Below are positions 1 to 64,000 of a stretch of DNA of 64,000 nucleotides, in pieces. Numbering within the stretch: position 1 is the first letter of the stretch; every line of letters starts with the position of its first letter. Made by a program: the position numbers and the translations under genes. The DNA comes from Psychroflexus planctonicus (GTDB lineage: Bacteria; Bacteroidota; Bacteroidia; Flavobacteriales; Flavobacteriaceae). The DNA lies in NCBI RefSeq assembly GCF_014640195.1, contig NZ_BMGM01000001.1:186001-250000 (forward strand), written 5' to 3'. Below the pieces are notes generated by a model, which was not told the origin of the DNA, did not search any database, and worked only from the letters and a program-made list of their open reading frames with translations.

Positions 1-471
1 GGCGATTGTGCCGAACAACGAGAAGCCATCGGAAATCGACCGCCTATAGAGGCTGTTTGGTACACCGGCAGAATGATGGGTGAAACCTTAGCCCAAACTT
101 TAACAGGAAACCCAAGAAGCTATAATCCCGGAAATTGGTTTAATTCTGCGAAGTTTTTTGATATTGAATACCAAACCTACGGTTGGGTTTTTCCGAAACC
201 AAAAGATGGGCATTCCGATTTGTATTGGGAACATGAAGATGCAAAAAAATGCATTCATATTCATTTTGAAACCAAATCTAGAAAATTTTTAGGCATCAAC
301 ACGTTTGGTATTCGCTTACGGCACGAAGTTTTTGACCGATGGTTAACCCAAGAAGCCAGCGTTGATGAAGTAATTAAAAATTTAAAACAAGCCAACTTTG
401 ATCCTGAATTTTTTAGGCGATATGAAAATGAGATATTTGATGTTTTTAAGAGAGAGTTTGTTGGAGTTTAA
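1..471 (+). CDS. NAD(P)/FAD-dependent oxidoreductase, C-terminal part
   Basis: The open frame runs off the left edge of the window; the first in-frame ATG at 73 is internal, so the 156 visible residues are the end of a longer protein. They begin with G-D-C-A-E, the GD signature that places an acidic residue near the FAD ribityl chain in pyridine-nucleotide-disulfide-type oxidoreductases. A hydrophilic C-terminal extension rich in aromatic residues follows. The gene lies upstream of a membrane 4Fe-4S protein on the same strand, which suggests a shared electron-transfer role (inference). A mobile transposase gene now separates the two. The substrate cannot be told from this fragment. Confidence 0.75.
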   Translation, partial: GDCAEQREAIGNRPPIEAVWYTGRMMGETLAQTLTGNPRSYNPGNWFNSAKFFDIEYQTYGWVFPKPKDGHSDLYWEHEDAKKCIHIHFETKSRKFLGINTFGIRLRHEVFDRWLTQEASVDEVIKNLKQANFDPEFFRRYENEIFDVFKREFVGV

Positions 472-476
472 AATCA

Positions 477-507
477 GACCTCACAGGTCTTTGAGACCTG
501 TGAGGTC
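477..507. repeat. REP-like palindrome, 14-bp arms with TTG loop
   Basis: Arms GACCTCACAGGTCT (477-490) and AGACCTGTGAGGTC (494-507) are perfect inverted complements around a three-base TTG loop. It starts 6 bases after the oxidoreductase stop codon and 39 bases before the transposase gene. A related palindrome with the same ACCTCACAG core lies directly after the transposase, so this is likely a REP-type element recognised by that enzyme. It could also end transcription of the first gene, although no T-run follows. Confidence 0.85.
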
Positions 508-546
508 TCTATTAATGCAACACATATAAGATAAAAACAAGAACAC

Positions 547-1104
547 ATGAAATACGAACCTTTAACATCCGATCATTTTTATCACATTTACAATTGTGGA
601 AACAACAAGGAGAACATTTATATTGAAGAAAGAAATTATAGTTATTTCTTGAAGTTATTAAAAAAATACATCCTACCGATAGGTTATATTTGGTCGTATT
701 GTTTATTAAAAAATCATTTTCATTTATTGATTAAAACAAAGGAAAACCTAAACGAAAAAGATAACTCCCAAGCTTTTTCCAACCTATTTAATGCCTACAC
801 AAAAGCCATTAATAAATCATATAATAGAACAGGGAGTTTGTTTAGAGATCGGTTTTCAAGAATTAAAATTCACGATGAAGTGTATTTAAAAAAAGTAATT
901 GTTTACATAAATGCGAACGCCGTTCATCATGGTTTTGTAGACAAAGTTGAAGACTATAAACATTGCTCCTATTTAGCATTGATTTCTAATAAACAAACAC
1001 TTTTAGAAAGAGATGAAGTCATTGAACTTTTTGATGATAATGAAAATTTCAAATTCGTATTGAAACAAAAGCAAGAGATCATTGAAGAATTAGCTCTCGA
1101 GTAA
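547..1104 (+). CDS. REP-associated tyrosine transposase (RAYT, IS200-like Y1 family)
   Basis: Encodes 185 residues, the usual size of a stand-alone RAYT. The HUH metal-binding motif appears as N-H-F-H-L-L-I-K near residue 57. A basic stretch S-L-F-R-D-R-F-S follows near residue 100, and then the segment Y-I-N-A-N-A-V-H-H-G-F near residue 123, where this family carries its catalytic tyrosine region. RAYTs nick and join single-stranded DNA at REP palindromes and are thought to have spread them. Palindromes with one shared core flank the gene on both sides (477-507 and 1112-1156), as expected for such a unit. It sits between an FAD oxidoreductase and a 4Fe-4S protein that otherwise look like neighbours, suggesting insertion. 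Confidence 0.85.
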   Translation: MKYEPLTSDHFYHIYNCGNNKENIYIEERNYSYFLKLLKKYILPIGYIWSYCLLKNHFHLLIKTKENLNEKDNSQAFSNLFNAYTKAINKSYNRTGSLFRDRFSRIKIHDEVYLKKVIVYINANAVHHGFVDKVEDYKHCSYLALISNKQTLLERDEVIELFDDNENFKFVLKQKQEIIEELALE

Positions 1105-1111
1105 AATAAAA

Positions 1112-1156
1112 AGACCTCACAGGTTTTAATCCCGAACCGTCGGGACTGTGAGGTCT
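1112..1156. repeat. Compound REP-like palindrome downstream of the RAYT
   Basis: Outer arms AGACCTCACAG (1112-1122) and CTGTGAGGTCT (1146-1156) pair perfectly and share the core of the palindrome at 477-507. Inside them is a second hairpin, TCCCGA (1130-1135) with TCGGGA (1140-1145), around the loop ACCG. The element begins 8 bases after the transposase stop codon and ends 15 bases before the next start codon. Confidence 0.8.
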
Positions 1157-1170
1157 AAAAAAATTAGACA

Positions 1171-2763
1171 ATGGAAAATCCACAAAATTTATCAGTAACC
1201 GCAGCCAGTGCAGAAAGCTTAAGCAATGCACAAAAAGCTTATTTGTTTTTAGGCTTTACTGGATTATTTATTTTAGTTTTAGCAAGCCTAAACGTAAATT
1301 TTCAACACAAAGCAATCTGGTTATCGGCATCCTTAATTGCTATGAGTATCGGCATAATTGGTTATGCTAAAACCTTGTATGCAAATAAAATTCCAGGGAT
1401 TAAAAATGACCAAATTTACTTTAAGTCCCTGACCAATCGTGGAATTTGGGCTTATGCTTTGGGAATTTTTATCACGGGTTTTTACATTGTTCTCTATTTT
1501 TATCCTGAATATCTAGGCTTGGTAAAAGATGGAGAAAATACAGGACTTGTAGCACTTTTCGATCCGCTGAGCAGAGCCATCAGTGGTAATCCAGCAAGCC
1601 AATGGTTCATGTATGGTACTTTGTACACCTTGGCTATTTTAGGTTTTGGTATAAAATTTCTATGGAAGTACAGACACAATAGTTACCAAAGTTTACGTAC
1701 GTTTTCGGTGATGTTTTTCCAATTGGGTTTTGCTTTTCTGATTCCTGAATTGATGGCTAGACTAAACAGTGATAGCTTCAGTTTGCCTTATTACAACATC
1801 GTCAACATCTGGCCACTGAATTATTATAATTTTGAACAATATCGGGTAGATGAATTCATAAGCGCTGGAACTATTGGTTTGGCCTTATTGTTGTTTGGAG
1901 TGGCTTCCATCTTTATCATTACGCCTATTTTAACTTACAAATACGGAAAACGCTGGTATTGTTCTTGGGTTTGTGGATGTGGAGGTTTAGCGGAAACCGC
2001 AGGCGATTCGTTTCGGCATTTAAGTGACAAATCTACTAAAGCTTGGAAGTTTGAACGCTGGTCTGTTCACTTGGTTACGGTGTTTGTACTCGTTATGACT
2101 ACCGCGGTAATTTCAACTTATTTGGGATACGATGCTGAAAAATACTGGCTGACCAAAGACGCATTTTTAATAGGCGTAGGCGTTCTACTCACTTTAGTTG
2201 TTGCTTTAATTTTTACCTTTAAACGAAAAGCGCTTCAAAAAGATGCGAAATATGCAGCTATAGGGTTTTTGGTCATTATACTTGCTTTAATCGGTTTGCA
2301 CTTTGCTGGCAGTAGCAACCAAGTATTTTTCCTTGAAGCCGAAACCTTGCGTTCCAACTACGGTTTTTTAATCGGAAGTATTTTTTCGGGAGTCATTGGC
2401 ACGGGTTTTTATCCCATTTTTGGAAACCGAGTTTGGTGCCGATTTGGTTGCCCCATGGCTGCTATTTTAGGTTTGCAACAACGCTTGTTTTCTAAATTCA
2501 GAATTACTACTAACGGTGGACAATGCATTTCCTGTGGAAATTGCTCCACTTATTGCGAAATGGGAATAGACGTTCGCGCTTATGCCCAAAAAGGCGAAAA
2601 CATTGTTCGCTCATCTTGTGTAGGTTGTGGCATTTGCGCTTCCGTTTGCCCTCGCGGTGTTCTGAAACTGGAAAACGATAGCCTTAACGGAAGAATTAAC
2701 AGCAAGGAAATTTTGTTGGGTAACGATGTAGATTTGATGGATTACGTCAACCAGAAGAATTGA
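1171..2763 (+). CDS. Membrane 4Fe-4S protein, NapH/NosR/CcoG-like
   Basis: A 530-residue protein with several hydrophobic helices (about residues 25-65, 90-115, 145-165, 175-195, 225-260, 295-320, 330-350, 360-380 and 395-415). Two CxxxC motifs at helix ends, in Y-C-S-W-V-C-G and W-C-R-F-G-C-P, resemble those of NapH, NosR and CcoG. The C-terminus holds two ferredoxin clusters, C-I-S-C-G-N-C-S-T-Y-C and C-V-G-C-G-I-C-A-S-V-C-P. Such proteins pass electrons between the membrane and soluble redox partners. The FAD oxidoreductase upstream is a plausible partner (inference). A decayed copy of the last 18 or so codons lies at 2816-2870. The exact pathway is not clear. Confidence 0.75.
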   Translation: MENPQNLSVTAASAESLSNAQKAYLFLGFTGLFILVLASLNVNFQHKAIWLSASLIAMSIGIIGYAKTLYANKIPGIKNDQIYFKSLTNRGIWAYALGIFITGFYIVLYFYPEYLGLVKDGENTGLVALFDPLSRAISGNPASQWFMYGTLYTLAILGFGIKFLWKYRHNSYQSLRTFSVMFFQLGFAFLIPELMARLNSDSFSLPYYNIVNIWPLNYYNFEQYRVDEFISAGTIGLALLLFGVASIFIITPILTYKYGKRWYCSWVCGCGGLAETAGDSFRHLSDKSTKAWKFERWSVHLVTVFVLVMTTAVISTYLGYDAEKYWLTKDAFLIGVGVLLTLVVALIFTFKRKALQKDAKYAAIGFLVIILALIGLHFAGSSNQVFFLEAETLRSNYGFLIGSIFSGVIGTGFYPIFGNRVWCRFGCPMAAILGLQQRLFSKFRITTNGGQCISCGNCSTYCEMGIDVRAYAQKGENIVRSSCVGCGICASVCPRGVLKLENDSLNGRINSKEILLGNDVDLMDYVNQKN

Positions 2764-2772
2764 CACCATACC

Positions 2773-2805
2773 AACTCTGCAAGGGTTTTGAACCCTTGCA
2801 GAGTT
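2773..2805. repeat. Palindrome, 15-bp arms with TTG loop
   Basis: AACTCTGCAAGGGTT (2773-2787) and AACCCTTGCAGAGTT (2791-2805) form a perfect inverted repeat around TTG. The stem sequence is unrelated to the palindrome at 477-507, but the plan is the same: long perfect arms, TTG loop, and position a few bases past a stop codon. It is probably a second class of REP-like element. Confidence 0.8.
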
Positions 2806-2815
2806 AAGAATTATA

Positions 2816-2870
2816 AGTGACGAAATTTTACTCGGCAACGATGTGATTTGATGGATGATGCAAATAATTA
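2816..2870 (+). pseudogene. Decayed copy of the 3' end of the upstream 4Fe-4S gene
   Basis: Read in frame from 2816 this stretch gives S-D-E-I-L-L-G-N-D-V, then loses frame by one missing base and stops. The intact gene ends S-K-E-I-L-L-G-N-D-V-D-L-M-D-Y-V-N. At the DNA level the match continues past the deletion (GATTTGATGGAT in both). The palindrome at 2773-2805 lies between the two copies, so insertion of the palindrome may have gone with duplication of the gene tail (inference). Confidence 0.6.
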
Positions 2871-3007
2871 AATTGTTGATTTATAAACATTGGAAATAGC
2901 AAAGGCAAACAACTGAAGCTTAATAACCCCATTTTTCATAAATTTATAAAAACAAAAACACTTTCGCTAATTTAATTTTTATTTTTCAATTTCAAATTGA
3001 AACTAGT

Positions 3008-3709
3008 ATGCTTTACCCCAATTTCAGAATTTTCACATTCATATTACTACTCAATTTTTTCAGTTTCAAACTATATGCGCAAGACCCAAAACCACCAAAA
3101 ACTTTATCCTCCGACGTTTCTTTTGCGAAAAAAGGTACGCATTGGCTGGACCTCAACCTAGGCTTGAGTATAATGAATTCCAATTTAGCTGATTTTGAAG
3201 ATCCGTTTTTGCTAGCGGATGAAAACCGCAGAAACTTCGGATTAATCCTTCAGCCTAAGTTTCAAGTGTTCTTAAAAGATCAATTTTCCGTTGGCTTTCA
3301 TCTTGGTGTGGCTTTGGATGAATTTGAAAATAAACAAATTGATTTTCAACAAAACAAAAACAATTATTTTGTGGGTTTACAAACAGAATATTACTTTGTG
3401 AATGTAAAAAACATCTTCTACATCAGTAGCGAATTGGATGCTGGAATACATTATTTAGAAAATAAATTCAGTTCCAGTTCAATTGGAATCAATAATTCCT
3501 ATCGTACTTATTTTAAAAGTGGTTTACACCTCAACTTTAATTTTATGCTTAATGATGATTGGGTATTTTATGCCAAGTTTTATGATTTGGTAAGTTATAC
3601 CAATTCTGAAAATAACTTTTTTGGATATGATGAAGGAATTCAATTGAACAATAGCTTAGATAACTTTATCAGTTTCCCACAATTTGGTGTCATGTTGAAA
3701 TTGTTTTAG
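3008..3709 (+). CDS. Putative outer-membrane beta-barrel protein
   Basis: A 233-residue protein with an N-terminal signal peptide (hydrophobic core about residues 8-24, cleavage likely after K-L-Y-A-Q). The rest is rich in alternating polar and hydrophobic strands with many aromatic residues, and ends in L-F. This is typical of small outer-membrane barrels in Bacteroidota. No family motif was recognised. It stands alone, with 244 bases upstream and 83 bases before the next gene. Confidence 0.55.
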   Translation: MLYPNFRIFTFILLLNFFSFKLYAQDPKPPKTLSSDVSFAKKGTHWLDLNLGLSIMNSNLADFEDPFLLADENRRNFGLILQPKFQVFLKDQFSVGFHLGVALDEFENKQIDFQQNKNNYFVGLQTEYYFVNVKNIFYISSELDAGIHYLENKFSSSSIGINNSYRTYFKSGLHLNFNFMLNDDWVFYAKFYDLVSYTNSENNFFGYDEGIQLNNSLDNFISFPQFGVMLKLF

Positions 3710-3792
3710 TATGGTTATTGAAGGTGAATTTTTCAACTAAGCACATAGAAAGTTGTATTTTTACTTTATTAACGAACTAAAACTCGATTTAC

Positions 3793-4716
3793 ATGAAAAA
3801 ATACATAACACTATTGATTATTTTTTCAGTTTTATCATGTGGAGATAAGGCTAAAAAGAATTCGGAAAACAAGACAAATACAAAGCAAGAGTCCAAGCAG
3901 GTTAAAAATAAAATGCAAGCTGATGTTGAACAACTAGCTGGCGATTTTAAATTTACAGAAGGACCTGCCGTTGATGCAGAAGGAAATGTATATTTTACCG
4001 ATATTCCAGAAGCTAAGATTTGGATTTGGACTGTTGATAATAAAATGGAATTATTTAAAGAAAATTCTGGTGGTGCCAACGGATTGTATTTCGATAAACA
4101 TCAAAACCTTTGGATTTGTGAAGGTTGGGAAGGGCAAATTAGCAAAATAAGCCCTGAAGGCAACTATGAAGTTGTAGCTTCAACATACAAAGGAAAACGC
4201 TTTAATCAACCCAACGATATCTGGCCAGATGCAAAAGGGGGTGCGTATTTTACCGACCCCGAATACAATGAAAATCCTGACTTGCCACAAGGTGGAATGC
4301 ACGTGTATTACATTCAACCTAATCACTCAGAAGTAATTCGCGTAACCGATGATTTGGTAAAACCCAACGGTATAATAGGAACTCCAGACGGAAAAACACT
4401 TTACATCACAGACCATGGCGACGATAAAACGTTTAGCTATACTATTGAAGAAAATGGAAATTTATCGAATAAAACCTTATTTACAAACGTAGGTGGCGAT
4501 GGCATGAGCATCGATCAAAACGGAAGCATTTATCTAACTACAACTGGAAAAAAGGCAATTGATGTATTCAACAAAAATGGAGATTTGTATTATTCTATTG
4601 CCTTACATCAACAACCTTCTAATGTGTGTTTTGGCGGAAAAAATCGAGATGAATTGTTTATCACCGCTCGAACTTCTGTCTACAAAATAAAACTAGATGC
4701 AAAAGGCGTAAAATAA
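3793..4716 (+). CDS. SMP-30/gluconolactonase-like lipoprotein
   Basis: 307 residues. The N-terminus has a short hydrophobic segment ending L-S-C-G-D, a lipoprotein-type signal with Cys as the probable lipidated residue, followed by a Lys/Asn-rich linker. From about residue 45 the sequence follows the six-bladed SMP-30/lactonase fold: F-T-E-G-P, Y-F-T-D-I-P, N-Q-P-N-D-I, Y-F-T-D-P and K-P-N-G-I-I-G, containing likely metal-binding Glu, Asn and Asp. Family members hydrolyse sugar lactones. A Gfo/Idh/MocA dehydrogenase begins 7 bases downstream, so a small sugar-oxidation pair is plausible (inference). Confidence 0.8.
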   Translation: MKKYITLLIIFSVLSCGDKAKKNSENKTNTKQESKQVKNKMQADVEQLAGDFKFTEGPAVDAEGNVYFTDIPEAKIWIWTVDNKMELFKENSGGANGLYFDKHQNLWICEGWEGQISKISPEGNYEVVASTYKGKRFNQPNDIWPDAKGGAYFTDPEYNENPDLPQGGMHVYYIQPNHSEVIRVTDDLVKPNGIIGTPDGKTLYITDHGDDKTFSYTIEENGNLSNKTLFTNVGGDGMSIDQNGSIYLTTTGKKAIDVFNKNGDLYYSIALHQQPSNVCFGGKNRDELFITARTSVYKIKLDAKGVK

Positions 4717-4723
4717 TTTGTAG

Positions 4724-5698
4724 ATGAAACAATTAAACTGGGGAATAATTGGTTTAGGAAAAATGGCTCGCATTTTTGCTGAAGATTTAGTCCAAGTTGA
4801 AACAGCTCGACTTTACGCTGCGGCTTCTCGAACGATAGACAAAGCTACTGCATTTGCAACCGATTTTAATGCTGAAAAAGCTTACTCTTCTTACGAAGAA
4901 TTAATTGAAGACGAAAAAATTGATGTAGTCTATATTGCTACACCGCATGCTTTTCACTTTGATTTGGCAATGCAATCTTTACGCGCTAAAAAACATGTAT
5001 TATGCGAAAAACCCATGTGCATGAATGTTCAACAAACAAAAGAACTCATTGCAGAAGCAAAAAAACAAAAGCGTTTTTTAATGGAAGCCATTTGGACGCG
5101 CTTTATGCCGACAACTAAAAAGTTGCTTGAGCTTTTAAATGAAAATCGGATTGGCAAACTCATTTCAGTTGAAGCTGATTTTGGTTTTAAACCAAAAATG
5201 AATCTCGAAAGTAGGCTTTTCAAGAAATCACTCGGTGGCGGTTCGTTGTTAGATATTGGTATTTACCCCGTTTTTTTGAGCTTGTTATGCTTAGGCAAAC
5301 CTAGTAAAATAAATGCTTTGGCAAGAAAAACCACAACTGGCGTTGATTATTCCTGCTACATGCTTTTTGATTATGCAACGGAAGAAAAAGCTATTTTGAA
5401 ATCTACTTTTGAAAACCAAACTCCTTGTGAAGCTGAGCTTTTCGGAACAAAAGGAAGCATTAAATTACACAGCCGTTTTCATCATTCTGAACAACTGGAA
5501 GTCTTAGACGAGCAAAGAAATACAGTTGAAATTTTTGAACTTCCCTACCAAGGAAACGGTTATATTCATGAAATTGAAGAAGTGAATTCTTGCATACAAC
5601 AAGGCAAAACAGAAAGCAATTTACTTTCCCACCAATTCAGTTTGGATTTGGTAAAAATTTTAGAGGATGTGAAAAAGCAAATCGGTTTGACCTACTAA
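4724..5698 (+). CDS. Gfo/Idh/MocA family oxidoreductase
   Basis: 324 residues. The N-terminal Rossmann motif is G-I-I-G-L-G-K-M-A (about residues 7-15). The segment E-K-P-M-C near residue 92 carries the conserved EKP lysine used for catalysis in this NAD(P)-dependent family. A C-terminal alpha/beta domain contains G-G-G-S-L-L-D-I-G-I-Y-P, the family signature around the substrate site. The size is normal. It follows the SMP-30-like gene by 7 bases and is probably co-transcribed with it. The substrate is likely a sugar or dihydrodiol but cannot be fixed from sequence. Confidence 0.85.
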   Translation: MKQLNWGIIGLGKMARIFAEDLVQVETARLYAAASRTIDKATAFATDFNAEKAYSSYEELIEDEKIDVVYIATPHAFHFDLAMQSLRAKKHVLCEKPMCMNVQQTKELIAEAKKQKRFLMEAIWTRFMPTTKKLLELLNENRIGKLISVEADFGFKPKMNLESRLFKKSLGGGSLLDIGIYPVFLSLLCLGKPSKINALARKTTTGVDYSCYMLFDYATEEKAILKSTFENQTPCEAELFGTKGSIKLHSRFHHSEQLEVLDEQRNTVEIFELPYQGNGYIHEIEEVNSCIQQGKTESNLLSHQFSLDLVKILEDVKKQIGLTY

Positions 5699-5747
5699 TC
5701 TGTAACAATATTGAAAATTTATACACTTATTTATCAAACAAATAACT

Positions 5748-6065
5748 ATGATTGTAACAACCACAAACACCGTTGAAGGTAAACACATTTCTGGATACCT
5801 GGGTATTGTAACAGGAGAAACCATTATTGGAGCAAATTTATTTAAAGATTTATTTGCCAGTATTACCGATTTAGTTGGCGGTCGCTCATCTTCTTACGAA
5901 AAGGTACTGCGCGAAGCCAAAGAAACCGCATTGCGTGAAATGGAACAAAAAGCAGCAAGTTTAGGAGCCAATGCCATTGTAGGTGTAGATTTAGACTACG
6001 AAACACTGGGTAAAGCAAACGGCATGTTGATGGTTACCGCTTCAGGTACCGCTGTAAAAATTTAG
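5748..6065 (+). CDS. YbjQ/UPF0145 family protein
   Basis: 105 residues matching the YbjQ family throughout: N-terminal [10 protein letters not shown], central G-E-T-I-I-G-A-N and G-G-R-S-S-S-Y-E, and C-terminal [12 protein letters not shown]. Members form ring-like oligomers and are sometimes called heavy-metal-binding, but their role is unproven. There is no signal peptide, so it is likely cytosolic. It starts 49 bases after the oxidoreductase gene and is followed by an interspersed repeat. Confidence 0.85.
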
Positions 6066-6104
6066 TTTGCAAGTTGAATTGAAGTTTGCATTTCGGTTAG
6101 GGAT

Positions 6105-6235
6105 GGAGGCTTTGTTGGAGCTCTTTCTTTGCCCGAAAGGCAAAGGAAAGCGACTGCCGAGAGCCTGACCGCAAGCTGAACGTAAATATGGTAATGTGTT
6201 AAAATGTTTATTCAGCTTGGGGTAACCGCCAGAAA
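6105..6235. repeat. Structured interspersed repeat, possible structured RNA
   Basis: A gene-free stretch with nested pairing: CTTTGCC (6127-6133) with GGCAAAG (6139-6145), and AAGCTGAA (6173-6180) with TTCAGCTT (6211-6218). The opening AGGGATGG and the motif TGACCGCAAGCTGA recall abundant intergenic elements of Flavobacteriia. It may be related to the larger element at 11701-11840. Naming it an RNA family would need a covariance-model search. Confidence 0.5.
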
Positions 6236-6244
6236 AAGACTACC

Positions 6245-7213
6245 TTAAACAGGTTTGGTCATTTTGAAATACTTCTGCATCACCAATAAGGAAATGAGCT
6301 CTTCCCGTTCGCTGTCTTGAAATTGCTTTACGTATTCGTTTGCATTTTTGATGATTTGCAAAGCTTCATCCTCGTGTTCGATATAGTAATTTAGTCGTTC
6401 TTCTAGGTCTGAAAAATCGGGTTTGATTTCTACATAATGGTAGTTGGGAATGAGTTTAGCTTCCATGAACCAGGTTTCAAAACTAGGCTTGGGCATGACC
6501 GCCAAAGAGTTGGAAGACATGACCCATTTTAGGTTGCTGGCCACATCGATGCCTTCGATTGCCAAGATGAATTTGTATTGCAAGAGATAGTGAATGCTGG
6601 TCTTTTTTACTTTCCACTCGTCTGGGTTAATTTGTTTTTGCTGCGTATCGCCCAAATCGCACATGGGGTGGTTGAAGTACATTTCAAAAAACTTTCGGCG
6701 TTGTTCTTTAAAGGTGACTTTGCCGCGAAACACCAATTTATTTTTCTTTTGCTGAAAGGCTTTGTCTTTTTTGATGTAGACAAAATGTCGAACACGGTTC
6801 AATTTTAAGACCACCGAATTTTGGTTGTTGTTGCTTATAGGTCGGCTTTTTAAAATGGAAGGCGTTTCGGGAATATGCACCACATCGCCAAATTCGTGGC
6901 AAAATTGATAGTTTTCTGGAAATCCGCGTAAAGTCTGGTAAGCATCAAAAAAATATACTTTTTGATCGATATCCTTTAGTTTGAAATCGGTTATAGAAAC
7001 CGGATTTTCTAAAGGCGTTTGTTTTTCTAATTTGTTGTAATAATTTACCCTTTCCATCAATTGATGAAAATCTTTTCGAGAAGGGGCGTTTTCCAATCGT
7101 TTTTTGGCTTGATTTCGATAAATGAAATTGGGCAACAAACGAAGACTGTAGTGTTTTAAATAGTATTTCCACTTGGGATTTTTACCGTTGTTGAAAACAA
7201 TTGGAGAATTCAT
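6245..7213 (-). CDS. Glycosyltransferase family 90-like (CAP10/LpsA-type) protein
   Basis: 322 residues without signal peptide or clear membrane helix. The central region has K-L-V-F-R-G-K-V followed by a C-D-L-G-D-T segment. The C-terminal region has Y-K-F-I-L-A-I-E-G-I-D-V-A-S-N-L-K-W-V-M-S-S-N, which closely resembles the nucleotide-sugar-binding part of GT90/LpsA proteins (typically E-G...S-x-R-L-K...S). This suggests a cytoplasmic transferase that modifies lipopolysaccharide or another surface glycan. It is a single gene with 120 bases before paaD. Donor and acceptor are unknown. Confidence 0.75.
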   Translation of the reverse strand: MNSPIVFNNGKNPKWKYYLKHYSLRLLPNFIYRNQAKKRLENAPSRKDFHQLMERVNYYNKLEKQTPLENPVSITDFKLKDIDQKVYFFDAYQTLRGFPENYQFCHEFGDVVHIPETPSILKSRPISNNNQNSVVLKLNRVRHFVYIKKDKAFQQKKNKLVFRGKVTFKEQRRKFFEMYFNHPMCDLGDTQQKQINPDEWKVKKTSIHYLLQYKFILAIEGIDVASNLKWVMSSNSLAVMPKPSFETWFMEAKLIPNYHYVEIKPDFSDLEERLNYYIEHEDEALQIIKNANEYVKQFQDSEREELISLLVMQKYFKMTKPV

Positions 7214-7333
7214 TTATGCGAATTAAAAATGAACTGTAAAACTAACTAAAAACTTGCAGTTTGATATAATTGAAAAAAAGTATTGTTGGAATAGGAATGA
7301 AATGAAGATCAATTTTTGAGTGAAATTTTTAGT

Positions 7334-7834
7334 TTAAATCAAACACTTAAAGTAATCGAAGGTTTCTTCGCAGTCTTGGCATTTGAACATGGCTTTGCAG
7401 GCGGTTGAAGAAAACTGACTAACCAGTTTGGTTTTGGTAGATTCGCATTGTGGACAAGGTATGATTTGTTCGTTGCCAAGTAGTGCTTTTTTGTCGGCTT
7501 CGGCACTTTCGGGCGGAGCAATGCCGTATTCTTTAAGTGCTTGTTTTCCTTCTTCAGTCATCCAATCGGTAGTCCAAGCAGGCGACAAGATGAGTTTAAC
7601 TTCAGGTTGGTATCCGTTTTCTTGTAAGGCTTTTTTTACATCATCGCCAATTACATCCATGGCTGGACAACCGCTGTAAGTTGGGGTAATTTCTACTTTT
7701 ACACGATTGTTTTCAAGTAATTTAGCTGAACGTACCACACCTAAATCAAAAATAGATAAAACCGGTATCTCTGGATCGGGAACCGATTTTAAGATGGAAA
7801 ACAATTTGGGATCGATGTCTTGTGTTGGGTTCAT
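7334..7834 (-). CDS. paaD: Phenylacetyl-CoA epoxidase assembly subunit PaaD
   Basis: 166 residues. An N-terminal DUF59/MIP18 domain carries P-D-P-E-I-P and the cysteine motif Y-S-G-C-P-A-M-D. The C-terminal zinc ribbon is C-P-Q-C (about residue 127) and C-Q-D-C (about residue 152). PaaD helps install or repair the metal centre of the PaaABCE oxygenase. It is the last gene of the paa cluster. The gap to paaC is 209 bases, longer than the 23 bases between paaC and paaB, so a separate transcript is possible. Confidence 0.93.
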   Translation of the reverse strand: MNPTQDIDPKLFSILKSVPDPEIPVLSIFDLGVVRSAKLLENNRVKVEITPTYSGCPAMDVIGDDVKKALQENGYQPEVKLILSPAWTTDWMTEEGKQALKEYGIAPPESAEADKKALLGNEQIIPCPQCESTKTKLVSQFSSTACKAMFKCQDCEETFDYFKCLI

Positions 7835-8043
7835 TATTGGAAACTGTTTTATAATTACAAGTTTTTAATTATGAATTTATACTTTCTAAATATCTTAGAT
7901 AAACTAAATTATAAAGGTTTCAAGAATTTCAAAATAGTCTAGTTAACATCAAAAAATAAAAGATTTAAAAACTTCTATTACTGAGTCTTTATTCTAATCT
8001 CTAACTTCTTAGTTCTGTTTACTAAAATCTCACTTCTAAAAAA

Positions 8044-8799
8044 CTACCACTTCATATCAGGAAACGTACGTTGCATGTACTGCATATCAGCTAAGATATA
8101 TCCCATGTGTTCGGTGTGAATTCCTTTCTTACCTCCTTTTTGAAAATACGGTGTTGATGGAATTTCTATAGTAGCTTTTTTCAACAAAGCTTCAACTTCG
8201 TTGTAATAGGTTTCTTTTAGTTCGGTATTATCTACACCAAAACCAGCTTTTGCCACCACTTTATCATCTTCATTCATATGAAACAATTCATCGGTATACA
8301 CCCATAAATCGTTTACAGCTTGTTGCATTTTTTGATGACTTTCTTCAGTTCCGTCGCCTAAACGCTTCAACCAATCGCCTGAAAAACGTTTGTGGTAAGC
8401 CACTTCTTTCATGCTTTTTTTGGCGATAGCTTGTAAGTTTACATTTTTAGACTCCATCAACTTTTCTAATAAAAGAAAATGATACACATCAAAAAAGTAT
8501 TGACGGGCGATGACATAAGCAAAATCCGTATTGGGTTGTTCAACTATCAATACGTTTTTGTACTCGCGTTCATTTCGTAAAAAAGCAACATCGTCTTCAG
8601 TTAAATCTTCTTTACTGAGCTCGCCAACATATTGATAATAACTTCGCGTTTGACCTAGTAAGTCTAATGCTATGTTGGTTAAAGCAATATCGGTTTCCAA
8701 AGTTGGACCATGGCCACAAAGTTCGCCCAACCGTTGACCAAGAATCAATGAATTATCGGCTATGCTATATATATATTGAATTAAATTTTCGTTTGTCAT
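8044..8799 (-). CDS. paaC: Phenylacetyl-CoA epoxidase structural subunit PaaC
   Basis: 251 residues, the normal length. It has the ferritin-like helical pattern of PaaC: D-N-S-L-I-L-G-Q-R-L-G-E-L-C-G-H-G-P near the start, I-A-L-D-L-L-G-Q-T-R next, and A-Y-H-K-R-F-S-G-D-W in the middle. PaaC pairs with the catalytic subunit PaaA to form the core of the epoxidase that turns phenylacetyl-CoA into the ring-1,2-epoxide. It lies 23 bases after paaB on the minus strand and is almost certainly in the same transcript. Confidence 0.95.
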   Translation of the reverse strand: MTNENLIQYIYSIADNSLILGQRLGELCGHGPTLETDIALTNIALDLLGQTRSYYQYVGELSKEDLTEDDVAFLRNEREYKNVLIVEQPNTDFAYVIARQYFFDVYHFLLLEKLMESKNVNLQAIAKKSMKEVAYHKRFSGDWLKRLGDGTEESHQKMQQAVNDLWVYTDELFHMNEDDKVVAKAGFGVDNTELKETYYNEVEALLKKATIEIPSTPYFQKGGKKGIHTEHMGYILADMQYMQRTFPDMKW

Positions 8800-8822
8800 A
8801 AGGCTAATGATTTAGCTGAAAT

Positions 8823-9107
8823 TTACATGTGTTCTATATCGTCTGGTAAATCATAAAAGGTTGGATGTCTGTAGGCTTTATCTGCTGCTGGCTCAAATAA
8901 TTCGCCATTGTGTTCAGGATTAGATGCGGTAATGTTTTTAGATTCTACTACCCAAATGCTAACGCCTTCACTTCTACGGGTGTACACATCGCGGGCATTA
9001 TTCATTGCCATTTCTGCATCGGCTGCTCGTAAGCTTCCAAAATGGCGATGTTCCAATCCGTTTTTACTTCTTACAAATATTTCCCAAAGGGGCCAATTTT
9101 TATTCAT
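8823..9107 (-). CDS. paaB: Phenylacetyl-CoA epoxidase subunit PaaB
   Basis: 94 residues, matching PaaB over its length. It opens with W-P-L-W-E-I-F-V-R-S-K-x-G-L-x-H-R-H-x-G-S-L and continues A-R-D-V-Y-T-R-R-S-E-G-V-S-I-W-V-V. PaaB bridges PaaAC units in the oxygenase complex. It is followed by paaC after 23 bases. On its 5' side it is separated from paaA by 275 bases that contain degenerate repeats, which is unusual because these two genes are normally adjacent. Confidence 0.95.
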   Translation of the reverse strand: MNKNWPLWEIFVRSKNGLEHRHFGSLRAADAEMAMNNARDVYTRRSEGVSIWVVESKNITASNPEHNGELFEPAADKAYRHPTFYDLPDDIEHM

Positions 9108-9145
9108 ATTATATTATTTTTAAAGACTTTGTAATTATTTTTCTA

Positions 9146-9309
9146 GCAAAGCTGCCTAACGGCGAGGCAGAGTCGCAAAGGCACAAAGATTTTTGCAGTG
9201 CGAACAGTGTGTTAGTTTTTTTTAAAGAGATACATCTATCATTTAACTCCTCATTCCTTGTACCATATTTCATTTCAGCACAAAGTCGCAGAGTACGCAA
9301 AGATTTTTT
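9146..9309. repeat. Degenerate direct repeats in the paaA-paaB gap
   Basis: Two copies of an AGTCGCA-rich motif, each ending in CAAAGATTTTT, lie at 9171-9194 and about 9284-9308 and differ by a few bases and one insertion. A small hairpin, CTGCCT (9152-9157) with AGGCAG (9165-9170), precedes the first copy. No open frame of note lies here. The motif resembles common intergenic repeats of Flavobacteriia and seems to have been inserted inside the paa cluster. Confidence 0.55.
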
Positions 9310-9382
9310 ATTCTCTATTTTTCTAATTTCTTAATTCTAATCTCTAATATCTCATTTCTTTCTACTAAATACTTTATACTAA

Positions 9383-10366
9383 CTAAACCGCTTTCTTCAC
9401 TTCATCCTTCTCCACTTGCTTTTCAGCATAAGCAACCGCTGCATCACGAACCCATTCACCGTTATCCCAAGCATTTTTTCTAGCTGAAATACGTTCTTTA
9501 TTGCACATTCCATGACCTTTTACAACTTGCCAAAACTCATCCCAGTCAATTTTACCAAAGTCGTAATGACCTGTATCGTTGTTGTATTTTAAATCTGGAT
9601 CGGGTATAGTTAAACCCAAAATATCAGCTTGTGGAACAGTTTGGTCAATAAACTGCTGACGTAACTCATCGTTGGTTTTACGCTTTAATTTCCATTTCAT
9701 GGATTGTTCGGTATGGATAGATTCATCGTCAGTTGGGCCTAACATCATTAAAGATGGCCACCACCAACGATTCAATGCATCTTGCGCCATTTCTTTTTGT
9801 TCTTGAGTTCCGTTGCAAAGCGTCATCATAATTTCATAACCTTGACGTTGGTGAAAACTTTCTTCTTTACACACACGCACCATGGCTCTGGCATATGGAC
9901 CAAAAGATGTGTTACACAACGGTACTTGATTGATAATGGCTGCGCCATCTACCAACCAACCAATGGCTCCCATGTCTGCCCAAGTAAGTGTGGGATAATT
10001 AAAAATACTTGAATATTTGGCTTTCCCAGAATGCAATTGATCGTACAATTCTTCTCTAGAAATGCCTAAAGTTTCGCAAGCGGAATACAAATATAAGCCG
10101 TGACCAGCTTCATCTTGAACTTTAGCCAATAAAGCAACTTTTCTTCTTAATGAAGGAGCTCGAGTTATCCAATTACCTTCGGGGAGCATTCCTACAATTT
10201 CAGAATGTGCATGCTGCGAAATCTGTCTGATATGTGTTTTTCGATATTTTTCAGGCATCCAATCTTTCGGCTCGATTTTTTCATCGCGTGCGATTTTGGC
10301 TTCAAATATCTCTTCTAAGTTTTTGGTTTGCTTTTCATTCTCGTTCATGTTTTCTTTATTTTTCAT
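9383..10366 (-). CDS. paaA: Phenylacetyl-CoA epoxidase catalytic subunit PaaA
   Basis: 327 residues. A diiron ferritin-like fold is indicated by the ligand motifs [10 protein letters not shown] (about residue 90) and [12 protein letters not shown] (about residue 180), both typical EXXH-type sites of PaaA. The enzyme adds one oxygen atom to the phenyl ring of phenylacetyl-CoA in the cytosol, with electrons from PaaE. The first 15 or so residues are Lys/Glu/Asn-rich, and a second ATG six codons later could also be the start. paaE lies upstream across a 170-base gap and paaB downstream across 275 bases. Confidence 0.95.
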
Positions 10367-10536
10367 AGCAATTTATTTTAGTTCTTAATTCTCAATAGTT
10401 TGTATTGTTCTTTAACCAAACAGCACAAATAGGGTTTTTATTCATTTTGTAACTTCTGCTGTAGAAGTCTATGTTCTTTGCTCTAAATTCTAAAAAAAAC
10501 CACACAGCTAAAAGCTAAAGGCTAACAGCTAACAAA

Positions 10537-11610
10537 TTACACATCAAAATCTACTACCACACTTTCTGAAGTGGGAATGGCTTGACAGCTTAAAATAAAC
10601 TTCTTCTCTACCTCATCTTTTTCCAATGCGTAATTTACTTTCATTTCTACTTCGCCTTCTTTCACTTGGCATTTACAGGTGCTACAAACACCACCTTTAC
10701 AAGCAAATGGCAAATCAGCTCCCGCAGCTAAAGCGGCATCTAATATGTTATCGTAATCTTTTGTCATTTCAAAATGAAACTCTTTTCCGCCATCTAAAAT
10801 GGTAATTTGTGTTCCATCTTTTCGTTTCGCCATGGCAGCTTCAGCACGTTTTTTGTCTTCTTCACTCAAACCAGAAACAAACAACTCAAAATGAACTCGG
10901 TCTTTAGGCATACCCAATTTTACCAATTCATCCTGAATCATGAAAATCATTTCTTCGGGTCCGCAAACAAAAACTTCACTTACTTCATCAACATCAAAAA
11001 CTTGCGAAGCTAATTGCTGAATTTTTTTGGGTGTGAATCTTCCGTTTAATAATTCAATGTCCCGCTGTTCGCGAGTTAAGAAATAAAAAATTTCTAATCT
11101 ACCGAAAAATTGATTTCGCAATTGCTCAATTTCTTCCTTAAAGATAATGGATTTTGCGTTCTTATTCAAATAGAATAGCTTGCAATTGGCATTCGGCTCT
11201 TTTGCCAAATGGGTTTTCAGCATCGAAAGTATCGGTGTAATACCACTTCCTGCTGCAAAAAACAAGTAGTTTTTACTGGTTTTTTCGTCTATATTAACGC
11301 CAAAATCTCCACTAGGCGGCATTACTTCCAACACATCCTTAGGCTGCAATTGCTGATTTACAAAACTGGAAAATTTTCCTTCAAAAATCTGCTTCACCGC
11401 TACACGCCATTCATTATCTAGCGGACTAGAGCACAGCGAATAAGATCGCCTTACATCTTCTCCATCAATTATTTTTTTCAAGGTAAGATGCTGCCCTGGC
11501 GAATAGGTAAATTCAGCTCTCAAATCTTCGGGAACTTCAAACGAAATCACCGAACAATCATCCGTTTCTTTATAAACATCCTTAATCTTTAAAGGAAAAA
11601 ATTTAGCCAT
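10537..11610 (-). CDS. paaE: Phenylacetyl-CoA epoxidase reductase PaaE
   Basis: 357 residues. The N-terminal FAD domain has R-R-S-Y-S-L-C-S-S-P (flavin binding). The NAD(P) domain has F-F-A-A-G-S-G-I-T-P-I-L-S and a later F-V-C-G-P-E-E-M. The C-terminal plant-type 2Fe-2S ferredoxin domain has C-K-G-G-V-C-S-T-C-K-C and a distal Cys in F-I-L-S-C-Q-A. It moves electrons from NADPH to PaaA. It is the first gene of the cluster here, while in E. coli paaE follows paaD. A strong promoter and operator lie directly upstream (11630-11661). Confidence 0.95.
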   Translation of the reverse strand: MAKFFPLKIKDVYKETDDCSVISFEVPEDLRAEFTYSPGQHLTLKKIIDGEDVRRSYSLCSSPLDNEWRVAVKQIFEGKFSSFVNQQLQPKDVLEVMPPSGDFGVNIDEKTSKNYLFFAAGSGITPILSMLKTHLAKEPNANCKLFYLNKNAKSIIFKEEIEQLRNQFFGRLEIFYFLTREQRDIELLNGRFTPKKIQQLASQVFDVDEVSEVFVCGPEEMIFMIQDELVKLGMPKDRVHFELFVSGLSEEDKKRAEAAMAKRKDGTQITILDGGKEFHFEMTKDYDNILDAALAAGADLPFACKGGVCSTCKCQVKEGEVEMKVNYALEKDEVEKKFILSCQAIPTSESVVVDFDV

Positions 11611-11629
11611 GTATATTTGATTATACTAA

Positions 11630-11661
11630 CAAAACTAACGATTGTTAGTTTTACTTTCAAA
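11630..11661 (-). promoter_or_regulatory. paaE promoter overlapped by a TetR-type operator
   Basis: On the minus strand TTTG (11661-11658) and TAGTTTTG (11637-11630) are 20 bases apart and match the Bacteroidota TTTG / TAnnTTTG promoter. A perfect inverted repeat, AAAACTAAC (11631-11639) and GTTAGTTTT (11644-11652) with a 4-base centre, covers the spacer and most of the -7 box. Such a placement would let a dimeric repressor block the polymerase. The TetR gene at 13317-13877 is the obvious candidate (inference). The start codon lies about 20 bases downstream. Confidence 0.75.
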
Positions 11662-11700
11662 AAATTGATGTTAAATTTAACTTTTAGACTTTTCGGAAGA

Positions 11701-11840
11701 AGCTAATCCCGCTATTCATTTCAAGTCCGCAGCCATCACTAAGCAAAGACATCGGCACCCCAAGAGCTTCCTTTTGGTCGCTTTGTGGCTTGTGTTTTGT
11801 TAAGTTCAGGCTTTACGGGCTTTACATTGCTATCGGGGCT
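11701..11840. repeat. Interspersed structured repeat, AGCCCCGAT...GCGGGATTAGCT type
   Basis: Read on the minus strand this begins AGCCCCGATAGC and ends AGCGGGATTAGCT, so the ends are near inverted complements. Inside are GC-richer blocks unlike the surrounding DNA. From memory, elements with these ends are abundant between genes in Flavobacteriia; that is recollection, not a search result. The remainder of this 692-base gene-free region holds the paa promoter (11630-11661), the tandem hairpins (11954-12132) and a further hairpin (12191-12226). I see nothing in 11841-11940 or 12227-12302 beyond repeat scraps. Confidence 0.55.
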
Positions 11841-11953
11841 ACAAGTAGTGATGAGAAAATCAGTTAAAAGTAGTTGAGATCTACATTTAAATCAAATTTA
11901 TCAGCTCACAGAAGTTGATAGACGTGGCGCAGAATAAAAAAATATCCAACAAA

Positions 11954-12132
11954 AACTGTAATTCCGCATACAGATGCGGAATAAAAAAGAACATCCAAAA
12001 AACCTGTCATTCCACACGTAGATGTGGAATAAAAAAACAACACCCATCAAAACCTGTCATTCCGCACGCAGATGTGGAATAAAACAACAACACCCATCCA
12101 GAACCTGTCATTCCGCACCAAGATGCGGAATC
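11954..12132. repeat. Four tandem ~50-bp repeats, each with a hairpin
   Basis: Units align on ATTCC at 11961, 12009, 12059 and 12110, so spacings are 48, 50 and 51 bases. The unit begins AACCTGTCATTCC and ends in an A-rich tail with ACACCCATC. Each unit folds into a hairpin with 8-9 bp arms, for example ATTCCGCAT (11961-11969) with ATGCGGAAT (11974-11982). One stem pair is G-C in units 1 and 4, A-T in unit 2 and G-T in unit 3, so pairing is kept despite changes. A fragment of a fifth unit may precede at 11931-11950. Confidence 0.8.
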
Positions 12133-12190
12133 TATTTGTCGTTAGTTCTGGTGTTATTAAGGACTTGCTTTGTGCTTCCATAGTTATAAG

Positions 12191-12226
12191 ATTCCGTATA
12201 AATTTGCTACGCAAATTTTACGGAAT
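12191..12226. repeat. Long near-perfect hairpin
   Basis: ATTCCGTATAAATTTGC (12191-12207) pairs with GCAAATTTTACGGAAT (12211-12226) around TAC, with one bulged base. It continues into GACAGC, and then two looser copies of a TACGG(A)ATCAC-like motif follow at about 12246-12284. It belongs to the same GTCATTCCG-type repeat group as the tandem array. Confidence 0.65.
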
Positions 12227-12302
12227 GACAGCACAAAGTGAGTTCTACGGAATCACAGTCAACTAGAAGTTTTACGGAGTGACTGAATAACAGAACAAAA
12301 AC

Positions 12303-13262
12303 CTACAAAACCCGCTTGCGTTCCCGATTGCTAATGTACTCCATCACGGCATCTTTGGTGGTTAGCCAATTTCTGCCTTCTTTGTAAGCATCAATCTTAC
12401 CTTGCCTTGCCAAAAGACTAATGTATTCTTGACCATAGGGCAAACTTTCTTCTTTAACCAAATTAGAAATTTCCATAAAACCCATATCATTGTCTGGCAA
12501 CGAACCGATGTAAATATTCATGGTGCGTTCAAGGGCTTGTACCATGAGCAAACTAAGATTATGGTAGTTGCCTTTATTGGCTGCATTTAAAGCCGTATAG
12601 TATTTTTTGCGGTCGGTGCTTAAAATAATGGCTGGCGTAAAACCTACTTTTAGCAATAGTAAATTCATGGCCAACCTAACTGTGCGGCCGTTTCCATCGA
12701 AGAAAGGATGAATCCAGACAAACTTATGATGAAAAACAGTAGCCAACTCGATATCGTTAAGTTGCAAAGGATTTTCTAACACAAACTGAATAAGCTCATC
12801 GAGTAGATCTGGCACTTTACGCGCATTTGGCGGAACAAAGTTTGCTCCAGAAATACGAACTCCTCCCGTACGCAACCTTCCTGCATAATCTTCTTCGATG
12901 CTTCTGAGTACATAACGGTGTAAATCTAAAATATCGCTGGCATTGAGTATGTAATCCGACTTGATTAATTTATACAAATGCTGTAAAGCCAACTCATGGT
13001 TTTTGGCTTCAAAATGCTCACGAAGCGATTTGCCTTTTATGGTAATGCCTTCTTGCAAAACCAATTGGGTTTCTTGCAAAGTAAGCGTATTGCCTTCTAT
13101 GCTGTTGGAATTGTAGGTCCACTCTACAGATAAGGCTTCTTGAATTTTTTGCAAAGCGATTTTTGGTAGCGGTCTGGCTTCGTGCAACAGCGCTTTTTTT
13201 TCGTACAACCGATTGAAACTGGGTTGTAATTTTTCGCGATATGTTAAATCTATATTCCACAC
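12303..13262 (-). CDS. Fic family protein with N-terminal inhibitory motif and C-terminal DNA-binding-like region
   Basis: 319 residues. The Fic catalytic loop is H-P-F-F-D-G-N-G-R at 185-193, matching HxFx[DE]GNGR, so AMP or other nucleotide transfer is likely. An N-terminal inhibitory motif, S-N-S-I-E-G at 52-57, fits [ST]xxxE[GN] and would place the blocking glutamate in the ATP site. The last 60 or so residues resemble a winged-helix or excisionase-like segment (I-S-L-L-A-R-Q-G-K-I-D-A-Y-K-E-G-R). The start codon is GTG at 13262, with no in-frame ATG nearby. A 13+13 bp inverted repeat lies just upstream. Its target is unknown. Confidence 0.88.
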   Translation of the reverse strand: MWNIDLTYREKLQPSFNRLYEKKALLHEARPLPKIALQKIQEALSVEWTYNSNSIEGNTLTLQETQLVLQEGITIKGKSLREHFEAKNHELALQHLYKLIKSDYILNASDILDLHRYVLRSIEEDYAGRLRTGGVRISGANFVPPNARKVPDLLDELIQFVLENPLQLNDIELATVFHHKFVWIHPFFDGNGRTVRLAMNLLLLKVGFTPAIILSTDRKKYYTALNAANKGNYHNLSLLMVQALERTMNIYIGSLPDNDMGFMEISNLVKEESLPYGQEYISLLARQGKIDAYKEGRNWLTTKDAVMEYISNRERKRVL

Positions 13263-13275
13263 ACTCCAAAGATAC

Positions 13276-13323
13276 TTCTTAATATCGGTAATTTAAAATT
13301 TTTAACACATCCGATATTAAGAA
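13276..13323. promoter_or_regulatory. 13-bp inverted repeat in front of the Fic gene
   Basis: TTCTTAATATCGG (13276-13288) and CCGATATTAAGAA (13311-13323) are perfect inverted complements 22 bases apart. The left arm lies one base upstream of a TATCTTTG -7-like box (minus strand, 13274-13267). The right arm overlaps the stop codon of the TetR gene. The arrangement suggests an operator pair for an autoregulator, perhaps the Fic protein through its C-terminal region (inference). A terminator is unlikely because the loop is long and no T-run follows. The box is only about 5 bases from the GTG start, so the true promoter is uncertain. Confidence 0.6.
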
Positions 13324-13877
13324 ATTCCGTTTAATAAAACTTGATGAAGTTCATTTTTAAGTTGTTCGGCTGGAATTGAACCGCGTTTTTTAATCCAGAC
13401 ATTTAAATTGCGAAGCGTAGACAGTAACGAAAACAAAACCAATTCGGTATGCAATGCTTTCAATTCGTTGTTTGCTTTTCCTTGGTTGATAATTTGCCGC
13501 AGTTGTTCTTCATATTGATTTCGCATCGTTTTAAAATCCGCAAGCGATTGCCCTTCCAAATGCATCCATTCGTTATTTAGCAAAGCTAATTTATTGGGGT
13601 GATGCAAACTTAAATCTACATGATGTTCGATAATTTGCTTCAATTTATCTAGGCTTGATATTGACTTAATAGCAACATGTTGAATTTGCGAAGTAAAATC
13701 TTCAGCTAAATGAAGAATAATTTCAGCAAGAATTGCTTGTTTAGATGGAATGTGATTATACAACGAAGCTGCCTTAACTCCAATGGCTTTGGCTAAATCG
13801 CGCATACTTAAACCCACATATCCTTTTTCGCGAATAAGTCGTGCCGAAACTTGAAGTATTTCATCTTTTCTAGTCAT
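13317..13877 (-). CDS. TetR/AcrR family transcriptional regulator
   Basis: 186 residues from the ATG at 13877; a TTG one codon earlier is less likely. The N-terminal TetR helix-turn-helix is clear: A-R-L-I-R-E-K-G-Y-V-G-L-S-M-R-D-L-A-K-A, then A-A-S-L-Y-N-H-I-P-S-K. The C-terminal ligand domain is helical and not diagnostic. The start overlaps the GSCFA stop by one base (TGATG), so it is translated from the alaS-GSCFA transcript. A TetR-type palindrome sits on the paaE promoter 1.7 kb downstream, so it may be the phenylacetate regulator, with a CoA-thioester ligand (inference). Confidence 0.85.
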   Translation of the reverse strand: MTRKDEILQVSARLIREKGYVGLSMRDLAKAIGVKAASLYNHIPSKQAILAEIILHLAEDFTSQIQHVAIKSISSLDKLKQIIEHHVDLSLHHPNKLALLNNEWMHLEGQSLADFKTMRNQYEEQLRQIINQGKANNELKALHTELVLFSLLSTLRNLNVWIKKRGSIPAEQLKNELHQVLLNGIS

Positions 13878-14821
13878 CAATCAAGTTGTAATCTGGGTTC
13901 TAAAGTCAATAATTCTTGTCTCATTGGACCCAATTTAGCCTGATGTGAAACTTCAGCATCAGGACTTTGCTGCATAGGTCTGTGGGACGAAAATTTTCTA
14001 AACTGATTTACTTTTTTCATGCTTTGCAAAGTAGCTTCATCAAAAAAAGCATGGCTAAATTTTTCCCAAACATAATCGACAGCAAGTGGATCGGGGTGCA
14101 ATAAATCACGATCATAAAAACGATAATCTCGCAATTCATCCAACACGATTTCATAAGCCGGAAAATAGCTAACCTGTTTGTTTTTTGAAATCACTTCATG
14201 AACAGCAGTCAATAAATGTGCTTTACTCCGATTGTTTTCAACAAATCCATCTTTTGCATGCCGAACAGGCGAAACACTGATGTACACTTTTGCCTTGGTG
14301 AAATTCAAAAAAGTGTCGATGCTTTTCTGAATGGCTTCAACTAAAGCTTCAACTTTAATCAATTCTTTTTGAAATAAAGCTGCTTTTTGTTTTTGGCAGT
14401 TGGCAACATATTTTTGAGTAGAAAGATGCTGGTAAGCGAAAGCCGTTCCATAAGTTATAAAAATGCTATCGGTTTTGGCTAAGTAATTTCGGCTTGCTTC
14501 AATCTGTTGTTTCAAATTGGTTTTCAATTCAAGTTGAGTTTCTGCATAGACTTGCGAATGTGCCTGAAGCGATTTCCAAATGCCATTATCTTCTACAAAC
14601 AAATGTTCATCGATGGGTTCGTCATCTAACCATTTGCAAAACTGCTGAATGGCAAAGGGATGAAACAAAATACCCACCGGGTTTTGCTGAGTATGAAACC
14701 CAAAATGTTTCAGCTTATTAGCTAAATGATTAGCAAAACACGAACCGATATTAAAAAATTGGCTCCCATAAGTAAGTGGCAAATCAGGCGATTGTACAGA
14801 TATGGGCGTCGTCAATTTCAT
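13877..14821 (-). CDS. GSCFA family protein
   Basis: 314 residues. The name-giving motif G-S-C-F-A appears at about residues 27-31 (F-F-N-I-G-S-C-F-A-N-H-L). Further family blocks are F-I-T-Y-G-T-A-F-A, V-S-V-S-P-V-R-H, Y-F-P-A-Y-E-I and L-H-P-D-P-L-A-V-D-Y. The serine in the GS motif and the late D-x-x-H-like segment resemble SGNH/GDSL hydrolases, so an esterase-like activity is possible but unproven. No signal peptide is seen. It is 2 bases downstream of alaS and overlaps the TetR start by one base. Confidence 0.88.
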   Translation of the reverse strand: MKLTTPISVQSPDLPLTYGSQFFNIGSCFANHLANKLKHFGFHTQQNPVGILFHPFAIQQFCKWLDDEPIDEHLFVEDNGIWKSLQAHSQVYAETQLELKTNLKQQIEASRNYLAKTDSIFITYGTAFAYQHLSTQKYVANCQKQKAALFQKELIKVEALVEAIQKSIDTFLNFTKAKVYISVSPVRHAKDGFVENNRSKAHLLTAVHEVISKNKQVSYFPAYEIVLDELRDYRFYDRDLLHPDPLAVDYVWEKFSHAFFDEATLQSMKKVNQFRKFSSHRPMQQSPDAEVSHQAKLGPMRQELLTLEPRLQLD

Positions 14822-14823
14822 TT

Positions 14824-17457
14824 TTAACTGATGTATTTTTTAGCTTCTTTAAGTGCATCGGCGATTCCATGTGGATTTTTGCCACCTGCCGTTGCAAAAA
14901 ACGGCTGACCGCCGCCGCCGCCTTGAATATGCTTGCCTAACTCACGAACAATTTGGCCTGCATTCAGCTGCTTATCTTTAGCCAATTTTTTATCAATATA
15001 GCAAGTTAATACAGCTTTTCCATTAACTTCTGCTCCTAAAACAAGGAACAAATTGTTGACTTCTCCAGCCAATTGAAAAGCTAAATCCTTCATTCCATTG
15101 GCATCTAAATCTACTTGCTTAGCTAAAAAATGTATTCCGTTTATTCCTTGTAATTCAGATTTTAAATCGCCTTTTAGGTTTTTGGCTTGGGCTTTCTTTA
15201 AGTTTTCAATTTCCTTTTTAAGCTGAAAATTTTCATCGTGTAAATTCTGCAAAACCTTTTCAGGCTCGTTGCTGTTGTTCAGCATTCTTCGCAACTTATC
15301 GAAAGCTTTTGCTTTGTCTGTTAAATGGTTTTTGGCTGCATTACTAGTAATGGCTTCAATTCTTCTAATTCCTGAAGCTACCGAAGTTTCTTGGATAATG
15401 ATAAAATGCCAAAGTTCTGATGTGTTTTTTACATGTGTGCCACCACATAATTCAGTTGATTTTCCAAAATTTATTGTTCGTACTTGGTCACCGTATTTTT
15501 CACCGAATAAAGCAATCGCCCCATTTTCAATAGCTTGTTGATATGAAATATTTCTATTTTCAACCAACGGAAGCTGTTCTTGTATTCTGGCATTCACAAA
15601 AGCTTCCACTTGCTTAACTTCATCATCAGTGAGTTTTGAAAAGTGTGAAAAATCAAATCGCAAATATTCAGCATTTACCAAAGAACCTTTTTGTTCTACA
15701 TGCGTTCCTAAAACCACGCGCAAAGCTTGGTGTAATAAATGCGTGGCGGTATGATTCCGAGCTGTAAGTTCACGGTGTTTTTGATCTACAACTGCTGTAA
15801 ATTTCTTTTCCGGTTGCTGGGGGAGTTCTTTCGAAAAATGAACAATTAAGTTATTTTCTTTTTTGGTATCGGTAATGTAAGTCACATCGCCATTGGCACT
15901 TTCTATATAACCTTTATCGCCTACTTGTCCGCCGCCTTCTGGATAAAACGGGGTTTGATTAAATACCAATTGGTACAATTCACCATCTTTTTGGCTAGTA
16001 ATTTTACGGTATTTCACCAATTCTACTTCCACTTGAAGCCTATCGTAGCCTATAAATTCTTCATTTTCTGTTTCTTGTAAAACTTCCCAATCGCCTGTTT
16101 TTGATGCAGCTGCATTTTTAGAACGGTCTTTTTGAGCTTGTAATGACTTTTGAAAGGCTTCTTCATTTAAGGTCATGCCTTTTTCTTCCAAAATCAAGGA
16201 AGTTAAATCTACAGGAAAACCATAGGTATCATATAATTCGAATGCTTTTTCACCGGGCAATTCTTTTCCTTTATTTTTTTCGACCATTTGGTCTAAAAGA
16301 GAAAGTCCTTGTGCCAAGGTGCGTAAAAAGGAATTTTCTTCTTCTTGAATTACATTTTCACATAAAGTACGCTGCTTCTTCAACTCAGGAAAAGCTTCAC
16401 TCATTTGAAAAACAAGCACTTTTACCAATTTGTAGATAAAAGCTTCTTTGGTGTCTAAGAAGGTAAATCCGTAGCGAATGGCTCTTCGCAAAATTCTTCG
16501 AATAACATAACCTGCGCCAGTGCTGCTAGGCAGTTGTCCGTCTGCAATGGCAAAAGTTACCGCACGAACGTGGTCGGCAATAACCCGCATGGCAATATCG
16601 GTAGCTTCATTTTTAGCGTAAGTATGACCCGTAATGGTTTCAATTTCAGAAAGTAAAGGAGTAAACACATCCGTATCGTAATTGGATTGCACACCTTGCA
16701 TCACCATGCTTAAACGTTCAAAGCCCATTCCCGTATCGATGTGTTTGGCAGGGAGTTCTTGCAATTTTCCGCTAGCTAAGCGGTTATACTGAATAAACAC
16801 CAAATTCCAAATTTCAACTACTTGCGGATGGTCTTGGTTCACTAAATCTTTACCTGGAGTTTTTGTTTTTTCTTCGGGAGAGCGAATATCCACATGAATT
16901 TCGGACGCTGGTCCACATGGACCTTGGTCGCCCATTTCCCAAAAATTATCTTTTTTGTTTCCGAGTAAGATTTTGTCTTCATCTACAATATTCTTCCAAA
17001 TTTGAAAAGCTTCATCGTCTTTTGCAATGCCATCTTGCTGATCACCTTCAAAAACAGTGACATAAAGTGTTGATTTGTCAATTTTTAATTCTTCTGTTAA
17101 AAATTCCCAAGCCCATTCAATGGCTTCCTTTTTAAAATAGCCTACAGAAGCATCTTTAGGATCGCCAATGCTCCAATTTCCTAACATTTCGAACATGGTA
17201 TGGTGGTAAGTATCTTTACCTACTTCTTCTAAATCGTTGTGTTTTCCACTTACACGTAAACATTTTTGTGTATCGGCTAATTGATGGTGCTTGGGTGTAG
17301 AATTTCCTAAGAAATATTCCTTAAACTGATTCATTCCTGCATTGGTAAACATCAAAGTAGGATCATCTTTTAACACCATAGGTGCAGATGGCACAATTAC
17401 GTGAGATTTATTTTCAAAGAAGTTTAAAAAACGCTGTCTAATTTCTTGTGATTTCAT
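14824..17457 (-). CDS. alaS: Alanine--tRNA ligase
   Basis: 877 residues, standard length. It opens with [12 protein letters not shown] and the class II core with [10 protein letters not shown]. The editing domain zinc-binding residues are H-T-A-T-H near residue 570 and C-G-G-T-H near residue 670. The C-terminal DHHA1 domain ends with [14 protein letters not shown]. It charges tRNA-Ala and clears misacylated Ser and Gly. It is the first gene of a minus-strand operon with the GSCFA protein and the TetR regulator, and is divergent from the M23 peptidase gene across 116 bases. Confidence 0.98.
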
Positions 17458-17483
17458 AAAAAGAAGCTATAATTATTGAGGTT

Positions 17484-17514
17484 TCTGTGCATAACAAAAC
17501 AATTTTTATCTTTG
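17484..17514 (+). promoter_or_regulatory. Promoter of the M23 peptidase operon
   Basis: TATCTTTG (17507-17514) fits the TAnnTTTG -7 consensus. The upstream TCTG at 17484-17487 sits 19 bases away, a weak -33 match. Transcription would start near 17520, giving a leader of about 50 bases before the ATG at 17574. Confidence 0.5.
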
Positions 17515-17573
17515 TGAAATGTTTTATTACTACAAAACGTATTTTGAAGCGCAAAAATAGTATAATTTAAAGA

Positions 17574-18557
17574 ATGAGTAAGGTAAAATATTATTACGAT
17601 TCCGAAACACTATCTTATAGAAAGATAGAAATTAAAAAAGGAAAAAAACTAGGTTTAAGCCTTCTGTTTTTATTGGCTGTAATGGTTACTTCTATCATCT
17701 TACTTATTATATATTTAAACATTCCTAATTTAGAAACTCCAAAAGAAAAAGCTTACAAAAGAGAGTTGCAAAACATGAAACTCCAATACGAATTACTTAA
17801 CCGAAAAATGGATCAAGCTGTTAATGTTTTGGAAGATTTAGAAGATCGAGACGATAATATTTACCGTGTGTATTTTGAAGCCAATCCCATTTCTGATGAA
17901 CAACGTAAAGCTGGATTTGGCGGAGTAAACCGATATAGCAATTTAGAAGGTTTTGACAATTCTGAATTAATTATAGGCACAAAACAAAAACTTGACCAAC
18001 TTACCAAACGCATAGTTGTACATTCAAAATCTTTAGACGACGTTACTAATTTAGCTGAAAACAAAGAAGCTTTACTTGCCAGTATTCCAGCCATACAACC
18101 CATTAGAAATAAAGATCAAAAAAGAATGGCTTCTGGATATGGCATGCGTATGGATCCGATATATAAGTTCAGAAAAATGCACAATGGCATGGACTTTTCT
18201 GCTCCTACAGGAACGCCGGTTTATGCCACGGGTAATGCAAAGGTGAAAGAAATAAAAAGACCCAATCGGTCTGGCGGCTATGGAAACTTAATAGTTCTTG
18301 ACCATGGATTTGGAATTGAAACTTATTACGCGCATTTAGACGATTTTAATGTTCGTAGAAATCAAAAAGTAATGCGAGGTGAAATTATAGGATATGTTGG
18401 AGACACAGGAAAGTCTACCGCTCCACATTTGCATTACGAAGTGAGAAGAAACGGAAGACCCGTTAACCCAATTAACTATTATTACAACGACTTGAATTCA
18501 GAAGAATACGAAATTATGATGAATCAAGCTTCACAAGAAAACCAATCTCTAGATTAA
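17574..18557 (+). CDS. M23 family metallopeptidase (LytM-type)
   Basis: 327 residues. There is one N-terminal membrane helix (about residues 28-50, signal-anchor), then a coiled-coil region (about 60-90), and then the LytM domain. Zinc ligands are visible in M-H-N-G-M-D-F-S (HxxxD type) and in H-L-H-Y-E-V, with G-Y-G-N-L-I-V-L-D-H-G between. Such proteins cut peptide cross-links in peptidoglycan or activate amidases, and act in the periplasm anchored to the inner membrane. The stop codon overlaps the MerR start (TAATG). Confidence 0.92.
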   Translation: MSKVKYYYDSETLSYRKIEIKKGKKLGLSLLFLLAVMVTSIILLIIYLNIPNLETPKEKAYKRELQNMKLQYELLNRKMDQAVNVLEDLEDRDDNIYRVYFEANPISDEQRKAGFGGVNRYSNLEGFDNSELIIGTKQKLDQLTKRIVVHSKSLDDVTNLAENKEALLASIPAIQPIRNKDQKRMASGYGMRMDPIYKFRKMHNGMDFSAPTGTPVYATGNAKVKEIKRPNRSGGYGNLIVLDHGFGIETYYAHLDDFNVRRNQKVMRGEIIGYVGDTGKSTAPHLHYEVRRNGRPVNPINYYYNDLNSEEYEIMMNQASQENQSLD

Positions 18558-18886
18558 TGAAAACCCAACTAAAAGATAAACTGTATTATGGAATTGGAGA
18601 AGTTGCCGAAGCTTTTGAAGTGAATGCATCCTTAATTCGATTTTGGGAGAAAGAATTTGATGAGATTAAACCCAAGAAAAACGCAAAAGGAAATCGGAAA
18701 TTTACCAATGAAGATATCAAAACCATTGAGTTAATTTATCATTTGGTAAAAGAACGCGGATTTACTCTAGAAGGTGCTAAAACACATCTAAAAGAAGAAA
18801 AAAACAAAACTTTGACCACTTTTGAAATGATTAGCAAACTGAAAAACGTAAAAGCAGAACTCTTAAAAATCAAGGAGCAGCTCTAA
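18557..18886 (+). CDS. MerR family transcriptional regulator
   Basis: 109 residues. The winged HTH is G-I-G-E-V-A-E-A-F-E-V, then L-I-R-F-W-E-K-E-F, followed by G-N-R-K-F-T-N-E-D-I. A short C-terminal helix is likely the dimer coiled coil. It lacks any effector domain, so the ligand is unknown. It starts on the last base of the M23 gene and so is translationally coupled, a pairing often seen in Flavobacteriia. Its targets cannot be told from this window. Confidence 0.88.
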   Translation: MKTQLKDKLYYGIGEVAEAFEVNASLIRFWEKEFDEIKPKKNAKGNRKFTNEDIKTIELIYHLVKERGFTLEGAKTHLKEEKNKTLTTFEMISKLKNVKAELLKIKEQL

Positions 18887-18960
18887 ATTCTGCTTGAAAA
18901 TTGGATTTGCCCAAGTTGGAAGCTTTCCTTATTTTGCTTCAAAATAAAAAAACAGTTTTT

Positions 18961-19872
18961 ATGAAAAATAGCTTTTTTACATGGGTATGCCTTTTGGTTT
19001 TACCATTTCAACTTTTAGCACAAAGCGAAACAGAAAAACACCTTGAATATTTATCTTCAGACCAACTTACAGGAAGAGAAACGGGAACCGAAGGAATAAA
19101 TCTAGCAGCAACTTATATTGAAAAGGTTTTTGAAAAAAATAAGGTTCAACCTTTTTATGAAACCTATCGAGATAGTTTTGAAGTAAAAAAGAAATTTGGG
19201 TATAACATAGTAGGTTTTGTTGAAGGTACTGATAATAACCTGAAAGATGAGATCATTCTCATTGGAGCGCATTACGATCATATTGGAATTCAAAAACCCG
19301 TGGCTGGAGACAGCATTGCTAATGGAGCAAACGACAATGCCTCTGGAACGGTTACTGTAATGGAATTAGCTGCACATTTTGCTAAAAACCCAACCAAAAG
19401 AAGTTTAGTTTTTGCCTTATTTGCTGGAGAAGAAATGGGATTGCTCGGTTCTAAGCATTTGGCTAAACGCATGAAAAAAGAAGACCAAAACCTGTATACC
19501 GTTTTTAATATAGAAATGGTTGGTGTTCCTATGAAAGACAGAAGTTATGCTGCATACCTTACAGGTTTTAAAATGTCTAATTTTGCAGAAAAATTCAATA
19601 CTTATGCAGGAAATGAAACACTAGGCTTTCTGCCTCAAGCCAAAGATTACCAATTGTTTAGTAGAAGTGATAATTTTCCATTTTACCAAGAATTTAAAAT
19701 TCCAGCACAAACCGTTTGCACTTTCGACTTTACCAATTACGAATACTACCATCATGTAAACGATGAAACAACAGAATTGGACATCCCACATATGCAAAAT
19801 TTAATTGAAACATTTATTCCTGGAATTGAAGGAATGGCCAACGCAAGTAAAAAAGAAATCAAGTTAAAGTAA
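18961..19872 (+). CDS. M28 family metallopeptidase, secreted
   Basis: 303 residues from the ATG at 18961. An in-frame TTG 60 bases upstream is rejected because the signal peptide (F-F-T-W-V-C-L-L-V-L-P-F-Q-L-L-A-Q) begins directly after this ATG. Zinc-site motifs of M28 are present: G-A-H-Y-D-H-I-G, N-G-A-N-D-N-A-S-G, F-A-G-E-E-M-G-L-L-G-S and E-M-V-G. It is probably an aminopeptidase in the periplasm or secreted. The SDR gene starts one base after its stop codon. Confidence 0.9.
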   Translation: MKNSFFTWVCLLVLPFQLLAQSETEKHLEYLSSDQLTGRETGTEGINLAATYIEKVFEKNKVQPFYETYRDSFEVKKKFGYNIVGFVEGTDNNLKDEIILIGAHYDHIGIQKPVAGDSIANGANDNASGTVTVMELAAHFAKNPTKRSLVFALFAGEEMGLLGSKHLAKRMKKEDQNLYTVFNIEMVGVPMKDRSYAAYLTGFKMSNFAEKFNTYAGNETLGFLPQAKDYQLFSRSDNFPFYQEFKIPAQTVCTFDFTNYEYYHHVNDETTELDIPHMQNLIETFIPGIEGMANASKKEIKLK

Positions 19873-19873
19873 G

Positions 19874-20557
19874 ATGAGAAAAAATATAGTAATAACTGGA
19901 ACAAGCCGAGGTATTGGTTTTGAAATGGTTCAGATTTTAGCCGAACAAGGACATCAAATTTTGGCACTCTCTAGAAACGAAAAACCTATAACTAATTTAA
20001 AATTACCTAATGTAACGGCTCTATCTTGCGATTTAGGCGAAGAAAAACAAATTAAAAAAGCGGTAGATTATGTCAAGCAAAATTGGGATGCGGTAGATGT
20101 ACTCATCAATAATGCAGGATTGTTTTTAAAACAAGATTTTGCTGAAACCAAAATGAAAGACGTAAAAAAAATATACGAAGTAAATGTGTTTTCAGTTTTT
20201 AATCTAACACATCAATTATTGCCTTATTTAAGTGAAAATGCACATGTAGTAACAATTAGCAGTATGGGCGGTGTGCAAGGTAGCGTTAAATTTCCTGGCT
20301 TAGCCGCTTACAGTTCAAGCAAAGCCGCTGTAATAACCTTAACTGAACTTCTTGCTGAAGAATACAAAGAAAAAGGGCCAAGTTTTAATGTTTTAGCTCT
20401 GGGCGCGGTACAAACTGAAATGCTTGCTGAAGCTTTCCCCGGTTTTGAAGCTCCAGTAACGGCAGAAGAAATGGGAAGTTATATTGCTAATTTTGCACTT
20501 ACAGGACATCAGTTTTACAACGGTAAATTGCTTCAAATTTCCAACTCAACACCTTAA
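19874..20557 (+). CDS. SDR family NAD(P)-dependent oxidoreductase
   Basis: 227 residues. The Rossmann motif is T-G-T-S-R-G-I-G-F-E at 8-17. The N-N-A-G motif is near residue 80, the catalytic serine in S-S-M-G-G, and the Y-x-x-x-K motif in A-Y-S-S-S-K-A. The Arg after the glycines suggests NADPH preference (family rule). The substrate is unknown. It begins one base after the M28 stop and ends 2 bases before the SprT-like gene. Confidence 0.9.
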   Translation: MRKNIVITGTSRGIGFEMVQILAEQGHQILALSRNEKPITNLKLPNVTALSCDLGEEKQIKKAVDYVKQNWDAVDVLINNAGLFLKQDFAETKMKDVKKIYEVNVFSVFNLTHQLLPYLSENAHVVTISSMGGVQGSVKFPGLAAYSSSKAAVITLTELLAEEYKEKGPSFNVLALGAVQTEMLAEAFPGFEAPVTAEEMGSYIANFALTGHQFYNGKLLQISNSTP

Positions 20558-20559
20558 AA

Positions 20560-21153
20560 GTGAATGAAGTTTTAAAAAAATATATTCCTGAACGTGCAGT
20601 AGAACCATGTATTGAGTTAATTAAAAAACATGGAGTGTATTTGCAAATTGTAGGTCAGCGTAAAACCCGTCACGGAGATTACCGAAAATTACCTACTGGG
20701 CAAGTAAAAATAACTGTAAATGCCAGTTTAAATAAGTATAAGTTCTTAATGACTTTAATACACGAGTTTGCTCATTTAGCAGCTTATCAAAACTATGGAA
20801 ACTACATCAAACCTCACGGCAGAGAATGGAAACACTGCTTTCAACAACTCATGCTACCTTTTTTAAATCCAGAGATTTTTCCGAGTAAACTTTTGCCTTT
20901 GCTGGCCAAACATTTTAGAAATCCAACTGCAAGTAGCGATACAGACGCAGTTTTATCGGTAGCGTTAAAAGAATTTGATGCACCTAGTTTAAAAAACTAT
21001 ATATTTGAAATTCCTTTTGGTAGACGTTTTAGAATTGATAACGGACGCGTTTTTACCAAAGGAAAAAAGCGCATAAAGCGTTATGAATGTGCTTGCGAAA
21101 AAACAGGGCAAATTTATGTTTTTCAACCCCATGCAGAAGTTGAACCACTTTAA
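20560..21153 (+). CDS. SprT-like zinc metalloprotease domain protein
   Basis: 197 residues with a GTG start at 20560, the only reasonable start in the 2-base gap after the SDR gene. The SprT active site is L-I-H-E-F-A-H-L-A-A-Y (HExxH type) at about residues 68-78. H-G-R-E-W-K provides a third potential ligand. The C-terminal part has two cysteines (Y-E-C-A-C-E), a possible reduced zinc ribbon. Proteins of this family cut DNA-protein crosslinks in eukaryotes, but the bacterial role is unclear. Confidence 0.85.
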   Translation: MNEVLKKYIPERAVEPCIELIKKHGVYLQIVGQRKTRHGDYRKLPTGQVKITVNASLNKYKFLMTLIHEFAHLAAYQNYGNYIKPHGREWKHCFQQLMLPFLNPEIFPSKLLPLLAKHFRNPTASSDTDAVLSVALKEFDAPSLKNYIFEIPFGRRFRIDNGRVFTKGKKRIKRYECACEKTGQIYVFQPHAEVEPL

Positions 21154-21164
21154 CGAAAACACAA

Positions 21165-22250
21165 ATGACCAATAAAAATAATTATGCAATTTTAATGGCT
21201 GGCGGAGTAGGTTCACGATTTTGGCCTGTAAGTAGAGCAAGTTTCCCAAAGCAATTTCATGATATGCTGGGTTCAGGAAAAAGCTTGCTTCAGTCTACTT
21301 TTACAAGGTTAGAGAAAAGTGTTCCTACCCAAAACATTTTCATTTTAACCAATGCCAATTATGCTAGTTTAGTAAAAGAGCAACTTCCGCAGATAGAAAA
21401 CAGGCAAATTGTTTTAGAACCCGCAATGAGAAATACTGCACCTTGTATTTTATTGGCAGGATTAAAAATTCAGAAGGAAAATCCTAATGCTCAAATTTTG
21501 GTAGCCCCAAGTGATCATTGGATAGAAAATGAAGAAGCCTTCACCAAAGATATTCTTGCTGCTTTTGATGCTGTACAACGCCAAGAAATATTGATGACTT
21601 TAGGCGTCAAACCCACTTTTCCGAACACGGGTTACGGTTACATAAAGGCAGAACAATTTGATAAATCTCCAGTAAAAAGAGTAGAACGCTTTACAGAAAA
21701 ACCTGATTTTAAAACCGCTCAATCTTTTCTGTCTGAAGGAAATTATTTCTGGAATGCAGGAATTTTCATTTGGAGTGCAAAAGCGATTGTAAAGGCTTTT
21801 GAAAAACATGAACCCCAAATGTTTGAGCTATTTAAAAGCGGTTTAGCCGCGTTCAATTCAACTGAAGAAACACAGTTTTTAGATGAGCATTATGCCAAAG
21901 CTGAAAACATTTCAATAGACTACGCTATTTTAGAAAAAGCAGATAATGTGTACGTTTTAGAAGCAAGTTTTGATTGGAGCGATTTAGGAACTTGGGGCGC
22001 ATTGTACGAAGAACTGCCAGAAGACGAAAACCAAAATGTTTTGGTAAATACCACAAAAGTTATTGCAGATACAGCAAATGGTAACATTGTGCGGACTTCA
22101 AAAGACAAGTTGGTAGTAATAGACGGTTTGCAAGATTATATTATTGTAGACCATGATGATGCATTAATTATTGTACCTAAAGAAAAAGAACAAGACATCA
22201 AACAAATAAGAGCAAATGCCGTTAAGAAGTTTGGTAGCAATTATCAATAA
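21165..22250 (+). CDS. manC: Mannose-1-phosphate guanylyltransferase
   Basis: 361 residues: the nucleotidyltransferase domain without the isomerase domain of the longer bifunctional enzyme. The activation motif is G-G-V-G-S-R-F-W-P-V-S-R (13-24) followed by F-P-K-Q-F. A-P-S-D-H carries the metal aspartate, and F-T-E-K-P binds the sugar. A left-handed helix region ends the protein. It makes GDP-mannose for glycans and deoxysugars. It follows the SprT-like gene by 11 bases and its stop overlaps the DUF389 start by one base. Confidence 0.93.
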   Translation: MTNKNNYAILMAGGVGSRFWPVSRASFPKQFHDMLGSGKSLLQSTFTRLEKSVPTQNIFILTNANYASLVKEQLPQIENRQIVLEPAMRNTAPCILLAGLKIQKENPNAQILVAPSDHWIENEEAFTKDILAAFDAVQRQEILMTLGVKPTFPNTGYGYIKAEQFDKSPVKRVERFTEKPDFKTAQSFLSEGNYFWNAGIFIWSAKAIVKAFEKHEPQMFELFKSGLAAFNSTEETQFLDEHYAKAENISIDYAILEKADNVYVLEASFDWSDLGTWGALYEELPEDENQNVLVNTTKVIADTANGNIVRTSKDKLVVIDGLQDYIIVDHDDALIIVPKEKEQDIKQIRANAVKKFGSNYQ

Positions 22251-23689
22251 TGGAAGAAAAAAACCAACAAAACCAGAACCCATCTGATAAAAAAGGAAGC
22301 GATGTACAACGTAATGTAAAACAAACTTACGGCAGTATTCGTTCTTTTTTGCACGAATTACTCGATATCCGCGAAGATACCGATCGGGATTCTACAATGG
22401 AAGCCATTTTAAAAGACATTCCATTTAAAGGACATACTGCGTGGATTTTGGTTTTCTCGATAATTGTTGCTTCGGTTGGACTTAATGTGAGTTCTACAGC
22501 AGTTGTTATTGGCGCCATGCTTATTTCCCCATTAATGGGACCAATTGTGGGTGTAGGCTTTTCTGTAGCTATAAACGATATTGATACACTGAGAAGATCG
22601 CTTGTAAATTTAGGTGTAATGGTAGGTTTAAGTTTGCTAACTGCATTTTTATATTTCCAACTTTCGCCTTTAACTGAACTTACTCCAGAATTGGAAGCAA
22701 GAACTTATCCTACCATTTTAGATGTGTTGGTTGCCATCTTTGGTGGTTTAGCATTGATTATTGCTAAAACTAAAAAAGGAACAATTATTACGGTAATTTC
22801 TGGTGTAGCTATTGCAACTGCCTTAATGCCGCCATTGTGTACCGCTGGTTATGGTTTAGCCGTTTGGAATTTAAGCTACTTTGGCGGAGCTATGTATTTG
22901 TTTACCATTAATGCCATTTTTATTGCGCTTTCTACCTTTTTGGTTTCCAAAATTTTAAAATTTCCTTTGGTAAAATATGCCAATTCTATTCGTAGAAAAC
23001 GCATTGCGCAAATTGCTTCTACTATTGCGGTAATTGTAATGATTCCTAGTGTTTATCTTTTTTACAACTTGCTAAAAGAATCTTATTTTGAACAAGATGC
23101 AAAGCGTTTTGTTGAAGAAGAATTAATGGTATATAAAAATGCTTTTATTCAAAAAAATGCAACGGTTTACAACTATAATTCTGGAGTTGAGCCTGAGATA
23201 GAAGTTTCCTTTTTAGGAAAAGAAATACCGCAATCTGTAATTGATATATGGAAAGCTAAGTTGTCTTCGTATTCTGCTCTTGAAGATGCTAAGTTAAAAA
23301 TTCTTCAAAATGAAAACTCCGAAAATTTTGACCAAATGACTTACATCATGGAGTTAAAATCCCGTGATTCATTAGAAATAATTAGCAAAGGAAAAGAGAT
23401 TGAGCAGCTCAAAAAAGAAATGGAAAAAATAAAAGCTAGCGTAAAATATGTGCCATTTGGAGACATTGCTCAGGAGATAAAATTGAATTATGGCGATGTA
23501 GCTAATGTAGAATTTGCAGAGTTACTTTCTACCGATTTTAATAAATTAGACACCATTCCATACTTTAAAATTACCTGGAAAACCGAATTAGATAAAGAGC
23601 ATAAAGACGATTTCGAAAAGAAACTTTCCAATTGGTTGAGCTTCAAATTAAAGCAAGACAAGGTAAAAGTAGATATTGTTGAAGAGTAA
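22250..23689 (+). CDS. DUF389 domain-containing membrane protein
   Basis: 479 residues. A hydrophilic N-terminus of about 60 residues precedes five or six membrane helices (about residues 65-275) with the DUF389 signature A-V-V-I-G-A-M-L-I-S-P-L-M-G-P-I, then A-T-A-L-M-P-P-L-C-T. The last 180 residues are soluble and partly coiled-coil. The function of the family is not established; a transport or scaffolding role has been suggested. It closes the plus-strand operon and faces the minus-strand mlaF gene across 46 bases. Confidence 0.85.
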   Translation: MEEKNQQNQNPSDKKGSDVQRNVKQTYGSIRSFLHELLDIREDTDRDSTMEAILKDIPFKGHTAWILVFSIIVASVGLNVSSTAVVIGAMLISPLMGPIVGVGFSVAINDIDTLRRSLVNLGVMVGLSLLTAFLYFQLSPLTELTPELEARTYPTILDVLVAIFGGLALIIAKTKKGTIITVISGVAIATALMPPLCTAGYGLAVWNLSYFGGAMYLFTINAIFIALSTFLVSKILKFPLVKYANSIRRKRIAQIASTIAVIVMIPSVYLFYNLLKESYFEQDAKRFVEEELMVYKNAFIQKNATVYNYNSGVEPEIEVSFLGKEIPQSVIDIWKAKLSSYSALEDAKLKILQNENSENFDQMTYIMELKSRDSLEIISKGKEIEQLKKEMEKIKASVKYVPFGDIAQEIKLNYGDVANVEFAELLSTDFNKLDTIPYFKITWKTELDKEHKDDFEKKLSNWLSFKLKQDKVKVDIVEE

Positions 23690-23735
23690 AAAATGAAATC
23701 ACCATCAATTCATTGATTAAGATTGAAACCACTAA

Positions 23736-24500
23736 CTACAATCCTTTCTGATAAGCTACTTTTACTTTTCTGAATAGGTTTGAAGAATACACAAAATCAG
23801 TTAAATCTTTGTTCTCACTAACATGAATTTCTTCTTTAGTACCTTCCCAAGCTAAGTGACCATCTTGTAAATACACAATTTTTTCTCCAATTTCAAAAAC
23901 AGAGTTCATATCGTGTGTGTTTATTACGGTAGTAATATCGTACTCTTTGGTTAATTCCTGAATTAAATTATCTATAACAGTTGCTGTTCTTGGGTCTAGT
24001 CCAGAATTGGGTTCATCGCAAAACAAAAATTTAGGTCTGTTAACAATTGCTCTTGCAATAGAAACCCGTTTTTGCATACCTCCACTAATTTCAGCCGGAA
24101 AACGAGTGTTTACATCTTTTAAATTTACCCGTTCTAAGACTTCTTGTACACGGTTTTTCATTTCAGCATTGTTTAGCTTGGTAAACATTCGCAAGGGAAA
24201 TTTTACATTTTCTTCTACATTCATCGAATCGAACAGAGCTCCACCTTGAAAAACCATTCCCATTTCTTTACGCAAATTTCTTCTTTCTGATGCAGATAGA
24301 TTTTGATAGCGTCTGTCTTCATAATAAATGTAGCCTTGTTCGGGTTCAAATAAACCCACCAAATTTTTCAAAAACACAGTCTTACCAGAACCTGATTGAC
24401 CAATAATTAAATTGGTTTTTCCCTTGTCAAAAACCGTACTAATTCCTTTCAACACGTCTGTGTCTCCAAAAGATTTATGTAAATTTTCTACTTTAATCAT
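23736..24500 (-). CDS. mlaF: ABC transporter ATP-binding protein, MlaF-like
   Basis: 254 residues from the ATG at 24500. A start 60 bases further upstream would add residues coded inside mlaE and is rejected. Walker A is G-Q-S-G-S-G-K-T, the signature is E-I-S-G-G-M-Q-K-R (the Mla-type SGGMxKR form), and Walker B is F-L-F-C-D-E-P, followed by N-S-G-L-D-P. It powers retrograde phospholipid movement with MlaE in the inner membrane. The start overlaps the mlaE stop by one base (TAATG). No MlaD or MlaC gene is in this cluster. Confidence 0.9.
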   Translation of the reverse strand: MIKVENLHKSFGDTDVLKGISTVFDKGKTNLIIGQSGSGKTVFLKNLVGLFEPEQGYIYYEDRRYQNLSASERRNLRKEMGMVFQGGALFDSMNVEENVKFPLRMFTKLNNAEMKNRVQEVLERVNLKDVNTRFPAEISGGMQKRVSIARAIVNRPKFLFCDEPNSGLDPRTATVIDNLIQELTKEYDITTVINTHDMNSVFEIGEKIVYLQDGHLAWEGTKEEIHVSENKDLTDFVYSSNLFRKVKVAYQKGL

Positions 24501-25237
24501 TAGCTTAGTAAAAGTTGAGTGATAATGTAGTTGGTTATAATAATAACAACACTTGTCCAAACAAATGAAGTGGTACTAGCTTTTCCTACTTCTAGAGCGC
24601 CACCTTTCATATAATAGCCATGAAAAGCAGGAATGGTTGCTAACAAGAAGGCAAAAACTATGGTTTTAAAGAAAGCATAAAAAATATGAAAAGGAATAAA
24701 ATCGTCTCTTAAACCTTTTAAAAACTGAGCTCCATCTAAAAAGCCTCCGTAGACTCCAGCCAAATATGCGCCCATAATTCCCACAAACATCGAGATGCCA
24801 ATTAAAAAAGGATAAATTAACATGGCTATTATTTTTGGAAAAACCAAATAATTTAAGGAATTGATTCCCATGACTTCGAGTGCATCAATTTGTTCTGTAA
24901 CACGCATTGTTCCAATGCTTGATGTGATGTAAGACCCTACTTTACCTGCCATAATAACAGAAACAAAAGTAGGAGCAAATTCCAGTAATATAGATTGTCT
25001 TGCCGCGTAACCAATTAATTCTTTCGGAATTAAAGGATTGGTTAAGTTTAAAGCGGTTTGAATAGTTACTACCGCACCTATAAAGAAGGAAATGAAAACA
25101 ACAATTCCAAGTGACTTCAAAATCAAGTCGTTAATTTCTTGAAAAATCAATCTCCATAATACTTTTCTCTTGGTCATCCTACGAAAGGTGTCCTTGATCA
25201 TTATCAGGTAAAGTCCAATGGAAGAGATGTAATTCAT
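24500..25237 (-). CDS. mlaE: ABC transporter permease, MlaE/YrbE family
   Basis: 245 residues. The MlaE fold is seen as about five membrane helices, with F-I-G-A-V-V-T-I-Q-T-A-L-N, L-E-F-A-P-T-F-V-S-V-I-M-A-G-K-V-G-S and G-T-M-R-V-T-E-Q-I-D-A-L-E-V-M-G-I, all classic family blocks. It forms the membrane channel of a lipid transporter together with the MlaF-like ATPase encoded directly downstream. The start at 25237 is the outermost ATG; a second ATG 12 codons later is also possible. Confidence 0.92.
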   Translation of the reverse strand: MNYISSIGLYLIMIKDTFRRMTKRKVLWRLIFQEINDLILKSLGIVVFISFFIGAVVTIQTALNLTNPLIPKELIGYAARQSILLEFAPTFVSVIMAGKVGSYITSSIGTMRVTEQIDALEVMGINSLNYLVFPKIIAMLIYPFLIGISMFVGIMGAYLAGVYGGFLDGAQFLKGLRDDFIPFHIFYAFFKTIVFAFLLATIPAFHGYYMKGGALEVGKASTTSFVWTSVVIIITNYIITQLLLS

Positions 25238-25325
25238 CTATATTATTTGAGACCTTAAAAATAGAAAAAATGAATTTATCTTTCTGCTATTTTCACAGCT
25301 TATCTTTTAGGAAGTTTTTTTAAAC

Positions 25326-25355
25326 AACAAAGCCTGCGAATGTGCAGGCTTTGTT
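25326..25355 (-). terminator. Terminator of the pdh operon
   Basis: AACAAAGCCTGC (25326-25337) and GCAGGCTTTGTT (25344-25355) make a 12-bp stem with a 6-base loop, 18 bases after the E2 stop codon. The following minus-strand bases are T-rich (GTTT), a modest U-tract. Confidence 0.8.
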
Positions 25356-25373
25356 AGTGCATTTTAATTGAGC

Positions 25374-27059
25374 TTATGCCAGCATGGTTACTGGATTTTC
25401 TAAATAGGTTTTTAAAGTTTGTAAAAACTGAGCTCCAGTTGCGCCATCTACTGTTCTGTGATCGCAAGCTAAAGTTAACTTCATGGTGTTTCCTACTACA
25501 ATTTCTCCGTTTTTAACAACAGGCTTTTCTACAATAGTACCTACTGACAAAATACAAGAATTAGGCTGATTAATAATGCTGGTAAATTCTGTAATTCCAA
25601 ACATTCCTAAATTAGAAACCGTAAACGTACTGCCTTCCATTTCTTGTGGCTGTAGTTTTTTATTTCTCGCTTTTCCAGCTAAACTTTTTACATTATTCCC
25701 AATTTGACTAAGCGTTTGTTGGTCTGCAAATTCTAAAACAGGAACTACCAAGCCTTCATCTACTGCAACAGCAACACCAATGTGAATGTGTTTTGCATAT
25801 CGCATAACATCGTCTTTCCACTGTGTATTAACTTGCGGATGTTTACGCAATGCCATTGCAGAAGCTTTAATTACCAAGTCGTTAAACGATACTTTAGTGT
25901 CTGGCATTTCGTTAATTTGCTTACGAGAAACCATTGCATTATCCATATTTACTTCTACGGTTAAGTAGTAATGTGGAGCAGAGTTTTTAGATTCTAACAA
26001 ACGTTTAGCAATAGTTTTACGCATTTGCGAATTCTTCACTTCTTCAAAAGACTCTTCTCCAGCTGGAACATAAGTTTCTACTGGTTTTTCTTCTTTTGCT
26101 GAAGCTTTATCTTCCGCTTTAGGTTGCTCTTCTTTTGCACTTGAAGCTTTTGGCTTGTAACTTTCTACATCTTTCTTTACAATTCTTCCGTTTTCGCCTG
26201 TGCCTTCAATTTCAGCTAAATCATATCCTTTGTCTTCAGCAATTTTCTTCGCTAATGGAGATGCAAAAATACGTTCGCCGTCTTTTTTCTTCGTTGAAGA
26301 GCTTTCTGAACTTGAATCTTCTTTTGAAGTTTCATCTTCAGTTTTCTCTTTTTTATCTTTATTATCTTTTGAAGCTTTTTTAGCTGAACTTCCACCCGAC
26401 TTAATCGATTTGAGAACCGCATCTACATCTGTACCGCTTGGTCCAATAATAGCCAAAACATCGTCTACAGGAGCAGATTCGCCTTCATCTATACCGATGT
26501 GAAGTAATTCGCCTGCGTAGAAAGATTCAAACTCCATAGTAGCTTTATCAGTTTCAATTTCAGCAAGAATTTCTCCTTCTTCAATTGTATCACCAACTTT
26601 TTTCAACCAAGTTGCCACGGTACCTTCTTCCATGGTATCACTTAATCTTGGCATTGTAACTACTTCTACATCATCAGGAATTCCAGATTCTTCATCATGA
26701 TCTGCAGAGTCTTCGTCTTGGTCTTCTTCATCTTTTGAAGAAGATTTTTCTTCTTTATCATCATCAGAAGATTCTTTATTTTCTGCATTGGCATTTTCAA
26801 TAAGGTCGCTAATATCTTCACCTTCTTCGCCAATAATAGCCAAAAGTGAATCTACTGGTGCGCCTTCTCCTTCTTCAATACCAATATGCAGTAAAGTACC
26901 ATCATGAAAAGATTCGAATTCCATGGTGGCTTTATCAGTTTCAATTTCTGCTAAAATATCACCTTCTTCTACTTTATCTCCTTTTTGTTTTAGCCACTTA
27001 GCAACCACACCTTCTTCCATGGTGTCGCTAAGTCTAGGCATGTTTACTACTTCTGCCAT
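25374..27059 (-). CDS. aceF: Pyruvate dehydrogenase E2, dihydrolipoamide acetyltransferase
   Basis: 561 residues. Two lipoyl domains (about 1-78 and 133-210) each carry the lipoyl-lysine motif E-I-E-T-D-K-A-T-M-E-F. They are near copies of each other, joined by an acidic Ser/Glu/Asp linker. A subunit-binding domain follows (about 265-300: A-S-P-L-A-K-K-I-A-E-D-K-G). The catalytic domain ends with D-H-R-T-V-D-G, the HxxxDG active site. It transfers acetyl groups to CoA in the cytosol. It lies 6 bases after the E1-alpha gene. E1-beta and E3 are not in the window. Confidence 0.95.
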   Translation of the reverse strand: MAEVVNMPRLSDTMEEGVVAKWLKQKGDKVEEGDILAEIETDKATMEFESFHDGTLLHIGIEEGEGAPVDSLLAIIGEEGEDISDLIENANAENKESSDDDKEEKSSSKDEEDQDEDSADHDEESGIPDDVEVVTMPRLSDTMEEGTVATWLKKVGDTIEEGEILAEIETDKATMEFESFYAGELLHIGIDEGESAPVDDVLAIIGPSGTDVDAVLKSIKSGGSSAKKASKDNKDKKEKTEDETSKEDSSSESSSTKKKDGERIFASPLAKKIAEDKGYDLAEIEGTGENGRIVKKDVESYKPKASSAKEEQPKAEDKASAKEEKPVETYVPAGEESFEEVKNSQMRKTIAKRLLESKNSAPHYYLTVEVNMDNAMVSRKQINEMPDTKVSFNDLVIKASAMALRKHPQVNTQWKDDVMRYAKHIHIGVAVAVDEGLVVPVLEFADQQTLSQIGNNVKSLAGKARNKKLQPQEMEGSTFTVSNLGMFGITEFTSIINQPNSCILSVGTIVEKPVVKNGEIVVGNTMKLTLACDHRTVDGATGAQFLQTLKTYLENPVTMLA

Positions 27060-27065
27060 AAGATA

Positions 27066-28064
27066 TTATAATTTATGTGGAATAAAAGGATAGTCTTCTT
27101 GTTCGTATACAACGTCGTACATTACATTTTTCTCTGGAAAATCAGAATCGTCAGCAAACTCTTCGCATTCTTTAACGCGTTCCTTCACTTTCTTATCCAT
27201 TTTTTTCAACTCATCTTCAGTTGCGTATTTTTTCTCTAAAATAGTTTCTTTTACCTGCGCAATTGGGTCTATTTTTTGGTACTCTTCTACTTCGTCTTTG
27301 GTTCTGTATTTTTGTGCATCACTCATAGAATGTCCACGGTAGCGGTAGGTTTTTAAATCTAAGAAAGTGGGTCCTTTTCCAGAGCGTGCTCTATCTATAG
27401 CTTCATCTAAGGCTTCGGCCACTTTAACAGGATTCATGGCATCTACTGGTCCACATGGCATTTCGTAACCCAATCCGAGTTTCCAAATGTCTTCGTGACT
27501 TGCTGTACGTTTCACAGAAGTTCCCATAGCGTAACCGTTATTTTCTACACAGAAAACTACAGGCAAATTCCAATTTACGGCCATGTTGAAGGTTTCGTGT
27601 AAAGAACCTTGTCTTGCTGCACCATCTCCTAAGAAACATAAAGTTACGCTGTCTCTTTTAAAATATTTATCTGCAAAAGCTAGACCTGCACCTAGTGGAA
27701 TTTGACCACCAACAATTCCGTGACCACCATAAAAACGATGTTCTTTAGAAAAAATGTGCATAGAACCGCCCAAACCTTGCGATGTTCCTGTTCCTTTACC
27801 GTACAATTCTGCCATTACGCGTTTGGGATCTACACCCATACCAATAGGCTGAACGTGATTTCGGTAAGCTGTAATCATTCGGTCTTTTGTTAAATCCATA
27901 ACATGTAAAGAACCGGCTAAAATAGCTTCTTGCCCGTTGTATAAATGTAAGAAACCTCTTACTTTTTGCTGAATGTAAACTTGAGCAAGTTTATCTTCAA
28001 ACTTGCGCCAGAAGGACATTTCTTCGTACCAATTTAGGTAAGTCTCTTTGGTGATTTTTTTCAT
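27066..28064 (-). CDS. pdhA: Pyruvate dehydrogenase E1 component, alpha subunit
   Basis: 332 residues. The thiamine-diphosphate motif runs from G-D-G-A-A-R-Q-G (about residue 135) to V-E-N-N-G-Y-A-M-G. H-G-I-V-G-G-Q and the phosphorylation-loop-like segment Y-R-Y-R-G-H-S-M-S-D are typical of PDH E1-alpha. It decarboxylates pyruvate with an E1-beta partner that must lie elsewhere. It is the first gene of a two-gene operon with E2. The 167-base gap upstream separates it from cdd. Confidence 0.95.
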   Translation of the reverse strand: MKKITKETYLNWYEEMSFWRKFEDKLAQVYIQQKVRGFLHLYNGQEAILAGSLHVMDLTKDRMITAYRNHVQPIGMGVDPKRVMAELYGKGTGTSQGLGGSMHIFSKEHRFYGGHGIVGGQIPLGAGLAFADKYFKRDSVTLCFLGDGAARQGSLHETFNMAVNWNLPVVFCVENNGYAMGTSVKRTASHEDIWKLGLGYEMPCGPVDAMNPVKVAEALDEAIDRARSGKGPTFLDLKTYRYRGHSMSDAQKYRTKDEVEEYQKIDPIAQVKETILEKKYATEDELKKMDKKVKERVKECEEFADDSDFPEKNVMYDVVYEQEDYPFIPHKL

Positions 28065-28231
28065 CTCACAATTTGTTTTAATACTTTTATCAAACTGTTT
28101 AGCAATAAAGCCTAAAAACCTAGCTTATGGCAAAAAAACAGAGTTACAAAAGTAATATAATAAATAAGAATTGAAAACACTTTAAGATTTATAATAAGAC
28201 TATAAATCACGAAACCGTTTTCGTTATCAGA

Positions 28232-28714
28232 CTACAAGAAATGACGATCGAAAGCTAAGGGAAGTAAACTTAATAAAGATGCTACTTTACACACTTTTCC
28301 AGATTTACCCATAAAATAAACTTCGATGGGTTGCTTTTGCTTTTGTTCGTATTCTGCAATGGCTTGTCGGCACGCGCCACAAGGCGGAACAGGAACAGTA
28401 TTTGCTCGTTCTCTAGGACCTGCCGTAATGGCTATTTGCAGTATTTTTTGATTTGGAAAGTTAGCTCCCGCAGCGTAAATTGCAGTTCGTTCTGCACACA
28501 ATCCAGAAGGATATGAAGAATTTTCTTGATTGCTACCGCTCACTATTTCTCCATTGCTTAACAACAAAGCTGCACCAACTAAAAATTGAGAATAAGGTGC
28601 GTAAGCATTTGCTCTTACTTCTTTGGCTTTTTGCATTAAATGCTGCACTGCAGCTGGAAGTTCGCTTACATCTTCATAAATTTCAATTTCGGTTGTAATC
28701 TGCTTTTTTTCCAT
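28232..28714 (-). CDS. cdd: Cytidine deaminase
   Basis: 160 residues. Homotetrameric-type cytidine deaminase with the zinc site C-A-E-R-T-A-I and P-P-C-G-A-C-R-Q, and the substrate strand Y-S-Q-F-L-V-G-A-A-L. It converts cytidine and deoxycytidine to uridines for salvage. It starts 8 bases after the porV stop on the same strand, so it is probably co-transcribed with the secretion gene, although the two functions are unrelated. Confidence 0.95.
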   Translation of the reverse strand: MEKKQITTEIEIYEDVSELPAAVQHLMQKAKEVRANAYAPYSQFLVGAALLLSNGEIVSGSNQENSSYPSGLCAERTAIYAAGANFPNQKILQIAITAGPRERANTVPVPPCGACRQAIAEYEQKQKQPIEVYFMGKSGKVCKVASLLSLLPLAFDRHFL

Positions 28715-28722
28715 TCAAATAA

Positions 28723-29895
28723 TTAAAATTCTACGTAAGCTTTTTCTCCAATATTAAATGAAATAGAGAAACGTAAAGTTCCTTCTAGCGGATTGGTAAC
28801 TCCTTGTGCTGTTGAAAATAAGTAAGAGGCATCAATAATAACAGATGTGTATTTGAATCCGAAACCAAACGTGGCGTATTGTCTGAATCCCTTTTCTGGA
28901 GCTTCATAAAAATATCCTGCTCGAATAGCAAAACTATCTTCATACCAATACTCGGCTCCTAAAGACCAAATTACTTCTTTGAATTCTTCAGACAAACCAT
29001 CAGGCGCATCGTTCCAAGATGAGAAAATAGCTCCAAATTGACTTTGAGACCTATATTCTTCCGCGAGTTCATTTCTCTCTTGATTAGTTGCATCCTCTGG
29101 AATATCTGGCGGCGTAGGCACTAAAAGTTTGTTAGCTTCTAAATAAACACCTATTCGGTTGGCATCATCTAAAATAAAGTCGAAGCCTCCACCAATTTTA
29201 AATGTGGTGGGTATAAAATTATCTTGTTCAGTTGAGTTAGAATAGCTAATTTTTGGTCCAATATTGGTAATGGCCGCTCCTGCTCTCCATCTCCCAGCAA
29301 AATCTTGATATGCTTTAACTGGACCACGGTAAAACGCATGAATGTCTGCTGCAAAACTATTGGCAGCGGATGCATCTTGTCCGCCTTCAGATGGTATTCG
29401 TAAATCTGAACGCAAATAGCGTCCGGTTACTGCCATGGAGAAATTTTCGCTCAATCGTAAAGCATAGCTTACATCTACTGCTAATTCGTTAGGCTCTACT
29501 TCTCTTGCAACTTGATCAGCAGTTTGTCTTAATTCTACTCCACCTAAACCAAAATAACGCAAACTACCAGAAAATGAACTTCTCTCGTTGATGCGATTAT
29601 AGTAGGTAAGTGTACCTAAATTAATATCGTCTACCAATTCTCTTAAATAAGGTGTATAACCAAATCCAACTCCTTGTTTGGTTTCCGAAAAAGCAAATTT
29701 TGCTGGATTCCATTGTTGTGAAAATGCGTCTACCGGAGTAGCAATACCTTGGTCTCCAATAGCTGAAGAACGTGCATCTGCTGCAATAGATAAAAAAGGA
29801 ACAGCTGTAGTAATTGGTCTTACGGGTTCTGTTTGACTAAATGTTGTTTGAGTAAGTAAGAAACAAGCTATTAGGGGTAAAAAAATCTTCTTCAT
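28723..29895 (-). CDS. porV: Type IX secretion outer-membrane protein PorV
   Basis: 390 residues. A signal peptide (F-L-P-L-I-A-C-F-L-L-T-Q-T-T-F-S-Q) is followed by the conserved PorV start A-V-P-F-L-S-I-A-A-D-A-R-S-S-A-I-G-D. The rest is a beta-barrel of the FadL-like fold ending in aromatic strands. PorV shuttles T9SS cargo from the SprA/Sov channel to the PorU sortase at the cell surface. PorU lies directly upstream, 40 bases apart, and gldJ beyond it is divergent, which is the common flavobacterial arrangement. Confidence 0.93.
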   Translation of the reverse strand: MKKIFLPLIACFLLTQTTFSQTEPVRPITTAVPFLSIAADARSSAIGDQGIATPVDAFSQQWNPAKFAFSETKQGVGFGYTPYLRELVDDINLGTLTYYNRINERSSFSGSLRYFGLGGVELRQTADQVAREVEPNELAVDVSYALRLSENFSMAVTGRYLRSDLRIPSEGGQDASAANSFAADIHAFYRGPVKAYQDFAGRWRAGAAITNIGPKISYSNSTEQDNFIPTTFKIGGGFDFILDDANRIGVYLEANKLLVPTPPDIPEDATNQERNELAEEYRSQSQFGAIFSSWNDAPDGLSEEFKEVIWSLGAEYWYEDSFAIRAGYFYEAPEKGFRQYATFGFGFKYTSVIIDASYLFSTAQGVTNPLEGTLRFSISFNIGEKAYVEF

Positions 29896-29935
29896 AAATT
29901 TCTAAAATGTTTGCAAATATAGGTTTTATTTGAGA

Positions 29936-32900
29936 CTATAAAATGACGAGTTTTTCGTATTTTTCTGTTTTATGATTGGTTAAGGTTGAGCGAACTGTTA
30001 ATTTATATACATAAACTCCTTTTCCTATTCGATCTCCAAAATCGTCTCTTCCATCCCAAGTAATGTCTCTGGACAAGAATCCATCGGTATTGATTAATTG
30101 GTTTTGAGACCAAACCACTTTCCCTGTTACCGTAAATACTTGCACTTGCACTTCTAAAGGTTCGAATGGACGGTTATGGTTAAACCAAAATTCTGTATAA
30201 TCTGTAAATGGATTTGGATAATTTAAAACACGTGTAACGCTTAACTCTTCTTCGCTAGAAACGGTGAAATGGATTTCTGCTATGGAAGAATTGTTGTAGG
30301 TATCCCAAGCCCTAAATCGCAAGACGTGCGGACCTTCTTCCAAATCGCGTAATTGATAATAAACTGTACCGCGAGTAAAATCGTCTGCTTCTGCCTCGTA
30401 ATATTCGTTAAGCACAACCGGATTTTCATCGTCTTCATCTAAAATGGCTACAATATCGTGACCAATTCCACCGGCGGTATTAATGCCACTCATGTCTTCT
30501 AAATTGGCTAATATAAACGGTGAACTATCTGTAATTCCGCCATCAACAAAAGTTTCATCATTCATAAACAACTGAATAAGTGGACCTTCATTATCTTCGG
30601 GTGCATCTTCATTGATTCCGCCTACTAGAATTTCATTGGAGTGGCCAACTTGGTCTTCTAAAATATTGTCTCGAACAGCGTACATACTAATCCGACCGTT
30701 ATCTACTGGAACACGTGTATCTTTTGGCAAGATAAATTCTACTTCAAAAGTTCCATCAGCAACAGTAGACTGACCTTTGAAAAGGGTTTCGCCTAAAGTA
30801 GTAAAATCTAAAACCAATATTTCACCATTATTATTAGTAGTACCATCGTTTGCTAGAGTAGAGCGATCAATGCGTTTATCGAAAATAGTGGTGCTTAAAC
30901 TTCCACTATAATTGGTCATTCGATCTCCATTAGCATTTACAATTTCTCCAGTAATTTTATTTCTGCTTAATCCTTTTAAGGTATCCGTTGATTGAGCAAA
31001 AGGTTGATTATTTAGCGTAGTTAAACGAATTTGTGGTTCACCATAAGGCAATCTTAGTGCGGGATCACCCAGATAAAAGACGATTCTTTTTCCATCTGAA
31101 CCCAAATTGTTTTTAGTTTGCATTACCGCTTCACCCACAGTATAACCAACTTCATCATAATCGAATAAAAAAGGAGCAAGTACATTGTTAAAACTAACTC
31201 CCGCACCAACTCCAATGGCTCGCGTGGTCGTAATCATAGAAACAGGTCCGCCTTGTGGGTTTTGATAACATAATTCGCCTGCGGTAATTCGCAACGGGTT
31301 ATCAAACTTTGTAAATTCACAAGTAACCGTTACAAACACATTGTACCTGAGCGGGTTTCGCCAAGATTGCACATTTTCTGCAGTTACTAAGCGTTCTTGG
31401 CCTAAACCTTCTTCGCCGCCGTGCCCAAAATAGTTCACTACAGAAACTCCTAATTCAATTTGGTCTGTTATGGCTTTATTCACTTCTGGATACCGATCGC
31501 CACCTGCCGAAGAAATTTGCTGAAATGCATCTGCATGAATTTTCTTTACATTAATATTGGGTTTATTCAATGAAATTTGATCTCCCAAATTATCCAATTG
31601 TACTTGTATTTGTTGGTGTTCCCAACTTAAATCTACGTCATCAGAAATCAACAAGAAGTTATTTCTCCAACTTGCATAAGAAGGTCTACTTTCAAATTCT
31701 TCAATTTTAGTAATCATTTGGTCTGCAAGTTGCGGTGTGTCTGCAACAATTCTACCAATTGCCAAATCCATTAAATTATTAGCACTCATGTTGCCTTCGC
31801 TCGGATCCATCATGGTGTAAAAATCGTCTGACATAAACGAACTAACAGTAGTTGCAAAACTACCTAAATTTTGAAATGTTGGAACAATATTGTTATTGTC
31901 CTGCAAACGGTCTTTGTAGTCTACAGAAGTATCTCCTATTAAAGCAACAAATTTTAGGCGGTTTTCTGGAGAAGATGCATTGTAATAAATGTATCTGATA
32001 AAATTTCTAATTGCAGCAATATCTTGTTTTCCAGAATTAAACTCGTTATAAATCTGGTCTAAAGATACCACACGCGAAGTTAGGTTGCTTGTTGATGATC
32101 TTAAATCGGCCAATCGATTAGCTTGAGCTAAAAAATCACTATGCGTTATCACCAAGTAGTCTATATCTTCAAATTGACCTTGGGCATTGGTTAAAATTGT
32201 TCCTTTTAAATTTTGGTTGCTTACATTCTTATTACTTTGGTCTATTAAAGGCGTAAATGCATCTGAAGGAACAAAAGCTTGATATTTTCTTTGTTCACCT
32301 AAATTAGCTTTAAAAGAAAAGCTAGCTTGATTGGTTTCATTTTGATAAGAACTAACTTGATGCATGTCTGTAATATCCCAAACCTGGCTAATCCTACTAG
32401 CATTGCTAATTACATATTCACCAACACCAATTTGCGTATCTATATCATTTTTCTGAAAAGTAAATTGTAGGTTGTTATTGGTTCCCGATAATTCCCTAAC
32501 CGCTTCTAAGCGAATATAATCTAAAAAGCCTCTAGCCGCCGGATTACCTTGTTTGTTGTAAGTTAAGGAAATAGAAATGTCATCTTGGTTTACATTTAAT
32601 ACTCTATTGAAACTAGCTCCTCTAGATGGCAAATCTCTTCCTGTAGAAAGTATGGTAGCATTCCCTAGAAATTCTCCGTTTACACCAACCGTCATTGAAG
32701 TTGTACTAATGGAAATCCCGCCTAACAAAATATTTAACTCAACAGGCTCCGTAGTTACTAAGTTTGGAAAATTAAAGCTGTAATCCCGTTGAGTAGTAAT
32801 ATCAAAACGATCTCCAAACCAGCGTCTACCAACTAAAGAAAGGGATGTTTCATCTACTTCATAATACCTAGAATCATCAAAAGTTGAAATTACAAGGTTT

Positions 32901-33787
32901 GGATTTGCTGTTGGCTCAACAGCAGGCTCAACTCTTTTTCCTTGTCCACCACTAAAGGTAACATAATAATAAGCACGGTCTGCATATAGGTTTAGGTGAG
33001 TTTCGTTTTCTGGTGAGTAATTCCCATCGGTAGCTTCAGCATAAAAAAGCGCATCATCTCCTTGTGAAAAAGAATTGGGATTGGCCAGATTAAGTTGAAG
33101 CGGAATTTCAGGTAAATCGTAAAATTTTTCTGGTGTATTTGCATTAATTAAAGGAAGCATTTGCCCGCCGTGACCATAAATTTTAAGTGTGTTGGGATTG
33201 ATTTCGTCTTGCGTAAAACCTAGACTTCGTAAAAAGTTAAAATCGATGCGGTGTATTCCTGATTTTTCAACGTAAAACTTTCGCCATTTACCACTTTCTA
33301 ATACAGAATTTACAACTGGCGGTACTTGGTCTTGATTTTTGTTTTTCGCATAGGTATTAGGACGAGAAGAAACGGTATTAAGTGTAAAACTTACTAAGCG
33401 CTGCACGCGATTGTTAACTTTTCGAAAAGGATTTAATTCAAGAATGGTTTTTGATTTGCCACGTGCATTTGCAATGCTAAATTGATAGTTGAAATCTGAA
33501 TTTTCTAGCTTAATATTTTCAAGTAGATTTTCATTTACATCTTCAAATACTGGATTTGAAATTTCGTAGAATACGGTACCATCAAAATTGCGCACATACA
33601 TCAACTTTTCTTCAGCTAAGTCATATTGGCGAAAATCTGCATTAAAACTTGGAATGTAGACGGGCTTTTCTGGATCTGAAGAAATGTTTTCCTGATCATT
33701 CCATTTTAAATCAATTTGTTGGTTTTGAGCAAAGCCAACAAAACAACTCATTAATAGTATAAGTAAAGTGATTTTTTTCATTCCCAT
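29936..33787 (-). CDS. porU: Type IX secretion sortase PorU
   Basis: 1283 residues, the expected size. A signal peptide is followed by a long beta-rich N-terminal part and then a gingipain-type C25 peptidase domain. The catalytic His is in V-V-N-Y-F-G-H-G-G (about residue 786) and the catalytic Cys in T-V-T-C-E-F-T-K-F (about residue 822). The C-terminal 90 residues look like a T9SS sorting-domain fold (N-Y-P-N-P-F ... G-K-G-V-Y-V-Y-K-L). PorU removes the C-terminal signal from cargo and attaches it to the surface. It may start at either of two ATGs, 33787 or 33781. Confidence 0.95.
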   Translation of the reverse strand: MGMKKITLLILLMSCFVGFAQNQQIDLKWNDQENISSDPEKPVYIPSFNADFRQYDLAEEKLMYVRNFDGTVFYEISNPVFEDVNENLLENIKLENSDFNYQFSIANARGKSKTILELNPFRKVNNRVQRLVSFTLNTVSSRPNTYAKNKNQDQVPPVVNSVLESGKWRKFYVEKSGIHRIDFNFLRSLGFTQDEINPNTLKIYGHGGQMLPLINANTPEKFYDLPEIPLQLNLANPNSFSQGDDALFYAEATDGNYSPENETHLNLYADRAYYYVTFSGGQGKRVEPAVEPTANPNLVISTFDDSRYYEVDETSLSLVGRRWFGDRFDITTQRDYSFNFPNLVTTEPVELNILLGGISISTTSMTVGVNGEFLGNATILSTGRDLPSRGASFNRVLNVNQDDISISLTYNKQGNPAARGFLDYIRLEAVRELSGTNNNLQFTFQKNDIDTQIGVGEYVISNASRISQVWDITDMHQVSSYQNETNQASFSFKANLGEQRKYQAFVPSDAFTPLIDQSNKNVSNQNLKGTILTNAQGQFEDIDYLVITHSDFLAQANRLADLRSSTSNLTSRVVSLDQIYNEFNSGKQDIAAIRNFIRYIYYNASSPENRLKFVALIGDTSVDYKDRLQDNNNIVPTFQNLGSFATTVSSFMSDDFYTMMDPSEGNMSANNLMDLAIGRIVADTPQLADQMITKIEEFESRPSYASWRNNFLLISDDVDLSWEHQQIQVQLDNLGDQISLNKPNINVKKIHADAFQQISSAGGDRYPEVNKAITDQIELGVSVVNYFGHGGEEGLGQERLVTAENVQSWRNPLRYNVFVTVTCEFTKFDNPLRITAGELCYQNPQGGPVSMITTTRAIGVGAGVSFNNVLAPFLFDYDEVGYTVGEAVMQTKNNLGSDGKRIVFYLGDPALRLPYGEPQIRLTTLNNQPFAQSTDTLKGLSRNKITGEIVNANGDRMTNYSGSLSTTIFDKRIDRSTLANDGTTNNNGEILVLDFTTLGETLFKGQSTVADGTFEVEFILPKDTRVPVDNGRISMYAVRDNILEDQVGHSNEILVGGINEDAPEDNEGPLIQLFMNDETFVDGGITDSSPFILANLEDMSGINTAGGIGHDIVAILDEDDENPVVLNEYYEAEADDFTRGTVYYQLRDLEEGPHVLRFRAWDTYNNSSIAEIHFTVSSEEELSVTRVLNYPNPFTDYTEFWFNHNRPFEPLEVQVQVFTVTGKVVWSQNQLINTDGFLSRDITWDGRDDFGDRIGKGVYVYKLTVRSTLTNHKTEKYEKLVIL

Positions 33788-33894
33788 GCAAAAGTTATAT
33801 CAAGATAACGCAAACAAGGCTCGCGTATTATTTTAGTTCAAAAATACTTTATTTGAATAAAATATAAAGACAATCTCTAATTATTAAAAATAAA

Positions 33895-33925
33895 CTTGAT
33901 TTTACATCGTTAATTAGTATATTGC
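33895..33925 (+). promoter_or_regulatory. Promoter of gldJ
   Basis: CTTG (33895-33898) and TATATTGC (33918-33925) are 19 bases apart, close to the Bacteroidota TTTG / TAnnTTTG pattern with one base missing from the -7 T-run. Transcription would start near 33930, about 25 bases before the ATG. Confidence 0.5.
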
Positions 33926-33954
33926 GAGCCTATTTTTAGGATAAAATTATCATT

Positions 33955-35616
33955 ATGAAGTGTATATCTTTTTGGAAACTATCCCTTTTCTTAGTTATTG
34001 TTGGAAGTGTAACAAGTTGTTCTCTTTTTCAAAACGAAGACAAGTATTCTAGCGCAACTGGCTGGGATTTAAGCGGTGGCGAAGGCGGTGTTGAATATCA
34101 AACTGACTATCGCGAACAGGAGCCTGGACCAAATTTAATTTTTGTGGAAGGCGGAACTTTTACCATGGGTAAAGTTCAGGATGATCCGATGAAGGATTGG
34201 AACAACACCCCTACTCAGCAACACGTTCAATCTTTTTATATGGATGAACATGAAGTTACCAACTTAATGTACTTAGAATACTTAGATTGGTTGAAGAAGA
34301 CTTTTCCACCTTCAGAATCTAATTTTAGAAATATTTATTACGGTGCTGTTCCTGATACCTTGGTTTGGAGAAATCCACTTGGTTTTAACGAAAACATGAC
34401 CAATAATTACCTAAGACATCCTGCTTACAGAAAATATCCTGTTGTAGGTGTAAACTGGGTACAAGCTGTGGAATTTAGCAAATGGAGAACAGACCGAGTT
34501 AACGAATTACGTTTAGAAAGAGAAGGCTACACAAGTCTAGAAGCAAGAACAAGCACAGACCCAACTTCTATATTTACCACAGAAACTTACGTGAATACAC
34601 CTACTCAAGTTTATGGTGGAGACGAAGAAAAGTTATTAGGTGGAAGAAAATCTGACAAAAAAGGATATGAAGACGAAAACGGTGAACGCCGTGATAAGTT
34701 TGTACAGCAAAAAGATGGTGTTTTATTACCAGATTACCGCTTACCAACAGAAGCAGAATGGGAATATGCAGCATTAGGACAAAATTCTATTCGCGATTTT
34801 AATTCTTACCGTGGTAGAAAAAAATATCCTTGGGATGGTCGCTACACTCGTTCTGAAAGTAGAAAATCTTTAGGAGACCAAAGAGCAAACTTTAAACAAG
34901 GTTCTGGAGATTATGGTGGAATTGGCGGATGGAGTGACGACGGCGCTGACATTACAGCTGAAGTAAAAACTTTTGAACCAAACGATTATGGATTGTATGA
35001 CATGGCTGGAAACGTTGCAGAATGGGTAGCCGATGTTTACAGACCTACCGTAGATAATGAATATAACGATTTTAACTATTACCGTGGTAATGTATACACC
35101 AAAAACGTAATCAACGACGACGGAACAGTAAAAGTTTTAGATGCTTCTGAAGTAGTTTACGACACTTTGCCTAATGCTAAAATTGTAGCGGTAAATTTAC
35201 CTGGTGAAATTAAAAAACAACCTATTGATGAAAATGAAACCTACATGCGTACTCAGTTTGACGAAAGTTACAATGTAGATTATAGAGATGGAGACAAACA
35301 ATCTTCTATTTATTTTGATCAATCTTCAACTAATGTTGAAAATAAAATGTACAACTCTCCTGAAAACGAAGTAACTGTAAATCCAAACACAGATAACTTA
35401 GTAAGAAAGAAAGACGAAAGTAACAACCGTACAACACTTATTGATGACAAAGTAAGAGTGTACAAAGGTGGTTCTTGGAGAGATAGAGCATATTGGTTAG
35501 ATCCAGCTCAGAGAAGATATTACCCACAACATATGGCAACCGATTATATAGGCTTTAGAAATGCAATGTCTAAAGTTGGGGCTAAATCAGATCAAAAAGG
35601 GAGAACTAGAAAATAA
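33955..35616 (+). CDS. gldJ: Gliding motility lipoprotein GldJ
   Basis: 553 residues. It has a lipoprotein signal with Cys22 (V-G-S-V-T-S-C-S) and then a formylglycine-generating-enzyme-like (SUMF1) domain: F-V-E-G-G-T-F-T-M-G, H-E-V-T-N, P-V-V-G-V-N-W, L-P-T-E-A-E-W-E-Y-A-A, and the C-terminal Y-K-G-G-S-W-R-D-R-A and G-F-R-N. GldJ stabilises the GldK-GldN ring of the type IX secretion and gliding machine in the outer membrane. An acidic, Asn-rich insertion splits the domain. It is followed by a clear terminator and is divergent from porU. Confidence 0.95.
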   Translation: MKCISFWKLSLFLVIVGSVTSCSLFQNEDKYSSATGWDLSGGEGGVEYQTDYREQEPGPNLIFVEGGTFTMGKVQDDPMKDWNNTPTQQHVQSFYMDEHEVTNLMYLEYLDWLKKTFPPSESNFRNIYYGAVPDTLVWRNPLGFNENMTNNYLRHPAYRKYPVVGVNWVQAVEFSKWRTDRVNELRLEREGYTSLEARTSTDPTSIFTTETYVNTPTQVYGGDEEKLLGGRKSDKKGYEDENGERRDKFVQQKDGVLLPDYRLPTEAEWEYAALGQNSIRDFNSYRGRKKYPWDGRYTRSESRKSLGDQRANFKQGSGDYGGIGGWSDDGADITAEVKTFEPNDYGLYDMAGNVAEWVADVYRPTVDNEYNDFNYYRGNVYTKNVINDDGTVKVLDASEVVYDTLPNAKIVAVNLPGEIKKQPIDENETYMRTQFDESYNVDYRDGDKQSSIYFDQSSTNVENKMYNSPENEVTVNPNTDNLVRKKDESNNRTTLIDDKVRVYKGGSWRDRAYWLDPAQRRYYPQHMATDYIGFRNAMSKVGAKSDQKGRTRK

Positions 35617-35641
35617 TCTAAGTTATCCAATACTTAACACT

Positions 35642-35670
35642 AAGCCCATTCTTTATGTTTGGGCTTTTTT
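35642..35670 (+). terminator. Terminator downstream of gldJ
   Basis: AAGCCCA (35642-35648) pairs with TGGGCTT (35660-35666) across an 11-base loop, and T-residues continue to 35670. A possible TTG start for murF lies inside this hairpin and is therefore rejected. Confidence 0.8.
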
Positions 35671-35691
35671 AATACTCAGCAATGTAGAATT

Positions 35692-36969
35692 ATGGATATT
35701 TCAAAATTACATCAGCATTTTTTAAACAGTAGAGGAGTTTCAACAGACACGCGTAAAATTGAAAAAGACTCTATCTTTTTTGCTTTAAAGGGAGCTAATT
35801 TTAATGGAAATGAATATGCTCATCTAGCTTTAAAAAAAGGAGCCAAACTAGCCGTTGTAGACGATGCAAATCTTAAAGATGAACATTTTTTAAACTGTGA
35901 TGACGTGCTGAAATGTCTTCAAGAATTAGCCAACTTTCATCGGAAATATTTGGGCTTACCTATTATTGCCATTACAGGAAGCAATGGAAAAACAACTACC
36001 AAAAAATTGATTTTTAGTGTGCTTCGACAAAAATTCAACACCAAAGCCACGCAAGGAAATCTAAATAATCACATTGGTGTTCCGCTTACCTTGTTGTCAT
36101 TCAATAAAGAAACCGAAATCGGAATTGTAGAAATGGGAGCCAATCACCAAGGAGAAATTGCTGCACTTTGTAAAATAGCGGAACCTGATTATGGATACAT
36201 CACTAACTTTGGTAAAGCTCATTTAGAAGGCTTTGGTGGTATTGAAGGTGTTATAAAAGGCAAGTCTGAATTGTACCGACATATCATAGCAAATAAAGGC
36301 TTCCTTTTCATCAACGCAGATGATGATTTACAAGTAGAAAAAACAAAAGAAGCAAAACGATTTAGCATTGGGGCTAATTCTGCAGATTGTGAAGTAGAAT
36401 TGGTAAAAACACATCCAACAGTAGTGGTGAGTTATCAAAACCAGCAAATTAAAAGCAAACTATTAGGCGCCTATAACTTTAAAAATATTGCTGCTGCTAT
36501 TGGAATTGGAGCTTATTTTAAAGTTCCAACAGATGCTATTAAAAAAGGAATTGAAAGTTTTATGACGGAAGAAAATCGTTCACAACTGCTTCAAACCAAA
36601 AACAACGCTATTTTATTAGATGCTTACAATGCTAACCCAAGTAGTATGCAAGCGGCTTTAGAAAACTTTCATGGTCTAGATGCCGAACATAAAGTACTTA
36701 TTTTAGGCGACATGTTTGAAATTGGTGAAGATTCCATGAAAGAGCACCAACACATTATTGAACTGGCGAATCAACTTCAATTTGAAGATGTTTTGGTCTG
36801 TGGTGAAGCCTTTTACGAAGCCAATCAAAAATTAAATCATCCTGTTATTGCATTTCAGAAATTTGAAGATGTATCCAATTACTTAAAAAAGAATGTCTTT
36901 AAAGACAAAACAATTTTAATTAAAGGTTCGCGTGGAATGGCATTAGAACGTTGCTTGGATGAATTATAA
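35692..36969 (+). CDS. murF: UDP-N-acetylmuramoyl-tripeptide--D-alanyl-D-alanine ligase
   Basis: 425 residues from the ATG at 35692. The Mur ligase features are an N-terminal D-T-R-K-I-E, the ATP loop G-S-N-G-K-T-T-T-K, N-L-N-N-H-I-G-V-P, E-M-G-A-N-H-Q-G-E-I and the late D-A-Y-N-A-N-P-S-S-M. It adds D-Ala-D-Ala to the peptidoglycan precursor in the cytosol. It overlaps the MATE transporter gene by 11 bases, so the two are coupled. An 11-codon longer start (TTG at 35659) would begin in the gldJ terminator and is not used here. Confidence 0.95.
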   Translation: MDISKLHQHFLNSRGVSTDTRKIEKDSIFFALKGANFNGNEYAHLALKKGAKLAVVDDANLKDEHFLNCDDVLKCLQELANFHRKYLGLPIIAITGSNGKTTTKKLIFSVLRQKFNTKATQGNLNNHIGVPLTLLSFNKETEIGIVEMGANHQGEIAALCKIAEPDYGYITNFGKAHLEGFGGIEGVIKGKSELYRHIIANKGFLFINADDDLQVEKTKEAKRFSIGANSADCEVELVKTHPTVVVSYQNQQIKSKLLGAYNFKNIAAAIGIGAYFKVPTDAIKKGIESFMTEENRSQLLQTKNNAILLDAYNANPSSMQAALENFHGLDAEHKVLILGDMFEIGEDSMKEHQHIIELANQLQFEDVLVCGEAFYEANQKLNHPVIAFQKFEDVSNYLKKNVFKDKTILIKGSRGMALERCLDEL

Positions 36970-38317
36970 AACCCAAAAAGTAAGTTTTAAAGAGATCAAT
37001 AAAATAGCTGTCCCAGCTATTATCGCCGGTATTGCTGAACCCTTAATTTCTTTAGCCGATATTGCCATCATTGGAAATGTTCAAGAAAATCCTGTTGAAG
37101 CTTTGGCTGCGGTAGGCATCGTTGGGTCTTTTCTTTCGGCTATAATTTGGATTATCGCACAAACCAAAACCGCAATTTCAGCAGTGGTTTCACAGCGTTT
37201 GGGTCAACAGCGAATTAACAGTGTAAAAACATTAGTGCCACAAGTTATTCTGTTTAATTTTATGCTCAGTTTACTTATATACTTCAGCACAGCACTTTTA
37301 GCAGAGTTTATTTTTAGCGCTTATAAAGCTGAAGGTTTGATATTGAATTATGCTGTAGATTATTACCGAATTCGTGCGTTGGGCTTTCATCTTACTTTGG
37401 TTACGTTTGCTATTTTTGGAGTATTTCGTGGGCTTCAAAATACATTGTGGGCCATGAAATGTAGCTTGGTTGGTGCAACGGTTAACATTGGTTTAAATTA
37501 CGTTTTAGTCTACGGAATAACAGGCTGGTTTGAAGGATTTCATATTGCTGGAGCTGCTTGGGCAAGTCTTGCTGCACAGTTAGTCATGCTGCTCATGGCA
37601 TTGTATTTCTTTTTCAAAAAAACACCTTTTCATTTAAAATTGAGTTTCACGATTAATCCAGAAATGAAACCGCTTTTATTAATGAGCGCCAATTTATTTA
37701 TCCGAACATTATCACTCAATATTGCTATTTACTTAGCCAACACCTACGCTACTGGGTATGGCAATTCTCATATTGCAGCGCAAAGTATTTTAATGAATAT
37801 CTGGTTGTTTTTTTCCTTTTTTATAGATGGTTATGCCAATGCAGGAAATGCCATTGGTGGAAAATTATTGGGAGAAAAAGCTTATCTCAAACTATGGAAT
37901 TTAAGCAAAGACATCAGCAAATATGCGGTTGGAATTGCAATTCTGCTCGGTATTATTTGCAGTCTTTTTTACACTGAAATCGGATTGATTTTCAATAAAG
38001 ACGAAAACGTACTGCGTTTATTTGAAAGTGTTTTTTGGATGGTCTTAATCATGCAACCTGTAAATGCAATTGCTTTTATGTTCGATGGAATTTTCAAAGG
38101 AATGGGGGAAGCTAAATATTTAAGAAATCTATTGTTAGTGGCTACTTTTCTAGGCTTCATTCCTAGCTTATTAATAGCAGATTATTTTAATTTGAAGCTG
38201 TATGGAATATGGATTGCCTTTTTTGTATGGATGTTAATTCGCTCGAGTGTTTTGGTGTATAAATTCAAAAACAAGTATGTTGCTAAAGCCAAAATAGAGC
38301 AAGATGCTTCTGCTTAA
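36959..38317 (+). CDS. MATE family efflux transporter
   Basis: 452 residues with about twelve hydrophobic helices. The N-terminal half has P-A-I-I-A-G-I-A-E-P-L-I-S-L-A-D and A-A-V-G-I-V-G-S-F; the repeat-related second half begins near residue 235. The DinF-like branch of MATE fits best. It would export cationic compounds in exchange for Na+ or H+ (family knowledge); the actual substrate is unknown. Its start lies inside the last codons of murF (11-base overlap). A T-run follows the stop. Confidence 0.9.
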   Translation: MNYKTQKVSFKEINKIAVPAIIAGIAEPLISLADIAIIGNVQENPVEALAAVGIVGSFLSAIIWIIAQTKTAISAVVSQRLGQQRINSVKTLVPQVILFNFMLSLLIYFSTALLAEFIFSAYKAEGLILNYAVDYYRIRALGFHLTLVTFAIFGVFRGLQNTLWAMKCSLVGATVNIGLNYVLVYGITGWFEGFHIAGAAWASLAAQLVMLLMALYFFFKKTPFHLKLSFTINPEMKPLLLMSANLFIRTLSLNIAIYLANTYATGYGNSHIAAQSILMNIWLFFSFFIDGYANAGNAIGGKLLGEKAYLKLWNLSKDISKYAVGIAILLGIICSLFYTEIGLIFNKDENVLRLFESVFWMVLIMQPVNAIAFMFDGIFKGMGEAKYLRNLLLVATFLGFIPSLLIADYFNLKLYGIWIAFFVWMLIRSSVLVYKFKNKYVAKAKIEQDASA

Positions 38318-38426
38318 CTCACTGTTTTTTTTTTAACAAAAACCCCTTAGCTTTTCAGCTTAAAATTTAGCCGCAGTTTAACAATTAGTTATTCAGTATT
38401 CGTTCAAATACTTCTATTTTTAAGCT

Positions 38427-39548
38427 ATGAGAAAAGATTTTAATTCTACAGGTTTTCGCTTTAGTCAATTTGAAGAGAAAAACACATCTCAATTCGATCG
38501 CATATTCGAAGTATTTAAAGAACTCATCACCTACACTTCTGGCGATTTTGATGAAGCGATGGACTGGCTAAAACAGCTGGATAAAGAATACAAACTAACT
38601 ACAGACGAGTATAGTTTAGACGATTTTATTGAAGACTTAAAAAAGAAAGGATATCTAAGAGAAGAAGTTCAACCCGATGGAAAAAACGGTTTAAAAATTA
38701 CAGATAAAACCGAACAAGCCATTCGAAAAAGAGCTTTAGAGCAAATTTTCGGAAAACTGAAAAAAACACGATCCGGACAACATAAAACCAAATATACTGG
38801 ATCCGGTGACGAAGAAACAGGTGTTCTGCGCGATTATCAATTTGGTGATGCATTAGATAAAATTTCCATGACCGATTCCATTAAAAATGCGCAAGTAAAC
38901 CATGGAATTAGCGACTTTCAACTTACCGAAGACGATTTGGTAGTCAAGGAAACTTCGCATAACAGCCAAATGAGCACAGTCTTAATGATAGACATTAGCC
39001 ACAGCATGATTTTGTACGGCGAAGACCGAATTACACCTGCCAAAAAAGTAGCGATGGCTTTGGCCGAATTAATTACTACACGCTATCCAAAAGACAGCAT
39101 AGATATTATTGTTTTTGGAAACGATGCATGGCCAGTTAAAATTAAAGATTTACCGTATTTACAAGTTGGTCCTTTTCATACCAATACCGTGGCAGGATTA
39201 CAATTGGCAATGGATATTTTAAGAAGAAAAAGAAATGCCAACAAGCAAATTTTCATGATTACCGATGGAAAACCGAGTTGCTTAAAAATGGCTGACGGAA
39301 GTTACTACAAAAACAGCGCAGGTTTGGATCCGTTTATTACTGAAAAATGCTACAATATGGCTGCACAATCCCGAAAATTAAATATTCCGATTACTACTTT
39401 CATGATTACTTCCGACCCGTATTTACGAAGATTTGTAGAAGAATTTACAGCTTCTAATCGCGGAAAAGCCATTTATGCAGGTTTAGAAGGTTTGGGCGAA
39501 ATGATTTTTGAAGATTACGAAAACAACCGAAAAAAAAGAATGCGATAA
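38427..39548 (+). CDS. VWA domain-containing protein, magnesium-chelatase/MoxR-associated type
   Basis: 373 residues. The N-terminal 170 residues are helical and charged. The C-terminal von Willebrand A domain (about 185-365) has the complete MIDAS start M-I-D-I-S-H-S-M (DxSxS), a conserved T in H-T-N-T-V-A-G and M-I-T-D-G-K-P. No signal peptide or membrane helix, so it is cytosolic. The AAA+ gene begins one base after its stop. AAA+/VWA pairs act as metal-insertion or protein-remodelling chaperones; the client is not evident here. Confidence 0.85.
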   Translation: MRKDFNSTGFRFSQFEEKNTSQFDRIFEVFKELITYTSGDFDEAMDWLKQLDKEYKLTTDEYSLDDFIEDLKKKGYLREEVQPDGKNGLKITDKTEQAIRKRALEQIFGKLKKTRSGQHKTKYTGSGDEETGVLRDYQFGDALDKISMTDSIKNAQVNHGISDFQLTEDDLVVKETSHNSQMSTVLMIDISHSMILYGEDRITPAKKVAMALAELITTRYPKDSIDIIVFGNDAWPVKIKDLPYLQVGPFHTNTVAGLQLAMDILRRKRNANKQIFMITDGKPSCLKMADGSYYKNSAGLDPFITEKCYNMAAQSRKLNIPITTFMITSDPYLRRFVEEFTASNRGKAIYAGLEGLGEMIFEDYENNRKKRMR

Positions 39549-39549
39549 T

Positions 39550-41010
39550 ATGAAAATCAAGAATATAAAAACCCTAGGTGAATTGAAGGCAGCTGGCTAT
39601 CAATCTCAACATATAAAGGATGAATTACGGTCGAATTTAATTCAAAAAATTAAAAATAAAGAAAATGCTTTTGAAGGTATTCATGGTTTCGAAAACACTG
39701 TAATTCCTGAATTGGAGCGTGCCATACTTTCTAGGCACAACATTAATTTATTGGGTTTACGCGGCCAAGCCAAAACCCGAATTGCTCGGAATTTAATTCA
39801 TTTATTAGACGAATACATTCCCGTTGTAGAAGGTTCTGAAATCAATGATGACCCTTTGCAGCCCATTTCACGATTTGCCAAAGAACAAATTGAAAAGCAT
39901 GGCGACAAAACTCCCATTGCTTGGTTGCATAGAAGCGATCGTTTTTTTGAAAAATTAGCAACTCCCGATGTTTCTGTAGCCGATTTAATTGGCGACATCG
40001 ATCCGATTAAAGCAGCCAATTTAAAATTGAATTATACCGATGAACGCGTAATTCACTTTGGAATGATTCCGCGTGCACACCGATGTATTTTCGTGATAAA
40101 TGAACTTCCCGATTTACAGGCTAGAATTCAAGTTGCCTTGTTTAATATTTTACAAGAAGGCGATATTCAAATACGTGGTTTCAAATTGCGTTTGCCATTG
40201 GATTTACAATTTGTATTTACAGCCAATCCAGAAGATTATACGAATCGCGGTAGCATAGTAACTCCGTTGAAAGACCGTATTGGATCTCAAATTTTAACGC
40301 ATTACCCAAAAGAAATTGAAATTGCCAAAACCATTACACAGCAAGAAGCTAAATTAGACACAGCTCAGCAAATGGTTAGCGTTCCTGAAATTGCAAAAGA
40401 TTTATTAGAACAAATTAGTTTTGAAGCTCGCGAAAGCGAATATGTAGATGCTAAAAGTGGCGTGAGTGCAAGGTTGAGTATTACTGCTTATCAAAATTTA
40501 ATTAGTACAGCAGAACGCAGAGCTTTAGCTAATGGCGAAAAATCTACCCAAGTACGCTTATCTGATTTTGTAGGAATTATTCCTTCCATTACTGGAAAAG
40601 TTGAATTATTATATGAAGGTGAACAAGCAGGAGCCGATCATGTTGCTTTTCAATTGTTAGAAGATGCCATAAAAAAACAGCATGAAAATTACTTTCCTCC
40701 ACTCAAAAAATTAGAAAAAGAAAGCGACAAAGCTCCGTATAAAGAATTGTTGGAATGGTTTTATGAAGGCAATCAAGTTGAATTATTCGACCATGTTTCT
40801 GACGATGAATACAAATCAGAGCTTTTACAAATTGAACCTTTAGTAGCATTTGTAAAAAAACATGTGAAAGATGCAAATGAAGATGAAACCTATTTTTATA
40901 TGGAATTGGTACTTTGGGCGTTAACTGCGCATCAAAAATTGAGCAAGCATCGATTTACTGATGGCAATCAGTTTCGAGATTTACTAGGGAATTACCTAAA
41001 TAATTTATAA
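39550..41010 (+). CDS. AAA+ ATPase, magnesium-chelatase/MoxR-like
   Basis: 486 residues from the ATG at 39550; an earlier ATG at 39508 lies inside the VWA gene and is less likely. A variant Walker A is G-L-R-G-Q-A-K-T (about residue 66), and the Walker B-like segment is C-I-F-V-I-N-E-L-P. An arginine-finger region is near T-P-L-K-D-R-I-G-S. A C-terminal helical lid follows. It should work with the VWA partner encoded directly upstream. A small membrane protein gene follows after 10 bases. Confidence 0.88.
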   Translation: MKIKNIKTLGELKAAGYQSQHIKDELRSNLIQKIKNKENAFEGIHGFENTVIPELERAILSRHNINLLGLRGQAKTRIARNLIHLLDEYIPVVEGSEINDDPLQPISRFAKEQIEKHGDKTPIAWLHRSDRFFEKLATPDVSVADLIGDIDPIKAANLKLNYTDERVIHFGMIPRAHRCIFVINELPDLQARIQVALFNILQEGDIQIRGFKLRLPLDLQFVFTANPEDYTNRGSIVTPLKDRIGSQILTHYPKEIEIAKTITQQEAKLDTAQQMVSVPEIAKDLLEQISFEARESEYVDAKSGVSARLSITAYQNLISTAERRALANGEKSTQVRLSDFVGIIPSITGKVELLYEGEQAGADHVAFQLLEDAIKKQHENYFPPLKKLEKESDKAPYKELLEWFYEGNQVELFDHVSDDEYKSELLQIEPLVAFVKKHVKDANEDETYFYMELVLWALTAHQKLSKHRFTDGNQFRDLLGNYLNNL

Positions 41011-41020
41011 ATTGAAAATT

Positions 41021-41182
41021 ATGCAAAGTGAACTACCTAAACAAGAAACCTTACCAGATGATTATGAATTTATTCTCGCAGAATTTTTAAGCGAAAACTG
41101 GTTTTATCTAGTAGCCTTCGTATTAATTGTAGCGATTGTAATTTTTTATTCGATACATAGGAAACAGCAAAAAAATAAGTAA
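41021..41182 (+). CDS. Small single-helix membrane protein
   Basis: A 53-residue open frame: acidic N-terminal 25 residues (S-E-L-P-K-Q-E-T-L-P-D-D-Y-E), one strong membrane helix (W-F-Y-L-V-A-F-V-L-I-V-A-I-V-I-F-Y) and a basic tail (R-K-Q-Q-K-N-K). It starts 10 bases after the AAA+ gene and ends 30 bases before a terminator, so it is the third gene of that operon. Nothing closer could be recognised. It may tether the AAA+/VWA pair to the inner membrane (inference). Confidence 0.65.
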   Translation: MQSELPKQETLPDDYEFILAEFLSENWFYLVAFVLIVAIVIFYSIHRKQQKNK

Positions 41183-41212
41183 AACTCTACGTGTTTTGAG
41201 CTTTTAACAAAT

Positions 41213-41240
41213 AAAAAGGAGCTTTTTCGAGCTCCTTTTT
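41213..41240 (+). terminator. Terminator of the VWA/AAA+ operon, likely bidirectional
   Basis: AAAAAGGAGCT (41213-41223) and AGCTCCTTTTT (41230-41240) form an 11-bp stem with a TTTTCG loop. Runs of A and T on both sides let it end transcripts from either strand, including the small minus-strand gene at 41260. Confidence 0.9.
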
Positions 41241-41259
41241 CTACATATAAACGAGTTAA

Positions 41260-41478
41260 TTAAGCCTTCAGTTTTCTAAATCCCAAATAGCTTCCTATTA
41301 GTGCTGTCATTCCTATAAACATACTAATGGGTGCTTCTGGAACATCATCTACGGTTTCAGAAAAACCAAGCGCATTACCTAGTTCACCGGCAGAAGCTTG
41401 ACCTAAGCTTACTTGCGTTAGCAAAAGTGCTGCCACAAAAAGCAATAAACCAAGTTGCTTACTGTTTATTTTTTTCAT
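41260..41478 (-). CDS. Small secreted protein with PEP-CTERM-like tail
   Basis: 72 residues. N-terminal signal peptide (L-G-L-L-L-F-V-A-A-L-L-L-T-Q-V-S-L-G-Q), a 20-residue spacer, then V-P-E-A-P-I, a hydrophobic helix (S-M-F-I-G-M-T-A-L-I-G-S-Y-L-G-F) and a basic end (R-K-L-K-A). The three-part tail is that of PEP-CTERM or PID-CTERM sorting signals, which in Bacteroidota are linked with XrtF-type exosortases (family knowledge). No exosortase is in the window. It stands alone between two terminators. Its role is unknown. Confidence 0.7.
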   Translation of the reverse strand: MKKINSKQLGLLLFVAALLLTQVSLGQASAGELGNALGFSETVDDVPEAPISMFIGMTALIGSYLGFRKLKA

Positions 41479-41664
41479 GTCTCTTGAAGTTTTCTATAAT
41501 ACGAATTGGTATTTTACATGTCACGCAATCAAGTTCTTTTAAAATACGTTCCTGACTGGTGTAAATGGCAAATACCATAACAAAATGTCTAGGACTAAGT
41601 ACCTAGATATCTAATAATAAATATGATGTTACTTTCAAATGAGTTTAAACCATAAATTCATAAA

Positions 41665-41694
41665 AAAAGCCGTTTCAAAAATGAAACGGCTTTT
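41665..41694 (-). terminator. Terminator of rimP-nusA-infB
   Basis: AAAAGCCGTTTC (41665-41676) and GAAACGGCTTTT (41683-41694) give a 12-bp stem with loop AAAAAT, 30 bases after the infB stop codon. The A-run preceding it reads as a U-tract on the minus strand. Confidence 0.9.
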
Positions 41695-41723
41695 ACATAT
41701 GATTTAAAATTCTGAAATTGAAC

Positions 41724-44444
41724 TTACTTCAGCTTTTTCTTTACTTCAACTTCTTGATACGCTTCTATAATATCGCCTTCTTTAATGTCGTTGTAGTTTT
41801 TAATTTGCATACCACAATCGTAACCTTTAGCTACTTCTCTTACATCGTCTTTAAAACGTTTTAAGGTAGATAAAGTTCCAGAGTGTACTACAATTCCATC
41901 ACGGATAATTCGAATATTGGAGTTTCTGTAAATTTTACCAGAAGTTACCATACAACCAGCAATGGTTCCAACTTTAGAAATCTTAAAGGTTTCTCTAATT
42001 TCAGCATTACCTGTAATTTCTTCTTTCAATTCAGGAGAAAGCATGCCTTCCATCGCATCTTTAATGTCGTTAATAGCATCATATATAATAGAATACATTC
42101 GGATGTCTATTTCTTCTTTATCTGCTAACTGTCTTGCAGCACCTGCAGGTCTAACATTAAATCCGATAATTACAGCGTCGGATGCAGAAGCTAACAATAC
42201 GTCAGATTCGGTTATGGCTCCAACTCCTTTGTGTATAATTTTCACCTGTATTTCTTCGGTAGATAATTTTTGTAAACTATCGCTTAAGGCTTCAACAGAA
42301 CCGTCTACATCTGCTTTTAAGATGACGTTTAATTCTTTGAAATCTCCTAAAGCAATACGTCTTCCAATTTCATCTAAGGTAATGTGTTTCTGTGTACGCA
42401 CATTTTGTTCCCGCATTAACTGCGTACGTTTAGCTGCAATATCTTTAGCTTCACGTTCGTCTTGCATTACTTTAAAGGTATCTCCAGCTTGTGGCGCACC
42501 GTCTAAACCTAAAATAGAAACCGGTGTAGATGGTCCAGCTGTTTCAACTCGGTTGCCACGTTCATCTTGCATGGCTTTAATTTTACCAGAAGTTGTTCCT
42601 GCAAGTAAGTAATCTCCTACTTTTAAAGTTCCTGTTTGTACTAAAATAGTAGACACATAACCTCTACCTTTATCTAAGAATGCTTCCACTACCGTTCCTT
42701 TCGCTAAACGATTCGGATTGGCTTTTAAATCTAATATTTCTGCTTCTAAAAGTACTTTTTCTAATAATTCTGCAACGCCTGTTCCTTGTTTTGCAGAAAT
42801 ATCATGCGATTGAATTTTACCACCCCAATCTTCTACCAATAAATCCATTGCTGCTAACTTTTCCTTAATTTTTTCAGGATTAGCCGTTGGTAAATCTACT
42901 TTATTAATCGCAAAAATGATAGGCACTTCTGCTGCTTGGGCATGCGCAATTGCTTCTTTGGTTTGCGGCATCACGTCATCGTCTGCTGCTACTACAATAA
43001 TAGCAATATCGGTTACTTTTGCCCCACGAGCACGCATTGCCGTAAAGGCTTCGTGACCTGGTGTATCTAAGAAAGATATTTTTTGTCCGTCTTTTAACTC
43101 TACTGCATAAGCTCCAATGTGTTGGGTAATTCCACCACTTTCACCTGCAATTACATTTTCTTCTCTAATGTAATCTAGTAAGGATGTTTTACCGTGGTCT
43201 ACGTGACCCATTACGGTAACAATTGGTGCACGAGGTTCTAAATCTTCTGGATTTTCTTCAACAATTTCGGTAGTAGGTTCAATTTCTTCAGAAACAAACT
43301 CTACGTCATATCCAAATTCTTCTGCAACAATACTTAATGTATCGGCATCTAAACGTTGGTTCATGGTTACCATCATTCCCAAAGACATACATGCCGAAAT
43401 AATTTTGGTAACGGGAACGTCCATCATGGTAGATACTTCGTTAACTGTAACAAATTCTGTTACTTTAAGTACTTTGCTATCTAGTTCTTGTTGTTCTTGT
43501 TCCTGTTGTGTTTTTTGCTTGTGTTGATCTCTTTTATCTTTACGGTAGCGAGCGCCTCTTCCTTTGCCACCTTTTCCTTGAAGTTTTTCAAGCGTCTCTC
43601 TAATTTGTTTTTGTACTTCTTCTTCTGTAGGCTCAGCTTTTGGAGTTGTTTTTTGTGGTCCACGAGCTTTGCCTTTGGTGTTTCTTCTATTATCTGAAGC
43701 ACCTCTTCCTGCATTCGGGTTTTTAGTAATGCGTTTTCTGCGTTTTTTCTTTTGGTCTGCAGCAGAAGTTGTTTTCTTCTCTTCTGGTTTTTTCTTTTTC
43801 TTGAATTGATCAAGATCAATTTTTTCACCAGTAAAGTTTGGTCCTTTTAACTTCGTGTATGAAGTTTCGTGGGTTTCCGTTACATCTCCAGGTTCGGCTT
43901 CTTTACGTTTAGCAGGTTGACTAGGAGTATTCTTGTCTTGTGGTTTAGGTTTTTGCGCCTGTGGTTTGTTATCTTGTTTAGGCGTTTTAGTTTCCTTGGA
44001 TTCTTCTTTTTTAGCCGCTTCTTTAGGTTTTTTTGTATCTGAAGGAGCTTCTTTTTTCTTTTTGTCTTTATCCAAGTCTATTTTACCTACTTGCTTAGGT
44101 CCTGCAAGTTTAGCTTTTTCCTTTGCCTTAATAATTTCTTCTTCTCGAGCTTTGGCTTTGGCGGCTTCAGCATCTTTGATTTTTTGAAGTTCTTTTTCTC
44201 TGGCAAGACGTATTTCTTCCTTCTCTTTCTTTTTCTCTTCGCTTACTTCTTTTGAAGCTACCTTTTTACTCTTATCGGTTTCGAAATTATCAGAAAGTAC
44301 CTGATATACTTCGTCAGAAATTTTGGTAGTAGGTCTAGCTTCAATTTCGTAACCTTCAGAATTAAGAAATTCTACAGCCCGGTCTAAAGAAATATTAAAC
44401 TCTCGTAAAACCTTATTTAACCTTATTTTTTTTGCTTCCGCCAT
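41724..44444 (-). CDS. infB: Translation initiation factor IF-2
   Basis: 906 residues. A small N-terminal IF2N-like fold (about 1-55) is followed by a long charged Lys/Glu/Ala/Pro region (about 60-340) as in Bacteroidota IF-2. The G domain begins with G-H-V-D-H-G-K-T at about residue 413; D-T-P-G-H-E-A-F and N-K-V-D-L are the other GTPase motifs. C-terminal domains bind fMet-tRNA. It is the last gene of the rimP-nusA-infB operon, 52 bases after nusA. Confidence 0.97.
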
Positions 44445-44496
44445 ATATTGCTCTCTAATTTGCAGTCCAAAAATACATAAAGATTAGCTGAAATTG

Positions 44497-45732
44497 CTAA
44501 TCTTCAAATTCTTCTTTTAAAATTCTAATTACTTCTTCAATTGTTTCTTCTTCTAAATCAGTTCGTCTAACTAAATCTTGAAGATCTTGTTCTAATATAC
44601 TTCTTGCTGTATCTAAACCAATTTTCTTAAATTCATTGATGATCCAGGTTTCAATTTCGTCTGTAAACTCAGTAAGTTCAACATCTTCTTCAGACAATCC
44701 TTCACGAATTACTTCAATTTCGAAACCGGTTAATTGGCAAGCTAATCTAATGTTATGGCCACCACGGCCAATTGCTTTAGAAACTTCTTCTGGCTTTAAA
44801 AGCACTTCTGCGGTATTGTTTTCTTCATTAACTGTTAATGAAGCAATTTTAGCAGGACTTAAAGCTCTGGTAATGTACAAATGTTTGTTGGTTGTATAAT
44901 TTATTACATCAATGTTTTCGTTTCCTAATTCACGTACAATTCCGTGAATTCTGGAGCCACGCATTCCAACACAAGCTCCAACTGGATCTATTCTATCATC
45001 ATAGGTGTCTACAGCAACTTTTGCTTTTTCTCCTGAAACACGAACACATCCTTTTACGGTAATTAAACCGTCAAATACTTCTGGTATTTCTTGTTCAAAT
45101 AACTTCTCTAAAAATACTGGAGAAGTTCTTGACAAGATTATAGATGGTTTATTCCCGCGCAACTCTACACTGTGAATTACTCCGCGAACGGAGTCTCCTT
45201 TTCTGTAAAAATCTCTAGGAATTTGGTGTTCTTTAGGAATAACTAATTCGTTTCCGTCATCATCAACTAAAATAACAACTTTATGACGAACGTGATGGAC
45301 TTCTGCAGTGTAAATCTCCCCTTCTAAATCTTTGAATTGTTTAAAGATATTCGTGTTATCGTGCTCATGAATTTTAGCAATTAAGTTTTGACGAAGAGAC
45401 AAGATTGCTCTTCTTCCTAAATGCGCTAATTTCACTTCTTCAGAAACATCTTCTCCTACTTCAAAGTCAGGTTCAATTTTTCTTGCTTCGGCTAAGGATA
45501 TTTCTTTGTTGCCATCTTCTACTTCTCCATCATTAACAACAATACGGTTTCTCCAAATCTCTAAATCTCCTTTATCTGGATTTATAATAATATCAAAATT
45601 ATCATCTTCGCCATATTTGCGTTTTAGAGCAGCTCTAAACACTTCTTCCAAAATGGCCATTAAGGTAACTCGGTCTATAAATTTGTCGTCCTTAAATTCT
45701 GAAAAGGAATTAATTAAATCGATATTCTCCAT
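44497..45732 (-). CDS. nusA: Transcription termination/antitermination factor NusA
   Basis: 411 residues, typical of Bacteroidota NusA, which lacks the C-terminal acidic repeats of E. coli. Order: an N-terminal RNA-polymerase-binding domain; an S1 domain (about 130-200); KH1 (V-G-A-C-V-G-M-R-G-S-R-I) and KH2 (G-R-G-G-H-N-I-R-L-A) near 250-345. It binds RNA polymerase and nascent RNA. It starts 4 bases after rimP. A terminator-like hairpin precedes rimP, which NusA itself could influence (inference). Confidence 0.96.
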   Translation of the reverse strand: MENIDLINSFSEFKDDKFIDRVTLMAILEEVFRAALKRKYGEDDNFDIIINPDKGDLEIWRNRIVVNDGEVEDGNKEISLAEARKIEPDFEVGEDVSEEVKLAHLGRRAILSLRQNLIAKIHEHDNTNIFKQFKDLEGEIYTAEVHHVRHKVVILVDDDGNELVIPKEHQIPRDFYRKGDSVRGVIHSVELRGNKPSIILSRTSPVFLEKLFEQEIPEVFDGLITVKGCVRVSGEKAKVAVDTYDDRIDPVGACVGMRGSRIHGIVRELGNENIDVINYTTNKHLYITRALSPAKIASLTVNEENNTAEVLLKPEEVSKAIGRGGHNIRLACQLTGFEIEVIREGLSEEDVELTEFTDEIETWIINEFKKIGLDTARSILEQDLQDLVRRTDLEEETIEEVIRILKEEFED

Positions 45733-45736
45733 ATCC

Positions 45737-46210
45737 TTATTTATTAAATATTATCATCACTTTCGCTTGTTTTATTTCTTGATAAGCTAGTTTTAGCTCT
45801 TTTTCTACCGTATGCTTCCCTTTGCCAACTGGCTTAGGTTCTCTTGCTTTCCATTGCAATTCAATGCCATCTTCGGTTGCTTCAACTAAATCTGCTTTAA
45901 TTTTTTCATCGGCAGTTTCAACTTCCAATTTTCTACCTACGTTTTTTATAAATTGCCTTGGGAACATCAATTTTTCGCCTACACCAAAAGACAAAACTTC
46001 AACAGAAAAATCTTCTTCGTCTCGATCTAATTGATGTTCAATTTTTCTACTCACTGCCATGCAATCTGAAATAGATACATCTTGGTCACCGTCAATCACC
46101 ACTTTAATGTGGTTGGCTGCGTTTACATCAAAGGAAACCACAAACAACTGTGGATTTTCTTCCAGTGCTTCGTCAAGGTAAATTTTGGCTTTATTAATTA
46201 ATGTACTCAT
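45737..46210 (-). CDS. rimP: Ribosome maturation factor RimP
   Basis: 157 residues from the ATG at 46210. A frame extending to 46345 would run through the hairpin at 46221-46243 and is rejected because the RimP domain starts right after this ATG. The N-terminal domain has V-V-S-F-D-V-N and I-S-D-C-M-A-V-S-R-K-I-E; the C-terminal half is a small Sm-like barrel. It assists 30S subunit assembly. First gene of the operon with nusA and infB. Confidence 0.93.
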   Translation of the reverse strand: MSTLINKAKIYLDEALEENPQLFVVSFDVNAANHIKVVIDGDQDVSISDCMAVSRKIEHQLDRDEEDFSVEVLSFGVGEKLMFPRQFIKNVGRKLEVETADEKIKADLVEATEDGIELQWKAREPKPVGKGKHTVEKELKLAYQEIKQAKVMIIFNK

Positions 46211-46220
46211 AGTTATAAAA

Positions 46221-46243
46221 AGAGGGGACAAATTGTCCCCTCT
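46221..46243 (-). promoter_or_regulatory. Terminator-like hairpin in the rimP leader, possible attenuator
   Basis: Eleven-base arms AGAGGGGACAA (46221-46231) and TTGTCCCCTCT (46233-46243) flank a single centre base. Read on the minus strand the stem ends directly in TTTT and the rimP ATG comes 10 bases after it. No minus-strand gene lies upstream to be terminated, since the neighbour at 46416 points away. Premature termination or translation control of rimP-nusA-infB would explain it (inference). Confidence 0.6.
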
Positions 46244-46415
46244 TCCTCCAATTCTAAAAATCGATTGCAAATTTAAGTATAATTTACGGTTTTGAAAAAC
46301 TTTTATGCTACGATATTCTTTGACAGCCAAATTATTAGCTATCAAACAAAAAATAGATGTGTTTTTCAGGGTAAAATGAATAGTTTTTTGTAATTTTAAT
46401 TAAACTTAAATAACA

Positions 46416-47249
46416 ATGAAAAAAATCCTCGTACCAACCGATTTTTCACCGCTTGCAGAAAATGCATTGAAAATTGCAGCCAATATTGCGAAAAAACACA
46501 ATGCTGAAATTTTCTTATTACACCTTCTAGATTTACCACTAGACTTAATTGACCCTACGCAAGCAAACACCAGTAACGATTTACCTGAATCTATCTTTTT
46601 CATGAAATTGGCTCACCAAAAATTTACTGCAGCCATGAAAAAAGATTACTTAAAAGGAATTAAAGTTCATGAAACCGTTGAATTTAATGAAGCCTTTGAC
46701 GGAATTATGAAGGTAAGCAAAAAACATGATTGCGACTTGATTATTATGGGATCTCACGGAGCAGAAGGCTTAAAAGAAGTTTTTGTAGGTTCTAACACAG
46801 AAAAAGTTGTGCGCTATTCTGAAATACCTGTATTGGTAATTAAGAATAAAGCTGAAGATTTTAAGGCCGAACACTTGATATTTGCTACTAATCTAGCACT
46901 TGAAACAGTTGGTTCTTACCAAAATGCGCTCAAATTTTCGAAAAAAATGGGAGTAAAAATGAAAACTGTTTTTATTAATACGGTTGGAAAATTTAGAACT
47001 TCTGACCATATTGATGGGCAAATTGACAAGTTTAAAGAAGCCATTGATGATGAGCATTTTGATATTATTGTACGCAATGATAAAAATACAGAAGATGGTA
47101 TTTTAAATTATGCTGAGAAAATTAACGCAGACATGATTGGTATTGGAACTCATGGTAGAAAAGGAATTTCTAGACTACTAAATGGCAGCCTAAGTGAACA
47201 CTTAGTAAATCATGCTAAAAGACCAGTTATAACCTTTAAAATTAAGTAG
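46416..47249 (+). CDS. Universal stress protein, tandem UspA domains
   Basis: 277 residues with two UspA domains (about 1-145 and 150-277). Each ends with an ATP-loop type motif: G-S-H-G-A-E-G-L-K-E-V-F-V-G-S and G-T-H-G-R-K-G-I-S-R-L-L-N-G-S. It is cytosolic, probably nucleotide-binding, and linked to growth arrest or low-oxygen stress in other bacteria (family knowledge). It converges on a second usp gene 9 bases away. No promoter clearly matches the consensus. Confidence 0.9.
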   Translation: MKKILVPTDFSPLAENALKIAANIAKKHNAEIFLLHLLDLPLDLIDPTQANTSNDLPESIFFMKLAHQKFTAAMKKDYLKGIKVHETVEFNEAFDGIMKVSKKHDCDLIIMGSHGAEGLKEVFVGSNTEKVVRYSEIPVLVIKNKAEDFKAEHLIFATNLALETVGSYQNALKFSKKMGVKMKTVFINTVGKFRTSDHIDGQIDKFKEAIDDEHFDIIVRNDKNTEDGILNYAEKINADMIGIGTHGRKGISRLLNGSLSEHLVNHAKRPVITFKIK

Positions 47250-47257
47250 TATTTATT

Positions 47258-48043
47258 TTAAGCGTGTAAAATGAATAAGGGAGTTTTAAAATGTAAAGCT
47301 TCCTTATTTTGTTTTAATTCAGAAAAAACTTTGTTTCCTACACTTAGGTTTTTCGCCGCAAAAACCAACAAATCAAAATTTGTTGCTTCTTTGGTAACCG
47401 AATCTTCTTGCTTGGCTAAGTTTATAAATTCGAAACTTTGTTTTTTTAAAGTGTTTTCTAAAATTTGTTTGGAGCTTAGCACCAAATGTTCAGCCGTTGT
47501 CAATGGTTTTAATTCTAATATTTTAAGTGATAAACCTTTCCAAACGGGTAAGTTTTTTAGTTTATTTAAGCAAGCTGGGTACAATGCGTCTGTGTAATTT
47601 ACCGGAAACAAAGCAGATGTCGGTTTTACTACAGACGTGTTTTCAAAAACAATTAAAGCAGGGCATTTTACTTTGGTAGCAATGGCTTGAGTATAACTTC
47701 CTATTGCATTTTGATTTTTAGCAGATTTTCCTTTCGCCCCAATTACTAATATATCGATATTATGTTTAATTACTGCTGCACGGATTTCTTCAATAAAGCT
47801 TCCTTCTACTAAAACTGCTTTTGGTGGAGCTTGTTGATTAATCTTAACTAAGTCTTTTGCATCGCTCATCAATTTTTGATGCAATCCTAACTTGCATTTC
47901 CCACTGCATTTTTGGGAGTTTAAGCATGGTTTTTTGATATGCAGCAAGAAGAAGTTTACATCATGGTCTTTATATAATTCTAATGCGTACTGATGTGCGT
48001 GACGCGCATTAGTAGAAAAGTCGGTAAGCATTAAAATATTCAT
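47258..48043 (-). CDS. Universal stress protein, second copy
   Basis: 261 residues. The first UspA domain is intact (L-M-L-T-D-F-S at the start; I-G-A-K-G-K-S ... I-G-S-Y-T near residue 120). The second domain (about 140-261) is degenerate and lacks the glycine-rich loop. A cysteine-rich segment, C-L-N-S-Q-K-C-S-G-K-C-K-L-G at about 40-53, is unusual for the family and could bind a metal or sense redox state (inference). An FNR-type box lies upstream at 48099-48112, and the Crp/Fnr-output response regulator is the next gene. Confidence 0.85.
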   Translation of the reverse strand: MNILMLTDFSTNARHAHQYALELYKDHDVNFFLLHIKKPCLNSQKCSGKCKLGLHQKLMSDAKDLVKINQQAPPKAVLVEGSFIEEIRAAVIKHNIDILVIGAKGKSAKNQNAIGSYTQAIATKVKCPALIVFENTSVVKPTSALFPVNYTDALYPACLNKLKNLPVWKGLSLKILELKPLTTAEHLVLSSKQILENTLKKQSFEFINLAKQEDSVTKEATNFDLLVFAAKNLSVGNKVFSELKQNKEALHFKTPLFILHA

Positions 48044-48068
48044 CTGTAGTAGAAACTCAAAATTTCTA

Positions 48069-48112
48069 CAAATGTATTGGCGGATGAAGTTTTAAAAAAT
48101 GATTTTTATCAA
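48069..48112 (-). promoter_or_regulatory. FNR/Crp-type box and promoter of the second usp gene
   Basis: On the plus strand 48099-48112 reads ATGATTTTTATCAA, which matches the FNR consensus TTGATnnnnATCAA at nine of ten fixed positions. On the minus strand a TACATTTG -7 box lies at 48076-48069. If transcription starts 5-7 bases beyond it, the centre of the FNR-type box falls about 42 bases upstream, the class II activator position. The usp start codon is at 48043. Confidence 0.65.
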
Positions 48113-48126
48113 TCTAAGATGATTTC

Positions 48127-49167
48127 TTATTTTATCTTCTCCAGAGCATCAAAATCAATGATTTTTATGTTTCTACCTTCAATTTCTAAAATGCCTTCTT
48201 TTTTAAATTTAGAAAGCGTTCTGATTAAACTTTCGGAAGCAATTCCAGCAACTGCCGCTAAATCTGAACGTGAAATGCGAATTTGACTCAATTTGTTTCG
48301 TTTTAAACGCTCTGTAAATAATAATATAGTTTGAGCCGTTTTACGTTGAACAGAGCTGTAAGCCATATCTAATAATTGGTGCTTGGTTTCTTCCAAATTT
48401 TCATCTAACAAGTCTATAATGTCATACAAAACATGGTGATTATCTTCCAAGAAAGATTGCACTTCTTGTTTGGGTATGCAGTGTATTTCTGCATCTTCTA
48501 ATGCTGCTGCAAATTCTTTATATTCTACGGGTTTTTTAAAAATTAAATTTCCAAAAAAGGAATCTACTTTGTGTAGACCTGTAATCAATTCTTTTCCAGA
48601 ATCGTCTATTTGAAAAGTTTTAACTACTCCATTTTTAATTAAATAAAGGTTTGTTGCTGCTTCACCAGGTTGGTAAACATAGCTTCCAGCTGTGTAGCGC
48701 TTGGTGGCAAAATTCTTTAAGCGCTCCTTAAAATGCTCGATATTTAAGTTTTGCTTGATCTCAGACTTTTTTTCAGATCGTTTTGCTTTTAAGATGTCTG
48801 TTTTAGCAATTCTACTTTCTATGGCGTTAATCAAATCTTCTTCTTCAAAAGGCTTGGTTAGATAATCGTCTGCGCCCAATTCCATTCCTTTTCTAACATC
48901 TTTATGGTCTGTTTTGGCCGAAAGAAAAATAAATGGAATTTCTAATGTAGTATCATCTTGTGCTAGGTTTGTTAAGACGTCGTAGCCATCCATTTCTGGC
49001 ATCATTACATCACAAACTATAATATCAGGTAATTCACTTTTTGCTTTTTCTACTCCTTCTTTTCCGTTTTTAGCAGTAAAAACGGTGTAGTCTGAAAGCA
49101 TTAAAAGTTCTTCGGTATTTTCTCTTACCGTTTTGTCATCTTCAATTAAAAGTACTCTTTTACTCAT
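48127..49167 (-). CDS. Response regulator with receiver and Crp/Fnr output domains
   Basis: 346 residues. The N-terminal receiver domain has phospho-acceptor Asp53 (I-I-V-C-D-V-M-M-P-E-M-D-G-Y-D). A linker precedes a cyclic-nucleotide-binding-like barrel (about 150-260, with L-I-K-N-G-V-V-K-T). The C-terminal Crp-type HTH is S-R-S-D-L-A-A-V-A-G-I-A-S-E-S-L-I-R-T-L. No FNR-type cysteine cluster is seen, so the signal comes from its kinase. It overlaps the kinase gene by 8 bases. The nearby FNR-type box makes the second usp gene a likely target (inference). Confidence 0.9.
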   Translation of the reverse strand: MSKRVLLIEDDKTVRENTEELLMLSDYTVFTAKNGKEGVEKAKSELPDIIVCDVMMPEMDGYDVLTNLAQDDTTLEIPFIFLSAKTDHKDVRKGMELGADDYLTKPFEEEDLINAIESRIAKTDILKAKRSEKKSEIKQNLNIEHFKERLKNFATKRYTAGSYVYQPGEAATNLYLIKNGVVKTFQIDDSGKELITGLHKVDSFFGNLIFKKPVEYKEFAAALEDAEIHCIPKQEVQSFLEDNHHVLYDIIDLLDENLEETKHQLLDMAYSSVQRKTAQTILLFTERLKRNKLSQIRISRSDLAAVAGIASESLIRTLSKFKKEGILEIEGRNIKIIDFDALEKIK

Positions 49168-50407
49168 ATTTTATTGGTATTTCAAAAGAAAAAACACTGC
49201 CTTTGTCTTCTTCGCTGGTAAAGTTCATTTTACCACCTAAGTTTTCCAGATGTACTTTTGCAATGTTCAATCCTATTCCTGTTCCTTGGTTAAGTATTGC
49301 ATTTTCCGCTCTAAAATAGCGTTCAAATATATGTTTTTGATCTTTTTTAGGTATCCCAATGCCTTGGTCTTTTACTTCGAAATAAACTTTATTGTTTTCT
49401 TTTTTAATATTAAAATGTATTAAAGTGTCTTCCCCTGAATATTTAATAGCATTTCCTAACAAATTGGTGAGCACTAATTCTAAAACACTTTTGTCTTGTT
49501 TCATTACGCAATCTTCAAGGTCTTTTTGGTAAATAATATCTTGGCCATTTTTAAGATTAATATTTGCCGAATAAACTACTTCATTAACCAAGCCAACTAG
49601 ACTAAACTCTTCGAACTTATAGTTTACTTTTCCAGACTCAAGGCGCTCTATTGAAAGAAAATCGTTTAAGATATTGGTTAAATAATGTACTTTGTTTTTT
49701 ATGGTTGTCAGGTGTTTTTCTCTGTTGGGTTGTTGTTCTTCTTTTTGATACTTCCCAATGAGTGTTGCAGAAGATAAAATACCGCTTAAGGGTGTTTTAA
49801 ATTCGTGAGAAACCAAAGACAGGAATTTGGTTTTTAAATCGTTTAACTCTTTTTGTTTTTTTAAAGAATCTTTTATCTTGGTTTCAGCTTGCTTTCGCTT
49901 TTTTATTTCTAGCTCTAAGTCTCTGTTAAACTCGTACAATTTATCTACAGTTTCTTTGAGTTCTTGCGTTCGTTGGTCTACTTTTCTCTCTAAAGCTTGG
50001 TTTAATTCTGCAATTTCTTTTTCGTTTTCTTTTCGAACACTAATATCTGTTATAAGCGATAGTACAAAGCTTTCACCTTTGTAGTTAAATGGGCTCAATC
50101 CTGCTTCAACTGGAAATTTTTCACCTGATTTTTTAACACCAAACAAGTCGCGCCCTACACCCATTTTTCGGCTTTCGCCTTTTTCCATAAAAAGCTTAAA
50201 ATAAGCATCGTGTTTAGCATGAACTCGACTAGGAATAAGCGCATTTAAATGTTCACCAAGCAACTCGTTATTTGCGTAACCAAACATTTCTTCTGCAGAG
50301 TGATTAACTTGAACTATAATTTGGTCTTGATTCACTACCAAAACACCTTCGGAAACACCCTTAAATAAAATTGAAAAAACTTTTTGTTGGTCGGTTTCTT
50401 GAAACAC
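49160..50407 (-). CDS. PAS domain sensor histidine kinase
   Basis: 415 residues with a GTG start at 50407; there is no in-frame ATG before residue 41, and a stop lies a few codons upstream. A PAS/PAC domain (about 8-125) is followed by a coiled coil (about 126-190), then HisKA with His201 (S-L-V-S-H-E-F-K-T-P-L), and HATPase with L-G-N-A-I-K-Y-S, D-Q-G-I-G-I-P and G-T-G-I-G-L-N-I-A-K. No membrane helix, so it senses a cytosolic cue. No heme or flavin ligand could be assigned by eye. It is the partner of the Crp/Fnr-output regulator downstream. Confidence 0.92.
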   Translation of the reverse strand: MFQETDQQKVFSILFKGVSEGVLVVNQDQIIVQVNHSAEEMFGYANNELLGEHLNALIPSRVHAKHDAYFKLFMEKGESRKMGVGRDLFGVKKSGEKFPVEAGLSPFNYKGESFVLSLITDISVRKENEKEIAELNQALERKVDQRTQELKETVDKLYEFNRDLELEIKKRKQAETKIKDSLKKQKELNDLKTKFLSLVSHEFKTPLSGILSSATLIGKYQKEEQQPNREKHLTTIKNKVHYLTNILNDFLSIERLESGKVNYKFEEFSLVGLVNEVVYSANINLKNGQDIIYQKDLEDCVMKQDKSVLELVLTNLLGNAIKYSGEDTLIHFNIKKENNKVYFEVKDQGIGIPKKDQKHIFERYFRAENAILNQGTGIGLNIAKVHLENLGGKMNFTSEEDKGSVFSFEIPIKYE

Positions 50408-50640
50408 AGATTTATTTTTTATCGTTCAAATTTACAATACATTTAGATTTTTACCGCTTAAGCGAAAAGAAATTACAAAAATACACTTCCTAAGCTTCAT
50501 TTATTATGTTTTTACGAGTGCTTAAAGTATTTGTAATGTGTAAATTGAAGTTAAACATCAAGGCATTTAAAAGCTTTTACGAAAGCTTCACTTACATTGC
50601 ATTGGTTTTAATAAATTTGCGAACTTTTTAAAACATAGCG

Positions 50641-53049
50641 TTGAAGTTACTTACATTTGGTTTTTGGAATACCGTTGCTCGTTTCATATTAAGAAATAGA
50701 ATCTTGATTATTGTACTGCTAATAGCTAGTACAATCTTTTTATCATCGCATTGGAGTAAAATGCGATTCTCTCATACCGAAGCTAACTTATTGCCCGATA
50801 AAGATTCAATTAACCTAGAATATCAAGGTTTTTTAGAAAAATTTGGAGACGAAGGAAATTTAATTGTTATAGCTACTAAAGATGCGGATTTATTTACTCC
50901 AGAAAAGTATTCTGCTTGGGTGCAACTGGCAGATTCATTAGAAAAATATCCAGAAGTAGAATACAGTATTGGTATTGGAAACCTTCAAAAGCTACAAAAA
51001 AATGAAGAACAAAAATCTTTTGAATTTATTGCAGCTTATCCCGAAAACCCTGAAAACGAAGAAGATTTATTAGCTTACCAAAAACAACTTTTTGAAGAAT
51101 TGCCGTTTTATGAAGGTTTGGTTTACAGCAAAAAATCGAATACTGTTCAAACTGCAATTTACCTTGATAAGGCCATTGTTAACGAAAAGGAACGCAAAGA
51201 TTTTGTGCTTCAAGACCTTGTTCCTTTTATTGAAAGTTTTCAAGAACAACACAACATCAAGTTATATGTTTCAGGAATGCCATACATCCGTACGCTCAAT
51301 TCCAAAAATATTGTAGATGAGATACAATGGTTTGTAATTGCAGCTTTATTGGTAACTTCATTTATCTTCTTCTTTTTCTTTAGAAGCTACAGAGCAACGC
51401 TTATTTCTATGCTTACCGTTGTAATTGGTGTAATGTGGGCTTTTGGATTTTTAGGCTGGTTTGGTTACGAAATTACGGTATTAACAGCCATTATTCCACC
51501 TTTAATTATTGTAATTGGTATACCAAATTGCATCTTTTTAATCAATAAGTATCAACAAGAAATAAAAAAGCACGGAAATCAGGCTAAGTCTTTGCAGCGG
51601 GTGATTACCAAAATTGGGAATGCCACTTTAATGACCAATTTAACCACTGCTTCTGGTTTTGCCACTTTTATTTTTACACAAAGTGAATTATTAACCGAGT
51701 TTGGAGTTGTTGCTTCGGTTTGTATTCTTTCTATTTTCTTACTCAGCTTACTTATTATTCCTATTATTTATAGCTATATGCCGGCTCCAAAAGACAAGCA
51801 CCTTAGGCATCTTGGCAAACAATGGATTGAAGGTTTTGTAGATTGGATGGAAGCCAAAGTGAGATTTAATCGCGTAAGTATATATTTTGTTTCAGTAGGA
51901 GTTTTAGCCATTAGTATAATTGGAATCTTTAATATCAGAATTTCTGGCAGCTTGTTAGAAGACATGCCACAGAAGGCAGAGTTTTTTAAAGACATTCAAT
52001 TTTTTGAAGAAGAATTTGATGGCATCATGCCTTTAGAAATAATGATAAATACCAAGCGACCACAAGGTGTGACCAAACTATCTACCATTCAGAAAATGGA
52101 AAAACTTTCTGAAATTATTACAGATTTACCACAGCTTTCTAGACCTTTATCTATAGTAGATGTTGCCAAGTATAGCAAGCAGAGTTTTTATAATAATAAT
52201 CCTAAATATTATCAATTACCTACACGACAAGAACAAAATTTCATAGCTCCTTATATTAAAAGTTTGGACAATGACGAAAATAGATTTGCTGCTTACATAG
52301 ACTCAACTGGGCAATATGCAAGGATGACAACCTTTATGAAAGATGTAGGTACAGAAGAAATGGAGCAAATTGAAGCTACACTTTGGCCTCAAATCAACAA
52401 AATTTTTCCAGATGGACAATTTGAAGTGAGCATCACTGGAAAAGCCTTGATTTTTCAAAAAGGAACGCGCTATTTGGTTAAAAATTTAATTATATCACTT
52501 GGGTTGGCCATTTTACTTATTGCAATATTCATGGCATGGATGTTTCGTTCTTTCCGAATGATTTTAATTTCCTTAATTCCAAATTTACTTCCCCTGTTAA
52601 TGACGGCTGGTATGATGGGTTGGCTGGGTATTCCTATAAAACCATCAACTATTCTGGTATTTAGTATAGCTTTTGGAATTAGTGTAGATGATACCATTCA
52701 CTTCTTGGCCAAGTATAGACAAGAACTAAAAGCAAACCATTGGAAAATTAAAAAATCGGTTTACCCTGCTTTACGCGAAACGGCGGTGAGCATGTTTTAT
52801 ACTTCTATTGTACTCTTCTTTGGATTTTCAGTGTTCATGATCTCTAGTTTTGGTGGTACAGTTGCTTTAGGTGGTCTAGTTTCAGCTACTTTATTGTTTG
52901 CCATGTTAGCTAACCTATTGCTTTTACCTTCACTTTTGCTTTCTTTAGAAAGAAGCATTGCCAATAAAAAAACATTGAAGGAACCACAAATGAAAATTAT
53001 TGATAGTGAAGAAGACGAACAAAACATTTCTGAACAAGGGGGAAAATAA
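50641..53049 (+). CDS. MMPL/RND family exporter
   Basis: 802 residues with a TTG start at 50641. The first ATG (50761) would remove the first membrane helix (R-I-L-I-I-V-L-L-I-A-S-T), so TTG is preferred. Twelve helices in two sets (about 20-40 and 225-385; about 415-435 and 625-775) surround two periplasmic domains, the RND plan. G-I-S-V-D-D-T-I-H-F in the second set is the proton-relay segment seen in MMPL and hopanoid exporters. A TAAATTTG box at 50612-50619 could drive it. A terminator follows. The substrate may be lipid or drug. Confidence 0.88.
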   Translation: MKLLTFGFWNTVARFILRNRILIIVLLIASTIFLSSHWSKMRFSHTEANLLPDKDSINLEYQGFLEKFGDEGNLIVIATKDADLFTPEKYSAWVQLADSLEKYPEVEYSIGIGNLQKLQKNEEQKSFEFIAAYPENPENEEDLLAYQKQLFEELPFYEGLVYSKKSNTVQTAIYLDKAIVNEKERKDFVLQDLVPFIESFQEQHNIKLYVSGMPYIRTLNSKNIVDEIQWFVIAALLVTSFIFFFFFRSYRATLISMLTVVIGVMWAFGFLGWFGYEITVLTAIIPPLIIVIGIPNCIFLINKYQQEIKKHGNQAKSLQRVITKIGNATLMTNLTTASGFATFIFTQSELLTEFGVVASVCILSIFLLSLLIIPIIYSYMPAPKDKHLRHLGKQWIEGFVDWMEAKVRFNRVSIYFVSVGVLAISIIGIFNIRISGSLLEDMPQKAEFFKDIQFFEEEFDGIMPLEIMINTKRPQGVTKLSTIQKMEKLSEIITDLPQLSRPLSIVDVAKYSKQSFYNNNPKYYQLPTRQEQNFIAPYIKSLDNDENRFAAYIDSTGQYARMTTFMKDVGTEEMEQIEATLWPQINKIFPDGQFEVSITGKALIFQKGTRYLVKNLIISLGLAILLIAIFMAWMFRSFRMILISLIPNLLPLLMTAGMMGWLGIPIKPSTILVFSIAFGISVDDTIHFLAKYRQELKANHWKIKKSVYPALRETAVSMFYTSIVLFFGFSVFMISSFGGTVALGGLVSATLLFAMLANLLLLPSLLLSLERSIANKKTLKEPQMKIIDSEEDEQNISEQGGK

Positions 53050-53050
53050 C

Positions 53051-53080
53051 AAAAGCCTAGAAATTAAAATCTAGGCTTTT
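53051..53080 (+). terminator. Terminator after the MMPL exporter
   Basis: AAAAGCCTAGA (53051-53061) pairs with TCTAGGCTTTT (53070-53080) across an 8-base loop, one base after the stop codon. Confidence 0.88.
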
Positions 53081-53262
53081 AAAGGTTGAATAAGAAATAC
53101 CCCTAAAACTTATTCAGCAATACCCAAATGTAGAGATTATTTTTCTAAACTAGCATACCCAATAATGGGTATTTTTTAGCATTTTATGTTAAAATTCATT
53201 TTTACATCTAGGTTTTTATCAATTCATTACATTTTGAGTGCCGCGCATAAAGCACAATTTGT

Positions 53263-53294
53263 CTTGCTGAAAGGGCTTTAAAAAAGTATATTTG
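53263..53294 (+). promoter_or_regulatory. Promoter of asnS
   Basis: CTTG (53263-53266) and TATATTTG (53287-53294) are 20 bases apart and fit the Bacteroidota consensus. The ATG of asnS lies 20 bases after the -7 box, so the leader would be about 15 bases. Confidence 0.65.
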
Positions 53295-53314
53295 CGGCTA
53301 AAATTATCCGAAAA

Positions 53315-54757
53315 ATGATAAAAGCAGATATAAAAGAAATTCTTAATAGCAATGATTTATTAAAAGAGTTTGAATGTCAAGGTTGGGTAAGATCTTTTAG
53401 GAGCAATAGGTTTATAGCTTTAAATGACGGTTCTTGTTTAGAGAATTTGCAATGCGTAGTAGATTTTGAAAGCATGGACGAAGCCGTTTTAAATCAAATA
53501 AACACAGGTGCAGCTATTTGCATACAAGGAACTTTAAAAGAAAGCGAAGGCAGTGGTCAACGCGTAGAAATACAAGTTGAAAAGCTCACAATTCTAGGTG
53601 AAGCTGATCCAGAAGATGTGCGTAAAACCATTTTATCACCAAAACGCCATAGTCTAGAAAAACTAAGAGAACAAGCACACCTGAGAGTGCGAACCAATAC
53701 TTTTGGTGCCATCATGAGAGTGCGCTCAAAATTGTCTTTTGCAGTTCACCAATATTTTAACGAAAATGGCTTCAATTATGTCCACACTCCAATTATAACT
53801 GGATCTGATGCAGAAGGCGCTGGTGAAACTTTTAAAGTTACCAATTTTGATTTAGCAGATATTCCTAAAAACGAAGACGGTAGCGTTAACTTTAAAGAAG
53901 ACTTTTTTGGTAAAGAAACTAACTTGAGCGTTAGTGGTCAGTTAGAAGCAGAAACCTACGCCATGGGCTTGAGCAAGGTGTATACTTTTGGTCCTACTTT
54001 TAGAGCAGAAAACTCAAATACATCAAGACATTTAGCAGAATTCTGGATGATTGAGCCTGAAGTAGCTTTTTGTGAATTGGATGGAAATATGGATTTAGCT
54101 GAAGACTTCATAAAATACGTTTTATCCTACATTAGAAAAGAATGCGATAGCGATTTAGCCTTTCTCGAAGAACGTTTACTACAAGATGAAAAAAGCAAAC
54201 CGCAAGCAGAACGCTCTCCAATGGCTTTAAGAGAAAAAATTGATTTTGTATTGAAAAACAATTTCAAAAGAGTAAGCTATACGGAAGCCATAGAAATTTT
54301 AAAAAAATCAAAACCCAATAAAAAGAAGAAATTTCAATATATAATTGAAGAATGGGGAGCAGACTTACAAAGTGAACACGAACGTTATTTAGTTGAAAAA
54401 CACTTTAAATGTCCTGTTATATTGTTCGATTATCCCGCAAACATCAAAGCATTTTATATGCGTTTAAACGAAGACGGCAAAACAGTTCGCGCAATGGATA
54501 TTTTGTTTCCAGGTATTGGAGAAATAGTAGGTGGTTCTCAGAGAGAAGAACGTTACGATGTGCTTCTTGAAAAGATGAAAGCACTAGATATAGATCCAGA
54601 AGAACTGTGGTGGTACCTAGAAACAAGAAAGTTTGGAACTTGCAAACATAGTGGCTTCGGACTTGGTTTTGAGAGACTAGTTTTATTTGCTACTGGAATG
54701 GGCAACATCAGAGATGTAATACCCTATCCTAGAACACCACTAAATGCAGAATTTTAA
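53315..54757 (+). CDS. asnS: Asparagine--tRNA ligase
   Basis: 480 residues. An N-terminal OB-fold anticodon-binding domain (about 15-105) is followed by the class II core: T-P-I-I-T-G-S-D-A-E-G-A-G-E motif region, F-G-P-T-F-R-A-E-N-S-N-T-S-R-H (motif 2) and G-F-G-L-G-F-E-R-L-V (motif 3). The match favours AsnRS over AspRS because of length and the motif 2 sequence. It charges tRNA-Asn in the cytosol. Single gene between two terminators. Confidence 0.96.
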   Translation: MIKADIKEILNSNDLLKEFECQGWVRSFRSNRFIALNDGSCLENLQCVVDFESMDEAVLNQINTGAAICIQGTLKESEGSGQRVEIQVEKLTILGEADPEDVRKTILSPKRHSLEKLREQAHLRVRTNTFGAIMRVRSKLSFAVHQYFNENGFNYVHTPIITGSDAEGAGETFKVTNFDLADIPKNEDGSVNFKEDFFGKETNLSVSGQLEAETYAMGLSKVYTFGPTFRAENSNTSRHLAEFWMIEPEVAFCELDGNMDLAEDFIKYVLSYIRKECDSDLAFLEERLLQDEKSKPQAERSPMALREKIDFVLKNNFKRVSYTEAIEILKKSKPNKKKKFQYIIEEWGADLQSEHERYLVEKHFKCPVILFDYPANIKAFYMRLNEDGKTVRAMDILFPGIGEIVGGSQREERYDVLLEKMKALDIDPEELWWYLETRKFGTCKHSGFGLGFERLVLFATGMGNIRDVIPYPRTPLNAEF

Positions 54758-54763
54758 AAAAAT

Positions 54764-54788
54764 AAGTCGCTTCTTTGGCGGCTTTTTT
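54764..54788 (+). terminator. Terminator after asnS
   Basis: AAGTCGC (54764-54770) pairs with GCGGCTT (54778-54784), with one G-T wobble, across a 7-base loop; a run of T follows. Confidence 0.8.
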
Positions 54789-54863
54789 TATTGTCTTTTC
54801 AACACAAATGCTGTAAAAGATTACTAATTATTAATTATATTTGGGTAAACATCAAATTAAACA

Positions 54864-56312
54864 ATGCTCAAGCAACAATTCAATTTAAAACTATCGCAAA
54901 AGCTATCGCCTCAGCAAATCCAGTTGATGAAGCTGATACAGCTTCCAACTATTGCTTTTGAGCAACGCATTAAACAAGAGCTTGAAGAAAATCCAGCTTT
55001 AGAATCTGGAAAAGAAAAAGATGATGCTGCTGATGATTTTGACAATACAGATCAAAATGAAGATCACGATGTAATTGAAACTGAATTTGATGTTGATGAA
55101 TATTTAAGTGATGATGAAGTCCCTGACTACAAACTATATGCAAATAATTATTCTCCAGATGATGATGAAAAAAGTATCCCGTATGCATCTGGAATTAGCT
55201 TTACACAATATTTAAATACGCAATTACAAACCTATAGTTTTACAGAAAACGAAGCTAAAATAGCTGAGTTTTTAGTGGGGAGTATAGACGATGCTGGCTA
55301 CATACGCAGAAACACATTAGATTTATTAGATGATTTGGCTTTTACCCAAAACGTTTACACAGATGAAAATGAGTTACTTAAAGTTCTACAAAAAGTACAA
55401 AGTTTAGATCCGGCTGGTGTTGGAGCTCGCGATCTTAAAGAGTGTTTATTGATACAGCTTCAACGTAAAGAAAAAACAAAATCTGTAGAACTGGCTTTAC
55501 AACTCATCGATGAAGCATTCGAAATGTTTGCTAAAAAACACTACACCAAATTGATGCAAAAGTTTTCCATTAGCGAAGACAACTTGCGCGATGCAATTGA
55601 AGAAATTGAAAGTTTAAATCCTAAGCCTGGAGCATCTTATGGTGGTGGAACTAAAATGGTTGAGCATGTAATTCCCGACTTTAGTATTAAAATTAAAGAT
55701 GGCGATTTAGAATTGAGTTTAAATTCGAGAAACGTACCCATGATGCATGTTTCTAAGAATTACGCTAACATGCTTAAAACGTATAAAGAAAGTAAAGAAA
55801 AAACAAAAGCGCAAAAGCAGACCGCATTTTTTATCAAACAGAAACTAGATTCAGCTAAATGGTTTATTGAAGCTATTAAACAACGCCAAGAAACCTTATT
55901 TGTAACCATGAGTGCTATAATGAATCACCAAAAAGAATATTTTTTAACGGGTGATGAACGAAATTTAAAACCCATGATTTTAAAGGACATTGCTGAAGAA
56001 ATAGACATGGATATTTCAACGGTTTCTCGTGTGGCAAATAGCAAATATGTAGATACACCTTACGGTACAAAACTGATAAAAGTTTTCTTTTCTGAATCGA
56101 TGAAAAATGATAAAGGAGAAGATGTTTCTACTCGCGAAATAAAAAAAATTCTTGAAAATACAATTGCAAAGGAAGACAAGAAAAAACCTTATACAGATGC
56201 TAAACTGGCCAGTTTACTTAAAGAGAAAGGATATCCTATAGCAAGAAGAACCGTTGCTAAATACAGAGAACAATTAGATGTACCTGTTGCCAGATTAAGA
56301 AAAGAAATCTAG
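54864..56312 (+). CDS. rpoN: RNA polymerase sigma-54 factor
   Basis: 482 residues. Region I is Gln/Leu-rich (L-S-Q-K-L-S-P-Q-Q-I-Q-L-M-K-L-I-Q-L-P). It is followed by an acidic region II and a core-binding domain with L-D-P-A-G-V-G-A-R-D-L-K-E-C. The HTH is D-I-S-T-V-S-R-V-A-N-S-K-Y, and the C-terminal RpoN box is A-R-R-T-V-A-K-Y-R-E. It directs polymerase to -24/-12 promoters and needs AAA+ activators. No activator gene is seen nearby. Its stop overlaps the next start by one base. Confidence 0.96.
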   Translation: MLKQQFNLKLSQKLSPQQIQLMKLIQLPTIAFEQRIKQELEENPALESGKEKDDAADDFDNTDQNEDHDVIETEFDVDEYLSDDEVPDYKLYANNYSPDDDEKSIPYASGISFTQYLNTQLQTYSFTENEAKIAEFLVGSIDDAGYIRRNTLDLLDDLAFTQNVYTDENELLKVLQKVQSLDPAGVGARDLKECLLIQLQRKEKTKSVELALQLIDEAFEMFAKKHYTKLMQKFSISEDNLRDAIEEIESLNPKPGASYGGGTKMVEHVIPDFSIKIKDGDLELSLNSRNVPMMHVSKNYANMLKTYKESKEKTKAQKQTAFFIKQKLDSAKWFIEAIKQRQETLFVTMSAIMNHQKEYFLTGDERNLKPMILKDIAEEIDMDISTVSRVANSKYVDTPYGTKLIKVFFSESMKNDKGEDVSTREIKKILENTIAKEDKKKPYTDAKLASLLKEKGYPIARRTVAKYREQLDVPVARLRKEI

Positions 56313-56917
56313 TGAAGCATTTTTTAACTTTTGGTTCTTATTTTTTTCATCCAATTTGGCTGCCTTTAGCTGGTGTTTTGTATTATTTTTTAAGCACAAC
56401 AGGCTTGTATACTTCTGAGTTTGTTATTGCTCAAATTCTTGCCACAGCAACGCTAACTATATTTTTACCCATGTCCTTTTTATTTACTTTAAAGAAATTT
56501 AAAATAATTAGTAGTTACCAAATGCCTAAGGCAAAAGAAAGAAGGCTGCCTGTTTTATTTTTTACCAGTATTGCGGCATTTATGGTCAATTTTGTGTTTG
56601 GTGCTGAAAAAGCACAGGTCCTATTTTACTTTTTCTCAGGAATTTTTTTTACGGGCATAATGGCTTGTTTGCTCACTTTTATCAATTTTAAAGTAAGTTT
56701 ACATATGTCTGCAATAATTGGCCTTACCTTTTTTATGGTAGCTTATATGTATCATTTTTACCAACTTGATTTATTGATAATAGCTGGGTTGATATTTGGA
56801 ATTGGTTGGGTGGCTTCATCAAGATTACACCTAAGAGCCCACTCTTATTTTGAATTAATTATAGGTGCTTTGATTGGTGCCTTACCACAATTATATTTTT
56901 TCAACTTAATTTTTTAG
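56312..56917 (+). CDS. Membrane protein, divergent PAP2-like
   Basis: 201 residues with a GTG start overlapping the rpoN stop (TAGTG). Six or so hydrophobic helices are seen. The motifs K-E-R-R-L-P, S-L-H-M-S and S-R-L-H-L-R-A-H-S-Y-F-E-L-I-I-G resemble the three parts of the PAP2 phosphatase site, but the last Asp is replaced by Glu and the first motif is short. It may be an inactive or changed lipid phosphatase. It is coupled to rpoN and converges with the PorT-like gene. Confidence 0.55.
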   Translation: MKHFLTFGSYFFHPIWLPLAGVLYYFLSTTGLYTSEFVIAQILATATLTIFLPMSFLFTLKKFKIISSYQMPKAKERRLPVLFFTSIAAFMVNFVFGAEKAQVLFYFFSGIFFTGIMACLLTFINFKVSLHMSAIIGLTFFMVAYMYHFYQLDLLIIAGLIFGIGWVASSRLHLRAHSYFELIIGALIGALPQLYFFNLIF

Positions 56918-56919
56918 GC

Positions 56920-57621
56920 TTACAGCATGTAAAAAATAAACCCGAATTTTAAAATCTCAATACCTACATCTTCTTGAGAGTCTTGGATTTGGGCATCAAA
57001 AAGCGGATTAAAATTGTACTGCACATGAAAATTTACAAAATTACTTCCGAAGGAAATATGTACACCTGTACGCCATCTATTTAATTCTGAAATACTGGAA
57101 TAACGGATTGATTGCTCTGGACTTTTAAAATTTGTTCTAAAATGATACAAGTATCCTAAAGTAAAGCCAGCATAAATTCTATAAAATGAAGGATCTTCAG
57201 GGGTTGATGTTCTCCAACGCAACTGTATAGGAACTTCGGCAATATAAGTTGAAAATCGATTAGAAGAATATTCAGTAACATCTCTATCTAATACTTGAAA
57301 AACACCTCTGCTATTTTCGTCTTTAGTTATTAAGAGATTATGGCCATAGGTGTTTGCAGATAAACCAGCACCTAAACCAATTGCCCAGTTTCTTCGTTTA
57401 TTGATAGGCATATCTCTTATAAAACCGCCCATAATACCACCGGATAATCCAGACTGACTTAAAGCTTCTGGAATATTATTCATTAAATTAATATGAAATC
57501 CAAAATACAGCTGGTCTTCTCTGTACAATGAATCTGGTGTGCTTAAATCTATGCGTTCAGTTTGCTCCTGAGCTAATCCTGAAAGACTGATAAATAAAAA
57601 TACTACAAACAAATACTTCAT
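56920..57621 (-). CDS. PorT family outer-membrane beta-barrel protein
   Basis: 233 residues. A signal peptide (Y-L-F-V-V-F-L-F-I-S-L-S-G-L-A-Q) is followed by beta-strand-rich sequence with L-Y-F-G-F-H-I-N-L-M-N, I-G-L-G-A-G-L-S-A-N-T-Y-G and V-P-I-Q-L-R-W-R-T, which fits PorT proteins. PorT is needed for type IX secretion in Porphyromonas and gliding bacteria, but many PorT-like barrels are not, so its link to the system is tentative. It lies downstream of the ExbB/ExbD genes on the same strand, with a terminator between. Confidence 0.7.
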   Translation of the reverse strand: MKYLFVVFLFISLSGLAQEQTERIDLSTPDSLYREDQLYFGFHINLMNNIPEALSQSGLSGGIMGGFIRDMPINKRRNWAIGLGAGLSANTYGHNLLITKDENSRGVFQVLDRDVTEYSSNRFSTYIAEVPIQLRWRTSTPEDPSFYRIYAGFTLGYLYHFRTNFKSPEQSIRYSSISELNRWRTGVHISFGSNFVNFHVQYNFNPLFDAQIQDSQEDVGIEILKFGFIFYML

Positions 57622-57663
57622 AATTCAAAGATAAGCGAAAAGAGAGCTTCTTTTATAAAATAC

Positions 57664-57692
57664 AAAAGCTGCCTTCCAAGAAAGCAGCTTTT
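57664..57692 (-). terminator. Terminator of the ExbB/ExbD cluster
   Basis: AAAAGCTGC (57664-57672) and GCAGCTTTT (57684-57692) form a 9-bp stem with an 11-base loop, 29 bases past the last ExbD stop codon on the minus strand. Confidence 0.8.
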
Positions 57693-57720
57693 ATAATATC
57701 ACTAAACTAACAAGTACTAA

Positions 57721-58203
57721 CTATTCGTAATTCGCAAGGGAATTACCTTGTTTAGTGGTATAATTAATCTTTAAAGCTTCAGCTTTACGTAATTCTTGTT
57801 TAATATCAGATACTAAACCCATGTTGGTTTCTTGGTCTACTTTTAAAGCAGTTGTTAAATATGGAACTAATTCTTCTCTCTTAGATTGTCTCTCTTCGAA
57901 AATGAATTGTTGTATATCTGAAACTGATGCATACTTATCATTCAACTGTATTCTAGCTTCAGAGCCATATTGTTGTTGATATCTTTCTGATGGTTTACCT
58001 GCATAAATATACATGACCAAATCCTTTTTATCTAATTTTTCAGTCTGATCTGCAAAAGGCAGAACATTTTGAACTTTCAGGGAGGTGTCACGCATAACGG
58101 TAACCACCATAAAAAAGAAAAGTAGCATAAATACAATATCGGGTAAAGATGCGGTTGAAATTGCTGGCGTTCCACCATCGCCTTTCTTTTTAAACTTTGA
58201 CAT
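57721..58203 (-). CDS. ExbD/TolR family protein (second copy)
   Basis: 160 residues. A short cytosolic N-terminus is followed by the single ExbD helix with the key aspartate (A-S-L-P-D-I-V-F-M-L-L-F-F-F-M-V-V), then a periplasmic domain. The Asp carries protons for the ExbB/ExbD motor that powers outer-membrane transport. It starts 29 bases after the first ExbD gene. Two different ExbD proteins in one cluster suggest a mixed complex (inference). Confidence 0.9.
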   Translation of the reverse strand: MSKFKKKGDGGTPAISTASLPDIVFMLLFFFMVVTVMRDTSLKVQNVLPFADQTEKLDKKDLVMYIYAGKPSERYQQQYGSEARIQLNDKYASVSDIQQFIFEERQSKREELVPYLTTALKVDQETNMGLVSDIKQELRKAEALKINYTTKQGNSLANYE

Positions 58204-58232
58204 AGGTTCTAAAGTTTATGTTTTTAAGGTTA

Positions 58233-58844
58233 TTAACGTTTAGGTTCTGCCTCAGATAGTTTTTGAGGATACATTTCCTTGATAATTTTTATACGCTCTT
58301 CCAGTTTCTCCTTTTTATTTTTAGGATATTCTGGATCGTTATAAGCCGCTTCCATCGCTGTAAAATCAGTTTTAAACAAACGCTTAGCTTCTCGATTTCT
58401 TAAAAAGTTGTAAGCTGCAACCAATTCATTCTGCACAGTGATGTAATTTTTATACTTGGTCTGTCTGTTGTTTTGAAGTGAGATTACAGCCTTAACAGGA
58501 TTATCTGAAGAATCTGGATCTCTTGCTCCTCTACAATAATTACAAGCTTCATCTCCTTTTCCACCTCCATTATCTAAAAACTGGATAGCTGCTTCACGAA
58601 GATTTTCTACTTCCATTAGTTTATCTTCAACAAGAATATTTCCAGCATCATCAACCAAGACTTCAAAAATGTTTCTTTCTTTAAGAGTGACATCTTCTTG
58701 ATCAGTATCATCTATTGGTGGCAACTTACGGCTTATCCCGCTATCGGTTTCAATAGTGGTAGTAACCAAGAAGAAAATTAAAAGCAAGAAAGCAATATCT
58801 GCCATAGATCCTGCATTAACTTCTGGTGCGTTTCTTCTAGCCAT
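58233..58844 (-). CDS. ExbD/TolR family protein with periplasmic CxxC motif
   Basis: 203 residues. The helix has the conserved aspartate (A-G-S-M-A-D-I-A-F-L-L-L-I-F-F-L-V). The periplasmic domain is longer than usual and contains E-A-C-N-Y-C-R-G-A-R-D-P near residue 100, a CxxC motif rare in ExbD of other phyla. It could form a disulfide or bind a metal (inference). A charged C-terminal tail rich in Lys and Glu follows. It lies 3 bases downstream of the small membrane protein gene. Confidence 0.9.
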   Translation of the reverse strand: MARRNAPEVNAGSMADIAFLLLIFFLVTTTIETDSGISRKLPPIDDTDQEDVTLKERNIFEVLVDDAGNILVEDKLMEVENLREAAIQFLDNGGGKGDEACNYCRGARDPDSSDNPVKAVISLQNNRQTKYKNYITVQNELVAAYNFLRNREAKRLFKTDFTAMEAAYNDPEYPKNKKEKLEERIKIIKEMYPQKLSEAEPKR

Positions 58845-58847
58845 AAT

Positions 58848-59285
58848 TTAAGATTTTGCCATTAAACTCTTCACATTAGAAGCAACAATAGCAGCTATTG
58901 CTAAACCAACTAAGATGTAAAACATAGTTAAACCTGCGCTTACCCAACGTGAACCGTATTCAGATAAAACTTCTCCGTCTCTTAAAGCAGTTTCTTGTCC
59001 TTCAGACACTAAGAAGGAAACTACTAAGATTACCAAGAAGGAACCTAATCCTATCAAGGTGTTTTTTACATTTCCAGAAAACAGACCTTTAATTACAAAG
59101 CCTAATACAGAAACTACACACAATAGTAAGATAGCATAGGCTACATACATTAGGGGTGATATTACGCTAGACTGCAATGCGGTGTCTGCTTCTAAGGCAT
59201 CGTCTCCAGTGTTTAGGATTCTGAAAAACAGAATAGCTCCTAAAACACCTACTACGATTTTAAATATTTTTAAAAACTTACTCAT
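58848..59285 (-). CDS. Small membrane protein in the ExbB/ExbD cluster
   Basis: 145 residues with four hydrophobic helices (about 7-25, 45-68, 78-94 and 115-137) and little soluble sequence. No known family was recognised. It lies between the ExbB-like gene (9 bases) and the first ExbD gene (3 bases), so it is likely a dedicated part of this motor. Confidence 0.75.
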   Translation of the reverse strand: MSKFLKIFKIVVGVLGAILFFRILNTGDDALEADTALQSSVISPLMYVAYAILLLCVVSVLGFVIKGLFSGNVKNTLIGLGSFLVILVVSFLVSEGQETALRDGEVLSEYGSRWVSAGLTMFYILVGLAIAAIVASNVKSLMAKS

Positions 59286-59294
59286 AATAAAGTA

Positions 59295-60188
59295 TTATTT
59301 GTTTTTGTGTGCTACTAGTAAATCGATTAACGTGATAGAAGCATCTTCCATATCGTTAACAATATTGTCAATTTTTGCTACAATATAATTGTAAAAAATC
59401 TGTAATATAATAGCAACAATAAGACCAAATACAGTTGTAAGAAGTGCAACTTTAATACCACCAGCAACTAGTGATGGCTGCATATCTCCTGCTGCTTCAA
59501 TTTTATCGAATGCTTTAATCATACCAATTACTGTACCCATGAATCCAAGCATTGGTGCTAGTGCAATAAATAATGAAACCCAAGAAACGTTTTTCTCTAA
59601 CTGTCCCATTTGAACTCCACCATAAGCAACTACCGCTTTTTCAGCAGCATCAACGCCTTCGTCCATTCTGTCTAAACCTTGGTAATAGATTGATGCAACT
59701 GGTCCGCTTGTATTTCTGCAAATTTCTTTAGCCGCTTCTACTCCACCGCTATTTAAAGCGTCTTCTACATTAGCAGATAATTTTTTAGTGTTTGTGGTTG
59801 CTAAATTCAAGTAAATAATACGTTCGATAGCAATTGCTAAACCTAAGATTAAACATAAAAGTACAATCCCCATAAATCCAGGACCACCTTCAATAAATCT
59901 TTTCTTTAATTCTTGGTGAAAGCCTAAGGTTTCTTCTTCTTCAACTTCAGCAGTTTGTGCAACTTCTTCTACTTCTTCAACAGCAGCCTCAGCTGTTTCT
60001 TCTACTTCAATTGAATCTGTTTCAGCAGCAGCTTCTTGTTGTTCGTCTGAAGCATCTTCTTCTGTCATTTCATCTTCTTGTAACAAAATTGTTGATGTAT
60101 TTGCTTCTTCGAAATACATATTTGCACTCATCGAAGTGCTTGCGAAAAATAAACCAGCAATGGTTAAAATTGAAAATAGTCTTTTCAT
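59295..60188 (-). CDS. MotA/TolQ/ExbB proton channel family protein with acidic extension
   Basis: 297 residues. An N-terminal signal-like helix (F-S-I-L-T-I-A-G-L-F-F-A-S-T) is followed by a Glu-rich region (about 28-88) not found in E. coli ExbB. The TolQ-type core has G-F-M-G-I-V-L-L-C-L-I-L-G, the large cytoplasmic loop, and L-A-P-M-L-G-F-M-G-T-V-I-G-M. It energises outer-membrane transport with the ExbD proteins downstream. First gene of the cluster, 72 bases below a tRNA gene. Confidence 0.92.
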   Translation of the reverse strand: MKRLFSILTIAGLFFASTSMSANMYFEEANTSTILLQEDEMTEEDASDEQQEAAAETDSIEVEETAEAAVEEVEEVAQTAEVEEEETLGFHQELKKRFIEGGPGFMGIVLLCLILGLAIAIERIIYLNLATTNTKKLSANVEDALNSGGVEAAKEICRNTSGPVASIYYQGLDRMDEGVDAAEKAVVAYGGVQMGQLEKNVSWVSLFIALAPMLGFMGTVIGMIKAFDKIEAAGDMQPSLVAGGIKVALLTTVFGLIVAIILQIFYNYIVAKIDNIVNDMEDASITLIDLLVAHKNK

Positions 60189-60260
60189 TGTTGTTTGTCT
60201 TAAATTAGTACTTGTTTTAATTTGGGTTAAATATATAAATAATTGTTTATTCTTTAAAAG

Positions 60261-60348
60261 CAGAGAGGAAGGGATTCGAACCCTCGAAACGCTTTTGGCG
60301 TTTACACACTTTCCAGGCGTGCGCCTTCGACCACTCGGCCACCTCTCT
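60261..60348 (-). tRNA. tRNA-Ser (anticodon GGA)
   Basis: 88 bases without encoded CCA. Read from 60348: acceptor arm AGAGAGG pairs with CCTCTCT, discriminator G at 60261. The D arm GCC...GGC is present. The anticodon stem CACGC pairs with GTGTG around CTGGAAA, giving anticodon GGA. A long variable arm (AAACGC with GCGTTT) is typical of tRNA-Ser. The T arm contains GGTTCGAATCC. Confidence 0.95.
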
Positions 60349-60465
60349 TTAACGGCCGTAAATTTATGTTTATATAAATAAACAGCAAAAAAAATTACTA
60401 GATTATCTTGTTATTATTTAATTATAATTCAAAAATGACCATATAGTAAGCATATAAGAACATTT

Positions 60466-61500
60466 TTATGATAATTCTCCGCGTAATGATGTTTCAAAAA
60501 TAGTACGAAAAACCTTTTTACCTAATTTTTTGGTCAATAAATACATTAACTTAGCTACAGCTGCTTCAGTGGTAATGTCTTTACCAGAAATAACCCCAAT
60601 TTTGGTCAAGCCTTCACTAGTTTCGTATTTCCCCATATTTACGCTTCCCCCACTGCATTGTGTAACGTTAACTACGGGTATATTATTTTGTATGGCTTGT
60701 TTTATTAATTTAATAAACCAAGGATTTAGTTTTGCATTACCGCTGCCAAAGGTTTCTAGAATAACTCCTTTTAAATTTGGGTTTTGTAAAAGATGGGCTA
60801 AAGTTGCTTCATTTATTGCAGGAAACACTTTTATAATTAATATGGCATCTTCTAATTCCTTATGAACAATTAATTTTTTTCTTCGGTTAACCTTTAGCAA
60901 AGCTGTTTCATTTACTTTTAAATTTACTCCTGATTCTGCTAAAGCTGGATAATTTAAACTGGCAAAAGCTTCAAAATGTTCTGCATTAATTTTAGTTGTT
61001 CTGTTGGCACGATACAATTTGTATTCAAAATATAAACCCACTTCGTTGATAATGGTTTTTCCGTTTCGTTTTAATCCAGCAATTTGAATGCTGGTAATTA
61101 AATTCTCTTTTGCATCGGTACGTAAATCTCCAATGGGTAACTGCGAGCCTGTAAAAATTATAGGCTTACATAAATTTTCTAACATAAATGAAAGCGCAGA
61201 AGAAGTATACGACATGGTATCGCTACCATGTAAAATTACAAAACCATCGTATTGAGTATAATTTTCTTCAATAATTCCAGCAAGGTTTATGTAATTTTCA
61301 ATGCTCATATCTGAAGAATCTATTGGTTTTTCGAAACTGGTAACTTCTATATGATGTTCCAAAAGCTTGAGTTCAGGAATATTCTCCAGCAATTTGTTGA
61401 AATTAAAAGGCTTCAAACTACCCGTATTGGCATCTTTGATCATACCAATAGTACCGCCGGTGTAGATTAATAAAATAGTTGAAGTGTTGTTGTTACCCAT
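60466..61500 (-). CDS. ansA: Type I L-asparaginase
   Basis: 344 residues. The N-terminal active-site loop is Y-T-G-G-T-I-G-M (first catalytic Thr). The second motif is L-H-G-S-D-T-M-S-Y-T-S-S-A-L (second Thr and Asp). No signal peptide, so cytoplasmic type I. It hydrolyses asparagine to aspartate and ammonia. Its first codons overlap the end of tatD by 8 bases, so the two genes form an operon. Confidence 0.94.
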   Translation of the reverse strand: MGNNNTSTILLIYTGGTIGMIKDANTGSLKPFNFNKLLENIPELKLLEHHIEVTSFEKPIDSSDMSIENYINLAGIIEENYTQYDGFVILHGSDTMSYTSSALSFMLENLCKPIIFTGSQLPIGDLRTDAKENLITSIQIAGLKRNGKTIINEVGLYFEYKLYRANRTTKINAEHFEAFASLNYPALAESGVNLKVNETALLKVNRRKKLIVHKELEDAILIIKVFPAINEATLAHLLQNPNLKGVILETFGSGNAKLNPWFIKLIKQAIQNNIPVVNVTQCSGGSVNMGKYETSEGLTKIGVISGKDITTEAAVAKLMYLLTKKLGKKVFRTIFETSLRGELS

Positions 61501-62266
61501 AATTTTTAAATATATTTTTCGCGTTTTGAGTAGTTATTCTTGCCACTTCTTCAATACTTACATTATAAATTTCAGCTACTTTATTGGCTACATTTAATAA
61601 GTAACTACTTTCGTTTCTTTTCCCTCGAAAAGGTACTGGAGCTAAGTAAGGCGAATCGGTTTCCAAAACAATTTCTCTTAATGAAATACGATCTAAAAAT
61701 TGATCGATTTTACCATTTTTAAAAGTAACAACACCTCCTATTCCTAGTTTCATTCCTAACTCAATGGCTTTTTCAGCTTGTTGAAAAGTGCCTGTAAAGC
61801 AATGAAAAATTCCATATAAATCATCGTCTTTTTCTTCTTCTAAAACCGAAAAAACTTCATCAAAAGCTTCTCTGCAATGTATAACAATAGGCAGCTTAAA
61901 TTCCTTTGCCCATTGTATTTGCTTTTTGAAAGCTGAAATTTGCAAATCTAATTTTGTTTTATCCCAATACAAATCGATTCCAATTTCTCCAATGGCAGCA
62001 AATTTTCTTTGATCAAGTTGTGCTCTGATGTGTTTTAATTCGTCTTCTACATTTTCTCTTACTGAAGTAGGATGCAAGCCCATCATTAATTGAACCCGAT
62101 TTGGATAGTTTTTTTCCAAGTTATACATAGCTTCTGTATACGAAGAATCGATAGCTGGAATGTAAAAATGCTCTATACCATTTGCAATGGCACGCTGTAT
62201 CGCTTCATCTCGGTCTGCATCAAATTGTTCACTATATAAATGCGTGTGTGTATCTGTTAAAGTCAT
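61493..62266 (-). CDS. TatD family metal-dependent hydrolase
   Basis: 257 residues from the ATG at 62266. A longer frame to 62290 adds eight residues that do not fit the family. Metal ligands: D-T-H-T-H-L-Y near the start, G-E-I-G-I-D-L-Y-W near residue 95, V-I-H-C-R-E-A near residue 130, F-H-C-F-T-G and E-T-D-S-P-Y. Members are 3'-5' exonucleases or deoxyribonucleases. The 3' end overlaps ansA by 8 bases. Confidence 0.94.
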   Translation of the reverse strand: MTLTDTHTHLYSEQFDADRDEAIQRAIANGIEHFYIPAIDSSYTEAMYNLEKNYPNRVQLMMGLHPTSVRENVEDELKHIRAQLDQRKFAAIGEIGIDLYWDKTKLDLQISAFKKQIQWAKEFKLPIVIHCREAFDEVFSVLEEEKDDDLYGIFHCFTGTFQQAEKAIELGMKLGIGGVVTFKNGKIDQFLDRISLREIVLETDSPYLAPVPFRGKRNESSYLLNVANKVAEIYNVSIEEVARITTQNAKNIFKNYG

Positions 62267-62294
62267 AATGGCAAATTTATTGAAATGCAAGGGC

Positions 62295-62302
62295 TATATT
62301 TG
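62295..62302 (+). promoter_or_regulatory. -7 box of the retropepsin-like gene
   Basis: TATATTTG at 62295-62302 fits TAnnTTTG. It places the transcription start near 62308 and supports the ATG at 62318 rather than one at 62285, which lies upstream of the box. Confidence 0.55.
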
Positions 62303-62317
62303 CCAAAAAAACTAAAA

Positions 62318-62755
62318 ATGTCTTCGTTAAAGCAATTTCTTCTTCAAAAAAAATATAGTTTAATAAAATTAACCACAACTGCTACTGAACATCTGCAACT
62401 TACGTGTACCATAAATAATGTAAGTGGCGATTTTATTTTAGACACTGGCGCCTCCAATTCGTGCGTAGATTTTAAATATGCAGATTACTTTAAATTGCTT
62501 ACAGAAGACAGTAAAGTAAGAGCTGCTGGAGCTGGAGCAACTAATATGTTAACGCGATCTTCTACAAAAAACAGTCTGAACATCGGAAATTGGACGTATA
62601 GTAAATTCAATTTGGTGTTGTTTGACATGACTCATGTTAATCAAGCCTTGGTAGAACACGAATCTGAAGTAATTCACGGAATAATTGGCGCAGACATTCT
62701 CAATGCAGGCAAAGCTATTATTGATTACAAAAAGAAGCGCTTGTATTTGAAATAG
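62318..62755 (+). CDS. Retropepsin-like aspartic protease domain protein
   Basis: 145 residues from the ATG at 62318. The active-site motif F-I-L-D-T-G-A-S-N-S is at about residues 39-48, a D-T-G-A triad of the retroviral-type aspartic fold that acts as a dimer. The second half contains H-G-I-I-G-A-D-I-L, a further family mark. No signal peptide or membrane helix was found, so it is probably cytosolic. Substrate unknown. It is divergent from tatD and followed by a repeat region. Confidence 0.85.
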   Translation: MSSLKQFLLQKKYSLIKLTTTATEHLQLTCTINNVSGDFILDTGASNSCVDFKYADYFKLLTEDSKVRAAGAGATNMLTRSSTKNSLNIGNWTYSKFNLVLFDMTHVNQALVEHESEVIHGIIGADILNAGKAIIDYKKKRLYLK

Positions 62756-62912
62756 GGATTTCCAGATACAGAAATAAAACCTAAAGGATTTTCAAAGCTA
62801 TGCGTTGTTTGCTACTTCGCATTTATTCACTTCTAATTATCACATCAGGAATGTCATGTTGAGATGGCAAGCAAAGCTGATAAATCAAAATCCATAAAAC
62901 CATCCAATTGAG

Positions 62913-62999
62913 ACTGTCATGCCGTAATCGGCAAGAGTCGATGTACGGCGCCTTTTTGGGTTTAGTTAAAAGATGCCGCATCAAGTGCGGCATGACAGT
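62913..62999. repeat. MITE-like element with 12-bp terminal inverted repeats
   Basis: ACTGTCATGCCG (62913-62924) and CGGCATGACAGT (62988-62999) are perfect inverted complements at the ends of an 87-base element. Internal hairpins are GCCG (62921-62924) with CGGC (62929-62932), and ATGCCGCA (62973-62980) with TGCGGCAT (62986-62993). It lies in the 353-base gene-free gap 62756-63108. Besides it the gap holds only the rpmF terminator near 63061; I see nothing else in 62756-62912. Confidence 0.7.
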
Positions 63000-63060
63000 T
63001 AATCATGAAAGTTGTCGTTCATGTACTCTCGGGTTTGCAATCCGTGAAACAAACAAAAAA

Positions 63061-63080
63061 AGCCCCCAGAAATGGGAGCT
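63061..63080 (-). terminator. Terminator after rpmF
   Basis: On the minus strand the stem AGCTCCCA (63080-63073) with TGGGGGCT (63068-63061), one G-T pair, is followed by a run of T. It lies about 30 bases past the rpmF stop codon. Confidence 0.85.
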
Positions 63081-63108
63081 GTATGTTCTACAAACAATAA
63101 GCTTAAAT

Positions 63109-63312
63109 TTAAGCTTCTGTTTCTATTTCTTCTGTGTTATCGATTAGCACTTGTCCACGGTAATACAATTTACCTTCAGACCAGTGTGCTCTGTGGTAAA
63201 GGTGTGCTTCACCTGTTGTAGAATCTAAAGCTACTTGTGGTGCAGTTGCTTTGTAATGCGTTCTACGCTTGTCTCTTCTTGTTTTGGAAATCTTTCTCTT
63301 TGGATGCGCCAT
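63109..63312 (-). CDS. rpmF: 50S ribosomal protein L32
   Basis: 67 residues starting [19 protein letters not shown], the standard L32 N-terminus. The zinc cysteines of some L32 versions are absent. It has an acidic C-terminal tail (E-E-I-E-T-E-A). It lies 12 bases downstream of the DUF177 gene, the usual partner of rpmF in many bacteria. Confidence 0.97.
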
Positions 63313-63324
63313 TGCTCTTATGTA

Positions 63325-63873
63325 TTAATCTTTTAATAATCCTTTTAACTTGTCCCACCTTGGGTCTATTTCGTCTTCGTCTTTTGTTTCTTCTTTTTGG
63401 TCACTGGTTTGTGGCTTTAGTTCTTGTAATTTATTTAAAATTTCAGAATCTAAAGTTCCATCTTCAACACCTGGATGAACTCGTTTAGCCGGAAGTGCAA
63501 GCACAACAGCTTCATAAATATACTGTTGAACTTCAACTTCAAACTCGCCATGTGGCAAAATAAGAAGTTCTTCATTTACTTCTTCGTAATCATCACCAAA
63601 CTTCACAACTATGTTCAAGTCATTTTCAATTTCTTGATCATAAGGCTCTAACGTAAGGTCACAGTTTAAATTCACCTTACCATCCACATCAAAATCAAGC
63701 TCGAGCATATTTGCCTTCTTGGTTAAAAGCAAATTCACCTTTACATCAGCTGCATTGAATTCTTGGTAATCAAAAAGTTCAAAGAACGAATTATCTATCT
63801 CATATTCAAACTGGTGCTTTCCAATCTTCAATCCCACAAACGGAATTGTGTAATCTTTAAATACCTTCTTCAC
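63325..63873 (-). CDS. DUF177/YceD family protein
   Basis: 182 residues. The family signature is around L-N-C-D-L-T-L-E-P-Y-D (about residue 68) with an acidic C-terminal half (D-E-D-E-I-D-P-R-W). YceD proteins are linked to 23S rRNA accumulation and are encoded before rpmF, as here. Cytosolic. Confidence 0.9.
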   Translation of the reverse strand: MKKVFKDYTIPFVGLKIGKHQFEYEIDNSFFELFDYQEFNAADVKVNLLLTKKANMLELDFDVDGKVNLNCDLTLEPYDQEIENDLNIVVKFGDDYEEVNEELLILPHGEFEVEVQQYIYEAVVLALPAKRVHPGVEDGTLDSEILNKLQELKPQTSDQKEETKDEDEIDPRWDKLKGLLKD

Positions 63874-63929
63874 GACATCAGTTTTGAGCCTGCAAATATA
63901 AAAAATAATTACAAACTACAAGTTGTTAG

Positions 63930-64000
63930 TTTAATTATGTTTAGAGCCTTGATTTTCTCTTGCTGTAGGCTTTATTTGTAAAGGGTTTTTATTCATTTCC
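63930..64000 (-). CDS. Possible 3' end of an upstream gene
   Basis: A minus-strand open frame enters from the right edge and ends with a stop at 63932-63930, giving about 22 residues (N-K-N-P-L-Q-I-K-P-T-A-R-E-N-Q-G). The stop is 56 bases before the DUF177 start. The fragment is too short to name; chance is possible. Confidence 0.25.

Follow-up and report, generated by a model that had tools for sequence, protein, structure and literature searches.

Background

FixJ is a receiver with a LuxR/NarL-type HTH, and FixK is a CRP/FNR protein without a receiver which is controlled via its transcription. E. coli FNR has the recognition helix E--SR; the Glu and Arg of this helix are the readers of TGA, the FNR Glu contacting the DNA, and -41.5 is the textbook class II position. 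In the rhizobial FixL-FixJ-FixK and hFixL-FxkR-FixK cascades (PMC7888657, PMC4999443), a FixL-like PAS kinase stands upstream, a CRP/FNR-type box lies before the cbb3 oxidase, and in some species a parallel FNR-type regulator reads the same box. All three features are common to those cascades and to the system analysed here, which was found in the window, the whole stretch of 64,000 nucleotides of Psychroflexus planctonicus DNA that was studied.

The window's regulator joins a receiver and a CRP-type output in one protein (the receiver-CRP), so that there is no intermediate transcription factor, and the job of the three proteins FixL, FixJ and FixK would, by analogy, be done here by two. Unlike that of FixJ, its output consists of cNMP_binding and HTH_Crp_2 domains, and unlike FixK it has the receiver fused to it. 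With E. coli FNR and rhizobial FnrN it shares the CRP-type fold, the helix Glu and Arg, the TGA core, the class II position and overlapping kinds of target, but it has Ile in place of the helix Ser in 78 of 78 aligned proteins, and it lacks the conserved N-terminal cysteine cluster expected of a 4Fe-4S protein: 75 of the 78 have one to three cysteines, and the only positions with Cys in at least 20 of them are 52 (77/78) and 184 (40/78). The phosphate-binding Arg-Ser of cAMP-CRP is presumably absent as well, judging by eye. By the features tested, the receiver-CRP is neither FNR, FixJ nor FixK. The DNA site also departs from the Fix cascades, since the flavobacterial box, placed at -41.5 relative to a TAnnTTTG promoter, has the form (A/C)TGAYnnnnRTCAT and not TTGATnnnnATCAA. 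A standalone FNR-like regulator of Flavobacteriaceae, which differs from the receiver-CRP in having no receiver, has nearly the same recognition helix and, when it is alone in a genome, the same kind of sites. DosP (EcDOS), the heme PAS of which is the best PDB match of the window's kinase PAS, is a phosphodiesterase, unlike the kinase (PMC4263535).

The literature found says little about low-oxygen sensing in flavobacteria, although these bacteria are plentiful both in the sea and in soils. In F. psychrophilum oxygen limitation induces the cbb3 oxidase and heme synthesis, and words that start with fnr or crp are absent from the main text of that report (PMC9723704); CRP/FNR homologues of Flavobacteriales have been treated as likely MalR homologues and scanned with a MalR matrix (PMC8510549). 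No description of a FixL-like kinase paired with a receiver-CRP in Bacteroidota was found in a limited search of titles and abstract openings. With an exact DNA code and two predicted circuit proteins to look for, a family-wide microaerobic regulon would become readable from sequence.

Gene order and promoter architecture

The kinase gene, the receiver-CRP gene, the box and usp follow one another in that order on the minus strand (Table 1). The first-pass annotation had called the regulator gene the next gene; in the direction of transcription it comes before usp and behind the kinase gene, all three sharing one strand, and the box sits in the gap between regulator and usp, a gap in which a terminator scan found none. 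The plus strand reads ATGATTTTTATCAA at the box, and the letters bear out the earlier observation that the box differs from TTGATnnnnATCAA at one fixed base. On the usp strand 22 bases separate TTGATAAAAATCAT from TACATTTG, and the distance from the box centre to the first T of TACATTTG is exactly 29.5 bases. In the F. psychrophilum start-site map (PMC9723704), TAnnTTTG occupies -12 to -5 and the median leader is 24. If the first T of TACATTTG is placed at -12 on the strength of that map, the predicted leader is 21 nt long and the box centre falls at -41.5, in agreement with the value of about 42 proposed previously and at the position of a class II CRP/FNR operator.

Table 1. Coordinates of the features discussed; positions without a prefix are those of the window.
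Feature	Position	Strand	Remarks
Histidine kinase gene	49160..50407	-	415-aa frame from GTG; PAS, HisKA, HATPase_c; overlaps regulator gene by 8 nt
Receiver-CRP regulator gene	48127..49167	-	346 aa; Response_reg, cNMP_binding, HTH_Crp_2; predicted box reader
CRP/FNR-type operator, predicted	48099..48112	-	TTGATAAAAATCAT on usp strand, 48112 to 48099
TACATTTG, matching TAnnTTTG	48069..48076	-	runs 48076 to 48069; -7 element of the Bacteroidota housekeeping promoter, position of the element after PMC9723704
Predicted transcription start (A)	48064	-	21 nt before usp ATG at 48043; placed after the F. psychrophilum map
usp, universal stress protein gene	47258..48043	-	261 aa, Pfam Usp; gene behind the box
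Second usp gene	46416..47249	+	converges on the first
One-mismatch match to box plus promoter	23306..23348	-	opposite strand has a 484-codon frame over it
Rhodopsin-like gene (presumed)	L119:2815..3579		
Exact site behind the rhodopsin-like gene	L119:3693..3735		before a 44-aa membrane-type peptide frame
Fused CcoN and CcoO	L121:5650..7851		one 733-aa protein (COX1 + FixO)
Standalone FNR-like genes with CxxC	L130:3297..3974; L131:4042..4719; L133:2298..2975		divergent from a large metal-ATPase-like gene (fixI-like, by eye)
Apparently shared palindromic boxes	G017:C2:256994..257067; G034:C1:796645..796719		gap 22 or 23 on each side

A sigma-70 -35/-10 promoter for usp was considered and rejected: the stretch 47200-50700 contains 11 such sites against 12.0 expected, none of them at the box. 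No box with at most one mismatch precedes the kinase gene in 50380-50760, and for this reason there is no sign of autoregulation. The second usp gene is preceded by neither an exact nor a one-mismatch form of the box-plus-promoter pattern, and the one-mismatch match elsewhere in the window (Table 1) is probably due to chance.

The proposed circuit

The reading to which we assign a probability of about 0.7 is that low oxygen acts through the FixL/DosP-like kinase and the receiver-CRP to produce class II activation of the box promoters. As oxygen falls, it would leave the heme of the kinase PAS, whereupon the kinase would autophosphorylate and then phosphorylate D53 of the receiver-CRP; the phosphorylated dimer would bind (A/C)TGAYnnnnRTCAT centred at -41.5 and recruit RNA polymerase to TAnnTTTG promoters without a conserved TTG at -33, the predicted targets including usp, the cbb3 oxidase operon, fixH and the hemN-like gene together with the second usp behind it. 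For the binding, the activation, the control by phosphorylation, the heme and oxygen as the signal we infer this from the site, its spacing, the regulon, the conservation, the domain make-up and the dependence of the sites on regulator presence, all of which are observed. The comparative evidence (targets, conservation, helix and PAS) thus favours the low-oxygen two-component switch through an FNR-type site that had been suggested for this locus, although the suggestion of a single switch at usp gives way to a whole regulon.

Conservation across related loci

Relatives of the locus were searched in one genome per species; of the 126 relatives that were found the best 80 loci, mostly from Flavobacteriaceae to judge by the record titles, were retained; four without a full regulator match were dropped, which left 76 loci and the window's own, 77 in all, for comparison. 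In all but two of the 76 related loci, hence in 74, a kinase match ends next to the regulator gene (the exceptions are L036, which starts at a contig end, and L064, which has no kinase match), and usp is next in line on the same strand in 70 of the 77, the window included. These 70 usp promoters represent 68 distinct regions. The core TGAYnnnnRTCA is present in the regulator-usp gap of 68 of them, and TA stands at the fixed distance (+35) in 67, with the exact TAnnTTTG there in 45. L073 (Saprospiraceae) is the only locus with the core and no TA at +35, and L045 and L047 have, instead of the exact core, TGAGGAATGTCA, one base off and likewise between regulator and usp. At seven loci the next gene in line gives no usp match, at L058 because its contig ends, and at all seven the core is absent from the stretch scanned behind the regulator. 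Two further observations concern individual loci: L046 has a second core besides the promoter-placed one, and L005, L006 and L007, whose regulators are 69-70% identical to the window's, keep kinase and regulator with M or K at the predicted heme-pocket Arg, while both usp and the core box are absent from the 300 bases behind the regulator.

Of the promoter-placed cores, 67 in number, 36 have C before TGA, 23 have A, 4 have G and only 4 have T, the base of the FNR site, and every one has T after TCA; the clade consensus is (A/C)TGAYnnnnRTCAT, in place of the E. coli TTGATnnnnATCAA. In the -33 region of the same 67 promoters T predominates at offsets 14-16 (47, 49 and 58 promoters), and no conserved TTG is found, G standing at offset 17 in 4. 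A TAnnTTTG element without a conserved TTG at -33 fits a promoter that would depend on an activator.

The regulon in the Psychroflexus planctonicus genome

The 43-base pattern TGAYnnnnRTCA-N23-TAnnTTTG has eight exact matches in the 3.11 Mb genome, and the reversed pattern has none. Besides the site before usp of the window locus, exact sites lie before a DeoC gene with PNP_UDP_1, before the 44-aa membrane-type peptide frame that follows a gene we take to be rhodopsin-like (Table 1), before YceI, 210 nt from a COX1-FixO fusion followed by FixP and FixG genes, before an acetyl-CoA hydrolase, before FixH with DsbD_2, and before a Radical_SAM gene, presumably hemN-like, which is followed by a second Usp gene. 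For the hemN-like gene the ATG 17 nt behind the site was chosen as the start, the longer frame being one that would cross the site. The fusion joins CcoN and CcoO in a single protein. A set containing usp, the cbb3 oxidase, fixH and the hemN-like gene is of the kind expected of FNR or FixK, and on their sequence context the eight exact sites are a predicted microaerobic-type regulon.

When one mismatch is allowed, the pattern has 28 matches against 8 for the reversed control. At least 5 of the 20 one-mismatch sites are promoter-like in placement; they precede CBS, an Na_sulph_symp transporter, OsmC with cytochrome bd subunit I behind it, a Pyr_redox_2 protein, and a FixI-like metal ATPase that has ATPase-cat_bd. 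Many of the others lie inside or under long frames and may be due to chance. The E. coli form is a poor guide to this regulon: a genome scan for TTGATnnnnATCAA gives 35 matches (9 for the reversed control), which include none of the eight exact promoter-placed sites, and the two that the one-mismatch promoter scan also picks up are overlain on the opposite strand by frames of 531 and 193 codons. As the relevant consensus, TTGATnnnnATCAA is therefore replaced by the clade form.

The kinase as a candidate oxygen sensor

At E <=0.001 there are 14 distinct PDB sequences that match the kinase PAS, and 13 of these are DosP/EcDOS or FixL heme domains, although the 13 amount to two kinds of protein and heme PAS domains may be over-represented in the PDB. 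The best match is DosP (E 2.3e-16; we take the entry labelled yddU to be DosP/EcDOS), and the fourteenth is another sensor kinase (6.8e-7). Kinase His66 aligns with the His of EHDGY and Arg86 with the Arg of GIDR in the FixL sequence 1d06. In S. meliloti FixL His194 is the heme ligand and Arg214 bonds the heme-bound ligand (PMC10765370); the equation of the EHDGY His and the GIDR Arg with these two residues is our own reading. Together with HisKA and HATPase_c, a PAS with the predicted heme His and ligand Arg gives the window's kinase the domain make-up of FixL. Seven other PAS_9 matches occur in the genome, and three were tested as controls: the first has as its best PDB match 3mr0 (3.7e-16, non-heme by name) and matches FixL at 2e-7, on another part of the FixL chain, the second has a weak partial match to DosP (E 0.0006), and the third matches neither DosP nor FixL. 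A DosP/FixL-like PAS with His66 and Arg86, unlike the three controls, makes a heme oxygen sensor the likely prediction, and the kinase PAS probably binds heme and senses oxygen.

It is possible that the circuit is right and the signal is another one, the PAS sensing NO, CO or redox, or acting without heme, in which case the genes would form a general respiratory stress regulon. Likeness to a heme PAS and two conserved residues are no proof of heme, and the residues themselves are not equally constant: among the 75 kinases of at least 350 aa the predicted heme His is kept in 72, the three exceptions being the remote matches L082-L084, and the predicted ligand Arg in 65 (two of them remote), with M in 4, L in 3, K in 2 and Y in 1. 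In 9 of the 72 kinases which retain the His, the close relatives L005-L007 included, the Arg is replaced by M, L or K, so that the ligand pocket varies, and usp, OsmC, YceI, acetyl-CoA hydrolase and the nucleoside genes are not specific to oxygen. A signal other than oxygen is nevertheless unlikely, given that all but one of the matched PDB sequences are oxygen sensors, that the control PAS domains have no comparable match, and that a high-affinity oxidase with the genes for its assembly makes up the core of the target set.

Which protein reads the box

Rather than being controlled by phosphorylation, the CRP part might act independently of a vestigial receiver and respond to protein level or a small ligand, as the retained cyclic-nucleotide-binding fold might suggest. 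This is improbable, since the phospho-accepting Asp (D53), Lys (K105) and Ser/Thr of the receiver are kept in 78 of 78 aligned receiver-CRP proteins, the Asp and Lys being identical throughout, and the kinase gene adjoins the regulator gene in nearly all related loci.

The question of which protein reads the box can be narrowed within the genome itself, which encodes two HTH_Crp_2 proteins, the receiver-CRP and a protein at C3:67272, and three cNMP_binding matches, the third of them in a 659-aa frame. The receiver-CRP helix is ASESLIRTL, of which E312, I315 and R316 are identical in 78 of 78 aligned proteins, and that of the C3:67272 protein is SRVVISRLL, with V at the place of the FNR Glu in an alignment made by eye. 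To judge from these helices, the receiver-CRP is the only one of the two CRP-type proteins with the expected TGA-reading helix. The standalone FNR-like proteins L130, L131, L132 and L133 have the helix TESAIR, compared with T/S/P-ESLIR in the receiver-CRP, and with helices so nearly identical both kinds of regulator could read the same DNA. All four have CxxC near the N terminus, which suggests direct sensing by an Fe-S cluster. Three of the standalone genes are divergent from a large metal-ATPase-like gene (Table 1).

The relation between regulators and sites was surveyed in 199 family genomes (198 genera), in which 1406 sites fit the exact pattern and 29, by a hand count, fit the reversed one. 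The genomes were classed by two family-wide protein searches with chosen limits, E <=1e-35 for the receiver-CRP query, where G181 (7.6e-39) and G025 (1.0e-35) fall just inside and G119 (1.2e-31) outside, and <=1e-55 for the standalone query, where there is a clear gap from 2.3e-58 to 1.5e-46. The 37 genomes with the receiver-CRP only have a median of 8 sites (36 with at least 3), the 72 with the standalone FNR-like protein only a median of 5.5 (63 with at least 3), the 44 with both a median of 12 (all 44 with at least 3), and the 46 with neither a median of 0 (5 with at least 3, 26 with none). Across the 199 genomes the box sites follow the presence of the regulators. Genome size was rejected as the cause of the difference: the 14 genomes of at least 2.5 Mb with neither regulator have a median of 1 site, and 3 of the 14 have at least 3. 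The class with neither includes G043 and G020 (standalone query about 1e-46), which have 2 and 1 sites. Its five members with at least 3 sites are G048 (82% complete, 9 sites) and G147 (73% complete, 7 sites), in which neither regulator has more than a weak match, and G051, G138 and G194, in which weaker CRP-type matches are present. Some of the genomes classed as receiver-CRP only contain another CRP-type protein of about 250-260 aa (standalone query 1e-33 to 1e-41), so that in this class the receiver-CRP need not always be the sole possible reader.

The standalone-only genomes carry the same sites, and the box is thus not specific to the receiver-CRP. It might accordingly be supposed that in the window's genome too the main reader of the box is some other CRP/FNR protein, for which the protein at C3:67272 is a candidate, and that the receiver-CRP controls other genes. 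This appears quite improbable: no standalone FNR-like protein is present in the genome (best match 6.2e-25, against <=2.3e-58 in genomes scored positive), the C3:67272 protein is without the helix Glu, and the receiver-CRP-only genomes retain the sites. On balance we favour the view that two regulators share one cis code, (A/C)TGAYnnnnRTCAT exactly 22 bases before TAnnTTTG, which would be driven either by the cysteine-bearing FNR-like protein or by the heme kinase and receiver-CRP, a lineage retaining either system or both without loss of the regulon; the window's genome would then be a natural swap of an Fe-S sensor for a two-component heme sensor with the DNA unchanged. Coexistence with an FNR-like protein in the family parallels hFixL-FnrN of Rhizobium leguminosarum (PMC7888657), and the family would offer, in parallel to that rhizobial pair, a natural example of one sensor taking the place of another while the set of promoters stays fixed.

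Spacing and targets across the family

In a variable-gap search of 60 family genomes, gap 22 accounts for 65 among the 150 matches listed and gaps 21 and 23 for 8 and 9, and no other gap exceeds 9 among these matches. A small peak at gap 11 (9 among the matches listed) looks like a coding repeat because its letters repeat. The idea that the box is a chance match in AT-rich intergenic DNA, for which the AT-rich look of the window and the reversed-control matches of the one-mismatch search might be cited, is contradicted by the gap-22 peak, by the box and its spacing being kept in 67 of 70 promoters and by the eight exact sites in the genome against none for the reversed pattern, and it can be set aside as extremely improbable.

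The genes behind exact sites were compared with the targets in the window's genome for two receiver-CRP-only genomes, G130 and G101, and one standalone-only genome, G107. The relatives of those targets that stand behind sites are, in G130, usp, ccoNO, a hemN-like gene with usp, and Pyr_redox (4 of 11 sites); in G101, a hemN-like gene, four usp genes, YceI and Pyr_redox (7 of 9); and in G107, ccoNO and a hemN-like gene with usp (2 of 10). The four usp genes of G101 (L150, L151) are close together, each with its own box before it, and at one place in each of two other genomes (Table 1) a single palindromic box appears to be shared by two divergent promoters.
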